Source of the DNA: Auricularia sp. M13
Lineage: Eukaryota; Basidiomycota; Agaricomycetes; Auriculariales; Auriculariaceae
Length of the DNA: 64,000 nt
Direction of reading: 5' to 3'
Assembly (NCBI GenBank): GCA_037042915.1
Contig: CM073202.1
Coordinates: 372,001 to 436,000 of the forward strand
Shown: in pieces, positions 1 through 64,000 of the stretch
How the letters are laid out: each line of letters opens with the position of its first letter
How positions within the stretch are numbered: position 1 is the stretch's first letter
Program-made: the position numbers and the translations under genes
Notes under the pieces: model-generated
Told to the model about the DNA's origin: nothing
Databases searched by the model: none
What the model saw: only the letters and a program-made list of their open reading frames with translations

Positions 1-3000
1 GTCAGGACTCTGCGGCGGGGCTAGCACAGAACGAAGTTGCTGGGGAGGGGCCGTCGAGGGGCGGTGAATAGACTCGCCAGTCAAGTGTTGCGCGAACGGC
101 GTGCGTTGCTGCGTCGCAGGGTGGTAGTAGATCGACTGTGTCGATTGAGGTGGTGGTGGCGGCGGCACCCTTGACTGCCAGAATGCGGGATTGCCCGTCT
201 GATTGAGAAGAGTAGATTCTACGAGGAAGTCCGGTCGTCAAATTGCCACGAATAGAACCTTCACTGGGCGAATGATGCGTACCAATCTCCCGCATTCGCG
301 CGTTGGTGTCGAGGGCAGGGCGCTGTGGGAAGAGGGCAACGTCTCAAATACACGTTTCGCGGGCAGCCGTGCGCGTGTCTTACCGGCGCGTCTGCAATGT
401 GCGCCTCCCATCAGCTCCGTTGCCACAACTGCGTTGGAGAATGCATACCAGAGCGTGGCACCAGGAAGTTTCGGTCGGTGCGCGGTTGGGGAGGTGGCAG
501 CGTGTAACCTGGATGTGTGAACACGTCGGCAATGGCGACTGCGCTGCACGCTCACAAGAACGCACCAGGAGTTCTCGTCCTCCGCGGATCATCCGGTCGA
601 AGGTGCGAAGACTGCATAGGGCGTCCCATACTGGAGGAAGCTGGGCAACGATGAGAAGAGTCCTGGCTTGACGCGCAGTGTGGAAGACAAAGGAGCTCAC
701 AGTGCCGGCTCAGCTGCGAGCCCTCCTCGCGCCGTGCGCGTGGGTAATGCGTGCGCTGGTCGCTTGACATGGTGTGAAGTGGGTTGCGACGAGGAGGGAG
801 GAGGGAGGGAAAAGGCCAGAGCAACCGTTTGCAGATCTCGATGGTCCTTTAAACTGCGAAGAACCAAAGGATCCAGGCGGGAGCAGTCAACACCACCGTG
901 CCAAACAGCACGACGTTACATACCAACGAGCACTGCTACGTCACGTGATACTCGGTTCCACAACGTGCGCAGGCCTCGTGTGTGGGCCCCGCCTTTGTCC
1001 CGGACACGTTCAGCGACGAGCGGGGCGCTTTGGGGCAGGCTGACGCAAGCAGCGGAAGCCAGATGAAGATGCGGAGTTGCACCCTGGCCCCTGGCCCGTC
1101 AAGCAACATCCCATCCGGCCGGATTTGCCCCGCCGGCAAGAAGTGATGCACCGAGGGATGCGCTGGATCCGGCCCAACGACTCGGCGTCGTGTCTACGCG
1201 AAGCGGACGTGTCGCCGACGGCTGAGACGGAAAGAGCCATGCTGGGCGCCCGGTTGCGGGATTTGCTTGCCCTCTCGTGCAGAACACGAGGCGTGCCTTC
1301 CACGCTTCCTGCCCGCAATGAGACGACGTCACGTTCAGCTCCCTCGCCAGAAGGAAGTCTGCGCGCGCGCGCAATTGATAAGTCAGGCGCCGGAGATGCG
1401 GACGCACAGATGGGATGGGACCCGCGCTTCGTTTGGTCTGATCGCTTGCGCAGGCGATTATCAGGCCAGGGGTCGATCCCGCCGCAGAACGAGGCACCAC
1501 TCAGCGCAAGCCTGGACAGCAGAACGCGGGCTTTTCTTCTGTGACCTGGAAGGCGCGCCCAGGTGAGAGAGGGAGCGTTGGACGATCGCAAAGTCGTCGG
1601 CGCGGAGTTCCGCATTGCTCGGGCGCTGTCGTCCCGGATCCCTTCTCGAGATGAGCATTCTCAGGCACGCCGACACGGAGCAACGGAGCGCTCTTACGTG
1701 TCTTCCCCACACGGCTACCTCCCTGGCTCCTGGGATATCAAGGACGAATTCAGGAAATGCTCCAAGGACTCGAGTATGCGCGCGCGCGAAGCTGCGCACA
1801 GGGTCTTTGGCGCTGCGCCCTGCATGTGTATCTCGGATGTCAGGACCCAACATCAAACCGCCGACTCGAGCAAGCAGCAACAATCTGTCCAGGTCCGTCA
1901 GACTCTGAGCAGCGCGAACGTCGCAGCGGAATAACAGAATTGCCGTCTCGGAGATCTTGGCCCAGATTGCATGCGCCGCCGCGACTGGGGGGCATCCATG
2001 CAGAAGAATTTGCCTGCACTAGCTGTGAAGGAGGTACCGGACGTGCAGCCTGGCCATGGAAGGTCGCGCTCTGCCCATATGGAGCCGGGGCACGGAAGAC
2101 GTTCCCGACTTGACGCTCGAGGAGCAACCCAGGCCTCGCATTTCTTGCTCAGTGGGACCAGTGCGAGTGGGCCTGTGGCGCCAAATGCGATCGCCTCGAC
2201 GCGTCTAGAGCGTACGGTACGAATGCTGTCTGTCTCTTGGGAGAGCGCTTCAGCCGGGGAGCGTGCCAGGTGAAGGAAAGCGCAGAGTTGGGCGAGAGGA
2301 TGGGGGTGGCAGCAATCGATATCGAGCCGGTGCCCCCGGTCCGCACTCAGCTCCCGGATTCTAACGTGCCTTGGCTCTCTGGAGTCTCCCCGCCCGGAAA
2401 CGCCTCACACGCGAGAACCTCATACTGGTATGGGCTAGGGATGGGCTGGGGCCGTCGTCCCAAGTCTAACATGCCATGGCTGATATGAATCGTCGCTCGC
2501 CGTTGCCGTCTGAGAGTGAGACGACCTGGTGCATCATGCATCAGTATTGAATGTGTGTGTTGAAAGGGGCCTGTAGAAGCTGCAATCGGGGATGGAGGGT
2601 CTGCCCGCGCGGGGTCCCAGGCCAGAAATGAAGATTCAGAAGCAGCCTCAGGCCGGGCCGTCGTTGAAAATCCGCCACACTGGCAGCGACGCGAAGTTCA
2701 AGAGAGGTGTTTACCGTATCTCAAACATGAAACCAATTAATGCCTAACACTGGCCACGATGCATCTTGAAGATCGTGATCGAGATCGAGCTCAAGCAAGC
2801 AAACGGCGATCGACTGCGATGGTGCAAAGTACTGTATCCCATAGGGAATCCGGCCGTGGTGGGCCGTGGCAACGCTCGAGCAGCCCTGACTCCCGGCCCT
2901 CTGGAGTCTGCGCACTCCCGTCATCGATGAAAGCCACGCCACGCTTGTAGCGAAATTAGAGCACAGGGCGGCGTTCTCAGAGCCCGCATTGCACTCAAAC

Positions 3001-3392
3001 CCACAGCCGCTTCAGGACAAAAGCATCGGGTCGGCATATGACGGCGTACCTTCTCGGTCGTCGCCAGCAGGGAGGAGTTGGACCCAAGTTGTAATGTGAG
3101 AGGAAGGAAGGATGATTCGCCCGACACGCCACGCCATGCAGCAGGCACGCCCACACACAGCATCGCAATCTTTGGCGTCTGCTAGCTGCAGTGCGATCGC
3201 ACGCGCCGAAGTGTATCGTGATGCTCGTTCCCCTCCTTCCAGTGCACTGGCCTGCGTGCGACCAGCCCCTTGCCAGTAGCTGCAAAGATAGAACTGAGAG
3301 CGGCTTCGAAAGGCGCGGCGGGCCGTCTTCACGTCACGAAGACGGTCGACAATGCAACTCCAAGCAACCGGCACCTGAGTCCGTGCGCCGTT

Positions 3393-3490
3393 GGACACAA
3401 AACATAATTGGGACAGCACACCCTCAGATTCACAAAAGACGCCTATCTGCGATGCAATACGGATTCGCGTCGTGTCCTATATCAGTGCAC
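3393..3490 (+). repeat. Direct repeat, copy 1
   Basis: About 98 bases that recur at 3557-3645 with a few substitutions and a short length difference near the left end. The shared core includes CACCCTCAGATTCACAAAAG and ends at ATCAGTGCACT. The copies are about 65 bases apart, so this looks like a local duplication. Function unknown. Confidence 0.85.
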
Positions 3491-3556
3491 TGAATGAGCA
3501 AGCGGCTACAAAGGAAAGATACCAAGGAAAGTAAACTTACATGTACACGCCGCCAT

Positions 3557-3645
3557 GGACACAGAACAGCGCACCCTCAGATTCACAAAAGACGCCTATC
3601 TGCGATGCGACACGGATTCGCGTTGCAGTCCCATATCAGTGCACT
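3557..3645 (+). repeat. Direct repeat, copy 2
   Basis: Second copy of the repeat at 3393-3490, just downstream of the PWP1 stop codon, so it may lie in the PWP1 3' flank or 3' UTR. Confidence 0.85.
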
Positions 3646-3724
3646 CCATTAAGTAATAAGTAGCCATGTGGGCAAGTATGTAGAATACTTCCATCGCATG
3701 CAAGCGACACTCGCTCATCAGTCG

Positions 3725-5674
3725 TCACTCGTCCTCCTCGCCGCTCTCATCCTCGCCATCGCTCTGCACGCCGACAACGCCGCCGCTCGCGCGTTCGCGC
3801 TCGCGCAGCGCGCGGCCCGCGGCGGCGAGCTTGGGCGCGAAGACGCTGCGCGCGCCGCCGTTCGCGGCGACGTCCCAGACTTGCAGCCGCGCCTTGCTCC
3901 CCGCCGCGGCGAGCACGAGCGGGTCGTCGGGCGACCAGGTCGCCGAGAACACTTTGCCCTGCGATAGTGAAAGGGGGGTGTAAGCGAGATGAAGGCACAT
4001 TGGGGAAGTTAGGGCGGGAGGCTATGGGGGTGGTACGCACCACGCCGAGGTCGCGCGAGATGACGGGCGAGACGTGCTGCTTGCCGCCGTCGGAAGAGGT
4101 GATGTTCCACACCTTGACGCTCTTGTCCGCGCCGCCGGTGACGAGCACGCCGCGCAGCAGCGGGCTGACGTCCAGCGCGGACGCCGCGCCGTCGTGCGCC
4201 GCGAGCGTCCAGAGCGCCGGCGCGGGCCCGTCGGCGTTGCTGGGCAGCGTGCGCGCGTCGAAGGAGAGCACGATGCCGTTGTCCAGCGAAACCTACGCAG
4301 CCGCAAAGGCAGTCAGGGGCACGCGCCAAGTATAAAGTGTATAGCAGAAAGGGGAGACGCACGTAGAACTGATGGTCCTCCCAGGGGTCCCACCGCACGG
4401 CCTCGACGTCGGCGCCGATGCGCGCGCCGAGGCCCTGGTCGGGCGAGCGGCTGTCGAAGGTGCGCACGGTGCGGTCGTACGAGCCGGAGAGCAGGACGGT
4501 CGGCGCGCGCTGGTTCCACTCGACGCCCTGCACCGTATCCCTGTGCACGTCGAAGCTGCGCAGCGCCCCGCCCCCGTCCGCGCCGCGCGAGAGGTCCCAC
4601 AGCTTGACGGAGCGGTCCGCGGACGCGGACGCGAGGAGGTTGCGGTGCGTGCGGTTCCAGGAGAGCGCGAGGACGGCGTCGACGTGGTGCGCGGCGGTGG
4701 GCGCGCGCGCCTTGGTCTTCTTGCGCTTCTTCTTGCCCGTCCCGAGCGGCACGGGCACGTGCGCGGCCGTCTCGTCCGGCCGGCCGAGGATCGCGTCCGG
4801 GCACGCCGCGTCGAGCGTGTCCAGCGACCAGATCTCGATCTCCGGGTCCATCGTCCCGATCGCGACGTAGTTGCCTGCGCGCTCGTCGTCGCCCGCCGTG
4901 CGCCCGGGCGCGCCGGCGGGCGCGAAGTCCAGCCATTCGAGGCAGAGCGGCACTGCGGGCAGCAGCAGGTCGTGGTGCACGTAGAGGTCCTCTTCGGAGT
5001 CGTCGTAGACGTAGACTTCGAGGTACGAGACGTCGTCCTCGGTTTTCGCGGTCAGGATGAGGTTGTCGGTGGGCATGATCTCGAGCTCTTGCCGCTCTTC
5101 GTCCTCGTCATCCTACCGAACTTCAGATTGGCATAACATAAGTGACAGATGAACAGACCTCCTTGAGAGTAATATACGGGTCCTCGTTGGCGTTGTTGTA
5201 ATACGTCAAGCCCTTTATATTACTGAACGGTCCAGCAGCTGCAGCAAAAAGTCATTAGCACATTAGCACATTAGTCGAGCAGTGTAACACGCGGCCGCGC
5301 ACCAAGCGTATTGGTCTCCTTATCATAGTCGTCCAGATTATACGCCGACAAGTCGTCCGGGGCAGTCGGCGGCTTGTCCTCGTCCATTTTGTCATCGTCG
5401 TCGTCGTCGTCGCTGCCACTGTGTTCTTCATCTTCATCTTCACTGCGCACAAAAACAAAACGGTAAGCCAAACACCGTAAAACGCCACGAAATCCGCTTA
5501 GCTTACTTACTCGACCCAGCCGTCGTCCTCCTCGGGTGTCTCGACGGCGGTGAGCTCGGCGCGGATGACCTCCGCCGCGCGCTGCATCTCGGCCTCGTCG
5601 AGCTTGTACTTCGTCGGGTGCCGCTGCGCGACGCCGCGCCGCACCCAGCCGACGCAGGAGATGTGGGAGGCCAT
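3725..5674 (-). CDS. PWP1: Periodic tryptophan protein 1, WD40 ribosome-assembly factor
   Basis: Six exons read on the minus strand: 5674-5511, 5442-5303, 5238-5159, 5112-4363, 4292-4041 and 3958-3725. All phases agree and give 539 residues, near the usual 500 to 575. After the start come a short WVRRGVA segment, an acidic stretch of Asp and Glu, then GLTYYNNANEDPYITLK and YVHHDLLLPAVPLCLEWLDF, both typical of Pwp1. WD40 repeats follow (ALSWNRTHRNLLASASADRS, VLVTGGADKSVKVWN, VFSATWSPDDPLVLAAAG) and the C-terminus is acidic. Known role of the family: nucleolar WD40 protein needed for large-subunit (25S/28S) rRNA processing. It is divergent from RFC5, with about 1.9 kb between the starts. Identification is firm; the small N-terminal exons are inferred from splice sites and phase. 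Confidence 0.93.
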
Positions 5675-7587
5675 GTTGAGTGCTCGGGGTGGATGCGCTG
5701 AACGGCGAGCGCGATTGCAAGACTCCGAGAGGAAAATTGGCGGACAGCGGATCGGCCGGAAGCACTTGACGAAAATTCAATTTGGGTCTGGCAATTCTGG
5801 ATTCAGCAGCGGCCGGCCTTGCCGGCAAACACCTTGCTTGAATGCAAGTATGTAGTCAAACTTGATAATCAACCATAATTTGATGCTTCTTGCTTGTGTG
5901 ACAAGAGAGAGCCTGAGAGAGCATAGCCTGACCTCTCGTTGCGCCAGATGCACTTCCACAGTGAGCATTGAATACGTGAGCTCGCATGGTTCATTCTTTC
6001 GGCAATTGGCCATCTGGCTCATTCAATCCAGAATGAACACAACGGACGAGCGGTATGTAGTGTCTACAAGCTTTGGATCCAGAGACTCAGCAAGCGCTGA
6101 GACTCGTTGAACTTGGACAATCGATACAAATTAGATCTTGAATTTGCCGGTGTTGTAGGCCAAGCTCGTTAAAACACTTGTTTATGGCGACTCCCATGTT
6201 ACGTTTGAGGGTACTGTATTTCCCTTGGGTGGAGCGTTGGTGTTGTTCATGCAGCATAAATGCGATTGTCTTCGTAGATAGGACGGCAATAAGTATTGGA
6301 GAGTATCGTTTGACGGGATAACAGGGAGGGCGTATTCATACTTTAAATGCAGCTTTCATCCGTAGGAACCTCATTGGGGTGAGTGTGCTAGACAAGGCCG
6401 TAGCGGGAGTCGAACCCGGGGCCGCCAGGGGGCATGGTCAGACGCGTTAGCCAAGTAAGCCGGATCAGTGTGGAAACGTTGGCGCCATTTTGACCCGGGA
6501 GAGACCTTTCAAGCAAGGTGATGTATGTCTCTCGATGCTCGATCGGGTCTGCCTATAGTGTATCTGCTTTTAAGGACTGCAATATTTATCTGATGTCATA
6601 TTTGGGTCAGGTCGTTCTTTATCTCCTTAAGCTTATTATTAATACTTGATTTCATATTCTACACTCAGAGTCCCTCAGTGGCTAAGTCTGCTCGCGCTCC
6701 TCTCAACACTCCGGCATATGGAAGTCCGTACTGTTACTTATTGCACATTGCAGAAGTCCGGATTGGCCAGCCTGAAGATGAACCTGACCAGTGCCGGCCT
6801 GATCTCCTCCTCAGGCTGGAGGCCCGTCTCCTTGAATTACCACGTCGGTCTCATCGACTTTATTAGAAGAAGACAAGAAGCCCCATCATCGACTCGGAGG
6901 ATGGGGCCACAGCCTGAGGAGGGTTCTTGCCTGGCACATCGCCATTGTGTTGGGGTTGGGAAACAACGCTACTGGCAATGAACTCCCAGTCGCGGTGACA
7001 TCCGGCTGGGGACCACGGCGCTCGAGGATGCGGCCTGCGTGATCGTGAGAGGCGACTCCGAGTCGGAGGAACCAGTCCGAGTCGCCATGTCATGCCATTG
7101 TCCGCTTTCCTGATCCTCCGTCGGGTTTCAGTTAAAGCTGGAAAGCACTGGCAGCAAGTCCATCTTCCAGCAAAGCTCATTGATGAGCTTCTCGTCTAGC
7201 GCAGGTCTTCAGGAAATTACAGCACCAGGCGTAGAAGTCCTGCCAGTTGAACAAGTACATAGGCATGGCACCTCCGAGTCCGTTCTTGAACTTGGCATTG
7301 CGCCTTGCAAGCAATATCCACATTTGTCGTAGTTAAAAAAATGCGGGAGTACAGACAGTAGTATTCGCGCGCGCGGCGCTCTGGTAGTTCCACTTCTGCC
7401 ACGATATTTGTTTTTTACAGTACTGAGAATGCATGGACAACACCAGCGGTAGCGACAGTAACATCAGGCGAAAAGGCATAGTTGCAGGTTTGCGCCGATC
7501 AAGAGCTGCTGGGGAGAGAAGGAGGAGGACACGCGATTCCGATCGGAGCTGCAAAGCGCGCCTCCTCTTCTTCCAACCACTCTGACC
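5675..7587. other. Divergent intergenic region, PWP1 / RFC5
   Basis: Holds the promoters of both flanking genes and a tRNA-like stretch at 6396-6464. Overlapping open frames at 6646-6981 (plus) read as protein-like text in two frames, for example AKSARAPLNTPAYGSPY in one of them. I recognise no family and see no clear start, so this may be a decayed gene. Bases 7480-7587 are repeated upstream of the RFC5 pseudogene near 20.9 kb. Confidence 0.5.
6396..6464 (-). tRNA. tRNA-like remnant (doubtful)
   Basis: On the minus strand there is a perfect B-box/T-arm core, GGGTTCGACTCCCG, and a weak A-box-like TTGGCTAACGCG. However, I cannot form a paired acceptor stem or a proper anticodon stem, and no T-run terminator follows. 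It is more likely a decayed tRNA or tRNA-derived repeat than a working gene. Confidence 0.25.
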
Positions 7588-10500
7588 ATGTCGCTCTGGG
7601 TAGACAAGGTGCGGCCCGCCTCGCTGTGCTTGAAATTTACCTAGGTTGAATGGTCTTGTAGTACCGGCCACGGACACTGGACGACCTCCATTATCATGCT
7701 GAGCTTTCTGCGCGGTTAAAGTCTCTTGTACGTGCCGTCTATTATTCTGTCTTACTTCTTTTATTACACTATTTACTTACTTGGTCGCTCTTTCCAGGCC
7801 GCCAGCGGCGACTTCCCACACATGCTCTTCTACGGGCCCTCGGGCGCAGGCAAGAAGACGCGGATCATGGCGACGCTGCGGGCCATCTTCGGCGCGGGCG
7901 TGGAGAAGGTCAAGATCGACCAGCGCGTGTTCGTGACGCCGTCGAAGCGCAAGCTGGACGTGAACGTCGTGCAGTCCAACTTCCACATCGAGCTCACGCC
8001 CAGCGACGTCGGCAACTACGACCGCGTCGTCATCCAGGAGATCCTCAAGGAGATCGCCGCGACGCAGCAGATCGACTTGAACGCCAGGCAGCGCTTCAAG
8101 GTCGTCGTCATCAACGAGGCCGACTCGCTCAGCCGCGACGCGCAGGCTGCGCTGAGGCGGACGATGGAGAAGTATATGAGCAATATGCGCCTGGTGCTGT
8201 GCACGAATAGTACTTCCAACCTTATTGCGCCCATCAAGAGTCGCTGCTTGCTCGTACGCGTCGCGGCGCCCAATGCGGAGCAGGTACGCCGGCTGCTGTG
8301 TCCGTGCGAGCTTGAACGTTAACGCCGGGTTGTAGATGCAGACTGTACTGGAACACGTCGCCAAGAAGGAAAAGTTCGACCTGCCGCCCACCGCCGCCGA
8401 GCAGATTGTCGCGGACTCCAATGGCAACTTACGAAAGGCGCTCTTGGTGCTCGAGGCGCTCAAGATGCAATCGTGCGTGTCTTGCTTCTGTCCCTTCATT
8501 CTGCTGCCCGTCTTGCCCGGACGACCTTCACTTGTCATCTTGTCCCTGCGCGCCTCCTTCGCTCCCAATTCGCTCTTTCTTCTCTTATTCCTCCTCACTA
8601 TTCCTCATCTCGATACTGCTCCGCAACTCTGGGCACTTGCCCGTCTGGCATTAGCTTGCCCTCCTCTACCTCCCCGAAGCACTCTTGGCCTTCGCACGGC
8701 ATGAACCGTTCCCACGCCTCGTGCGCCGCTCATTCGCGCATCACTTCAATTTGCTATCGACGCGCCATCCTTCCCCACACATACGATGCCACGAGAACAA
8801 GCTACTGCGTCTGCATCCCCCATTCCACGCGTCTCCCAAAATCGTTTTCTTCATCATGCCATACGCCCGGCTCCGTGCTCGTTTTACTTCACCCCGAGGC
8901 TTGTCGCTGCGATCCGTCTATTTTTTTCTTCGTTAGCACGCCGCAGAGACATGCTGCGCGCTCGCGCTCGTCCACGTGCGAAAGGGCACGACGAGCCGCG
9001 GCAAGCGTCTTGCTGCCCGCCATGCCTATTCTTCTACATCACGCGCGCTCTTCGTTCGGGGGCGTTGTGATCGGGCATTATGCTCCGCCGCTTTCATTTT
9101 TCTCTTTACTTCTTTCAACGCGCCTTCCTTGCACCCTCCCATCCCCACTCGTGAATGGGATGCCAGGTTCTGGCACCATCCGCGTCGACACGTGCCAGTG
9201 TTCTGCCCTTCTCCATTCCGCGTTACTACCTACCCCCTCCTCATCCTGCGCTATAGCTTCGTGCGGCCAGTTAGCTGTCCATCAAGTATCCTTTCTCCAC
9301 GGGCCTTGCCCCCTCTAGCCTTCGTGCGTCGAGCAGTATGCTCGTCCCTCCTTCATGTCGCTCCTGCCTGCGCGACGCGCCCGCCCGCTCTGGCTCTGGG
9401 ATTCCTTGACGGTCGCGTCGGCGCTCTGCGACGCGGGAGCTGCCCGTCTGGGCGCGCGCAAGGTGTCGAGTGGCTCGGAGCGCGTCCGATCTGCTGTTCG
9501 CCTGGCGCTGTCGCATGGGTGGCCCCCGATGTGTAGCAGACACGGCGCCCGTCGCGCTGCACGTCGTCGTAAACGGTGCACGCGCGCCGCTGTCCTCCGT
9601 GCACGCCGCTCGCCATGTCCCGCGCGAAGGTCACACCGCTGAGCAGCGGGTTTTCTGCAAAAGGCGCAGCAGGGTTCGGCGCGTCCAGAATTTGCTGCGA
9701 CGACGTTGCTCTGGCCTGTAGAACGAAAGCGCGGCGTTCGTGCTGCGAGGCAGACCCCACTGATTCTCGCGCAGTCTGCCCAGCTTCATCCTTGCCGTCG
9801 TTCTTCCCCTCGTTCGCGCGATGTCGCTTTCACGAGCGCGTCGGACGGACGGCTACCTCGCTCGTCCTTTGCTCGCTCCTTGCCACGCCGTGCAATAATG
9901 TCTTTCTTCCTTCTTGGGCTCCAGGCCTCCCCCTCCCTTGTGCTCTCCACGCTTTCGCCCTTCACCTCTCCGTTCGGGCTTACCCTCCTTCCCTGCTCTT
10001 CGCCGCACCCGGCCAGCGCACGCGATCTCCTGGAAGCAGATATGTAGGCGCGGCGCTTGCCCGGGCGAGCAATGCGCCCACACCTGGCGCATCGTGTTCT
10101 GGCAGCGGCGCTGCGTAATCTACCGTGGTCTATGAGCGGCGCTCCGCCACAACACCTGCTTGGTGTCGGGCTGACTGGAGCTGCATTCGCTGCGGTATAT
10201 CGCAGGCAGTTGGGACACGCATCTACGCGCTGCTCGGGAGCACAGGTCTGCCAACCCGTAGAAGTTGTCCAGGCAATCGTCTGCAGTTCCTCCTCTGCTC
10301 TCATCTCTTTTCCCCGGTGCCCACTGCCCATCGACCACGATTTTGCTAGCGGCCGGCTCGCTTATCTTCCACGTCACCCGCGCCGTTGTGTTTTGTCCAT
10401 AACATAATATTTCGCCGGCTGCGTCTCGCGCGCTTTCCTTCCTCTTCCCTCTCCCTCTTCCCACCTCATCCCAACTCTGACCCCCCGCCCGCCTGCCGCA

Positions 10501-11621
10501 GACCGGACCTGACGGGCGACCTGACGATCGCAAAGCCCGACTGGGAGTCGTACTGCCACAGCGTCGCGGACCTCATCGTGCAGAAGCAGACGCCGGAGCA
10601 GGTGATGCTGGTGCGCGCGAAGATGTACGAGCTGCTGAGCCACTGCATCCCCGCGAGCGTCGTCATCAAGGTGCGCGGCCTCTGTCTGCTTGTCCACGCC
10701 TGCTGACTTGCGATGCGTTTTTGCTACTTTATTTCGCTGGTACCTTGATACGTGGATGGATGGATGGACGGACGTACGCGCGACGCCTGCGTAGACGGTG
10801 GCCGAGCGCGTGGTCGAGCGCGTCGACGAGGCGCTGCGGGCGGACGTCATGCATTGGGCGGCCGTATATGTGCGTGCGTTTTCCTTCTTCGTTTTCGTTT
10901 GCCCGTCCCCTGCTGTCGGTCCGCTGTACAATACCCGCTTTCCATTGTGCATCATCCACAGTCCGCTGTCCCCACTGTCCACTTCGCCGTCCACTGTCCA
11001 CTGTCCACTGCGACTGTCCACTTCGCCGTCCACTGTCCTCTTCGCCGTCCACTGTCCACTGCCTACCCCTTCCACTGTCCACCGCCCACTGCCACCGTCG
11101 CGCGGTTTCCAGAACACCTCGTGCGGCCCGCGCGGTCGTACTCCCGCGCAGCTGCCCTGCCTTCGTATCTCTGCCACGATGCAGTCGGCGTTATCGCTCG
11201 TCGACATTCGCGTGCCCCGCAGCCCGTTCTGTGTCACCCCCTTCCCCGGCGCGCGCTTTAGGGTTGGCGCCACGCATAGCGTGCTCCCTAGGCTCCCGTG
11301 CCTTCCGCGTCGTGCTCGTAGAACTCCACCAGGCAGTATCGCTACATTCTATTCCTCGACTGGCTCGCAATGTCTTCTTCGCGTCCATGTTTCATTTTCC
11401 AGCTTGCCCCATCCTCTCTGACACCCAGCCCCGCCCACAGGAACTGCGCATGCGCGTCGGCTCGAAAAAGATCTTCCACCTCGAAGCGTGGGTCGTCAAG
11501 GTCATGAGCATATACAAGGTTGGCATTTTCTTCCTTCCTCTCTCATGCTGTACCTCGCCTGATGCCTGATGTTGTGCAGCACTTTATGTTTGATATCGAC
11601 ATGACGGGCGGTTTCGACTGA
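7588..11621 (+). CDS. RFC5: Replication factor C subunit 5 (yeast Rfc5, human RFC3)
   Basis: Eight exons: 7588-7608, 7662-7727, 7798-8283, 8336-8472, 10502-10670, 10795-10869, 11441-11518 and 11580-11621. Phases agree and give 357 residues; yeast Rfc5 has 354. It starts MSLWVDK-YRPRTLDDLHYHAELS, the standard Rfc5 start. It has the Rfc5-style P-loop YGPSGAGKKTR (residues about 50-60), NEADSL in the Walker B position, and the KSRCLLVR SRC motif. The C-terminus is KIFHLEAWVVKVMSIYK. Known role: small subunit of the RFC clamp loader that opens PCNA at primer-template junctions, and part of the Rad24, Ctf18 and Elg1 variant complexes; this subunit is not an active ATPase in yeast. The unusual feature is intron 4, about 2,029 bases, and intron 6, about 571 bases, while the others are under 130. 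A broken copy of exons 1-3 lies at 20543-20908. Confidence 0.93.
8473..10501 (+). other. Exceptionally long pyrimidine-rich intron 4 of RFC5
   Basis: The donor is GTGCGT and the acceptor CCTGCCGCAG. Joining across it restores the reading phase and the expected protein text (LKMQSPDLTGDLTIAKP). The strand is strongly C/T-rich, which leaves long frames without stops, for example 8473-9318, but their translations look like random Ser/Pro/Arg/Leu text. I find no transposon ends or protein domains. It may be an intron enlarged by an old insertion or may hide a non-coding RNA. Confidence 0.75.
10965..11100 (+). repeat. Degenerate tandem repeat in RFC5 intron 6
   Basis: About fifteen imperfect copies of a 7 to 9 base unit centred on CCACTGTC, mixed with CTTCGCCGTC. 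It lies wholly inside the intron 10870-11440 and probably explains that intron's length. Typical slipped-strand minisatellite. Confidence 0.85.
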
Positions 11622-12225
11622 ATGTTCAATACGAGGCCCTGTTCGCGGTCTGCGGTGTTCACGGTGTATTTTTAGCGGTTTGTTTGATACTTGCTTTCGA
11701 AATATTCAATTTCATTCCAGCATCGTACTATCTACAGTCGTTGCCGCTAGCGTTCTGTCTTCTGGTATCCAGGACTTAAATGCGGTCCGGCACGCGAGAA
11801 CCTGGCGCATTGCCAGGAAGAGGGGTTTGTTCCGCCTCGGAGGCCGAATGCGCGCTCCTCGATGTGTCCTCGCATCTTGGCAGAGCTACATTCACCATTG
11901 TCGACGACGCGACACGGCAACGACTACCGATTTTACTCGACCAGGTTCCTTTTTTGCAGCCTCCCCGTACTCATTCGTGCGTGACTAAGCTCGTGGTCTG
12001 GGGTTTCAGACTCCAGTCGACATCGAAATGACGTGGGTGAGTGTCTTTGTCCGTGAGTCCGAGACCAAGTCTCATTTTCACCGAGACTGGATGGCTTCGC
12101 GCGGCCCGGATTGCATCCGCCCACGTTGAAATGCGTCGAATATATAAAAGCCAGGCGCCGTACACGACATTCAGCATTCATCCACCTGGCACACTCGCCT
12201 TATCAACTCGCTCGCACAACCACCA
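11622..12225. other. Intergenic region, RFC5 end to aquaporin 1 start
   Basis: Contains the aquaporin promoter. From about 11900 rightward it resembles the region upstream of aquaporin 2 (20171-20530, inverted), so the duplication begins inside this gap. No separate gene is supported. Confidence 0.6.
12141..12148 (+). promoter_or_regulatory. TATA box of aquaporin 1
   Basis: TATATAAAAG stands about 85 bases before the start codon, and the matching TATAAAAG is kept in the aquaporin 2 promoter. Position and conservation suggest the core promoter. Confidence 0.65.
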
Positions 12226-13430
12226 ATGGTCCGCAACCAGCTCAAATCGTTCCGCTCTCGTTCCTCCCTGGGAACCGCGAAGAGGACCGGTTTCTTCGCC
12301 GACTGGAAGAACGACCTTATTGCAGCTGGCTTCGAGTTCCTCGGAACATGGTCAGTGGCAGTCGCTTTCCGCCTCGATATTTCTCACCGAAGTTGTAGTG
12401 TCTTCCTGATTCTGAGTCTTGGCACGGCGCAATCCGCGTCGTACCTCAACTCTGTGGTGTGTAGTTAACTTTCCGCAAGCTACAAATGACTGCACATTTG
12501 CTGACCATGATGCCAACAGTTTAACCCGCAAGCCGACGCGTCGAACACGGCAGACTACATGTACATCTCCGCGGGATTCGGCTTCGCCCTGCTCGTCGCG
12601 GCGTGGCTATTCTTCCGCGTGTCCGGAGCGCTGTTCAACCCTAACATTTCGACTGCGCTGCTCGTCATTGGCGTCATTAAGCCTCTCCGGTACATATTCT
12701 ATGTCATTGCGCAGGTACGTGGGAGCGGTGTATGCAGAGCTTTGCAAAACTGACCTTGACTCAGCTCATCGGCGGCATTGTTGCTGCAGCAATTGTGCAA
12801 GGCCTCATGCCTGGACCGCTCGCGGTGAACACGGTACCGAGCCCGCGTATCAACCGCGCGCAGGCCCTGTTCATTGAGATGTTCATCACGTGCTTCGTGA
12901 GTCTCGTCTCAATCGTGCCTTTGACATGTGACCTGAACTCTTGCAGTTGACCCTCGCCGTCCTGATGCTCGCCGTCGAGAAGCATCGCACCACACCGTTC
13001 GCACCCGTCGGCGTCGGCATGACACTCTTCGTCTGCGAGCTCTGGAGCATCCCGCTGACCGGCGGCTCCGTCAACACGGCGCGCAGCTTCGGGCCCGCCG
13101 TCGTCACCTCATTCTCTAGCACCCACTGGATCTACTGGTGCGTCATCTTGATCGATTCAATCTTTGAATACTTGCTGATCCTCTCGCTGCAGGCTCGGCC
13201 CGACCCTCGGCGCCCTCCTTGCGTCCGCCATCTACATCTGCTTGAAGAGCTCGAAGTACTGGACGCTCGCGCCCGACCAGGACGCGACGGACTTCCGCAA
13301 GAGCCCTGAGGTGCCGCTTGTCCGCAGCTCGTCTCCGCAAGCGCCCGCTCCTGTCTCGGACGACGCGGTGCTGTCGAGGGCCGAGCAAGGCGACTCGCCA
13401 GCCGCATCTTCTCCTGTTCATACCGTCTAG
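12226..13430 (+). CDS. Aquaporin (MIP family), copy 1
   Basis: Six exons: 12226-12350, 12399-12456, 12520-12714, 12765-12896, 12947-13137 and 13193-13430, giving 312 residues. It is a six-helix MIP channel with two half-helix loops. The first NPA box reads NPN (residues 101-103, in GALFNPNISTALL) and the second NTA (213-215, in GGSVNTARSFGP). Arg216 sits at the usual selectivity-filter position. The N-terminus is basic and the C-terminal tail is rich in Ser, Pro and Ala. Family role: water, and in some members glycerol or small-solute, passage across the plasma membrane. The altered boxes make the substrate uncertain. It is intact, has its own TATA box, and is convergent with the SnoaL-like gene. 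A near-identical inverted copy lies at 18976-20170. Confidence 0.93.
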
Positions 13431-14261
13431 CGTATCGCTATATGAATAAGCATCATTATTTAACGACTCTTCGTACACTCCATTTGATGAGAGCCGTTCA
13501 ACTCAAGAAAAGCGGGTCGACCTCGTGTTTATTCTGTGGTACCGATGAAGCATGCTCGGCGGGCGTACCTTCAAGTTCTTTTGTGTTCCTCTTAGTAAAG
13601 CGAGCTTTACCAATCCGGCGAGAGAGAAGCCCCTTCTCTGGTATATATGCACGCACCGTCAATAATTGGGCTTCACACCGTATGACTGCTTAGCCGGCGA
13701 ATGGCGCCTTGAGAGCTAAAACTCTCCTCGTCTCACGGGCGGCGACACTCCGAAATGAAAGTCTGACTCAGATTCTGCCCGGGTAAGGACGTGGCACACG
13801 TCCGAGTGGTCTGCTGGCACGCAGTTGCAAGCGCCCGTGCCATTGCGAGCGCTGGTAAGGCTCTTCCTCTTGTGCTTCTGACCCCTGATCCTTTTCCGCA
13901 GCGCACGCAGTCCTCGTCCGCCGCGTGTTGAGACTGAAGCCTGACGGGTTTCTCGATCATTTAAGCAACTCGGGGCATCCTGAACTTTGTTTGTTCTTCT
14001 CCTCGGCCTCCGGTGTTCTCTTTCAAGAACAGTAGGCTGACTGAACACCGTCTCACATGGACTTCAGACCGGAACAATACCGTCCTTTCGGCTTTCAACG
14101 TGAGTCCTCGTCGGGGAGTACGCATTCGCCGCAGTGTAAGGAGACGCTTCTCGTGAAATTTCGGATCGTTGCACACCATTACAGACAGGGACGACGTACG
14201 ATCCCCGACCTTTACATCAAGAACGGGGCGCTGGCGGGCGCCGGCCTTTGACAGGCCGGAT
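13431..14261. other. Convergent intergenic region
   Basis: Lies between the ends of aquaporin 1 and the SnoaL-like gene. The first 50 or so bases still match the 3' flank of aquaporin 2. I see nothing else. Confidence 0.5.
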
Positions 14262-14979
14262 TCACGCATCGATAAACTTGGCACCAGCAGGCTGGACCCA
14301 GCCAAGCTTGTTCCACATTTGCATCTTGTCCCAGTCCTAAATTTGAAAGTAGTTGGCACCGAGAGTATGAGACGAGGAGATGCGAGAAAGCTGACCTTCC
14401 ACCAGTGCTTGATCCTGCCACCCTCGAGGATAAAGTGGCCTTGCGCCGTCCAGCTCGCGTGGTTTCCTGTGGGCGTAATGCCTCCGTGAGGCTTGCCGGT
14501 GTGCGTGCCCTCCGCAGTGTACCTCAGCGCGACGGTGTCTCCTTTGGCAGAAACGACATCAAAGTGCATGATGTGCAGGTCCGGAAGACTTCCCAGGACC
14601 TCTGTGATTAACCGCGCGTCAGTAACGAACCGGCGAAGGGTGTAATTCCACAAGAGATCGCACTGGCGTGAGACTCGGCGTATCCGTCAACGGTATGGGC
14701 ATCGGGGAACGTCGAGGGAGCGGAGAAAGTGTTGTTTGGCGCGCAAAATTCCAACACACTCTCCCCGCCTGTGTTCAGCTCGGAGGAGTAAGCGATGCGC
14801 ATGTACTGCAACGCATCAAGATCAGTTTGGAAGGCTGTCAATGTAATGCGTGCTTGACGCACTCTAAGCACGACTCCAACATTCGTTTCCTCCTCCTGCG
14901 AAAGATTGCTCGAGATCTTGTTGATGGCAATCGGGACGCCGAACCGTTCTTCCGCTTGATGAGACAGTAGAGATGTCAT
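14262..14979 (-). CDS. SnoaL-like (polyketide-cyclase-type) NTF2-fold protein
   Basis: Four exons on the minus strand: 14979-14863, 14805-14664, 14601-14396 and 14336-14262, giving 179 residues with all phases in agreement. Typical text of the SnoaL-like family is present: DAHTVDGYAESHA, LPDLHIMHFDVVSAKGDTVA, RYTAEGTHTGK, GHFILEGGRIKHWW, DWDKMQMWNKLGW. These proteins fold as a cone-shaped alpha+beta barrel. Some cyclise polyketides or act as isomerases, while most fungal ones have no assigned reaction. No polyketide synthase or other pathway gene lies nearby, so it gives no hint of a cluster. It sits between the two aquaporin copies. Splice sites are inferred from consensus; product class is fairly sure, substrate unknown. 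Confidence 0.82.
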
Positions 14980-15740
14980 ATCAGCTTTCTCTCAGAATCA
15001 GATACTGTTAAGGGGGACGAGAGAGAGGGGTCCGGGACGCTGGGGCGAGCCGGAGGGCATTATAGTCAACAGGGTGCAGTTGTGATGTCAATATGCGCCG
15101 TGTCCTCAGCACTGCGTCATAGCAGCGAGCCACAGGGCCAGAAGTCCTCATGAAGGCCTATTGTAAGAGCTCGTATTTAAGGACACCATTCTTGTAGGCA
15201 ATTCATCGGAGGGCCGCTAGCTTCAGCTCAGCGGCCCGCCGGGCCTTCAGTTCACTCTCTGCCGATTACCACAGTGACCACCATCAAATATTGAATTCAA
15301 AGACTTGATATGCTCTGCTCTGTGTCTCGACAACTGTGCGCCGCTGACCGGCTGTATCGCCCGCAACGATCGGCACGGTACGGATTTGCAGCATCGGATC
15401 AGGAACACAAGCACATCTGTAGATCCTCCTTGACGCCGGAACTGCCTATTTGGGCGGGCGTTCACAGTTGCAAGATTGCCGGCCTCCAGCAGCCGTCGGG
15501 ACCGCAACTAGGGGTGTCTTCTGTACATATACCAATAGCGAATACGAATAGATACATGCAAAGATACAGATGAATGATATGGGGATATGGCAATGCTAGG
15601 AGAGAAATGCACGAGAGCGTAAATCCGCGCTGAGCGGAGCCCCTGGGTCACCAGGGCGGTGTGGTCCTCGACGAGCGGGCAGGCATGTCCGCGTGCGCTC
15701 GGAGCCTGGTGGCGAGCTGGTGGGTACCCGCCAGCGGTGC
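14980..15740. other. Intergenic region upstream of SnoaL-like gene
   Basis: Promoter side of the SnoaL-like gene and 3' side of the F-box gene. A strong hairpin lies near 15214-15239, with arms GGGCCGCT and AGCGGCCC. No gene seen. Confidence 0.5.
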
Positions 15741-16975
15741 CTAGGCAGCCGCCCACAGGTCGCAGCATATGGTCTGCTCCGGGCGCCAATGTTGCTCCCA
15801 CTTACTGGTGCGCAGATTTCGCATCCAGACTTGGCGCGGCATGAGGGCGATCGTAAAGACGATGGTCCGGAGCGAGGGACAGCTGCGAGCGAGTTGTGCC
15901 ACAAGCGCGACGCGGTCTTCGTCGGGGGACTGCGCGTAGACGCTCTGCAGGCTGAGCACTAGTGTGCGCAGGGAGTGAAACTTGGCCAGTGCCTTTGCAC
16001 ATGACGCGATCTGCAATGAAACATGGTCAGATTCTCATAAGATAATGATGCACTGCAAGAGACGCACTGAGTCCGCGAAGTGACACTCGCCCAGGTACTC
16101 CATCGATGGCACGTGATGCGCAATGTCCTCAATGTCGCGCGATCGAAGCTTGAACCCTTGAATTACAAGTAGGGCACGCACGGGTCCGCGAGACAGCGCG
16201 AGACGCGCCGCGACCTTCGCACAGGACTCATTGCCCCATACGTAGGTCTCGACGTGTGTCACCGGCCGACGCGGTGCGAGGTCGCAAGCGATGCGCGGGG
16301 TCAGAGCGCGGATGATGGAAAGGTTCGGCAGCGCCTTTGAGGAGAGTGTCCGTCCTGGCAGTGCGGATGAGAGCCGAGAGTGCAGTGCCGTGAGCTCCGT
16401 GATGTACGGTTGCGACTCGAGGAACTCAAGAGTGGTCTGTCGCGGCCGGTTACGAAGATGAAACTGCATGTGAGAGTGGCGCGCACCTTGTCCAGCGGCG
16501 CCGTAGAAGCAAACGAACGCAGGCATAGCTGCGAGCCTCGCAGCACTTTGCCGAACTTGACGCCGGCGACGTGCCCACTGACCGATAGAGTCTTCAAGTT
16601 GTTCATCATCGGGATGACTGTGGTTACGTTCACACTGCGCGTGGGGCGAGAGCGGCTGGAAGTAACCTTGGGCGCTGGCGAGCGCTGGCGCGCAAACTCC
16701 TCAAAGTACTCCGCCGTCGGTCGCGACCCAGGGAGAAACAGCGAGCACTTGCGCACGTGGCGCGCAATGCGTGTGGCGGACTGGGAGAAGAACTCGCAAA
16801 AGTGCGGCTCGTGCTCGGGGTCCAGCTCGATCGCGCTGTAGAGGATGCGTTCTGCCTCTGCACGTAGCAGGGTGCAGACTTGGGTGAGGCAGAGGAGGTC
16901 TGAGCGGTCGTAGACCAGCTCGACAATGGGCCGATAGAGCTCGAGAGGTAGGCGAGACTGGAGCAAGGCAACCAT
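15741..16975 (-). CDS. F-box-like protein with leucine-rich C-terminus
   Basis: Three exons on the minus strand: 16975-16487, 16436-16068 and 16010-15741, giving 375 residues. The N-terminal 40 residues look like a fungal F-box (LPLELYRPIVELVYDRSDLL, then LTQVCTLLRAEAERILYSAI). The rest is leucine-rich repeat-like, with phrases such as LPNLSIIRALTPRIACDL and SLRTLVLSLQSVYAQS. F-box proteins link substrates to the SCF ubiquitin ligase through Skp1, and Agaricomycetes carry very large and variable families of them. No partner or target can be read from the sequence. Start chosen at the only ATG before the F-box. Confidence 0.82.
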
Positions 16976-18975
16976 GGTTTAGAGTCGGCGGGCGTTAGTA
17001 TGTGGCATGCAAACGCAATCTCCATGAGGCTATAAAGCCTACCGGGCAAGGGCGCCATTCGTCCGACAGGCACGGGGAAGAAACTGCCTTGACACGTCGG
17101 AAGCAACAACAGCTTGTGATGCCGGCGCGAAGGCGCCGTTCGGAATCGTCCGCGGGGCTCGGACACGCTGTTCCCGCAAGCGATGCATTTGTTAGGCTTC
17201 ACCTGAGACGGGGATTCAACGCGCGCGAGCGTCGGAAAGTTCGACGAAGCCTGGCACATGTTTATCACGTTGTTTTGACGCATGTTCGACGTTCAGCACT
17301 GTAATCGTGAAACGACTGCTCAACATGCGGCAGGTAGTGTCGCATTATCAACGACAAAGATGGTAGGCACCGACTGTCGAATGCAACGTTGTGTGCGTAT
17401 AGCCTTTCCGTCATTTCAACACCTTCATCACATCTCTCCTTTGACCCTCAACTTTGCGATGCTGGTTGGTAAGTTGTGAAATAACCTGCCGCGCTGCCCT
17501 GAGGTGATCTCGTCGTACCGCTGGGATCGGACAATAGGTGATATGCCGTTGTTTGCCGTTGTCACTCCCGATCATACTTGTTCGAGATGATACGTACTCT
17601 GGCAGTCGCTATGATCCAATGCACCGGAGTAGGAGTGAAAGCCAGAAAGCTGACCCTGCCATCGATGTGAGAAGAAGGTTGCCACGCGGTATAGGCGAAC
17701 CAAGAAATCACACTGTTCAGCCGGTCACATGAGCACACAGCAGTCAGCGTACCGCTGACCTGCTTGCTGCCTAGAGCCGCTGAATAGTTCTGCTCACCAG
17801 AAAAAAAATCGCTACAGCGGGTGGCAGCTCCGAACCACTCCGGGATTATCCTGTGCTCGGAGTCCGTGATGCAAGGCTGACGGTTATAGGTTTCAATATC
17901 AGGGTGCGGGCAGACATTGCCGCCAGTGCCTTGCCGTCATGGTAAATATCCGATAACCTCGGATGGGATTCATACCTATGTAGGACGGCCGCCGGTCACA
18001 ACCTGTGAATCCTAATCAGAATACATTCTTGACAGCGACGACGAAGCCTCGGCGCAACGATCTGAATGGATACAAGCACTCCGAGTCCGTGTAGGCAGTT
18101 GGGATTCGGTCCCGAGGTCGAACCTGATCGAATATTTATATTACTGTACTACTGTCAAGCACGACGCCAAAGATGCAAGAGTCACGCAATTCAAGATCGT
18201 CTCGGCGAAGCGCCCATCAAGAAAGTATATGACGCCTTACTGGTTACGTCGTATGACCAGAGCGAGACAGGTAACGAGCCTGGCACGCACCGCGAGCCCT
18301 AGTTCAGCTGCCGTCAAGAGGCTCAATAGGCGAAGTTGTGATAAAGACAGCTTTGCTTCTGAAAGGTTCCGTTCGTGCGAGAGGTCGCCAGTTCGAAGCA
18401 AGGAATCAGGTTTACCCGCAGTCTACACGCGAGAAGGAAGGCGTCCAACTAGCCTTGCATCGTGGTGCACGGCAAATCAGCAGAGCTTCGACGTGTACCG
18501 AACAGATCGTTGCACCTGATAAGGACAGGCAGCGAGTAAACAGACGCCAATATGAGTGCGCTGAGAGCTCGCGAATGAACTCACTTGAAGCAGCGAATGT
18601 AAAAAAGGCGTCGAGAAAGTCCAAACACTGAACCTTGACTAAACAGCATGCAGATTGCGGTTCCCGCAATCTATCTGGACAAGAATATCATCAGGGAAGA
18701 ATGCGTCCGCATATTCAGGAGAATTGTGACAGCTGGGAACATAATGTCAAGATCATTACCTGAGGAAGGCGCATCTCTCGCGCAGGTTGATAAAGCTCGT
18801 CATCCCCCCTTCTTTTGGTTTTTTATCATCCAGTCAAAACAAAGCGCGGCGGATGAGTTGCATTAACCGTATGTTGCTTTTTTTTCTGGAAAGCGCCATA
18901 AAGAGCCCTAGAAAAAAGGATTGTATGAAGAGACGTCCAATAGTGTGTAATGATGCTCATTTATACTTGGACGCG
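16976..18975. other. Intergenic region, about 2 kb
   Basis: Between the start of the F-box gene and the end of aquaporin 2. Short frames such as 18066-18302 and 18338-18631 have no recognisable content or splice support. The last 45 or so bases resemble the 3' flank of aquaporin 1. I see no RNA gene. Confidence 0.5.
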
Positions 18976-20170
18976 TTAAACAGTATGAACAGGAGCGGGC
19001 GCGGCTGGCGAGTCCCCTTGCTCAGCCCTCGAAAGCGCCGCGTCATCGGAGACAGGAGCGGGCACTTGCGGAGACGAGCTGCGGACAAGCGGCACCTCAG
19101 GGCTCTTGCGGAAGTCCGTCGCGTCCTGGTCGGGCGCGAGCGTCCAGTACTTCGAGCTCTTCAGGCAGATGTAGATGACGGACGCAAGGAGGGCGCCGAG
19201 GGTCGGGCCGAGCCTGCAGCGAGAGGATCAGCAAGTACTCCAAGATTGAACTGGTCAGGATGACGCACCAGTAGATCCAGTGGGTGCTAGAGAATGAGGT
19301 GACGACGGCGGGCCCGAAGCTGCGCGCCGTGTTGACGGAGCCGCCGGTCAGCGGGATGCTCCAGAGCTCGCAGACGAAGAGTGTCATTCCGACGCCGACG
19401 GGCGCGAACGGCGTGGTGCGATGCTTCTCGACGGCGAGCATCAGGACGGCGAGGGTCAACTGCAAGAGTTCAGGTCACATGTCAAAGGCACGATTGAGAC
19501 TCACGAAGCACGTGATGAACATCTCAATGAACAGGGCCTGCGCGCGGTTGATACGCGGGCTCGGTACCGTGTTCACCGCGAGCGGTCCAGGCATGAGGCC
19601 TTGCACAATTGCAGCAGCAACGATGCCGCCGATGAGCTGAGTTAAGGTCAGTTTTGCAAAGCTCTGCATACTCCATTCGCACGTACCTGCGCAATGACAT
19701 AGAATATGTATCGAAGAGGCTTAATGACGCCAATGACGAGCAGCGCAGTCGAAATGTTAGGGTTGAACAGCGCTCCGGACACGCGGAAGAATAGCCACGC
19801 CGCGACGAGCAAGGCGAAGCCGAATCCCGCGGAGATGTACATGTAGTCTGCCGTGTTCGACGCGTCGGCTTGTGGGTTGAACTGTTTTACATCAGAAAAT
19901 GCGCATTCATCTACAACGTGTGAAAAGAGGTATACTCACCACAGAGTTGAGGTACGACGCGGATTGCGCCGTGCCAAGACTCAGAATCAGGAAGACACTA
20001 CAGCTTCGGTGAGAAATATCGAGGCAGAAAGCGACTGCCACTGACCATGTTCCGAGGAACTCGAAGCCAGCTGCAATGAGGTCGTTCTTCCAGTCGGCGA
20101 AGAAACCCGTCCTCTTCGCAGGTCCCAGGGAGGAACGAGAGCGGAACGATTTGAGCTGGTTGTGGACCAT
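18976..20170 (-). CDS. Aquaporin (MIP family), copy 2
   Basis: Minus-strand twin of the gene at 12226-13430, with exons 20170-20046, 19997-19940, 19881-19687, 19636-19505, 19459-19269 and 19213-18976, every exon the same length as in copy 1. It too encodes 312 residues and keeps the NPN and NTA boxes and the following Arg. Differences are few: near the start VHNQLK replaces VRNQLK and GPAKRT replaces GTAKRT, and a handful of changes lie in the Ser/Pro-rich tail. No break is seen, so both copies appear functional. Its upstream side joins a broken RFC5 fragment instead of a complete RFC5 gene. Confidence 0.93.
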
Positions 20171-20245
20171 TGGTGGTTGTGCGAGTGAGTTGATGAGGCG
20201 AGTGTGCCAGGTGGATGAACGCTGAATGTCGTGCACGGCGCCTGG

Positions 20246-20253
20246 CTTTTATA
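20246..20253 (-). promoter_or_regulatory. TATA box of aquaporin 2
   Basis: TATAAAAG on the minus strand about 76 bases before the start codon, at the place matching the TATA box of aquaporin 1. Confidence 0.65.
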
Positions 20254-20542
20254 CGTTCGACGCATTTCAACCTGGGCGGATGCAATCCGGGCCGCACGAA
20301 GCCATCCAGTCTCGGTGAGACTCAGACTGGTCTCGGGGAAACACACCCATCAACATCATTTCGATTGCGACCGAGCTCCGAAGCCCAGGACTTTGAGTAT
20401 ATCCCAACCAAGCTCACAGGCGATTTCAGGGAGGTTGTACGATAGGTCGAGTGCACGACCTGTAGGGAAGAAGAAAGTGGGCGAGTAGCGTTTGAAATTC
20501 GACAAGCCGTGTCGCGTCGTGGTCCTGATACTGAAAATAAAT

Positions 20543-20908
20543 ATCTTGACCTTTCGACGCCCGCGCAGAAGATGGCGCGCAGCGTCGCCATGATGCGCGT
20601 CTTTTTGCCTGCGCCAGAGGGACCGAAGAATAGCATGTGTGGTACTGCAAGTCACCGCTCGCGCCTGCAAAGAAGGAGTAAGTGGGTGAATGGTGTAACA
20701 AAAGTATTAGAAAGTAAGAAGCTGGCCAGATTTGACTTCAATATGATAAACGGCACGTACAAGAGACTTGAACCGCGCAGAATGCTGAGCATGGTAATGG
20801 ATGTCGTCCAATGTCCGCGGCCGGTAATACAGGATAGGAATACTCATTTAAGCAGGGTGAATATGTACGGCGATGTGGGGCGCGCACATCGTCTAGCCAG
20901 GACGACAT
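20543..20908 (-). pseudogene. RFC5 pseudogene fragment (exons 1-3, truncated)
   Basis: On the minus strand, 20908-20888 matches RFC5 exon 1 (reads MSSWLDD, against MSLWVDK), 20826-20761 matches exon 2 (66 bases in both), and 20664 to about 20543 matches the first quarter of exon 3 including the P-loop coding region. The splice acceptor before exon 2 has changed from AG to AT. Exon 3 carries a small insertion that shifts the frame, and all sequence after the P-loop region is gone. It is more diverged than the neighbouring aquaporin copy. About 75 bases of RFC5 5' flank are also recognisable to about 20985. Confidence 0.88.
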
Positions 20909-21530
20909 AGTTGAAGTGGGTGGTGCGAAGAGGAAGAGGAGGCGCGCTTTAGAGCTCCGATTAGAATCGTGTCTCTTCCTCTCCGCTCCTCCTCCACTAC
21001 CCTCTGCATCTCAAGACAAACATATAAAGTGTGCATGGCGCCGTCCATGGGGTCTTATCTATTTCTTTTATGCTCCTGTGGAAAACTGCTAGTGGTTTTT
21101 GGTTTACAGGATTTGCCTCTTTCTCTGCCCCGACTTGGCTCAGCCTACTGCTACTGGTCTGTACTGGAACCGCGATCTTTTCGTCCACAAATACGAGACT
21201 GGTTCCGTTCTTTCTGTGCTTCTAAAAGCGTTGGCTTCCTCGGTTCCACGCGAACCTCGCGGTCGATTCAAGAGTTGATTAGCCGAATGCTACGGCGAGA
21301 TCAAGACTGGTGCTCCTAGTGTGCGCAAAGCTTCCCCTACTGGCGTCACCGCCCCGGTGCAGGGACGCATACGAAGCGCAGTTAAAATGATATGGCGTGG
21401 TGGTTGCCGATACCGAACAGAACCACGCTCGCTTCACACGTGGTTTATCAGCAATATAAATCCAAGGCCTTCCGCCTCCACAGCGCCTTCGCGCTTTCCC
21501 CATCTTGCTTCTTCGACGGTCAAAGTCAGA
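20909..21530. other. Intergenic region before the proline/serine-rich gene
   Basis: The first 75 or so bases belong to the RFC5 duplication. A TATA-like AATATAAATC at about 21453 stands about 75 bases before the next start codon. No gene otherwise. Confidence 0.5.
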
Positions 21531-22606
21531 ATGGACGCGTACCCGACACCTTCGCCAACGGAAGCAGGTTTTGGTTCGCCCTCCATGAACGACTTACAAT
21601 TGCCCGAGGCATGTGACGCTGTCAATCAGTGGCACATTTTAAACCTAACACATTATACTCCCAGGTATTGGACAACTTCCGCTGGGCTCCAATGGAGGCG
21701 CCTCCTGAACCACCGCGCTCGGCAGGCGGGATTAGCGCACTTGCCAGATCGCCAACTGGGAGAAAGCAAAGCATTCCCTGCGACATCTCAGAGCCCGAAC
21801 TGGCTTTGGATGACGGTATTGCTGACTGTGACATCGACGACTACTATGGCTCAGTCTTTCAAGTCCCCGCCTCCGACGAGGACTCCGTTTATTCGTCTTC
21901 GGAACTGGGTTCACCTTCATACCGCCCCGACTGCAACGCAGCTGCACACGCGCCTAATGATTCTCTCCCGGACGCCGAAGCGCTTGCCGACGGCCCTCAA
22001 CGATTCTACGACTTGGTCAGCAATGTCGACCAACTCCCTATCAGCTCGAGGGCCGATGTGTTCTCAGTCATGGAACGCGGTCCTCAAGCATCGCAGTCGG
22101 GACTACATTACTTTCCGCGCAGACGTAGCCTGTCAGTTGCGGCGCGTACGCCTCCGCCTCCTCCGGTCCCACCGAAGGACGCAAAGTGGGTCCGACCTCG
22201 CGTTATGACGGCGACACATGTACCCTGGCCAGTAGATGCTCCGGACCCTGTGCTTCTGAGGGCGACTCTCGCTGCAGGCCGCCAATCCCGCACGCTGCGC
22301 CATGAGCACGCACTTCGCACGGCAGCGAGCTCACCATCCCTAGCGCGCGGAAAGTCCTACCCACCACATCCGTCCACTGGTCCGAGTGCTGCACACATGG
22401 ATTTCATGGGAACGACAACGGGTTCTCGCAAGCCGCTGAAGCAGCGCAAGCATCCGCAGTCGGTGTCCAATCTGCTTGCGCCTTTGCAGTCGCTCACTAA
22501 TAGCGTCGGCTCGTTTATGCACGAGGCATTCACCACGCCCATCACCATCCCGCGCCGCCCTAAACCCAAGCTCGGCCAATCGTTCAACCACCTCTTCGAC
22601 GATTAG
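21531..22606 (+). CDS. Unknown proline/serine-rich protein
   Basis: Two exons, 21531-21620 and 21665-22606, about 344 residues. The donor is uncertain: GTCAAT at 21621 gives a 44-base intron, and a GC donor at 21609 would remove four residues. The start MDAYPTPSPTEAG follows a TATA-like box. The protein is acidic in the middle (DDGIADCDIDDYYGS) and has a polyproline run followed by a basic patch (PPPPPVPPKDAKWVRPR). It ends in a basic region and LGQSFNHLFDD. No signal peptide, membrane segment or known domain is seen. Low-complexity content suggests a largely disordered protein, perhaps an adaptor or cytoskeletal partner, but that is a guess. Confidence 0.7.
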
Positions 22607-23349
22607 CTTCCTATTCATTCGCCAACCCGCTCAATAATCTCGATTCGTCTATTATCGTCCTTCGTTCACGCCAACTGGCATACTGTCAGTATCACCGCTC
22701 TTTAGCACGATCCCACGCCCCCACTGTCTCTCTAGCTTTTTTTTTTCCTATTCTCATTGCTCTCATTGCTCTTTGCTTCTCGCCAGCCTTCGGCACTCTA
22801 AAGCTGTATTTTCACCATCTATATCATACAACCGCAATACATCGATCTTAATCATACCCTTGAGTCTTGAGTGTGTCCTACTTAAGTAGCTCCCTGGAGA
22901 TAGGAAGCTGACGGAAGAGGTGCGACTCAGAGAAATGCCCTGGAACAATCTGTAGTGCTTTTACGAAGATGGCCCTGCAGCATCCCAGTTTCCCGTCAGT
23001 GTCGAGGTCAGAGTACTTATTCTAGGGGGCGATGCTGGTGAGATATCGGGTAGCGACTACTGATAGTCATATACCAGCGAAAAACGATCTACCTCAGTGC
23101 GACGGTCGATGCAGCGACGTCTCAGCCCTGCTAACTGCGAAAGAGGCTGGAAGTCACGTCCATCTGGTCGAGAAGCAAGTGCAGATCATATTGCAGCTGT
23201 CTGGATCAAATTTATGGCTTGACAGGCCGCCGCGCATCGTCAATAACTCCTGACGACATGGAAGGCTAAACCAATGACATCAGCGGCTAGGACGCGACTA
23301 CAAAAGATTCTGTGGCTACGCGGTTTGCTGTCACTTGTTCTTCCGACAT
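22607..23349. other. Intergenic region
   Basis: T-rich 3' flank with a run of 13 T near 22738, then AT-balanced sequence without a recognisable gene. I looked here for an upstream HD-domain part of the RelA/SpoT relic and found nothing convincing. Confidence 0.45.
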
Positions 23350-24153
23350 GCACAAGAACACGAGTCGCATCCCGTCTTCCGTCGGCACGCGTTCTCTTCC
23401 CGACGTGGGAGAGCGGGACGTTCTCGACGTCTAGGCACCTTTGGCACACCGTCTCGGCTTGTCCGTCCTCAAGCGCGAGCTGGAGGACGCCGCATTCCAG
23501 GAACTACACCCCGTGGAGCACTGCAAGATCACGCAGCTCATAGCCGAACGCCTGCCAAACTGGGACCGGTATCTGTCAGCAGTGCGCGAGCAAGCATTGA
23601 CGGTCTTACGCCATGCGAAGCTCGATGCGACGGTCCATGCACGCGTCAAGCGCCCTTACTCGATTTACCAAAAGATGAACGCCTTGGGCTATGGCTTCGG
23701 CGAAATACACGATCTCACCGGGATACGCATCCTTGTTGGAAGCGTACCCGAGTGTTATGTTTCCCTTGGCATCCTGCATAGCCATTGGTGTCTGGATGGT
23801 TCAAGGACTACATCGCCACGCCGAAGCCCAACCATTACCAGTCACTGCATTCTACTGTGACAGGACCGGAAGGGCAATTCCTAGAGATTCAGATCTGCAC
23901 ACACGCAATGCATCTGCGAGCCGAGCACGGCGTTGCCGCTCACTCGCAATACAAAGGCGAGGCGCACATCGTTGCGTCGGAGATGCCAGGTACCAAGGTG
24001 CACGCCGCGCTGTTACACAGGGTCAACGATTGGATCAAGGAGAATTAAGAAGAGAACTACCAGCGCACTCTCGACGCCGTCAAGCTCAAGCTCGAAGTTG
24101 TGGGTGAGGATGTGGTTGTAGTTACCTCAAACGGTCGACGCCTTAAGCTGTAA
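23350..24153 (+). pseudogene. Degenerate RelA/SpoT-type (p)ppGpp synthetase gene of bacterial type
   Basis: Pieces in changing frames follow the order of a long bacterial Rel protein. They are a faint end of the HD hydrolase domain near 23360-23430, then APLAHRLGLSVLKRELEDAA, the synthetase core ([63 protein letters not shown]), and the linker into the TGS domain (DVVVVTSNGRRLKL). The order and the VYQKM/AERxP-like phrases recall actinobacterial Rel. At least three stops or frame changes interrupt it, and the N-terminal hydrolase and C-terminal TGS/ACT parts are missing, so it cannot make a working enzyme. No fungal-type introns explain the breaks. The family makes or degrades the alarmone (p)ppGpp in bacteria and plastids. 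The likely explanation is an old horizontal transfer followed by decay. It lies about 210 bases before the sirtuin gene. Confidence 0.85.
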
Positions 24154-24365
24154 ACTTGTTACGCTGCTAATATGAGACCTGCTTGCATATGCATGAAGAA
24201 AAATGGCATTACGACAGTTTATCTACTCCTGAGATTACTTACCGACGAGACTTGACCGGCATGGCGATGATCGGAGATACGTGTTCTAATCTCCGCTATC
24301 GTCCCTTCCCCGACCGTCACTTCGCTCTGCGTGGTTTTCTAGCCCCACGCTACCCTTGAGCTCAG

Positions 24366-25422
24366 ATGCAAGACATAGAGCGTGCATCCAGCATAGGAAT
24401 GGAAAAATTTACTCAGGTCTTACGCTCATCCAAACACATCATTGCGGTGTGCGGTGCTGGCCTTTCGGCTGCTTCAGGTGTGTTATCGTCCAGCCTGACA
24501 CCATATGTCTACCCATCATGATGCGCCCCGTGAAACTTCCATAGGCATTCCCACATTCCGTGGCGCAGGTGGCTTATGGCGCAAGTACGACGCGATCAGC
24601 CTCGCAACACCAGAGGCTTTCGCTGAAGACCCTTCTCGCGTATGGCAATTCTACCACTATAGGCGCGAAAGGTATATTTAAACCGACCGTTTATGATTAC
24701 TTCTGATTAATTACCGTTCTCAGCGCGCTGAAGGCGCAACCCAACGCTGCACACCATGCTCTTGGCCAACTCACCCAAGTTGATATAAGGAAACAGCTCG
24801 CTCCAAACTGCACGTCCTTCAAGATTATAACCCAGAATGTTGATGGTCTTTCTCCTCGTGCCCACGCATCGCTGCCGAATCCTGAACAAGCCAACGACAA
24901 TACGTTCGAAATGCACGGCCGCGTGCACGACACCATATGCACGGTCTGTGGAAACCGCGACTACAACATCGACTCGCCGATTTGTCCCGCTCTTGCTGGC
25001 ACCGAGTTGCTGGTGGAAGAAGCGCACGAAGATAAGCACATTCCCGTCGAAGATTTACCAAGGTGCAAGAAAGACGGCTGTGGCGGGCTCCTCAGGCCAG
25101 GCGTTGTGTGGTTTGGCGAGGTTCCTCTTCGACTGGACGAGATTGACAGATACGTTCAGAATGCCGACTTGTGTCTTGTCGTTGGTACTTCTTCGACGGT
25201 GGGTAATATGCCCGCAAAGCTAGTCATCTAACTAAATAGTCTTCGTAGGTTTACCCAGCTGCTGGATACGCGAGCGAGGTGCTGGACAACGGTGGATCAG
25301 TGGCCGTCTTCAATATTGCCAGGTCAGATTGGGACGATGAGGCCGACTTCCTGTTTCTTGGGTCGTGCGAAGATTCGCTTCCTCGTGCGCTTGGAATATC
25401 TCCAGTTACCGCGGCTGCTTGA
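24366..25422 (+). CDS. SIRT5-like class III sirtuin, NAD-dependent lysine deacylase
   Basis: Four exons: 24366-24477, 24545-24671, 24724-25198 and 25249-25422, giving 295 residues. Sirtuin core motifs in order are [15 protein letters not shown] (30-44), TQNVDG, catalytic His in FEMHG, two zinc Cys pairs (CTVC and CKKDGC), PGVVWFGE, and [14 protein letters not shown]. The phrase FYHYRRE (about 73-79) carries the Tyr and Arg that in human SIRT5 (Tyr102 and Arg105) bind succinyl, malonyl and glutaryl groups, so a desuccinylase-type activity is likely. No strong mitochondrial presequence is evident, and a second Met at residue 12 is an alternative start. Class III sirtuins occur in bacteria, animals and some fungi but not in budding yeast. 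Introns show it is a settled fungal gene despite the neighbouring bacterial-type relic. Confidence 0.9.
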
Positions 25423-26045
25423 TGTTGGAGAATTAGTGCGTTTTTTTCCCTCAACTGGATAGATGTATTAGCTGTTTGTCGCAGGGCAGAGAATCAATAG
25501 ACAACGTTTATACGAACAAGTACCCGGCGCCTGCGCGCAAGATCACTCAGACGTAGTTATCACTGGCTGACGTGCGCGCATGATGCTAAGACAATTACCC
25601 CACAGTCCTCTCAAACAGCGTTTTCTTGACACTTGCTTTGTATCTCATCTCAAAGAATGTGCTGAGTCACGTTGATTTCCAGTCGTCCATCGTGCACATG
25701 AGACTCAGGCTGATGCCAAGGATAGATGAACCCGCGGGCATGCAAAAAGAGAAGGCAAAATTTTTACAGCAGCATGGGTACCAGTAGATTGAAATGCCTC
25801 AAGAAAACGACAGATCTGGCTACATCCTTCACCTGGTGATCTGTGCAAAGTCGCAAATGGTTAGAAGCCAGGCACGGATTTGCGGGGGATTTGCAACTTA
25901 CCCCACCTGTCAGCTTGAATGGACAGCAAAACAATGCCTCAGGGCAGCTGGCGCAAGTTAAAATATGAGATTATGTATATCTCACTTCTCATGTGCTAAT
26001 AGGTGTTAATGCTAGTTCTGGAAATAAAATCCAGGAGTATCAATC
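25423..26045. other. Intergenic region, sirtuin to hybrid kinase
   Basis: AT-richer sequence with no recognisable gene. It must hold the promoter of the histidine kinase. Confidence 0.5.
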
Positions 26046-29000
26046 ATGACGTCAGTTGCGGTTGCGGTACTTGCCGCATTTCCCCTCTTGCTTTCCGTCG
26101 TTTGCGTTTCATCGTCGCTGCCTCCGTCGCCGTACTCCGCCGTCGCCGTCGCCACCAGCCTCATGGCTCCCTCCGAGGTCATTGCCCGTGACACTGCATA
26201 CGACGAGAAGGGCAATGGGACCTCGTTGCCGCCTCCAGCGAGCGTGGGATCGTCCAGGAAGCGCCGGATTCCGTTGGTCAGAATTTCGTCGACGCCACTG
26301 CGGGTTCACTGGGCCAAAATCCGCCAGAAATTTGGCACAGCGAGCGCACCATCTGAGTCGGTATTAGATGGCAGTACAACGGAAGCCAGTTCAGCAGTGC
26401 GGCCCAACATCGGTCCGCCCGACGGTGGCCGAGACGGCGGCAAGCTCGACGAGGACCGCCCTGTCGACGTCGTCGTCGTCGACCGGGACTTCCATCTGAA
26501 CGGCACGGAGACGGCACCATCAACGACGGCAAGCAGGATGAGCACCGGAGCAGGCTCGCATCCCGCCAACGGTCATCCAACGGCAACGGGCACGGGCTCG
26601 CAAATATCACGCCAGCACTCGTTCTTCTCCCGCATAGTACCACGGAGCGCGCTGGCCGGCATCCGACACTTTTTCGACCCGGGCTGTGAGCTCCAGCCCA
26701 ACGTTGAGCGTCAGTACCAGAAGGAGCAATGGCATCTCTCAAAGCGGCTGGCTCTTATGTGCTCTCTGTTCTTCGTCGTCAACTGGGTCCTCGGCACGGC
26801 ATTCGTCCCACGCCCGCTCACCATTGCGGACAAGGTGTTCTACTACGGCGTCGGCCCCGTCATCAGCCTCCCGCTGCCGTTCCTCGTCGCCTGGAACTTC
26901 CCCAGGGACCATAACATCATCTACCAGGTCTACCTCGCGTTTGCCATCTGGAGCTGGTCCACCTACATGACCCTGTACATCAACCTGTGCGGCTTCTACC
27001 ACAACACCCACGCGTACTTCTCCTGCAACGGCAAAGACTTCCTCGGCTTGTTTTAGTGAGCAGCGGCTGCATTCAACATGCCGCGACGTTGCTAAGCACG
27101 TTTGTAGTTACACCACGGCATTACAAACGATCGGCTTGTTTGCGCTTTCGCAGAACCGCACAGGCGCCGTGATCAGCGCAGGCGGGTACCTCGTCGTCCT
27201 TCTGTCGGCCGTCGTGCCCCACAAGACGACGATGGCGCGCCAAAGCATCAACTTCGTCATATACCAAGTCTTCTTGATCTATGCCCACTACAAGAAAGAA
27301 AGTGTGAGTAGTGCTCCCACCCATGTTCTCGACTAGTTTTACTCTCACCTGGAGTGCATGTCGGCTAACGTTATTTCAGAGCGACCGTCGGCTGTACCAC
27401 ATGCGGGAGGAGCTCAAGAATCAATACCGCGCGACGCAGAAGGCTCAGGTCGCCGAGCGCAAGGCCGGCGACAGCAAACGGCGTCTGACCAGCTATATCT
27501 TTCATGAAGTCCGCGTACCGCTGAACACGGCCATGCTTGCGACGCAGAATATCGAGGCCGGCGGTGCTGTACCCCGGGCGCACGAAATCGAGTTCCATGC
27601 GCTCCAAGGCAGTCTCGGAATGATGTCGAAGGGTAAGCGTTTACTTTTATATATTCTACAATCGTGATCGCGGGGCCCGGACGGCTTTATCAGAGGCGGA
27701 ATGCTCGACAGGTCGTAGCGAGCGCCGCTTCACCATCCTTTCGCCACCGTTTCACGTGTGAAATGCCTCATCCCCGTCCCTTTATGTCCTTATGCATTTA
27801 TTGACAGTCTGCTGACATACGCATTTAACAGTGCTTAATGACGTGCTGGACTTCAATCGCATGGACGCCGGGCGGTTCGAATCCGTCGCGCGCCCTTATG
27901 CGCTGCATCCCGTGCTTCAGAGCATGTTTGCGCCGCTCAAGCTCGCGGCAGAGTCCAAAGGACTCGAGGCGCATCTGGATCTTGACCCGCGCATTGACCT
28001 CATCGCGCGCGAGTCGAGCAGCGAGATCAAGAGGGCTGATGGCGACCCAGAGGTGTGTTCAGTTTACAGCTTATGGGATATAACCGTCTAACTGCTACGT
28101 AGTCCCTGGGCGTGGACGAGACGGGGGCAGGCATCGTCATTGGCGACGAGATGCGTTTGAGGCAAATCGTGACGAACTTAACGAGGCAAGTTCTCCCCTT
28201 CGTTCGTGGTTTCGTTTGCTAAAACTGCCAACAGTAACGCGACGAAATTTACGCCACCGGGTGGACGGATAGCCCTGGTTACGCGGCTGGTACATCCCGC
28301 CGAGGGCAGTCTCGCAGGGACGCAGCGGAAGATGGTGGTGCGGATCGAGGTGCAGGATACGGGCGTGGGCATCCGGCAGCGCGACCTGGCCGACGGTGGT
28401 CGTCGCCTGTTCTCGCCGTACGTCCAGACGGAGATTGGGCGCGTACAGGGCGGCAAGGGCTCCGGCCTCGGCCTCGCGCTTGTGCGCCACATCGTCCGGC
28501 TGTCGCATGGCCGGCTCGGCGTGCGCAGCAAGGTTGGCGAGGGGAGCACATTCTGGGTCGAGCTCGCGCTCGGCGTGGGCGTGCACCCTGACAATGCGGC
28601 CGCAATGATGAAGGGCGAGAATGGCGACGGTGGACGGACGAGCGACGGCGGCAACACGATGAGCGACGGCAGTACTGGCGGCATGCTCTTCAATGTCACG
28701 AAGCAGAATGTTGCGGGTGGGCGGCTGGCCTCTTCGGGCGTCGCGGAGTTCGAGCGGGCGATGTTGGCGCGGAGGCCTGATCCTGTACTTGCTGGTGGGC
28801 CCGTTCCTGTCTGCGCAGGGCTTCGACTGACCGAAGCTGTTTGAACACCAGACCCGCCACATGGAGTTGGACGAGCAACCTCGAGACGCTCGTCAGCGAG
28901 ACACAACTCTTACGACAGGACCAATTCCCATGATAGAGCATCACCCATGTCTGGTCCGTATTGCTTCACGCGAATTGACCTCCCGCTCATGCATATCTGT

Positions 29001-30123
29001 CTTTGCAGGTTTCTCTGGCGCAACAATGATACCGCAGCGTTCCGTGCCTGCGTCGCCGTCGGAAGAAAGTGTGTAGTTGAAACTAATTTACGCAACTGTG
29101 AGCTAACCCTACTCACAGTGAGCTCGTCGATGTCCATGCGCTCAGTCCTGCCGCCCTCTCTGGGCCCGATACCACCACCGAGCACGGTGGAGCCGCCTCC
29201 GTTGCACGACTTGACGCCATTGCGGCATTCAGTGTCGCCCGGGTTTACGTTCACACTTCCTTCGCCTCCCGCTCCTGGCAGTCCGCCACCGCCGCCGCCC
29301 CAACCGCGGTCAGCATTGCCTACTCCGGAGTCCATGCCACCGGGAAGCGGTGGTGCCAGCCCAGTCAGCACATCGCCGTTCATCCCGCCCGTTCCAGCAT
29401 CCCCTCCGCCTCCGTCTGCGCCATCGCAGTCCCCGTCACCGCCTGGCCTGGCTATGACCGCTACTGGCATGGGGTCAGGCTCGCCCAACGACAATCGGCT
29501 GCGTGTGCTGGTGGTGGATGACGATGGTCTTACGCGCCGCCTGATGGGTCGTATGCTCGCCAGGCTTGGCTGTGTGGTGGACACGGCCGAGCACGGGCAG
29601 CAGGCACTCGAAATGCTACTGGCGGACCCGCCGCCTGGGGCGGAGCCGTACGCCGTCACGTTCTTAGATAACCAGATGGTGTGTGCTTTCTTTTTGTGTA
29701 TGGGGTGCGCTGGTGACTGACGAGTACGCGTGCAGCATGTCATGTCCGGCCTGGAGATGATTGCACGTCTGAGGGCACTCGGGCGACACGATTTCGTTGT
29801 CGGCGTCACGGGGAATGCTCTTCTGTCAGATCAGGAGGAGTACATCGGCGCGGGTGTAGACCAGTGCGTTACATTGCATGCAACGCTGTCTGGTGCTGAC
29901 AAGCCGATGTTATAGCGTGCTGACGAAACCGGTCATTGAGCATAGCTTGCTCACCATGCTTGGTATTGCGCGCGAGCGCAGGCAACAGCTTCGCAGGAGC
30001 CGACGGTCCGAAGCAGACGTGAAGACGGCGGAATCCAACGCGAAGCAAGCTGTGGACTCTTCGCAGTCGCCGCAAGGACAGCAACAAAACGGCGGCGAAG
30101 CGCACGTCAAGGCAATAGCATAG
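26046..30123 (+). CDS. Membrane-bound hybrid histidine kinase with C-terminal receiver
   Basis: Ten exons: 26046-27055, 27108-27303, 27380-27632, 27832-28052, 28103-28185, 28235-28794, 29009-29068, 29119-29678, 29736-29863 and 29916-30123, about 1,092 residues. A hydrophobic start and a disordered basic stretch precede about six membrane helices (roughly 234-400). Then come the HisKA box FHEVRVPLNT with His444, the ATPase with N-box NLTSNATKF, G1 DTGVGI and G2 GKGSGLGLAL, and a proline-rich linker of over 100 residues. The receiver has VLVVDDD, phosphoacceptor Asp in FLDNQM (about 978) and VLTKPV. All catalytic residues are present. Such kinases pass phosphate by way of Ypd1 to Ssk1 or Skn7. 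No PAS, GAF or HAMP domain is visible, so the membrane part is probably the sensor. Intron 5 uses a GC donor (AG/GCAAGT). The junction around exon 7 is the least certain part. Confidence 0.88.
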
Positions 30124-30499
30124 TATTGTCTTCGCTCGTCGTTCCGCTTTCTTTTTTGATTATATTATCACCTCTTGCTCTCGCTCCTCCCTTGCATTGC
30201 TTGTTTGCTCTCGTCATCCATCCATCCATCCTCATGATCACGCTGGTTTATCATTGGCATTGTTTGTTTTTATTCGGGCATAGTATACACGCTCCCTCGC
30301 ATCCGTGGCACCCCTAGTAGTACGTAGAAGCATTGTTCGTCGTAGCAGTAGTTGTTGCATCAATCACATCGTCGCTCTACTTATAATATGTCTCAGAGAA
30401 TATCTCACCTAAAACGTTCTTTATTTTAACGCCGTTGTACCCGCTCGTCGCAAAGACTTTGCGAGGCTATACGCGTCGAATTCGAATGGCCTCCGATTC
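30124..30499. other. Intergenic region, kinase to HTD2
   Basis: C/T-rich 3' flank of the kinase gene. An ATG at 30487 in another frame opens a 31-codon frame that overlaps the HTD2 start and could act as an upstream ORF if included in its mRNA. Confidence 0.4.
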
Positions 30500-31935
30500 A
30501 TGGGGACCTGCGGCGGGGAATGCCGATCTCTCAAATGTCAAATGGCATTTCGACCGTCAGCATGCAGGCTACAACGCCTGACCGAGGCGCAGTTAGAGGA
30601 GGCGCGTGCCTATATGGCAGCCCTACCTAAAATGCCGCTCGAACACCGCACGACCATGATCTTGCGTCCTTCACGCGTGCGCACGCGAATGTTGGAGCAC
30701 CTGCTCAACCCGTTGAGCCCTAAGCCAGTACCTACGCTGGGCTCTGGCATCCACTGGCTGTTTCACGTCGACCCTCCCGATACTGGTCCGTGGAGCATGC
30801 TGCCCAGCGGTTCCCCACGCCGTGTTTCTATGAGTCTGGCGCACGAAGGCCTTGGTGTCCTCCCGTCTGCGTTCACCGACCGCGTTTGGGCTGGAGGGAA
30901 GCTCACGTGGAACCTTGGACCTCGACGACGGCGGCGAGAATTCGTCCAGCAGTTTCGTGTTACGGAAGGCGTCGACGCATTGACTGCGAAAGATTTGGAC
31001 GGCGAGCGTCCAATGCTAAAACTGCAACGGCGATTCTCGTATGCCATCAATTGTCGCGGGTATCGACCATTGCTCGTGGAGGAGCGTATCCACGCGTTTA
31101 TGCCGGAAGTTGAACACGCTTCGCGGAGAGTACGACCTGGTATGTTATTAGACGATGTTGAAATGACACTGAGTGCCATCTAGTGACGGACCTGCCCGTT
31201 TCGCATGCATCCGCCCAGTTTACACCGGACGCGATAACGTTGTTCAACTACTCTGCAGCCACGCAGAACCCGCATCGAATACATTATGACTTCAAGTTTG
31301 CTCGCAGCCTGGGATTCGAAGGTTCGTGAATGACTTTTGCGCAACGTTGAAACCGAATACGTATAGATGTCGTTGTGCATGGTCCCTTGACTGCGACGTT
31401 GCTGATTCACTTCCTGCGCGCAAAAAGACCATTCGACCTCGACATTCATTCGTTCAGCTATCGCGCGCTGAACTCTGTATACGTGGACCGACCCCTTACA
31501 CTGCACGTGTCCTACCGCGATCCACCAGCGGACATGGGCCCCGTCTTCGACCCACCCGCACCGGATAGCGACGCGGACGCAGGGCTGCCGTTCTTGGACG
31601 TCGGGCCCGTGGATCGGCTGGTCGCTGCGAAGGAGGAGCGTTGGCATGATGAATTTCATGCGAAGAGGAGCGGGATATCCACCCAGTCCGAGGACACAGT
31701 GTTTTCCAAGATGAGGAAGTTCCAGGGTTATACGGTCGGGAAGATTGCAGAGCTCTGGGCCCAAGACTCGGACGGCGTCGTCGCCATGCGTGCGACGGCT
31801 CTGCTCGTGTTTGCGCCACCGCAGAGACTTGACGGCTTTCCGCCGCGGCCTATCGCAGAGCGCAAGCACGAAGTCGCGGCCAAAGGCGACCTTCCCGAGC
31901 AATTGAGGACGGCGCTGCACGACGATAGGTGGTGA
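30500..31935 (+). CDS. HTD2: 3-hydroxyacyl-thioester dehydratase, HTD2/MaoC type
   Basis: Three exons: 30500-31139, 31184-31321 and 31367-31935, giving 448 residues. An in-frame ATG at 30542 would give a basic N-terminus (MAFRPSACRLQRL) that looks like a mitochondrial presequence. The hot-dog-fold hydratase motif is clear: FNYSAATQNPHRIHYDFKFA then DVVVHGPLTATLLIHFL, with the Asp and His expected at the active site. Known role of Htd2: the dehydratase step of mitochondrial type II fatty acid synthesis, which feeds lipoic acid production. At 448 residues it is longer than yeast Htd2 (280), with an N-terminal hot-dog-like half as in other large fungal members; a related C4-CoA hydratase role cannot be excluded. 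Confidence 0.85.
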
Positions 31936-32572
31936 TTCATTGGTTTACTAGGACTGGTCGCTGGATGTACGTAGATTGGTCCTTGTGCTGAATACCAAGG
32001 CTGAAGTCCGCATGAGCACATCACGGGTCGAGAAGTTATTGCCGCCCGAAGGACGAGGGCATTGCGTCGCGGACCTTGAGGTGTCCGAGGACCGTCCAGA
32101 GAAGTTGGCCATAGCTCAGGATCCCACCACGCGTCAGCGCGACGATCGAGCCGGCGGAAATCAAGCGGTGAGTCCCTTCCCTACGAGGATGCTTCTACGT
32201 GGTGCGATGACTAAAGAGGCTGAACGCGCGAGCAGCGTCTGCGGAATTCTCCGGATCTTCTTCGAACAAAAGAAAAATGCAACGTGCCGGGTTCTCGGCC
32301 GCGGAGCGAACCGTCATCATATAAGTGCGGTTCGGACCGGCCAAAGCTTTGCCTCTTGTCTTTGCCCTCCCACCATCTCACCCAGGTCGTCAGACGGGGT
32401 TTCGTCGTTGTGCGCAGAGCATCGCCCCGATTACCGCCCACGCAACGCGCCCGCCCCCACGTTCACATACCTCTTAACTACCTCCCCACCACGAGTGTAC
32501 TGTACGTCGAGCCCCCGCGAGCTCGGACGCGTTCACCACCGCGTGTGTATTGTGCGCTGACCACTGCAATAG
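31936..32572. other. Intergenic region, HTD2 to F-box A
   Basis: No gene seen. The right half is the F-box A promoter and 5' leader; bases 32310-32430 resemble the upstream region of F-box B. Confidence 0.55.
32310..32430 (+). promoter_or_regulatory. F-box A promoter/leader block shared with F-box B
   Basis: Contains ATCATATAAG, a TATA-like box, then GTTCGGACCGG, CACCATCTCACCCAGGTC and GCGCAGAGCATC. The same phrases in the same order, with substitutions, lie upstream of F-box B at about 45330-45460 on the minus strand, so promoter and gene were duplicated together. Confidence 0.7.
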
Positions 32573-33645
32573 ATGGCCGGCTTCACTGACCTGCAAGATG
32601 AATTGCTCGCTCACATCTGTACATTCCTCGCCCTGAGTGACCTCGCCGCACTGGCGCTAACGGCCAAGGGATTCAACCACGAGGCCGAGCGACAGCTCTA
32701 CCGCCACATAGACCTCTACTGCGGACCGAACGACTTGGTCCGCACCCTCGGCAGCCTCTTCGTGCAGGGACGCCGTCGCTACCGCTATGTCCGGACCCTT
32801 TCCGTCGTCCTCGACGGCCGGCCAAGGCAGGTCCTCGCGGACGCTATCAACTATATCAAGAACACCACGGCCCTGAGCCTCTATACCAACGTGCCGACGC
32901 CATGCGAGGGCGTGAGGACCCTTCCGCCCAACCTCACGTCGCTGAACATCTGCTGGCATTTCTTCCGCCGCGAGCAGTTCTTTGAGCTGCTGGGCACCGT
33001 CCCGCAGCTGGAGCACCTTGCCGTGATGGACTGGCCGCAGGGGGAAACCGACGACCTCACCCCCGCCGGCGCCTTGCCCGCCCTTCGCTCCATCTGCGGC
33101 TCCGTTTTCATGCTGCTCGCGCTTCTCCCCCCTCGCGACACCATCACTTCGGTCAAGATACGGTCCGACTACGTGTGGACGCCCGTTATGGACGCGCTCA
33201 CCGGCAAACCTATCATCGAGCTCGAGGTGCCCTTCGAGACGAGCACAGTCGAGGGCATCTGCGCGGCGATCCCCAATGTCGAAACGCTGTGCTTTTCGGA
33301 GATTTTCAAGGATGATTTTGAACGGGTGAGTGCCCACCCCAACATGTCGCGAGCCTCCGTCTTACATTGATGCAGTGGCTCGAGGGCCGCTTCCCCGACG
33401 GCTTCCACAAGCTCAAGAAGCTCCGTGCGCTTACACTCCACTTCGAGCTGATCAGAGGCTACGACTTCATCGCACCCGGGTCCGCCGCTGCGCTCCGCGC
33501 CGTGCTCCAGCCCATCTTGCCCAAGTTGGAGAGCGTCACTTTTTTCAGCCACATAGTGAGTTTGGTCAGCGACCATTGTCGTGCCACAGACGCTGACTCG
33601 TTCGTCCAGCCTTTCTGGGGCCAAGAACACATGCAAAGCGGGTGA
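32573..33645 (+). CDS. F-box protein, copy A of an inverted paralogue pair
   Basis: Three exons: 32573-33325, 33376-33555 and 33610-33645, giving 322 residues. The F-box is at residues 1-45 (FTDLQDELLAHICTFLALSD, LAALALTAKGFNHEAERQLY). Leucine-rich text follows (VPTPCEGVRTLPPNLTSLNI, LPALRSICGS). It shares exon boundaries and most of its length with F-box B at 44079-45206 on the opposite strand, including the phrases VPTPCEGV, AGALPALRSICGS and VKIRSDYV. Presumed role: substrate receptor of an SCF ubiquitin ligase, target unknown. The short last exon (PFWGQEHMQSG) differs from copy B. Confidence 0.85.
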
Positions 33646-34796
33646 AGCTGTTTTGCGTTGTCCCCCCGGCGGGAGCGTGCGCACTGTCTCGTCCTGAGGC
33701 CATCTCTACGACCTTCATCTATGCCCTTCATCGTCCACACATCTTACGCTGTCTCGTTTACCATTTCCCTGCTTCTTTGCCCTCGCACTCGCGCTCATTT
33801 CACCTGCCGCTCTCCGGGTTCCCATCTATACACTACATCTCCTCCACTGCTGTCCTATACGCTTCCCTGCTGTCCATATTGTCCTCTCGCGCTGTCATCG
33901 TCCACTATGTCTCGCCATCTATCTCTTTCCTGTTCTCTTTGCTCAACACTGTCTCGATCACATCGCTCTCCTCTTTGTTCCACCCCTATGATCTGCAATA
34001 TGTAGACTCTATCCCCTCCCACTCCTCATCATGTATGCGCTCGATGGATCGGATATAAACCATTCAACCCATGTTTTGGCGTCGTGAGAATAACATCCGG
34101 CATTCCCGTGATGAGTCGCCGCCACAGTTCCTTCTCGTCGACGAGGGGCAGCGGTAGCTCGTAACCCTACTTTACGACGTCGACCTCTGTTATACCCTGG
34201 ACCTTTCTGTGCATTTCCTTCATTCATTCCTCTTAGAAGCCCGGCCGCGTGCATTTGCCAGCGCAAGCAGTGCCACCTGCCCTGAGAGATCAGCGTCCAA
34301 TGTGACCGGCCAGGCACAAACTGGGTGCACGCGACCTCGCGCGGCGTGCGTCAGAAGACGATCGGTGCATCGCTGCAAAAATGGATGCGAACTACGAGTA
34401 CGTTTCAGGCCAGGAAAGAGGCAGTCTAAATAGGCGTCAAGACGCGTTAGTCCTGCACAGCGAGCCTCTGAGAAGACAACAAGCCTTCGCTGCATGCAGG
34501 AACATGCACTGGATGCAGCGAGTTTGACTGCAATATGTACGCCGTTCCCAGAGGAACCTCAGATTTCGAAGAAATTGGGTGCTGAACATCCAGTTGAGGT
34601 CGGCCTCGACCCGGCGGACCGGCAGCCGGCAAAGTGCCGCCAAGCCTGCAGCTGGAGACGGGCTACGTCATACCCAGCTCCCGCCTCTTTCACCGATTTA
34701 CAGCTTGATTCCAACGGGCCTGCCACTGCGCGCGCACCGGCGCATACCTTGGCCAGCTTTGCACAGGGATACACGTCTGTAGCACGCCCGACGCCA
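33646..34796. other. Intergenic region, F-box A to HOG1
   Basis: Strongly C/T-rich from about 33650 to 34030, then mixed. A TATA-like GGATATAAACC lies near 34052, too far from HOG1 for a usual core promoter unless the leader is long. No gene recognised. Confidence 0.5.
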
Positions 34797-36667
34797 ATGT
34801 CGTTCGAAAAATTCAACATATTCGGGACCTCGTTCGAGGTCACCACGCGCTACGTCGACCTGCAGCCCATCGGGATGGGTACGTTGCGCAGTTCGCCCGG
34901 AATGCCCAGCTGAGCCCGGCTCCAGGCGCATTTGGGCTTGTCTGGTATGCGCCCCGTTTTGCCCAACGCAACGCGTCCGGCTGCGTGCTGCGCGCCGGAC
35001 GCTTGCGCCCGTCGCCGACGCTCGCTGAATTGCGCCCGGCAGTTCGGCGAAGGACAATATCTCAGGCGCAAATGTCGCAGTCAAGAAGATCGTGAGGCCG
35101 TTCGCCGAGCTCGTCCTCGCGAAACGCACATATCGCGAGCTCAAGCTGCTCAAGCATCTCAAGCACGACAACGTCAGTCCGCGCCGCCGCCGCATCATAC
35201 GTCCCGCGCCACACGGCCATTCTGACTTTGCTGCGACTGTTGCTAGATTATTGGCCTGGGCGACGTGTTTATCTCTCCATCCGAAGACATGTGCGTGCTC
35301 GCGCCTACCCCGTCTCACGCACCGACCACGCCACGTGCAGGTACATTATCACCGAACTACTTGGGACCGACCTCCATCGACTGCTCACCTCGCGGCGACT
35401 GGAAAAGCAATTCATCCAGTACTTTCTCTACCAGATACTTGTACGTCACCTGCTATTTTGAATTGCCGTCCCGCACTAACGCACCGTCCCTCAGCGCGCG
35501 TTGAAATACGTGCACTCTGCGGGTGTAGTGCATCGAGACCTGGTACGTCGCGGCGCCTCGCGCTACCGCGGATTGAACTCTGAACTCTGATGCGGCACAG
35601 AAACCGAGCAACATCCTCATCAACGAGAACTGCGACTTGAAGGTAAGCACCCGTGCTCCATGGCCCTTGTTCTCTCGCGTTTCGCACGTCAAGGCGCCTG
35701 TCTCTGTCGGCTCCCGGTCGGAATCTCTCCGCAGATATCCAGATCAGGGACCGCACTCACCCCGCCGTCTCACGTTTCCCCCTCCCTTCTCTTCCTGCCC
35801 TACCTGACGCCTTTCACCCTGCTCGCAGATATGCGACTTTGGACTGGCGAGGATCAAGGATAACCAGATGACGGGTTATGTCTCGACGCGGTACTACCGC
35901 GCGCCAGAGATCATGCTCACTTGGCAGCAATACGACGTCCCGGTCGACATGTGGTCTGCAGGGTGCATATTCGCCGAGATGCTTGAAGGGCGGCCGCTCT
36001 TCCCTGGCCGGGACCGTGAGTCCAGCGTTTTCCTCCCATTCCAGTGGACGTTCCCTGACATTCTCCGGGCGCACAGACGTGCACCAATTCACGCTGATAA
36101 CCGAGCTGCTGGGGACGCCGCCGGACGACGTGATACGGACGATAAGCAGCGCCAACACGCTCCGGTTCGTGAAGAACATGCCGCACCGCGAGCGCTGGCC
36201 GTTCAGCCAGCGGTTCGAGACGAAGGACCCGGTCGCGCTCGACCTGCTCGAGAAGATGCTCGTGTTCAACCCGAAGAAGCGCATCGGCGCGGCGGACGCG
36301 CTGTCGCACGAGTACGTCGCGCCGTACCACGAGCCCGCGGACGAGCCCGTCGCGGTGTCGCCGTTCGACTGGAGCTTCAACGAGGCCGACCTGCCCATGG
36401 AGACGTGGAAGGTCATGATGTACTCGGAGATCGTCGGTGAGTCCCACTCCCACTCTTCCACTTTCTTGATGCGCGCGCTCTGACCGCTGCATGCATGCGA
36501 CGGCAGACTTCCACCAGAACGGGAACGACGAGATGACGCTCGCGCTCAACATGGGCGAGCTCACGCACGAGGACGTCCAGGCGGCGCAGCAGCACCAGCA
36601 CCACGCCGGAAGCGTGAGCCCCGAGGCCGCCGCGGCCGTCAACGGATATCAGACGTCGCCCCAGTAG
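34797..36667 (+). CDS. HOG1: Stress-activated MAP kinase Hog1 (p38 type)
   Basis: Ten exons: 34797-34878, 34926-34944, 35043-35172, 35247-35290, 35341-35440, 35495-35542, 35601-35642, 35829-36015, 36077-36436 and 36507-36667, giving 390 residues. Hog1 hallmarks are present throughout: [26 protein letters not shown] (ATP-site Lys), [27 protein letters not shown] (Asp140), DFGLARI, activation lip [14 protein letters not shown] with Thr170-Gly-Tyr172, and the common-docking region near [13 protein letters not shown]. The tail is rich in Gln, His and Ala and ends NGYQTSPQ. Known role: end kinase of the high-osmolarity pathway, phosphorylated on both lip residues by Pbs2 and then acting in cytoplasm and nucleus. 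Exon 2 is only 19 bases. It is on the same strand as the hybrid kinase, two genes downstream. Confidence 0.96.
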
Positions 36668-37558
36668 CTGTGCGTAGTGTGCGCTTCTCGCTGTAGTGTA
36701 TTGCATCTAGCCCCCCGTTGCGTTGCGTTCAAGTTGTGTGTTCAGATCGGTCCCGGTTTTCGCGTCCCCAGTACATGCTACACCCAAACTTACCTCCCAG
36801 TCCATTGTTGCCCCGTTCACACCATATAGTTGCTTTGTCTATTAGTCGCAATGCCCCCGCCAGGAATTCAGTATTCAGCCATCAGGGGGTGGATGGGAGC
36901 GAAAGGCGCAGCGTGGAAACGTCCGCGGCTGCGCTCAAACCTGGAGTGCGCACGGAAAAGTGGGCGGGGAAGGGGGAAGAGGGGGACATTCGTGAGCCGT
37001 CGGACGCGTCCCCCCTTTTATGCGTTTTGGAACGACCGTTCGACGAGTACGAGGGCGGATGACCGCATTATGACCTCACGATCGGCGCCGGCGCCGCCGC
37101 GCAATACTTTGCAGTTTGAGGCAATCACTGACCTAGTGAATCAGCCCCTGATAACATGTTGTAGCCTAATCCGGCTGGCTGCACGCTTCTGACGTCGTCC
37201 GCGGGGATTCTTGGAGAGAATTCTGCGTCACTTGACTTGATGTACTATTCAGCCTCTGGCTGGCGCAGCAGCAGCACTTGCTGCATGCCGTTTCCTCCGC
37301 GCACTGCGGTGGATTATGGAGCCCTAAAGTCTTATGGGCGGGGACGGGGCACGCGCTCTCTGGTTGGGGCAATGTTGGAGCAGTAAAGTAGTGCGCCGCA
37401 TGCATGAAAGTGATGTTATGTATATTCCGAAGCAGGACAGGATTATAGAGCGAGACGAGACGATGGGGAAGCATGGATGAGTAGCCTTAGCGATGGGACA
37501 TGAGCAATAGGAGAGGGTGTTACGGATGCAGCGTGAGGAGATCGCGACTATGAGCATG
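36668..37558. other. Intergenic region, HOG1 to LINE
   Basis: HOG1 3' flank, then sequence that was joined to the F-box B 3' flank before the LINE arrived. No gene recognised. Confidence 0.5.
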
Positions 37559-37569
37559 AAGACGATGTG
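37559..37569 (+). repeat. Target-site duplication, 5' side of LINE
   Basis: AAGACGATGTG, repeated exactly at 43998-44008 directly after the LINE poly(A) tail. The two leading A may belong to the tail, so the sure part is 9 bases. Confidence 0.75.
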
Positions 37570-38464
37570 ACGTGCGCGCTGGTGCGGGATCTCGCGACTC
37601 GAGGGGCCGCAGTGTCAACATTCGCTCCTGGGCGAAGGCATGCATCGCGCGTTCTAGTTCGGCGCACGCACCGCGGTTTCTTGCGCTACGCAGACGCTGC
37701 GAGTTTCTGCATCGGCACTTATGCTAACGTCCGCCGAGCACCTCTACGCTGACGCAAGCCGCACCTCTCCCGTGAAATATATTCCGCGTCTCTAGAGACG
37801 CACTCGATGTATTTACGCGCCGACGCACGCCATACGCCTCAGCGACAACACGGCATTGCCTCTTCCTTTCCGTGAAGCACACATCGCACTTCCCCGCAAA
37901 GTCCACAAGGCGCCTCCATGCAGATCATCACTACGTCCCTGCTACACAGATGCGTTTTCACTACAATAATACGCACCGTCCTTTACCGCGAGACACGCCG
38001 CGTATTTACACGCAGATCCGACGCAATCTACACATTCCCGCACCAACGCACCCCCCTTACAACACACTAACTCCCGCACATAACCGTCATAAACGTATCC
38101 CGGTCGAACCACGGCCGGAACCCGGTGGCGCCCCGGCGGCATTTTGGCGATACCTCGGCCACATCTCGGCCAAACCTCGGAACCCAATCGACTGTGCCCT
38201 GAACATGCCTGAGGAGACCATACGCCATGGCACATGTGCCCCACATCGCCCCTCTCAAGACACTGAGCTGCATGATGCCCTGAACCGGCAATGGCCCAGC
38301 AGCCTCAGACCAAGGCTATGCACAACCCAAGCTAGTGCCCTTTTGCTGCCTAATTTACTGACCCTCGGGGACAGGAAGCAGCAGAAGGAAGCGGAGGTCT
38401 ATTTAGACCACGAGCAAGCCGCGCGGAGACGCTGAAGCCTGATGGAAATCGCACAGTCCGGACT

Positions 38465-40141
38465 GTGCGAGTAGTACTGACTGGCATAGCTCACCGTGCT
38501 GGCCGGTATGCCAGCTGCGCAGGATGGGTGCGCTGGCCCCTCTCTGCAAGATGTACAGCGCGAAACCCAATTACCACCAACAACACATCTCAGGTGACAA
38601 TTGATCGGTCTGGTTACACGTTCCAGAGCACCGAACCAGAGGTTTCTGATGCTGCCCTTCCCTCTGTGGATGATGGTGCTCAGGAAGCAGGAGGCAGCGC
38701 TTCGGGGAGAGAGTTCGTGATGAACAACATTCTGACGCCAGAAGGCTGGCGTCAAGATGCGCATCAGTCTGGCAAATCCGGCACTGACGCAAGCGACCTA
38801 ACTACGCCACGATCAGTGGCAGGGTCGAGCTCAGCATATGAACAGACACCATCTGATGCTGGGAATAACTACTCAAACCATGCAGTATTACCAATAATGC
38901 AGGACAATCAGACGCGCTCAAAGAAGAGCACCAAAGCCTATATCAAACTGGCCTCTGAGAATATGAAAGGCCGTGGTGCGCAGAAGATAGCTGGCAGCGT
39001 CAAATGGAAAAAGATTGCAGAAGACATTCGCAGTCAGAAGATTGGCATCATGGCCATTCAGGAGACTCACCTTGATGCGCAGCACCTGGATGAAATTCAT
39101 CGCTACTATGAACATCTACATGTAGAGAATACTGCGCTGCCAGCAAACCCCACGGGCGCGGGGGGCGTTGCGCTGGTCTTCAACAAGCTACTTACAAATT
39201 ATCGCACTATTGACACTCATGTCCTGGTTCCAGGCAGAGCGATAGTGTGCAAAATCGAATGGCATAGGGACTCAAGCCTGGTCGTCCTCGCCATATACGC
39301 GCCCACCACTGCTAAGGCAAATAAAGAGTTCTGGGAGACTCTGAAAAAGACTCTCAGGCGTGCAAAGGGCAAGATTCCCAAACCAGATGTCATGCTGGGA
39401 GATTTCAACCAGGTGGAAGACCCCATCGATCGCTTCCCTGCAAAATTGTCAAAGATAGATGCACCACAGTCCTTCGAAGACCTCAAAAGGTATCTGAAAG
39501 TCACAGATGGGTGGAGAGACACCTTCCCTGACAGCATCGAATGGACATGGAGGAACATGCCTCTGTCATCCATGTCTCGCATTGATAGGATCTACTTGAC
39601 CAGCAAAATGCGTGCAGTCAGTAGACAATGGGGAATTAATGTGTCGAGCATAAATACATACGATCACAGCAGAATCTCAGTTGAGTTAGTGTGCAGAGAT
39701 GCGCCAGACATTGGCCCTGGACGCTGGACCATGTCTGAGAACCTAACAAGAGATAAGATTTTCATGTCAGAGGTGTACAAACTGGGCAAAGACGCCCAGT
39801 CAGAAATGGACACCATCGCCTTTTTGGGTAGAACAGAATACAATAACCCCCAGCGTACCTGGGAGCGTCTGAAAGAGCAGATCAGAAAGGCTGCAAAGAC
39901 TAGAAGCAAAAACCTCAACTGCGCCAGGCGCACAAAATTGACAAAAGCGCAAGAACAGAGAAACTCTGCCAAAACCTGCCTGAGAGCAGCATCCTCGCCT
40001 GATGAAATCACAGAGGCAAAAGCGCAGCTCAGAAAAGCTGAAATGGAGATCTACAATCTACAGGATGGCTCGCACACCTCCATATTCCAGAATAGATCAA
40101 CACGTGTCTGGCTGGAAGCAGAGACCATGTCCAAGTCCTAG
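38465..40141 (+). CDS. LINE ORF, endonuclease part
   Basis: Open from before 38465; the first in-frame ATG is at 38720. It carries the AP-endonuclease fold of LINEs: Asn in ASENMKG, Glu in IQETHLD, VLAIYAPTT, catalytic Asp/Asn in MLGDFNQVED, SRIDRIYL, and Asp-His in YDHSRIS. A basic linker follows, and the frame stops at TAG (40139-40141). The next frame continues in the same phase, so the stop splits one original protein between endonuclease and reverse transcriptase. Confidence 0.88.
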   Translation: MRVVLTGIAHRAGRYASCAGWVRWPLSARCTARNPITTNNTSQVTIDRSGYTFQSTEPEVSDAALPSVDDGAQEAGGSASGREFVMNNILTPEGWRQDAHQSGKSGTDASDLTTPRSVAGSSSAYEQTPSDAGNNYSNHAVLPIMQDNQTRSKKSTKAYIKLASENMKGRGAQKIAGSVKWKKIAEDIRSQKIGIMAIQETHLDAQHLDEIHRYYEHLHVENTALPANPTGAGGVALVFNKLLTNYRTIDTHVLVPGRAIVCKIEWHRDSSLVVLAIYAPTTAKANKEFWETLKKTLRRAKGKIPKPDVMLGDFNQVEDPIDRFPAKLSKIDAPQSFEDLKRYLKVTDGWRDTFPDSIEWTWRNMPLSSMSRIDRIYLTSKMRAVSRQWGINVSSINTYDHSRISVELVCRDAPDIGPGRWTMSENLTRDKIFMSEVYKLGKDAQSEMDTIAFLGRTEYNNPQRTWERLKEQIRKAAKTRSKNLNCARRTKLTKAQEQRNSAKTCLRAASSPDEITEAKAQLRKAEMEIYNLQDGSHTSIFQNRSTRVWLEAETMSKS

Positions 40142-40150
40142 TTCAGCTGG

Positions 40151-43100
40151 GTGAAAAGTAAAAAACCGCGTGATACCATGATGCAACTCAAGCGCCCAGG
40201 GTGTGAACCAGCACAGTATGTTCTGGAATCACGCGATATGGCAGATTTGGCTGGAGAATACCACAACTCGATCCAGTCCAAAGATCTGGACGTAGATGAA
40301 GCTGCGCGCTCACTGGCCATAGAGCACGCTTTAGATCACCTGGAGCGTCGCGCAGATGCAAGTGCGCGTGCCAAACTAGCAGCTGTAATATCAAGAGAGG
40401 ATGTAACTGAATCTCTGGCGTCCTCGAAATGTGGAAAAGCTGCTGGCTTAGATGGACTCATATATGAACTCTGGAAAGTCATCCACAAGCAGTTCTGTAA
40501 ATCCAGGGGCAAAGAAGATCAAACCTTTGACGTCGTGGGTATGATGACAATGGTCTTTGAAGATATTGAACTCCATGGCTTAGACGCAGACTCCAAATTC
40601 GCAGAAGGCTGGCTGTGCCCCTTGTACAAGAAGGGAGATAGAAGTGAGATCGCGAATTATAGGCCGATCACACTCCTCAACACAGACTACAAAATTTACA
40701 CCAAGGCCTTGGCGCTCAGGCTGGCCAGCATTGCGCCCCAGCTCATTCATGAATCTCAGGCTGGCTTTGTCCAGGGTCGCAGTATCACAGACCACTCCAA
40801 AATCACGAGTCTCATCCTTGATTACGCTGAAGCCAAGGAAGAAAATGGCGCCATTGTAGCGCTGGACCAGGAAAAAGCTTATGATCGCATAAGACATGAC
40901 TATCTGCACAAGATTCTCAAAGCCTTTGGCTTCCCAGAGCACTTTGTGAATGCGGTCAGGACGCTGTATGAAAATGCTTTCACTGTGGTCATGATCAATG
41001 GCTTCGCAAGCAAAAAGTTTAGAGTTACCAGAGGCGTCAGACAGGGAGATCCCCTCTCCTGCTTGCTTTTTAACTTGGCAATAGAGCCGCTCTCAGCTAT
41101 GCTCAGACGCTCTGAGCTGCAAGGCTACAAGATTGATGGCATTGAGGGCAAACTAATCGCCACATTGTATGCAGATGATACAACAGTGTACATGAGTGAG
41201 AATGACTCTTACCAGCGCCTCTTCCAGATCCTGGACCAGTGGTGCCTTGCAGCAGGTGCTCGCTTCAATGTGCAGAAAACTGAAATCGTTCCAATGGGTA
41301 CAAAAGAGTACAGGACACAGGTCCTGGATTCGAGACGCCTCAGAGATGGGGACCCTGCCATCCCAGACTCAGTGCGCATTGCCAGAGATGGCGAACCCAT
41401 TCGCATACTTGGTACCTGGCCAGGCAATGGAGTGCAGAATGTGAATGCCTGGTCCTCCATCCAGGACAAAATTGCTGAAACTCTACAAAGATGGGAAAGT
41501 AAGCGCCCCTCGCTTAATGGGAGGAGCATTATATCACAGGTTGTGGTAGGCGGATTTACCCAGTACCTTACTGCTGCCCAAGGCATGCCAACTAAGTTGG
41601 AAAAACGCCTGGATAAAATGACGCTTGACTTCCTCTGGGCAGGCTCTCGCCGCCACCCAATTAATATGGATACTCTGCGCCTGGGTAGAGACCATGGAGG
41701 TCTGGGTCTGTTCCACACTGAGAGCAGAAATGATGCGCAATACCTGAAATGGGTGGGCGCATATATCAAAAATGATGAGACGCGTCCAATGTGGACCTAC
41801 CTGGCAGACTTCATCTTCAGAATGGCCATCATCAACAAGGACAAGAAATGGGTGCCGACAGACGCACGCATCAACCCCTTCCAACAGGTGTGGCGACCCA
41901 ACAAGCAGAAACTACCTTTCATCTTGCAGCAAATGGTGAGGGTTGCAGCTAAATATAATGTCGCCCTTGATGCGCCTCAGATCCCAGAACATATAAGGGA
42001 AGATATGCCCATATGGGCACACCCAGCCATGGGACAACCAGATGCTCTGCGAGAATATAGGAGAGAAGTGCGATGCCTAAAGACCTCTCATGCAGTCTGT
42101 ACGGTTGAAGATCTAGAAGAGATAGCTGAACCTGATGACTTTGACCATGAGGAGTCTAGCACCTGCATATGCGACAATTGCATGACTGATAGAACAGAGG
42201 GCTGCAAGAACCCCTTCAAATGCCAGGAATTTGCTCGTGACATTCTGAGCGAGCTTGCGCCCAAGTGGAACACTGCGACCACACAGGCTGAAGTAGACTC
42301 CAGCATGTGGGAAACTTTCGTAGAGGGTCGCATGGAGGCAATCCAGGCTGGTGAACCAATAATTTTCGACCCAACCCTACACCAAGGTGATGATCTGGCC
42401 AGCTACTACAGAGCTTTCGTGGACACAATGGCCCTCAGTGAGAGAGGGGTGACAGATACCATATGTGATGCGGCACCTGTACGACCACATGGAGACAAGG
42501 ATGCAGAGGCTGTGGAAGTGGTCGTCTGCGGTGCAATCATAAATGGAGACTCAGCAATTGCCAAGGGCGGCTTTGCAGCATATTTTCCAGAACACGATTT
42601 CGACGACAAAGTGGGCTACTGCCCAGGGGATACACACTCCTATGTGCGCAGTGTAGCCACAGCAATAAAGATGGCAGCAACAACGGCACCAAGACATCGC
42701 CCTCTGCACATGATCAGCACCAGTGCAGCAGTGGTAAGAATGCTCACCCTCGATTTATCCAAGCATGAGTCCACTGGTTGGATGGACTTGCCAAATGAGG
42801 CAGACGCCATGCGAGCAGCGGCTGCAGCTCTGCGTGCCAGAGGTGCACCGACCTCGTTCACATGCATAGCCAAGAACAGAGTCAAGCACTGGCCACAGGT
42901 TGGAGAGGCAAGAAAAATGGCCCTTGTGGCTGCAGAAGTGGGCCCACTTTTTGACTCGGACCTCGAGGAGCTGGTGCCCTTTGATAAGCCTGGGCTTGCA
43001 ATTGCAAATATCACTCAGAGAGAAGCACATAGAGCCATAAAATGGCTCGCCCAGAAAAAAGTCAAACAGCGAAAAGCGACTCTGGAAAATCTCAAACTAA

Positions 43101-43816
43101 TAAAATGGCGTGTACATCATGCGACAGACTTCATGCCACTGGAGTCTCAGTTCTGGCAGAGTCTGCAATCCAAAAACCTCTCGCGCAGTGTGCGCAACTT
43201 CCTTTGGAAGATGGCCCATGGTGCGCACAAAGTTGGCGACTATTTCAGCAAAATGCCAGAACCATGGGCGTCATATGCCACATGTCCATCATGCCAGGAA
43301 ACTGAGACCATGGAACACATCCTCCTAAAATGCGAGAGCTCAGGTTTTGAAACAGTATGGGCCCTGGCCCAGGACTTCTTGAAGAGTCGCAAGATCAACA
43401 TAGACATAGACATCGGGGTTATCATGGGTTGTGCAACCATGCGAATCGGACACATGGGGTCTGCAAGAAATCGTGCGCTGGAGCGCATCTTCTGCATTAT
43501 TGTGTCAGAATCCGCCTTCCTGATCTGGAAGATAAGGTGTGAAACCCGTATTGAGCACGCTGAGGATCCGGACTGGGTCATGCCAGAAGAGGAGGTGGCC
43601 AAAAGATGGAAGAAAATGTGCGAATCACGTCGCGTGCAGGATAAACTTCTCACAAATAAACATCGTTACAAGACGAAGGCGCTGTGCAATGTGCTATATG
43701 AAGATACTTGGATAGATCGCAGTGCCAACCCTGATTACTGGAAAGCACAATTTTGGAATAAACAGACCGGTTTTTTAGTGGGTACGGGGAATGACACCAG
43801 GAATGGTGTCGGTTGA
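40151..43816 (+). CDS. LINE ORF, reverse transcriptase part
   Basis: Continues the phase of the preceding frame for about 1,220 residues. Reverse transcriptase motifs: GLDGLIYELWK, NYRPITLLNTDYKI, AGFVQGRSITDH, motif A LDQEKAYDRI, motif B GVRQGDPLSCLLFN and motif C LYADDTTVY (about 41165). A middle region at about 42500-42930 resembles RNase H in layout but lacks its acidic residues. Near the end is a zinc finger, CPSCQETETMEHILLKC. In the family this protein nicks the target and copies the RNA in place. Usefulness of this copy is doubtful because of the upstream stop. Confidence 0.9.
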   Translation: MKSKKPRDTMMQLKRPGCEPAQYVLESRDMADLAGEYHNSIQSKDLDVDEAARSLAIEHALDHLERRADASARAKLAAVISREDVTESLASSKCGKAAGLDGLIYELWKVIHKQFCKSRGKEDQTFDVVGMMTMVFEDIELHGLDADSKFAEGWLCPLYKKGDRSEIANYRPITLLNTDYKIYTKALALRLASIAPQLIHESQAGFVQGRSITDHSKITSLILDYAEAKEENGAIVALDQEKAYDRIRHDYLHKILKAFGFPEHFVNAVRTLYENAFTVVMINGFASKKFRVTRGVRQGDPLSCLLFNLAIEPLSAMLRRSELQGYKIDGIEGKLIATLYADDTTVYMSENDSYQRLFQILDQWCLAAGARFNVQKTEIVPMGTKEYRTQVLDSRRLRDGDPAIPDSVRIARDGEPIRILGTWPGNGVQNVNAWSSIQDKIAETLQRWESKRPSLNGRSIISQVVVGGFTQYLTAAQGMPTKLEKRLDKMTLDFLWAGSRRHPINMDTLRLGRDHGGLGLFHTESRNDAQYLKWVGAYIKNDETRPMWTYLADFIFRMAIINKDKKWVPTDARINPFQQVWRPNKQKLPFILQQMVRVAAKYNVALDAPQIPEHIREDMPIWAHPAMGQPDALREYRREVRCLKTSHAVCTVEDLEEIAEPDDFDHEESSTCICDNCMTDRTEGCKNPFKCQEFARDILSELAPKWNTATTQAEVDSSMWETFVEGRMEAIQAGEPIIFDPTLHQGDDLASYYRAFVDTMALSERGVTDTICDAAPVRPHGDKDAEAVEVVVCGAIINGDSAIAKGGFAAYFPEHDFDDKVGYCPGDTHSYVRSVATAIKMAATTAPRHRPLHMISTSAAVVRMLTLDLSKHESTGWMDLPNEADAMRAAAAALRARGAPTSFTCIAKNRVKHWPQVGEARKMALVAAEVGPLFDSDLEELVPFDKPGLAIANITQREAHRAIKWLAQKKVKQRKATLENLKLIKWRVHHATDFMPLESQFWQSLQSKNLSRSVRNFLWKMAHGAHKVGDYFSKMPEPWASYATCPSCQETETMEHILLKCESSGFETVWALAQDFLKSRKINIDIDIGVIMGCATMRIGHMGSARNRALERIFCIIVSESAFLIWKIRCETRIEHAEDPDWVMPEEEVAKRWKKMCESRRVQDKLLTNKHRYKTKALCNVLYEDTWIDRSANPDYWKAQFWNKQTGFLVGTGNDTRNGVG

Positions 43817-43997
43817 TTCTCAAGCCCCACACTACCCCAACAGGTGTGCTAAAGGCTATTTTTCCGGTCGGTGTCGTCGTTTCATGGACTGCCTCCCAGT
43901 CCTAACTCCAGCAGCCCGCCAAGGCGGGCAAGGATGGGCAAGGGATAACTATGTTATTCTAACCCTATCTGACGCTCCACAAAAAAAAAAAAAAAAA

Positions 43998-44008
43998 AAG
44001 ACGATGTG
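43998..44008 (+). repeat. Target-site duplication, 3' side of LINE
   Basis: AAGACGATGTG following the poly(A) run, identical to 37559-37569. Confidence 0.75.
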
Positions 44009-44078
44009 CGATGGGGACTTGGAGAAGCGAGAAAGCGGGACAGCCTGGGCAGTCGTGTCGACAAAATGCAGAGATAGA

Positions 44079-45206
44079 TCACGCGAACATGGACTGGTCC
44101 TCGGAGAACCAGTCCATGTCTAGTTCGAATCCGCCCGAGAATCCCGAGAATGGCTGAATGAACGAATCAGTGTCTCTGGCGCAGCAATCGGGTGCAGTGG
44201 CTAATTTACTCACAATCCCACTGATGGTCACGATCTCGAGCTGGGGCCAGATAGGCTGGAGGACATCGCGGAGCGCAGCGTCCGAACCGGGCGCGACGGG
44301 TTCGTAGAGGCATCTCATTAAGTCGAGATTGATAATGAGCGCACGCAGGTTCTTGAGCTCGCGGAAACCATCAGGGCATCGGCCGCCGAGCCACTGGAGA
44401 GATGTAAGATTTTTCGCAACATGCTAGGGTGGGGTGGGGTGGTCACTCACCGTGCAAATGTCCCCCGGCACAACGCCCGAAAGTCGGAGCGTCTCGAGAT
44501 TGGGGCACGCGGTGCAGATCCAATAGACGCCGGAGGACATGTCGAACGGGACTTCGAGGTCAAGAATGTGCTTGTTGGCGAGCGCATTCAGTACGGGTGG
44601 CGTCACGTAGTCGGAGCGTATCTTGACCGAAGTGACAGTGTCGCGCGCCGGAAGAAGGGCCTGCATCATATAATCCGAACCGCAGATCGAACGAAGGGCG
44701 GGCAAGGCGCCAGCAGGAAGGTTATCCTCTACCTCCTCCTGGGGCCAGTCCCACACCGATAGGTCCTCCAGCAGCGGGACGTTGCCCAAAAGCTCGAAGA
44801 GCTGCTCGCGCAGGAAAAAGTTCCAGCGGATGCTCAGCGACCTGAGGTTGCGTGGCAGAGACTTCACGCCTTCGCATGGCGTCGGCACGCTTGTATACAG
44901 ACTCAGGACGGTGGCATTCTTGATGTTGTTGATAACGTCCACAAGGATACGAATTGGCCGGCCTTCGAGGACGACGGTGAGGGACCTGACGTGGTCGTTC
45001 CGGCGGCGTCCCTCCACGAAGAGGCTATTGAGGCTCCGCACTGTTTCAAAGTGCCCGCAGCTCAGGTTTATATCCCTATATAGCTCTCGTTCCGCCTCGG
45101 AGTTGTAAGCATGCGCCGTTAAGGCCAGCGCAGCGAGGTCACTTGGGGCCATGAAGGTACAGATGTACCCAAGCAGCTCCGTCTGAAGGTCCGTGAAGCC
45201 GGGCAT
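44079..45206 (-). CDS. F-box protein, copy B of an inverted paralogue pair
   Basis: Three exons on the minus strand: 45206-44451, 44393-44214 and 44153-44079, giving 336 residues. Its F-box (FTDLQTELLGYICTFMAPSD) and leucine-rich body match F-box A at 32573-33645 by eye at roughly 60 percent, with the same three-exon plan and a same-length second exon (180 bases). The last exon differs, ending FELDMDWFSEDQSMFA. The promoter is also shared. Presumed SCF substrate receptor. The gene's 3' side now faces the LINE, whose tail ends about 70 bases away, so its 3' UTR may have been altered. Confidence 0.85.
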
Positions 45207-45603
45207 CTGATACAGCCGTCAGCGCCCAATAAAAACGCTGTGGTCATGCGCCCTAGCGAGCTGGAGGCGACGTACAGTTTTGGTAGGGTGGTGGTTGAGA
45301 AATTTAGTGAAGGCGAGTGTGGACCAATTGCGTGTACAGAACGCGGGGAGATGCTCTGCGCGCGACGACGACGCACTGTCTGGAGACCTGGACGAGATGG
45401 TGGGTGTACGAAGACAACAGCGAAGCATTGACCGGTCCGAGCCGCACCACGTTTATATGATACCGGCTTCCACCGCGCACCACGCTTCTCCGCGGTTTCG
45501 ATTTGTTGGCAGAGGAACTGTTTGCAAGGGGCTTGAAATTGGAAAGGAAGATGCGCCCTTTGCGCGATACAGTCACGAAAATGGATATACAATGGTCAGA
45601 AGC
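45207..45603. other. Intergenic region upstream of F-box B
   Basis: Promoter of F-box B and 3' flank of the SurE gene. On the minus strand ATCATATAAACG (near 45455) and the blocks after it match the F-box A promoter. No gene. Confidence 0.6.
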
Positions 45604-46945
45604 TCAATACGAGCCTTTGCCGAGACGGCGCTTCTTCTTCTTTTCCGGGCTGCTCTGTGAGCCGTCGACGCAGGTCAAGAACCCCGTCAACCTGTTCAGC
45701 GCAAACGCCTGTTTCTCGGCGTCGACGTCGGCCTTATCCTGGCTATACACGCTGACGGTGCTGATGCATCCGCCCTTCGCGAGCGCAGCGCGCTCGGTCG
45801 GCAGCCTGGACGAGCCGCAGGTCGTGACGTCGTCGGCCGCGCCCTCCTCGGCGTCGAAGACGCGCGCAAAGACGAAGCGGAACTTGTCGGCGCTGTTGCA
45901 ATCATCCGACACCGCGGGGAAGTTGACGTTCATCGCGGTGCCGTTGAAAAGGTAGGGCCCGGGAGTCGCGGTGAGCGCTGTGACGACGCGGACGGCGAGC
46001 GCCGCGTAGACCTCGGAGTACCCGTTCGGGACGGTTGTGTAGGACTGAGAATCGATTTCAAATATGAGATCTGAAGGTTAAATGTCAGGCTGATCTCTCA
46101 CCTCTTGCCTGCCGCTCGGGCCCGAGAAGGAGATGGCGGGGAAGCCGAGCTTGTTAGCCTCGGTTGCGGCGCCGCTGCACATGCAAATGAGCTTCCTTCG
46201 TGTGGGCAATCCGTGCGCGCAGACGGCACTCACACAGTGCCGGAGATCAACACAGTGTCACCCGCATTACCACCTGAGGACATCGTCAGATTAAGGATCT
46301 ACACTCAATGTGGCATCACGATGGCTACAAACCGATGTTGGGGCCGGCGACGACGAGCTCGGGAGGCGAGTCCCAGAACTTAGGTGCGAGCTCCTGGATA
46401 CCATAGCGGACTGAGGTCACACTTTTCATGCTCATCAGGTTATCATATCGCTGAGAACGTCGGACTACGCACGGGTAGGAATTGACCCAGTTCAAGCGAG
46501 CTGCAGGTAACGCATGTCAGGAAGATCTTGCAACGTGACAGACAAAGATTAACTCACGGTCAGTCGCGTTGAAGCCGTATGGCTCATTGGTAACAGGACA
46601 AGAATCGTACTGGCATGGCGTGGTACGCGGCGTGGGGACCTTGTCCGTCGAACCAGTTCCGCTCCTGTCTTGGGCGGGGCAGGACAGAATCAACTACGAA
46701 AGCAATTCAGTCTGTTGAGTGAAGACGAGCGAATAAAGTTATATATATACCTCGTGCCCCTCCGCGTCGAGAGCATCGAAGAATGCGCGGACGTTGGAAG
46801 CAGCCCAGCCTCAAAGCAGGCCGTCAGCAACCAAAGTTACCAAAAGATCCAGCTGCATCGGATGCTTACCGTCGTCATTGCCCATCACGATGCGGAGGGC
46901 ATGGACGTGGGCAACGCCCGCGAGGAGGAAGAAAGTAGAACGCAT
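45604..46945 (-). CDS. Secreted SurE-type 5'/3'-nucleotidase or acid phosphatase
   Basis: Eight exons on the minus strand: 46945-46870, 46809-46751, 46693-46558, 46500-46473, 46430-46333, 46273-46234, 46174-46102 and 46044-45604. Phases agree and give 316 residues. It begins with a signal peptide (MRSTFFLLAGVAHVHA), then the SurE start RIVMGNDDG with the metal-binding Asp pair, AQDRSGTGS (phosphate-binding loop), RLNWVNSYPMKSV, ELVVAGPNIG with the metal-binding Asn, SGTVGAATEA and YLFNGTAMNVNFP. SurE proteins are metal-dependent phosphatases acting on nucleoside monophosphates; in fungi the family includes exported acid phosphatases. The C-terminus ends in a basic run (KKKKRRLGK). Four exons are under 80 bases. 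No neighbour suggests a specific pathway. Confidence 0.87.
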
Positions 46946-47678
46946 GCTCAGAGGCAAAGTAGGGTCACGGCGAACGAGGCTGAAGGAGGGCCACGATCTT
47001 CTGTCTGTTGGCACATGGACACTCTTAAGTAGGTGGGGGCCCCGCTCCCAGATGGGCGGGAACGCGAGGGTGCATCAGCATGTGAGGCGGGCTGCGAAGC
47101 ACTGGGCACGAAGAAGTGATCCATGCAACTGTCAACACTGCCTACTGCGCTTCCGCAATTCTGTCAGCATTCGGAGGAAAGACTTCGACACTCCTGGGGG
47201 AGCATCTTGTGGAGGCGCACATGAAGTCGGCTAGCTTGTGGTGGGAAGGATGCAAAGCGTCATCGGGGCTTGAACACTTGGCGGACAGCTGAAGGAGAGC
47301 TCAAGCCAGTCAGATGATCATCTGATCCTCGCACGGATGTCACTGTGCCGGACTATGGTGGATCTGTACAAGTAGAATCATGGTCCCTGTCTTAGACTGG
47401 ATGGTCCAACGGCAGGATGCTCCACTACCAGCCATTTGGTCTGCAACCCCGGAGAGGAGCAGGTTCGACTCCTGCGCCGGTCGTGATATTTTGCTCCGCG
47501 ACATGGGGTGTGAGGTGCTCGGAAGGGTTGAACAAGTAGGCAAGCTTGCGGTACTGACATGTACTGGTAATTAGTGTAGAATGACACTTGCAGGACAGGC
47601 AAATGGTTTCTGAAGTTTGAAGATCTCATTGTGCTTTGTTCGAACTCCGATCTCCTGCTTTATCCCGAGCGCCAAACT
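46946..47678. other. Divergent intergenic region, SurE / eIF3j
   Basis: Promoters of both flanking genes, with the tRNA gene at 47395-47483 between them. Nothing else seen. Confidence 0.6.
47395..47483 (+). tRNA. Probable tRNA with an intron (isotype not settled)
   Basis: Acceptor arms GACTGGA and GCCGGTC pair at six of seven positions. The D arm is GTCC-AACGGCA-GGAT. The T arm is GCAGG-TTCGACT-CCTGC, fully paired. A box TGGTCCAACGG and B box GGTTCGACTCC fit pol III consensus, and ATTTTGC follows as terminator. The span is about 18 bases too long for a plain tRNA, fitting an intron in the anticodon loop. An anticodon stem CTCC/GGAG can be drawn. Depending on the intron ends, the anticodon could be read as ACC or GCA (Cys); I cannot decide. 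It may also be a decayed copy. Confidence 0.6.
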
Positions 47679-48539
47679 ATGTCCGACTGGGGTGCGTGTT
47701 GCAACCCGCGCGACGCGCAGATACTGATACTGTCCTAGAGAACTCAGATAGCGAGCCATCTGCGCCAGTAAAGGCGCCCGCGCCTATCAAGCCTGTGAAG
47801 AGCAAATGGGAGGGCGAAGACGAGGACGACAACAGCGGCGGTGTACGTGTGTTGTTTCAGCAATATCGGCGTGTCTAACCGTACGTAGGCTGCATGGGAC
47901 GAGTCATCTGACGACGAGGACAAGCCTAAGAAGCCCATCGGAGCTGCTACTGCCACGGCGCCACGGAAAAAGGGCACGCTGAAGGCCAAGCTCGCGCAGA
48001 AAGAAGCCGAACGGGCAGCACGAATCGCGGCTGGCGAAGATTTGAATCCCGAGGAGGAGTTTCTGGACGAGTTCGCCGTGAAGCAGCGCCAGCGAGAGGC
48101 TGAGCTCGCGGCCGACCTCAACAACGCGCAGGACCTGCTCGGCGGCGGCGGCACGCAATCGCAGGCCGCGCAACTCAACTCGCTGCTCACATTCTCGCCA
48201 AAGACGAAGGACGACTTTGCGCAGCTGTCCGACAAGCTTATCAACCTCGTGCTCAAGCAGCACATGTCCAAACCGCTCTACCCGACGTTCGTCGAGATGT
48301 TTGCGCGCGAGCTCGCTGCGCCGCTGCGGGATGTCGAGACGCGCAAGGTCGCGAGCACGCTGACTGCGCTCGCGAACGAGAAGCAGAAGGAGCAGCGGGA
48401 TAAGGCGTCGGGCAAGAACAAGAAGAAGACGGTCTCGAAACCTGCGCTGGGCCTCGGCAAGGTAGCCTCGAAGCTTGACACCAGTGTCTACGAAGAGCCG
48501 CTGGACGATTTTGGAAAGAACGACGACGACTTCATGTAG
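47679..48539 (+). CDS. HCR1: Translation initiation factor eIF3 subunit j
   Basis: Three exons: 47679-47691, 47739-47842 and 47889-48539, giving 255 residues, close to yeast Hcr1 (265). It begins MSDWENSDSEPS, then KSKWEGEDEDD and AAWDESSDDEDKPKK, the acidic Trp-containing N-terminus typical of eIF3j. A Lys/Ala-rich helical part (LKAKLAQKEAERAARIAAGE) and the conserved C-terminal core follow. It ends in DDFGKNDDDFM. Known role: loosely bound eIF3 subunit at the 40S decoding centre that helps AUG selection, ribosome recycling and 20S pre-rRNA processing in yeast. The first coding exon is only 13 bases. Confidence 0.92.
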
Positions 48540-48626
48540 TCTACGCGCTGGTGGAGTCTGTCTTACATGTCGGCCTGTATAGATCTCATCGTAATATGAA
48601 GGCGCCAACTGCACGATACTACACTT

Positions 48627-49984
48627 CTACAACGTCTCTCCCGCTACGAACGTTTCATCTCTGATAGAGCGCGTGCTCAAGTGTGTGTGATAGTCCATCA
48701 TGTCTTGCATACTAATCTTGAACCCGCCACACGCGATGACCACAATGTTCTTGTTCGCGAACGCATCCCCCAAAGACTTGCGCAGAACGTCAGGATCGCT
48801 GGCGGCGGCCACTGCAGCAGCGCACGCGAGCTCTACAAGGACTTTCTCGGACTCTGCGGTAAGAGAGTCAGCGAGTGGCAGCGTAATAGGTTCACATCCG
48901 GTTACCTGCTAGGAGCAACGCCGCTTGCATGCAGCGTTCGTCCGTAATGCTGATGGGGATGACGCCGCCCGGGTGAGCCAGTGCCTTGCGTACCACTGCA
49001 GCGGAAGGGCTCAACGCGCCGAGGGAGCTCGCGCGCGACGTGATACTCGGTAGGCGAGCTAGCGAAATTCCATCGACGTCGACCCTGGCTATGCCATGTG
49101 GAAGCGCGTGCGAGGGATTTTTATTGAGGAGGATTGAGTGGTAAAAGCAAGACGCCCCGTGTGTTTCGACGGTAAGGATCCGAACTACAATGCAGGAATG
49201 AGATCCATTGCAAGGGCATCCCGGAAATAATGGACTCGCCGTCATTCCAGCCTTGGCGTTCGCAGCCTGCGAGCACTCCCCCAAGAAGGCCGCCTCCTCC
49301 CACAGCACACACCACGGCGTCTGGACGGACACCTTCCGGAAGCTGCGATGCGATTTCGTCGATCATGGACGAATGACCTTCCCAGACAAGGGGATGGTCT
49401 TCAAGCGATGAGCTCCCTGGCACAGGCCATGTGAGGTATCATCCATACCGTATGAAGGAATCATGAGCCTCGTCCTAACTGAAATTATAGCGTGCATCTG
49501 TAAACCGATGATAAAAGTCACTGACTCATTGCTGGTCGCGTCGGTCACGAACCGCTTCGCCGCAGCGAACGCGGCGGGGTATCCGTCTCCTTCGAGCACA
49601 ACATTTGCAGAGTTGTTCCCAAGGAAACTAACAACAGTCTCGCTCGAGTCCACGGGTACGAACGTCGTGCAGCGCGCGCCAAGCGTCTTGCACGCGAGCG
49701 AAGCCGCAATAGCGGCGTTTCCGCTGGACGCGATGACGAAGTGCAACTGAGCATTTTCGGCGTGCTTGACGGTTATAAAGTGCGATATACCGCGATACTT
49801 GAACGATTGTGCTGGCTGCAGTGTCTGGGGACGCCGAGTCATTCAGCGAAATGACTCGGACATCGAACGCCGAAGCACTCACCTCGAGTTTGACCCACAC
49901 GCTGGTCCCTGCTCTTTCAGAAAGTCCGTATGAGCGTATGAGAGGCGTTTTTGTCCATATGTGGGGAGTTTCGACGAGCGACAT
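48627..49984 (-). CDS. L-serine/threonine dehydratase, PLP-dependent (SDS/CHA1 type)
   Basis: Five exons on the minus strand: 49984-49883, 49824-49506, 49416-49240, 49184-48906 and 48853-48627, giving 367 residues. Fold type II PLP motifs: SFKYRG with the Schiff-base Lys, ASSGNAAIAASLACKTLGA for the substrate and phosphate loop, VVCAVGGGGLLGGVLAG as the glycine-rich PLP-phosphate loop, and VIACGG near the C-terminus. The family deaminates serine to pyruvate and threonine to 2-oxobutyrate. The intron before 49184 has a GC donor (GCGAGT). The intron 49505-49417 is inferred mainly from phase, since a continuous frame also crosses part of it, so about 10 residues there are uncertain. An in-frame upstream extension could add a presequence. 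Confidence 0.88.
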
Positions 49985-51300
49985 GGTTGAGAACGAATTG
50001 CACGAAGCGGAGTTCTTTCGCGCGTTTCTCCACAAGCACGTGACAATTTTTTTCACCGAACAGCAGCAGGGGCCTATCAAGAGAGGCTTCAAGCCTTCGA
50101 CCCTACGGACTTGCAGGAGCGGTGCGTTGCATTGCTCTAGCTGACATGTCTGTTCTTGCCGTGTGAGGAACAGACTGTATAGAATGAGCAGCCAAAAGTC
50201 TCTACTTTCGCTGAATTCCCTTACACTGCTGTCCGTAATCCCTTGGGTACCTATATGAATAAACTCCTGAGCATACAGACATATCCCGGAGGACCTCCCA
50301 AAATTCAGAGAATTTCTTCATTTCATCAGTCTGTTACAAGATGAGTGAATCTTTGGGGCCCTCAGACCCTACATAATTCGTGCACTTGTGCAGTAATGTC
50401 AGAAAATGTGCATTCAGTATACCTAGCTGGGCCATGTAGGACCTAGCTAGTTCTAACCATCTAGCACCTCATATACTAGATCTGGGTAACGACTTGCAGG
50501 CCCAGCGTCTCTGGCATGGTCTGCCAGATCCGCTAGACGATGCTAGGCCCGCCGGATATATTAAGAACGAGCTCGGTCCACCAAGTAGGTGAAAATATGT
50601 ATAATAGCTTGTACACATCGCCCACGCGGGCGTGTGTACTTCATTTGTCACTTCTTACAATCTTACTGCCTGGTATATACTCCGTAACATTACAACCTCT
50701 AAGTCATCTAACAGAGCTTATGCCATTACAACAATACAGTATGTGCAATGAGTTACTAGATACATAATTGTGGAGCGGTGGAGCAAGTGCCGCTGAGTGG
50801 AGCACAACGCGCGCGCTTGATGTCCCATGTACCCCCACCGGGGGCCACTCGATTGACAATGTTTTAATCGCGTTCGACGGCTGATACGCCCCTGGTCCGT
50901 GCGCAAGATTTTTTGAATTGTTCCCTCGTCTGTTCTGGCCGGCATTGACGGCCGGAATAAGGTGCTGCAGCACCCATCTGCCGTTTCAAGACCTCTTTCA
51001 CAATGTGGACATGCTCTCAGACATGAGATAAGCTCTATCTAGACCCTGCTAGGTCTGGCTAGATATACGGTATATGGGAGCTAGGTTTTGGTAGATCTTT
51101 GCCTCTAGCATCATCTTCCTAGACCGAGCTCCTGCACTTTTTCCGACAGTCTCAAACTTCAAAGTTTCTCCAGTCCCGGCTTCCTCTGGCTGTGCCGGCA
51201 TCGGGTTGACTTCGGAAGCATTCATTTCATCGCACGACATTCCGGCTTCGCCGTCTTTCTCGCTCTTACACCGCGTACATCGCCTTTGCCGCCGTCCGCG
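49985..51300. other. Divergent intergenic region, dehydratase / NIPA
   Basis: AT-richer than its surroundings. It holds two clusters of CTAG tetranucleotides (50421-50556, seven; 51031-51122, six), which are usually rare in such DNA. No gene or RNA recognised. Confidence 0.5.
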
Positions 51301-52834
51301 ATGGTGGCCGACAAGTACATTGGCATGCTGCTGGCGGTAGTCGCGTCGTTTGGCATCGGCGCGAGCTCAATTGTCGCCAAAATTGTGCGTCCAATCTCAG
51401 CACTCCAAGTGGCGTCAAATATTCACAGAAAATGCTCATAATATACCTCATGCTTAGGGACTGAACGACGCCGCACGAAAATCCACCGGCGGGCGCGCAA
51501 GTGACGGGTTTGGATATCTCACCAACTCGATATGGTGGGCAGGATCTGTGCTCAGTATGCCGGCTTCATTCTGTCACGCCGTTCCCGCTTCTAATGCATA
51601 AACTGCACAGTGGTCATCGGTGAAGGTTTGTCAGTTAGGCTGGGAAGTAGACAGGGTCCCTGCTGATCATGCCCGGTCTACAGTCGCCAACTTCGCCGCA
51701 TACACATACGCACCACCCATTCTGGTAACTCCGTTGGGCGCACTGAGCGTCATTTTCGCGTACGTTGGTCCCACTAAAATGATCCCACCAACCTTATAAC
51801 GCCCGTCATAGTGCGATACTCGCTAGCTTTATCCTTCATGAGCATTTGGGCCACTTGGGACGCGTAGGCGCCGCGCTGTGCATGCTTGGTTCAGTCATCA
51901 TCGTCCTACACGCACCACAGGACAAGGACATCTCGACAGTCGATGAAATTATGACTTACGCATTGCAACCAGGTATGAATTTCTGCATGACAGAAAACAC
52001 CGTGCTTATGATCCTCAGGATTTGTGATGTACGCGCTCCTGGTCCTGGGCTACACCCTCTACATGATGTACTTTGTCGCGCCCACCCACGGGCCCCGCAA
52101 TCCTGTCGTCTGGATATCCATGTGCTCGCTCGTTGGCTCGATCTCTATCATGTGCATCAAGGGCTTTGGCATCGCGCTCCGCCTGACATTCGAGGGCAAT
52201 AACCAGTTCGGTCACATATCAACGTACATACTGGCCAGCATTGCAGTCGGCTGCCTGCTCATGCAGATGTACTATTACACCAAGGTCCTCGACCGGTTCA
52301 ACACCAACGTGTACGTTCGACCGCGCGCATTGCCCGTTGCCTACCAGCTGACGCTCGCGCAGCGTCAACCCAATCTACTACGTGATGTTCTCCACCGCAA
52401 CCATAATAGCGTCCTTCCTTCTCTTCCAGGGCTTCAACACGACGGACGGGACGAACCTGGCATCGCTCTTTGCGGGCTTCGTCACGACCTTCCTCGGCGT
52501 GCACCTGCTGAACTACGAGCGGCTCGAGGCGGACGCCGGCGCAACGCACCACCACGACCACCACAACGCGAACTCCTCGCGAGCGCCGCTGCGGCTGAAC
52601 GTGGACCCGGAGGACGGCGTGGGCGGCGGCGCGTTCATGCGGAGCGCGGGCGCCGAGACGCCGACGAGCGCGAGCTGGCGCACAGGCACGCACGTCGGCC
52701 GCGGGGGCGAGGTGTACCGCGCGCAGAGCAGTGCGCTCGTCAACGCGTTCGAGATCGAGGAGTCCGAGAACGGCACGAGCGGGGACGACAGCGTGAAAAT
52801 ACACCAGCGCCGGTGGAGTCTGGAGCCGCGCTGA
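51301..52834 (+). CDS. NIPA-type magnesium transporter (DUF803 family)
   Basis: Seven exons: 51301-51384, 51458-51554, 51611-51625, 51684-51759, 51812-51972, 52019-52310 and 52363-52834, giving 398 residues. About nine hydrophobic helices follow the pattern of NIPA/EamA-like carriers, with family text YIGMLLAVVASFGIGASSI, GFGYLTNSIWWAGS, APPILVTPLGALSVIF, ILASFILHEHLG, VNPIYYVMFSTATIIASF and FAGFVTTFLGVHLLN. After the membrane part comes a hydrophilic tail with a His cluster (THHHDHHNAN) and acidic Ser-rich text. Known role of the family: Mg2+ uptake or retention at the plasma or endosomal membrane. Exon 3 is 15 bases. The His-rich tail may bind metal, which is inference. Confidence 0.9.
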
Positions 52835-53235
52835 GCGACTGCTATACATAGGACCCTGGGACTTTCATTCGCTCGTTCGTTGCTTTGTTCCGTTGCATAT
52901 ACTGGATGTAGTAACTTATTGTATTGCACTGTGGATGATTCTTTCAATATCTTCGACGCCACTGATCATGAAGCGCAGGGACCTCGAACCCCGATCCTTC
53001 TCTTGTTCACTCACCGTCATCCTGGGCCAGCGGCAGCCATGTGTAAGGATTGCGCTACTGGGCATGTGAGTTCGTGTGGCTTGTACGCGTTCAGCGCGGC
53101 TGGCGGTCGTCAGCCTCTTCATATGACTGTAAATTTTCTCTGCGCCGTCACTGGACTTGGCTCGCCTATCCAATGCATAAACCATACAACAAATAATCAC
53201 GCTTGAATACAATCCACATCTCAATCACATATTAT
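52835..53235. other. Convergent intergenic region
   Basis: 3' flanks of the NIPA and F-box-like genes. Nothing else seen. Confidence 0.6.
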
Positions 53236-54915
53236 CTACTCGTCGTCTTCATCGTCCTCGTCGACCTCGATGCTATCCCAGCTCCATATGGTGCATAAGG
53301 GACTGCTTATTGCAGCTTGGGGATCGAGAGTGACGATGTCTGCGGTCCGCAAATCCCGCGTCAGGACGACTTTCATCGTGCACCTAGTGCTGAAGCTGAA
53401 AAACTTGAGAAACATCGAGCAGATGCCTTCCATTTCAGAGGATGATGCGTCGGCGGGTAGTAGTGGGTAGTAAAGAACAACCTGCTGGAGCTCGGGGAAG
53501 TCGCTGCAGACGTAGGGGTCCCATGGGGACTTATGTATGTCGATGCGGACGGTGTGAACCGCGGGCCACACCCCTTGCATTTCTGACAGAAAGGAGAGGC
53601 TGCTGTAGCCTTCAGGCTGAAGGGTGACATGAACAGCGGTAATCTGCGATGCGAGAAAGCTCGCCTCCAAGATGTCCAGCAAAAACGAGTTGTTGAAGTC
53701 CCCCGGCCACTCCCAGTGTTGGAACTCGTTAACCTCTACCTCTCGGATGCGGGAAGTAGATAGGCTGCATACGCGTACTTGCATTGTATGCAGCTCCGTC
53801 GATTGTTCGTTGTCCGCCGTGAACATGAAGGGGCCGAGACCGCGAAGCTGAGAGAACATCATGACCGCGGCCTTGTCTCGCGGGATGCTCAGGGAAACAA
53901 AACGAGTGGTGGGATCTGTCAGCGCTCCCAAGACATACAGTTGGTCTTCGCATGACCGTGATACGACGCGAACTGCGTTAAGCCGCGGCGCTGTAGTTAT
54001 ATCGATGTCACGCGGTGGGAACTGGGGTAAGCGGTAGCAAGCCGTGATATCCAGCTGCTCTAGTCGCGGGCAGAGTTGGAACATGCGGGCTACGCCTACA
54101 CAGTCGGGAAAATTGGCCTGAATCTTCAAGTGGCGAACGTGTTCAAATGCAGCATAGCCCACCGCGGATTCGATGGCACAGTCGCACAAGCATAGCGAGT
54201 AGAGAACGGGCGCGTTGCCTAGGAAAATGTCAGGCCCGATTCTCGCGGTTACGCCGAAGTCCATGAAGAGGTCACGCAGCACCGGGGCGGGCTGCCGCAG
54301 GGCATTGATCGTCGATATAGCCAAGTTTGGATGGACCCTGATACATAACAGCTCAGTCCGGTGGAGATGCTGCGAGATGAGCGACAAAATTTCTTCGCCT
54401 AGGGTGGTATCCTCGATTCCAGCTGCAGCGATGCGTAGTCTGACGCTGCGTGAAGAGCAAGCGAGACGAGCCTTCAGCATATCGATGGAAAGACGCCCAC
54501 TATCCGAGTCCACCTGGAAACTCAAATCCACGCCATCGATGTCGTGCCAATAGTCTATATCTCGCGAGTAAGCCGATTGGCTATTTGCCGCTGCAAGCCA
54601 CGTCTTTGAGACCAGGCGAAGAGGTAGGAGCTCCTCGAGGGAGAAATCGACGAAGATGTCGCAAAGCAAGTCCAAAGGCAGATAGTCACCTGTGACCGTC
54701 GGACCAGGTGGAGGAGATCGGATGGGAGCAGTGACCGAGAGTACAACCTGATAGGCTAGAGATCCTGTTGTCCTAAAGGGATTCAGAATGGGTCTACCCG
54801 CGTCGTCATGTCGAAGGCGATGCCTCGCTGGCGGCCAAAGAGAGACGATTGTCTTCTCCCGAGCTCGCAGCACGTGACACAAGAGCTCAAAAAACCGCCT
54901 AGGGTTCGAGACCAT
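53236..54915 (-). CDS. Large F-box-like protein, single exon
   Basis: Uninterrupted frame of 559 residues from the ATG at 54915; 14 further codons upstream are open but lack an ATG. A fungal F-box lies near residues 75-115 (YLPLDLLCDIFVDFSLEELL, RLVSKTWLAAANS). The rest is leucine-rich repeat-like (NAPVLYSLCLCDCAIES, LCPRLEQLDITACYRLPQF), and the C-terminus is very acidic (VDEDDEDDE). Such one-exon F-box genes are abundant in mushrooms and often expand by duplication. Presumed SCF substrate receptor, target unknown. It shows no close similarity to the other F-box genes here beyond the motif. Confidence 0.85.
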   Translation of the reverse strand: MVSNPRRFFELLCHVLRAREKTIVSLWPPARHRLRHDDAGRPILNPFRTTGSLAYQVVLSVTAPIRSPPPGPTVTGDYLPLDLLCDIFVDFSLEELLPLRLVSKTWLAAANSQSAYSRDIDYWHDIDGVDLSFQVDSDSGRLSIDMLKARLACSSRSVRLRIAAAGIEDTTLGEEILSLISQHLHRTELLCIRVHPNLAISTINALRQPAPVLRDLFMDFGVTARIGPDIFLGNAPVLYSLCLCDCAIESAVGYAAFEHVRHLKIQANFPDCVGVARMFQLCPRLEQLDITACYRLPQFPPRDIDITTAPRLNAVRVVSRSCEDQLYVLGALTDPTTRFVSLSIPRDKAAVMMFSQLRGLGPFMFTADNEQSTELHTMQVRVCSLSTSRIREVEVNEFQHWEWPGDFNNSFLLDILEASFLASQITAVHVTLQPEGYSSLSFLSEMQGVWPAVHTVRIDIHKSPWDPYVCSDFPELQQVVLYYPLLPADASSSEMEGICSMFLKFFSFSTRCTMKVVLTRDLRTADIVTLDPQAAISSPLCTIWSWDSIEVDEDDEDDE

Positions 54916-55638
54916 GGCAGTATGGTGGGTAGGTTGGAGATGAAGGCGGGTCAACACCGCAGAGATTTAAAGTGTTCGAGCACAATAGCGAAGAAAACAA
55001 TCACCATTGTTCTGACGATGCCGACATGCCGAGCACAGGTTCTCAGGGTTGCCTCCGTGGACTTGCATACTGTTCGACCGTTCGACGTTGAACTCCGATG
55101 ATTACGCTCTATGACAGCCGTATGCAAAACGATAGACAGTAATAGCACCCGTTGCGTGCTCCACAGCGCCCCCCCGAAAGGTGGCGCCGAGCAGTGGAGG
55201 TTGCTCCTTATGGCAGGTCGGAGGCCTCGCAGACGCCCTCCGTCGGTCATACGAAGCTCTCTGCCGCCGTTTTTGCATCGCAAGAGCCCCACCGAGCTGT
55301 AGACGCGGGTGCAGTTACTGTCTATCGTTTTGCATACGGCTGGAAAGAAACGAACCCTCCGCTCCACGCATGCGTAGGACCTGCGATAGGTGTCCCACGA
55401 ATACGCACACCAATGTCTCTCAAGCTTGCTAACTCCGATGGAATTTTAGTCGGCCGCAAACTTCGTGCCGGGGACGCGCGGGCCACGGCAGGAGAGGGGC
55501 AAGCCAGAATTATTGATTCGCTGAGTTGTTGGTACTCCGTCCGCTCACATCCTATCCGAGGTCTTGCGATTCTCCGTTCTGCTAAAATACAGCTCAATCC
55601 TCGGGCAGCTGCTGCTGTGGAAGCGACCCCACCAACGA
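54916..55638. other. Divergent intergenic region, F-box-like / P450
   Basis: Contains the foldback repeat at 55113-55343. Otherwise no gene recognised; the open frame at 55152-55766 runs into the P450 and looks like noise before its start codon. Confidence 0.5.
55113..55343. repeat. Foldback element with 38-base inverted repeats
   Basis: Left arm 55113-55151 and right arm 55305-55343 are inverted copies with about three mismatches; the core is CAGCCGTATGCAAAACGATA and its complement. The loop is about 150 bases and GC-rich. Total length 231 bases fits a MITE or foldback repeat, but no target-site duplication is evident. It sits about 300 bases before the P450 start. Confidence 0.8.
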
Positions 55639-57780
55639 ATGTCTTGGGTCCAGCTCGGCCTCGCGGCCGTCGTCCTCTACGCCTCCTACCGACTCGTGTC
55701 TTATGTATCCGCATACCTGAAGAACTTGCGCTCTCCGCTGCGTCATCTCCTTGGGCCGCGCAGTGAAAACGTGCTCTTCGGTCACGCTCGCATGCTGTTC
55801 GGCGCCGAGAATACCTCACGGACGCTGCAGGGTTGGGCTGATCAGTACGGTGGAACATTCGCCGTCCGAGGGATGCTTGGGGTACGTACACGCTGGTCAC
55901 ACTTGATCAACATAATTATTTTCTCACGGCGTTGACTGCATAGAAATATCAGCTTGTGTCGACCGACGCTCGTGCAATCGCACACATTCTTTTTGCGTCG
56001 AATGTGTTTCAAAAGCCTGTGGACCAGCGTCGCATGATGGAAAAACTATTCGGGAAAGGTGAGCACTGAACAGCTTGAGCGCTATGACTCGACGCTAATT
56101 TGAACAAATTACAGGGATTCTAACCGCCGAAGGTGAGGATTTTAAAGGTCGCCATATTACCATGCTCAAGATGTTGCAATAACCCGCGTAGACGAACAAC
56201 ACAGAGACCAGGTCTGCCATTGCACCCGCGGCGCGAGCTCAGCCTAACTTTGTCCAGCGGCGCATTATAAATCCGGCCTTTGGCTTTTCTCAGGTGCGGG
56301 ATATGACAGAGATCTTTGTCGAGAAGGCTGCCCAGGTACGTGTCACCTTTTCATATTGTCCTTCAGCAGACTCACAAACGGCTAGCTGCGCGAGGTCTGG
56401 AACAACAAGTGCATTGATGCCGGAGGGACTGCCCGCGTCGACGCCTTACACTGGATGAGCAAGGCCACCCTCGACATCATCGGAAAAGCAGGATTCGACT
56501 ACGAGTTCGGGACGCTCGACGAGAACCGGGCCAAGAGCGAATTGGCCGAGGCATTTGAAGGTCTCTTTCATCAGGATTCCTCCAAGATGCAGCACATTCG
56601 TTTCCTAGTGGACAGACAGTTCCCCTTCCTTGCGCGCATCGCTGTGAGTCCTTCGTTACTCCACTACCCAATCTTGATCACTAAGTCCTCGCGCGAACAG
56701 CCCGACGCCCATGCACGCGCCACGGATCTTAGCAAGCAGAGGATGGACGAGATCGGCATGCGCATCATCCAGGCGAAGAAACAGGCGAAGGGCGCTGCTC
56801 GGGTTGAGAAAGACACGGTCGGCGGGAGGGACCTCATCACTCTCCTGCTTCGTGCCAACCTCGCGGCCGACTTGCTGCCGTCCCAGCGCCTGACGGATGA
56901 ACAGGTCCTCTCGCAAATCCCAGCATTCCTCGCTGCAGGCGAGTCTCTTCCTTATGTGCGATGCACGATGCTAATAGCATTTCGTAGGACACGAAACCAC
57001 CAGGTGATGCACGACCAATGCCTGCGTCGAGGCTACTGATACCATCATTCTAGTACTGCGACAACCTGGGCCATGTACGCGCTCGCGACGCACCCGGACA
57101 TGCAGACAAAACTGCGTGCGGAGCTGCGCGAGATTGGCACGGAGGCCCCAACGCTCGACATGCTGAACACTTTGCCATATCTCGATCATGTCGTGCGGGA
57201 GACATTGCGCATTTATAGCGCATTCTCTCTCATCACCCGAGAGGCCGTCGAGGATACTGTTGTCCCGTTGTCCGCGCCAATCCGAGATGCAGCTGGGAAC
57301 TTGCAAAGCAGCATCAGGTGCGTATCTATCTGCTTTGGGCCTCCTTGGCTAACGCACACGCAAGGGTGCAGAAAGGTGACCAGGTGCAAATCCCGGTTTT
57401 GCTCGTCAACCAGAGCACGGCCATATGGGGACCCGACGCCGAAGAATTCTGGTGAGCTTCTGCACCCTTTGTCCAATGATGCCTACCGACAGCCTTGCAG
57501 CCCTGAGCGTTGGGAGCGCATTCCCGCAGAGGCTTCGTCTATCCCGGGCATCACGCCGAACTTGATGACATTCCTTGGCGGACCGCGCTCTTGCGTGGGT
57601 CATCGTTTTGCGGTTGCTGAGATGAAGGCATTGCTCTTTCATATCGTTCGTGGCTTTGAGTTTCGTTTGGCCATCGACCCTTCACAGGTGTGGAGTCGCA
57701 CAGGAGTTATCAAACGTCTGCCTCAGCTTCGTGACGACAATAGTGTACAGCTACCAGTCTACCTGACACCAGCAGCATGA
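55639..57780 (+). CDS. Cytochrome P450 monooxygenase
   Basis: Eleven exons: 55639-55881, 55944-56058, 56115-56132, 56192-56211, 56258-56335, 56386-56643, 56701-56938, 56988-57003, 57054-57317, 57365-57451 and 57501-57780, giving 538 residues. An N-terminal membrane anchor (SWVQLGLAAVVLYASYRLV) is followed by the C-helix region RRIINPAFGFSQVRDM, I-helix AGHETTSTATTWAM, K-helix ETLRIYSAFSLITREA, PERW, and the heme loop FLGGPRSCVGHRF with Cys477. It resembles the large basidiomycete CYP5150/CYP63-like monooxygenases in general plan, but I cannot name the family. Substrate unknown; an NADPH-P450 reductase must supply electrons. Three exons are 20 bases or less, and the intron after 56938 has a GC donor (GCGAGT). 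All key residues are present. Confidence 0.9.
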
Positions 57781-59112
57781 GGATTAGTGGTTGGATACGA
57801 AGATTTAAGGGATCTCCTGGTGGATGGTCAATGCCTTTTAACTCCTGCTTCGCACGGAGAGTACTTACTAGTCATAGCTTCAGGGATCAGCAGCGCACAA
57901 AACTTACCAACCCTCGCTCAGCTGAGACTTGGAAGGTTGCGCCGGTGACGATTTATGTATATTATATGGCACATGCAGTGGCTAGCCCCGTATTTCCCTA
58001 CCCCTCGGCCAATCTATTTAGTAAACCAGCCCAGCTTTCAGTCCTCTCGTCCTCGGTCTAACTCTCCTGCCAACGTAAAGTCTGCAAAGGAGACTACCTG
58101 GCAGCTGCCAGCAGGTACCGTCTCAGTCAGAACATCCGCGGCTGCAGTACCGGTATCTCCAACGCCGAATTCGACATGCCACGGTGCACTGCCAGCACGT
58201 GCAAAGTGACAAACACGGGCTGGCAGTCTTCCTGAATCCCGATACAGCTGCACCCGAGTCAATGCGCACCGTTGATAAAGGATAGGCTTTCCCATTGGAT
58301 TGTTTGCGGAAGGCCGACCCCGGGGAAGCTGAGAAGCTTTCCGGGATGAGTTCAGGCTTGCTTGGAACGGTTGAGGGTGGGGAACTCATCTCATCTCATC
58401 TCTCAAAGGAAGTTGTGAGTGAGGAGTGACTCCGGAAGAGGGATGATCGAATTGCCATGTGTGACTGTCGATGACGCGGGCAGCCTATCGAGGATCCAGG
58501 CTGCCTATCTGAGCGTGGGCGCGTCCGAAGTGCCAGTTGAGTGGGTGCAGTCTAGATCGTGGTAAGGGAAACCCGGGCACGTGCGCAGCGTCTCAGCTAG
58601 CGTGAAAACTGGGGGGCTGCTGAGCAATTAAAGAAAGTTATTTAGATCAGGAGCAGGCGACGTGAAAATGAGTGTGAAATCATGCAGAGTGGTGGGAGTG
58701 GGCGGTGGACCATGCATTATGCGTGAGGCTGGAGGAGCAGAGGCGCGCGCTCATCGGAGATACAGCCAGTGTCGTCGTCGGCGTTTGGCAGGCGATGGGC
58801 GTCCGTCCGTTCCTGGGCGCCGGCCCAACAGGGGCTAGTGCCTGACAAACCAGTGCTCGCGGCGCGTCTGCCGTGCGCGTCCCTTGTTGCAGGCTGCGTT
58901 CAGCGGTCTGCAGTCGTTGGCAGTAAGCGACAAGGTGAAGACGGCATTCAGGAATTGAAGTGGAGCGCCACTTGCATTTGAAATGAAAGTGTACAGTTTG
59001 TAGTACGTAAGGGAGTACATTCAATCATGATGGTGTAATCGAGATCTACATTGAAAGTCCGGCTGCTTAACTTGGTTTCGATTCGAACCTTGGCCCGGCT
59101 CATGTCTCTCCA
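57781..59112. other. Intergenic region, P450 to proline-rich gene
   Basis: Mixed sequence with short low-complexity runs (TCATCTCATCTCTC near 58387). No gene recognised. Confidence 0.5.
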
Positions 59113-62100
59113 ATGATCCTCGACGACGTTCTGCTCGACGCCAAACCCATTCCCGACACCGTCCCGAGAACGCCGAGGCGCGGCATAATTTCGTCGCCGC
59201 CGTCGTCCGAGTCTACTTCCTCGTCGTCATCCGCGTCCTCCGCGTCGCCACGGACGATGGCCAACTTCCCCTTCGCGCAGCTGCTGCGCGACGCCGGCGT
59301 GCTCTCCGCGCTGTGCGAGTTTATGACCTGGAATGACGCCTACGCTTCCCTGTGCACGTGCCGGGCCGCGCGAAGCACGTTCGACCGCGCCGCGACCAAG
59401 TCCGTTTGGCTGCGCCGCTACGTCGCCGGCTACGCGCGCGGCGTCGACGTCCCCTTCGTGCCCGCCGTCGAGCTCGAGCACCTCGTCTTATTCAGTGCGT
59501 GCTGGCCGCCTGCCGCGTGATAGTAGGCCTGGCTGATGTGATTCTGAACCTTAGTGGCATCACAGGCCGAGCCGCTGCATCGATACCCCGCGCTGGCGCT
59601 CGCGCTGCTGTCGGGCGCGGCGCTGGGCCCGCCGTCGCCCGAGGACGACGTGCGCGCGCACAAGCTCGAGCAGCTGGCGCTCGCGCATACGCGGATGGTC
59701 CTCGTCCTGCGCGCGCGCGCCCCGCCGCTCGGAGCCGACGGGGACGACGCGCCGCCGGCGCCGCGCGCGCCGGCGCCCGCCGAGCGCGAGCTGGCGTTCC
59801 CCGCGCCCCTCGCGTACTTCGGCGAGGGCGCCGCGCCGCCGGCCAATACGGGCACGACGCCGCCGCCAGCCGCTGCGCCGACGTCATCGACGTCCTCCGC
59901 CCCGCCGACGTTACGACATCGCGAGCCGACGCACCAGAAGCGCAACTCCAATCGGCTCTCGCGTATCTTCTCCGCCGCGCCCAAAGCACCGCCGCCCGCG
60001 CCTCAGAGGGATAAGCGCTTCTGGGAGGACATGCGCCGCGAGCGCCGCATATCCCGTCACGTGCACAGCCAGAGTCTTAGCGACGTTGAATCGACTCGCG
60101 TGCGCGCCGCCCGCCAGTCCATGTATGGTTTACGTGCATTAGGCCCTGGGGGATCTGATTTTGCGAGGTCTATGCACGACCCGGCACTAGCCAGCTCACG
60201 CGCGCGAGCGCTTGTACTGCGCTTATTTGTTCCATGTGCGTGGCTGGACGCCGATGCTCTGGCGGAATGCGAGTCACAACTTCGCGACGAGGGGTTCTGG
60301 CCATATCTTCAACCTGGCGACGTCGTCTGCAACTTGGGCTACGTGCCAGAAACAGACGCCCAGATCGCATGGGTCATCCACACCGGGACAAGGTTACAAG
60401 TCTGGACATTGTCTGAACCTCCACCCGTCGCGCCAGACGCAGCAATGCGTCTCCCGTCACCGTTCTACTTCGCGCATCTCTCGCCGAGTGGAGGAGGCTC
60501 GCAGCCACCATCGGGTCTGACGAGCCGGGCGAGCATGTACAGCGTTAACGGCCCATTATCCGCGTCCACACCGACGTTGGGCAACCAAGCGCCATTCTTC
60601 GCGGCGCTCTCCTTACACCGACGTCCAGGCTCCAGCGGTGGCGGCGGGCCACCGAGTGCGTGGTCAGGTTTCGGCGGCGGCCCCGCGCCGTCTATGCGCA
60701 CGACGTCGAGCGTCACACCGTCCAGCAGCGACCCGCGCTGGATACTCCGAATACCGGCGCTGCCGCCCGCGCAGTGGGTGCTGGCGCAGCAGCATGCGAA
60801 CGTGATGTTGAAGCCGCGGATGGGGATGCCGAGCGAGGTAAGGGTGCGGCGGTTTGTGTGGCTTGCTATTGTGGACTTGCGCCGCGTGTCCGTTCCGCCT
60901 GTTCCACCGTTGCCGGAGTGGGCGCGGGCACAGGGGCGAATGCCCACCAGCCAGAGTGCGCCGGTGTTGGCGCAGTCGCAACTTGCGGATGCTCATGGTG
61001 AGTCTCGATCTCTTCATCGTATTCTCGTTCTATTCTGCCTATCTTGCGCTGGGCCGCGACTGCTGTCGAGCTTGGCGACGCTGCGCGGTCGGTCTGCCGC
61101 CTGTGTCGCATCGCCGCGCTCGCGCTCCACCGCCAGCCCGGCTCTGAGCCCACGGCATGGACCTGGAATGAGCGGCAATGTCAATAATTTCGCGCGGGCA
61201 TCCCTCGTGCCTCCGCGATTCGATTCGTGCGTGCGCGGCTGCTGAGCGTTCGGGGGCGGCAGTACAGCGTCTCCTCGGACGAGAGCTCGCTCATTCGAGA
61301 GTCGCGAGGGGCACACGGCAAGCTCGCGATCGGTGACCTGCGGCGCCTCTCCTCAGTCACGCGTCGTGGTCTCTCCGTTCTAGCTCTATTCGCCTTTATT
61401 TCATCGCGGTTGTGTCCGAGCGTTGCTGACGAATTATATTTGTAGAGGCGATGGGCCCGGGCTGGCACCGCGAATGGGTGCTCGAAGCCGCCGGCACCCC
61501 CGAGGGCCGCACTGCGCTGGAGGCCGTTTTAAATGGCGCTGGCGGTGACAGGGAGTGGATAATCCAGCGCGAAAAGTGCGCTGGTGGGCGGCTATGGATG
61601 CGGTATGTCGGGTTCGCGTTCTCTTTACTGCCTACTAATTGACGTTGACATGTAGATTGGTCGACTGGCCCGCGTACGACCCAGAAGCGGACGGCATGAC
61701 GTCTCCGCACGAGCGCCTCGCGATGACGCCGACGCTGCCTCCCGCACATCCAGTACGCCCATTGGACGTCGACCTCGGGCGGCCGCTCGAGTTCTCCGTT
61801 GCGGCGGCAGGAACGGCTCGCGCGCAGCAGCAGAACATGCAGCTCAACCAGCCGCCGCAACGGCGCGTCGTTTCGCAGCCCCCGCCGTCGCGCAGGCTGT
61901 CGAAGACACGGTCGAAGCGCAACCCGTCGCCGTCGCCTGCGCCGTCGTCGCACAACCCTAGGGAGTCGTCGCAGTCGCTGACGACGGAGGAGGACCCGCA
62001 GAAGACGCCGATGCCATCGGCGTGGCAGCAGGTGCAGCCTTGGTCGTCGCCTGCACCGTCAAGATACAGTAGCCCGCCTGCGCCGTCGGCATATGCTCCC

Positions 62101-62838
62101 TCGGCGTATGCTAATGCGCCACCCTCGCAGTTCCAGAGCCCACCACCCTCACAGTTCCACAGTCCCCCGCCGTCCCAGTTCCACAGCCCGCCGCCCTCGC
62201 ACTATCATAGTCCGCCACCGTCTCATGGCCCACCACCGTCACAGTATCCCAACCTTCCACCGCTAATGAATGGTCCACCGCCCGCGCGCTATACGAGCCC
62301 GCCTCCGTCCAGCAGTCTGCCGCCTAGCATCCACACGACTCCTCCGCCGCACCAGCCTCCGCGCACGGCGTCTCCGCCCCGCAGCCCGCATGCGCTGTCG
62401 CCGTCGCCGGTGAAACGCACGTCGTCGCCGCTGAACCCGAAGAACCACCCGCCGCCGTCGGTGTCGTTGAACAGCACGTCGAGCTCGAGCCTGCACTCGC
62501 CGTCGAGCGTCAGCCTGTCGAGCAGCGTGGCGACGCCGCCGCCGGAAACGCCGTCGAAGCCGCGCGGGCTGCCGCCTGGCGCCGCGCCGCCGCAACCGCA
62601 GCACTTGCCGCCGCTGCCGCCGAAGCAGCAGCAGGCGCTGCCGTCCGAAGACGCGCCGCCGCCGCCGCCCAAAGTGTCGACGACGAATCCGAAGCGCGAC
62701 CCCGCGCCGACGTCGCCGCGCGGGTCGGTGTTCGGCGCCGCAACGGGCCTGCTGCCGCCCCCGCCGCCGCCACCGAAGACGCCGAGCCGGAAGCTCACGC
62801 GGCGCCGCGTCGTCAGCGCGCTCATCCCCGGACTTTAG
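59113..62838 (+). CDS. Large proline/serine-rich protein with F-box-like N-terminus, function unknown
   Basis: Clear exons are 59113-59494, 59555-60997, 61446-61602 and 61656-62838. The stretch 60998-61445 holds one or two more exons I could not settle: one frame gives RGRQYSVSSDESSLIRESRG and another a Ser/Pro-rich text. Total is over 1,050 residues. Residues about 48-85 (FPFAQLLRDAGVLSALCEFM, WNDAYASLCTCRAARSTFDR) look like an F-box variant. Structured parts follow: LRLFVPCAWLDADALAECES, GFWPYLQPGDVVCNLGYVPE, WVIHTGTRLQVWTLSEP, and later PGWHREWVLEAAGTPEGR. The last 390 residues are a disordered proline tail with SQFHSPPP repeats. Fungal-specific by appearance. It may be a cytoskeletal or polarity scaffold, but nothing proves this. 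Confidence 0.75.
62125..62247 (+). repeat. 24-base coding tandem repeat (SQFHSPPP)
   Basis: Five imperfect units of about 24 bases in frame within the proline-rich tail, reading SQFQSPPP, SQFHSPPP twice, SHYHSPPP and a shortened SHGPPP. Length-variable repeats like this often differ between strains. Confidence 0.85.
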
Positions 62839-63390
62839 TCTGCTTGTATCTCAAACTCATCTTAGTTGCTTCCCGGATCGCATTTGACCTAGAAACTCTT
62901 TACGCTAGACATTTCCCCGTAGCCCGCTCTCTTTTTTGCATGGGTGCACTGTATTTCTTACCTACTTACTTACGATACGACGAGATTGATATACGGAAAA
63001 TGATGACTCGGAATTGCGGATTGGTTTGACTTGAAGCCTTCTGTTCGTCAGTGGCCCAGTGATTTGACTTGGCTAGACGTTGCTGGACTGATTCTGCGCT
63101 ATTTTATGTGTAATCGAGCTTGTTTGAAAGAGGGGCAGGTACATATGAGAGTCACTGTCAAGCTTCTCTGAGCTCGGCCGCAAATACGCGAGACCGCAGT
63201 TGGATTTGATTATTTTGAGCTATATCAAAGTGAGGAGATTACTTTTTCTGCTGATACATGAGAGATAGAAATGCTGATACATGAGAGATAGAAATGCGCC
63301 GGAGATATCAATACAGTCTAGGAATTAGTCCATAATCCACTCACAACAATTCATCTGCAAGGGGCGGTCAGGAATTGATCCCATGATATA

Positions 63391-63437
63391 CCGTTAGTTA
63401 GTTAGTCCGGCCGTCAGGCCGTTGCAAAAAATTCTGC
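63391..63437 (+). repeat. Dispersed repeat block, copy 1
   Basis: Carries TTAGTTAGTTAGTCC then TCAGGCCGTTGC and AAAATTCTG, in the same order as the block at 63676-63720. Possibly ends of a small non-autonomous element. Confidence 0.6.
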
Positions 63438-63675
63438 TTGATACTACTTCTGCCCCTGGGACAGTCCTGAGATGCCCTGGCAGACACAGTAAGGAGTGGG
63501 CCCCTGTTGAAGACATAGTCCCTTATATTCAAGGTAGATTAATTGGTAGCCCTTGCCAGTTGCTAGTGGTGTGTCAGGTCTTCTGACAGTGGGATGACAC
63601 TGCGGCGGGCAGTTTGGCAGCTCGGAGCCAACTCGGTGACAGCGGAGTTACCGCTTTGGGTAATAGTGACGTCAT

Positions 63676-63720
63676 ATAGTTAGTTAGTCCAGCGAGCTCA
63701 GGCTTGCGGAAAATTCTGAC
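63676..63720 (+). repeat. Dispersed repeat block, copy 2
   Basis: Carries TTAGTTAGTCC, CTCAGGCTTGCGG and AAAATTCTGACGG. The phrase ATTCTGACGG occurs again 30 bases on. Confidence 0.6.
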
Positions 63721-63867
63721 GGTATATACTAAAATATAATTCTGACGGCCCCTTGTTCATCTGAGTCTCTCTCCCTCATTCCACTTCCCTCAACGAGTAC
63801 AATAGATCAAGAACACTTGAACGTCGAAGAAGCATTGGGATCCAGCATAGCTCCCACGCCAGGCACG

Positions 63868-64000
63868 ATGATGGCGCCGTCGAAGTATGGGTTGCGTTCG
63901 CCACCGGCAGCAGAAGATGTGATGCTTTCGACGGGCGCGTCAGGTTTCTTGCACGACACACGCCGCGCAGGCGCATCACGGGGTGCTAGCTTTGAGCGCT
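63868..64000 (+). CDS. Possible 5' end of a gene cut by the window edge
   Basis: From the ATG at 63868 the frame stays open to the window end (MMAPSKYGLRSPPAAEDVML and on), with protein-like Ser/Ala/Pro/Arg composition. The same frame is open back to about 63731, so the true start could be earlier or this may be an internal exon. No family recognised. Confidence 0.3.
   Translation, partial: MMAPSKYGLRSPPAAEDVMLSTGASGFLHDTRRAGASRGASFER

What the first reader, a model, noticed from the sequence alone, without database searches (positions are those of the whole stretch)
23350..24153. Relic of a bacterial-type RelA/SpoT alarmone synthetase in a fungal genome
Ordered pieces of the (p)ppGpp synthetase domain and the start of the TGS linker are readable, in several frames with stops. 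Long Rel proteins are typical of bacteria and plastids. The surrounding genes have fungal introns, so simple contamination is unlikely. The wording of the pieces recalls actinobacterial Rel. This suggests a horizontal transfer that later decayed, and intact homologues may survive in related fungi.
Basis: partly seen in the sequence, partly recalled or inferred. Interest (0 to 1): 0.78.

Follow-up and report, generated by a model that had tools for sequence, protein, structure and literature searches.

The report
Decayed bacterial alarmone-synthetase gene in fungus
A fungus, probably a basidiomycete, carries the broken remains of a bacterial stress-alarm gene (Rel, which makes the signal ppGpp), probably acquired from an actinobacterium, that evolved like a working gene for a long time and is now disabled.

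Summary
Window 23414-24150 (+) encodes, in two frames, the end of the HD-SYNTH connector, the (p)ppGpp-synthetase domain, the linker and the start of TGS of a long-type Rel (Pfam RelA_SpoT 2e-11 and 4e-18). It is disabled by a TAG, a net 7-base deletion with frameshift, a TAA, and loss of HD, most of TGS and ACT. It is the only Rel-like locus found in this 52.1-Mb, 14-contig genome and lies about 210 bp upstream of an intron-bearing sirtuin gene.

Best listed relatives are Actinomycetota (57% identity; Bacillota 51%, Chloroflexota 49%). Trees place it inside Actinomycetota; a place outside is rejected (AU p = 0.024), a place with Bacillota only marginally not (p = 0.0555).

The divergence is not neutral decay: 48 of 52 near-invariant residues are kept against 52 of 121 others, and codon positions 1, 2, 3 are 64, 70, 44% identical to Actinomycetota. 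So the gene was mostly under selection and was silenced late. No fungal database was available, so intact fungal homologues remain a prediction.

The parts
23414..24150 (+). Whole recognisable relic: Rel consensus columns 178-417 of 738 (end of HD-SYNTH connector, SYNTH, linker, first part of TGS)
   Evidence: frameshift-aware profile alignment, score 444; controls
23414..23431 (+). RDVLDV, matching RETLEI at the HD-SYNTH junction
   Evidence: anchored extension P = 0.0005 of 2000 shuffles
23432..23434 (+). In-frame TAG where the bacterial consensus has Tyr just before APLAHRLG
23435..23788 (+). First part of the synthetase domain (APLAHRLG ... LHSHW)
   Evidence: Pfam 2.2e-11, TIGR00691 5.2e-34, PDB Rel chains to 1.9e-30
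23789..23793 (+). Frameshift: 5 bases where bacterial Rel has 4 codons (net -7)
23794..24045 (+). Second part of the synthetase domain (GWFKDYIA ... AAHSQYK) and linker
   Evidence: Pfam 4.1e-18, TIGR00691 1.3e-23, PDB Rel chains to 2e-17
24046..24048 (+). In-frame TAA in the linker
24049..24150 (+). Linker and start of TGS (DVVVVTSNGRRLKL), then TAA at 24151; homology ends here
   Evidence: no TGS/ACT remnant downstream above chance
21617..22606 (+). Upstream neighbour: 329-aa open frame (stop to stop) without a Pfam match
24366..25422 (+). Downstream neighbour: sirtuin gene with gt...ag introns; ends inferred from the sequence; begins about 210 bp after the relic
   Evidence: Pfam SIR2 7.3e-17 for 24707-25231; GAGLSAASG / IPTFRG split by an intron, seen in the sequence

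Best explanation
It is a pseudogene, without an intact copy in the genome, of a horizontally acquired long-type Rel ((p)ppGpp synthetase) of actinobacterial type in a fungal, probably basidiomycete, nuclear genome. Shown: homology, order, lesions, truncation, single copy, a neighbouring intron-bearing gene, closest similarity to Actinomycetota among the bacteria searched, and a substitution pattern of purifying selection. Inferred: the gene was received from an actinobacterium, evolved for long as a working synthetase, lost its HD, most of TGS and its ACT region, and was silenced. Today it should make no enzyme. While intact it would have made (p)ppGpp from ATP and GTP/GDP (established for the family, recalled). 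Such an activity slows yeast growth unless a hydrolase is present (PMC5527313), and no HD_4 hydrolase was found in this genome, which offers a plausible reason for its loss.
For: Domain matches. Extent and lesions. Single copy by family, protein and DNA search of the genome. Actinomycetota are best: 378 of 396 genomes match, top listed identity 57%, against 51% in Bacillota (59 of 61 match) and 49% over full-length matches in Chloroflexota (60 of 61 match). Trees; AU test rejects a place outside Actinomycetota, p = 0.024. Constraint: 48 of 52 columns conserved at 95% or more in 126 bacterial rows are kept, against 52 of 121 others, Fisher p 2e-10; codon-position identity 0.64/0.70/0.44, mean over 71 Actinomycetota. 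Third-position GC 0.67, within the range of four open stretches of host genes (0.57-0.79) and below the Actinomycetota median of 0.945; all 23 Actinomycetota rows of the clade that holds it have 0.87 or more. No HD_4 match in the genome. Fungal host: eIF3 subunit and P450 matches in the window, STE3 receptors in the genome.
Against: No intron in 737 bp, although an actinobacterial amylase gene in Agaricomycotina gained introns fast (PMC3584928); this favours a younger transfer. No close donor was found, so the long end branch (1.83) may lie partly in an unsampled bacterium. 6 of 72 Actinomycetota have third-position GC of 0.70 or less, so composition alone does not prove long residence. Against columns conserved in Actinomycetota alone the relic keeps 61 of 69, and breaks 4 of 41 that never vary there. 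Two nonsense codons are also not very unlikely under wholly neutral divergence (P of two or fewer = 0.14). Placement with Bacillota and one deltaproteobacterial row is not rejected at 0.05 (p = 0.0555). In one search no strongly supported set holds the relic, and in neither tree had the bootstrap settled. In one search its partner L003 had been fetched through patterns taken from the relic, so that pairing is biased.
Confidence: 0.8

Rival explanations
1. Younger transfer from an unsampled, divergent bacterium of moderate GC: most divergence arose in bacteria, the gene was never useful in the fungus, and decay began at once.
For: No introns; few lesions; 6 of 72 Actinomycetota have third-position GC of 0.70 or less; no listed full-length match above 57% identity.
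Against: All 23 Actinomycetota rows of the clade where the tree puts it have third-position GC of 0.87 or more; its end branch is longer than that of every Actinomycetota row but L067; no close donor among the 396 Actinomycetota and 392 same-genus genomes searched.
Confidence: 0.25
2. Still-working gene: stops and frameshift are hidden by introns, recoding or assembly errors.
For: Most near-invariant residues are kept; the TAG is followed by G, like a 3' splice site.
Against: Homology runs through the TAG; the frameshift is a 7-base loss, too small for an intron; HD and most of TGS/ACT are not found nearby or in the genome.
Confidence: 0.05
3. Contamination or assembly join of bacterial DNA.
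For: Bacterial-type protein; only one copy.
Against: Host-like third positions, disabling lesions, an intron-bearing gene about 210 bp downstream, in one of 14 contigs of a 52.1-Mb assembly.
Confidence: 0.03
4. Transfer from another eukaryote, for example a plastid RSH of an alga or plant.
For: Long RSHs occur in plants and algae (PMC3153485, PMC6881373, passages); none could be fetched here for comparison.
Against: Actinomycetota affinity among the bacteria tested.
Confidence: 0.06
5. Decayed fungal small synthetase or the RelA_SpoT effector domain of an NLR.
For: Such domains exist in Ascomycota (PMC3153485, PMC4986451, passages).
Against: The HD-SYNTH connector, the TIGR00691 span and the TGS start are long-Rel features.
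Confidence: 0.02

Closest known systems
Long RSH (Rel, HD-SYNTH-TGS-ACT; TIGR00691), Actinomycetota type
   Same: Sequence of the SYNTH domain (to 57% identity), HD-SYNTH connector, linker and TGS start in the same order
   Different: HD, most of TGS and ACT missing; two nonsense codons and a frameshift; in a fungal nuclear genome
Fungal divRel small synthetases and RelA_SpoT domains of fungal NLRs (PMC3153485, PMC4986451, passages read)
   Same: RelA_SpoT domain in a fungus; transfer is proposed for divRel
   Different: Those are synthetase-only or NLR-fused, and the examples seen are from Ascomycota; this one derives from a long Rel and is broken
Actinobacterial alpha-amylase transferred to Agaricomycotina (PMC3584928, passages read)
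   Same: Transfer from an actinobacterium to basidiomycetes
   Different: The amylase gained many introns and persists; the relic is intronless and broken

Membership tests
Long RSH (Rel) | RelA_SpoT synthetase domain | tested here: met
   both halves above Pfam's curated cut-off (44.5 and 66.1 bits against 27)
Long RSH (Rel) | HD hydrolase domain upstream | tested here: not met
   only six residues at the junction; upstream + strand scores 31.8, reached by 1 of 24 shuffles, so a very decayed trace is not excluded
Long RSH (Rel) | TGS and ACT domains downstream | tested here: not met
   only the start of TGS; the rest no better than shuffles, 5 of 24 on +
Long RSH (Rel) | Open reading frame | tested here: not met
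   TAG, frameshift, TAA: a derivative, not a working member
Actinomycetota-type Rel | Groups with Actinomycetota in a tree | tested here: met
   exclusion p = 0.024, grouping with Bacillota p = 0.0555; no strongly supported set
Fungal SAS / NLR RelA_SpoT | Closer to ascomycete synthetase-only domains than to long Rel | not testable with these tools
   no fungal RSH sequences at hand; long-Rel flanks argue against
Horizontally transferred pseudogene | Embedded in host chromosome beside host genes | tested here: met
   sirtuin with introns downstream, contig C10 of G000; no reads to check the junctions

The most novel reading that the evidence does not exclude
A basidiomycete lineage ran a bacterial-type long Rel alarmone synthetase for a long time, under selection, and this species has only lately lost it; intact, working long Rel genes, and so (p)ppGpp signalling outside plastids and bacteria, still exist in related fungi.
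Probability: 0.4. Interest if true: 0.78.

Novelty: new variant of a known kind. Interest (0 to 1): 0.5.

Why it matters
Long Rel enzymes were reported from bacteria, plants and algae; the 2011 survey found in fungi only small synthetases (some Ascomycota) and Mesh1 (Cryptococcus) (PMC3153485, passages read). A long Rel that evolved like a working gene before dying in a fungus suggests that a fungus could live with, and perhaps use, a bacterial stress alarmone that inhibits yeast. It gives a concrete locus, upstream of a sirtuin gene, at which to look for intact copies.

Tried and rejected
Remnants of HD upstream or TGS/ACT downstream: none above the highest shuffle (HD on + was reached by 1 of 24 shuffles, the other three by 5 to 20 of 24), and seven short frames around the relic gave no Pfam match. 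A weak in-frame resemblance of 23291-23413 to the HD end was tested and dropped (P = 0.28). A closer donor: none above 57% over full-length matches listed in 396 Actinomycetota, 61 Bacillota, 61 Chloroflexota and 392 same-genus genomes (the lists of 24 and 51 are capped, best first; shorter Chloroflexota pieces reach 59% over 73 residues). The scan of GTDB genomes for six short patterns confirmed 21 of 61 stretches, best 53%; plasmids, searched with the first piece only, reached 48%; IMG/VR confirmed none of 44 stretches. Affinity to Streptomyces L003 (support 94/94) is not trusted: that locus may have been pulled in by a pattern from the relic (GWFKDYIA was among the six), and the relic was unresolved within a 24-row clade. 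Repeats that might mark an insertion: only short ones. PADLOC gave weak hits to one family (5e-6 and 0.0012) and PHROGs none. No RNA family or tRNA in the window. Host naming failed: no 5.8S among 39 of 2128 candidates scored, laccase loci could not be cut out, and the paper listing showed no assembly of this size. The number of stops alone does not prove constraint. Rows dropped: 11 loci and 6 duplicates before the 43-protein profile; L018, L033 and L035 (too short); six divergent rows before the conservation counts; 17 rows on long branches before the second tree. One search used 86 of 133 rows, one search used 52. One search failed with a script error and was mended.

Full report
What is there. 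The stretch 23414-24150 on the + strand encodes, in order, the last residues of the HD-SYNTH connector, the synthetase domain, the following linker and the first strand of the TGS domain of a long-type Rel. Searched apart, the two open pieces match Pfam RelA_SpoT at 2.2e-11 and 4.1e-18 and TIGR00691 at 5.2e-34 and 1.3e-23 on adjoining profile stretches 142-262 and 262-341, below that model's whole-protein cut-off. Solved Rel chains match at 1.9e-30 (first piece) and 2e-17 (second piece). A frameshift-aware alignment to a profile of 43 bacterial Rel proteins scores 444. Upstream and downstream DNA scored against the HD and TGS/ACT columns gives 24-32; each value is reached by at least one of 24 shuffles, the HD one on + by only one.

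Lesions. There are three: a TAG at 23432 in place of the consensus Tyr before APLAHRLG, a net loss of 7 bases at 23789-23793 that shifts the frame, and a TAA at 24046 in the linker. Homology crosses the TAG (P = 0.0005) and continues past the TAA into the TGS start (P = 0.004), so the TAG is not simply a splice site and the TAA not the natural end. The HD domain, most of TGS and ACT were not found in the neighbourhood, and no HD_4 domain was found in the genome (searched exon by exon, so an intron-rich gene could be missed).

Setting. The window is C10:372001-436000 of a genome of 52,096,326 bases in 14 contigs. The relic is the only place that matches PF04607, a full bacterial Rel at E up to 1, and its own DNA; these searches score only the best candidates. 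Downstream by about 210 bp begins a sirtuin gene with gt...ag introns; upstream by about 810 bp ends a 329-codon open frame. The window also holds eIF3-subunit, P450 and F-box frames. Two STE3-type pheromone receptor genes lie about 41 kb apart on C7; the 14 prokaryotic control genomes have none. Such pairs suit the mating-type loci of basidiomycetes (recalled). The species was not identified.

Origin. With the same query, 378 of 396 Actinomycetota genomes match, best listed 57% identity; 59 of 61 Bacillota, best 51%; 60 of 61 Chloroflexota, best 49% over full-length matches. In 392 genomes of the genus of L003's genome (titled Streptomyces) all 392 match; none of the listed matches, best first, exceeds 56%. 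In a tree of 86 rows the relic lies in a 24-row clade with 23 Actinomycetota rows (83/94) on a long end branch of 1.83; no strongly supported set holds it. In a 52-row tree without 17 long-branch rows it joins L003 (94/94) within a clade of same-genus rows (91/97), a pairing that may be biased by how L003 was found. In both trees the bootstrap had not settled. Placing the relic outside Actinomycetota is rejected at p = 0.024; with Bacillota and one deltaproteobacterial row p = 0.0555. The donor is therefore probably, not certainly, an actinobacterium.

Constraint before death. Of columns conserved in 95% or more of 126 bacterial sequences the relic keeps 48 of 52; of the rest, 52 of 121 (Fisher p 2e-10). 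Presumed working sequences of similar overall identity (the 25 lowest, left out one at a time) keep 89-100% of such columns. Counted on 71 Actinomycetota alone, it keeps 61 of 69. Identity to 71 Actinomycetota at codon positions 1, 2 and 3 averages 0.64, 0.70 and 0.44. Neutral decay of a recent import would lower all positions alike. Changes at fully invariant columns are two over all bacteria (an Arg to Cys and a Trp to Ser) and four over Actinomycetota alone. The number of stops is not by itself telling.

Where the divergence arose. Third-position GC is 0.67; four open stretches of host genes have 0.57-0.79; 72 Actinomycetota have a median of 0.945, and 6 of them 0.70 or less, none of these in the clade that holds the relic. 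This suits long residence in the fungus. Against it, the relic has no intron, while an actinobacterial gene in Agaricomycotina gained introns quickly (PMC3584928, passages read). I leave this open.

Why it might have been lost. An inducible relA slows yeast growth and human Mesh1 relieves this (PMC5527313, abstract and sections 7 and 14 read). A fungus without a hydrolase would have reason to silence such a gene; this is inference.

Literature. PMC3153485 (passages) reports in fungi only divergent small synthetases and one Mesh1. PMC4986451 (passages) and PMC10197012 (passages) report RelA_SpoT as a minor NLR effector domain; PMC9815663 (passages) uses it as a search seed. PMC3482391 (passages) discusses the domain as a bacterial toxin part, and PMC6881373 (passages) long RSHs of algae. 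PMC9965611 (passages) says small synthetases and hydrolases occur in a few lower eukaryotes. PMC11708051 (passages) finds 8,815 prokaryote-to-fungus events; the words ppGpp and pyrophosphokinase are not in its main text, and its supplements were not read. The listings of searches showed no report of a long Rel in a fungus; they list only their best rows, and journals outside the library may hold one.

Verdict. A single-copy, late-silenced pseudogene of an actinobacterial-type long Rel in a fungus, probably a basidiomycete. It is a new variant of known things (bacterial transfer to fungi; RSH outside bacteria). Its interest rests on whether intact fungal relatives exist.

Noticed in passing
window 38354-43813: Two long adjoining open frames on +, one with an endonuclease/exonuclease/phosphatase domain (595 aa), one with a reverse transcriptase and zf-RVT (1224 aa): looks like a LINE-type retroelement with both frames open.
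   Followed up: partly
G000:C7:1494922-1537722: Two STE3-type pheromone receptor genes about 41 kb apart, like a basidiomycete mating-type locus; three of the five matched stretches contain one stop each, perhaps introns.
   Followed up: no
L003 2413-3540: Streptomyces sp. AC550_RSS872 has a second, short Rel frame (HD and SYNTH only, 375 aa stop to stop) besides a full-length one, with GWFKD where 68 of 70 other Actinomycetota rows have the usual Arg.
   Followed up: partly
G485:C10:89313-92667; G513:C1:1711250-1714936; G522:C16:31795-35473; G504:C16:65231-67966; G472:C56:8840-11728: Five genomes of the 61 drawn for Chloroflexota carry two long Rel-type frames close together on the same strand.
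   Followed up: no
window 59001-63000: GC-rich stretch (64-69%) with many overlapping long open frames on both strands; gives chance-like tblastn matches, many of them to N-terminal ends of Rel proteins.
   Followed up: no
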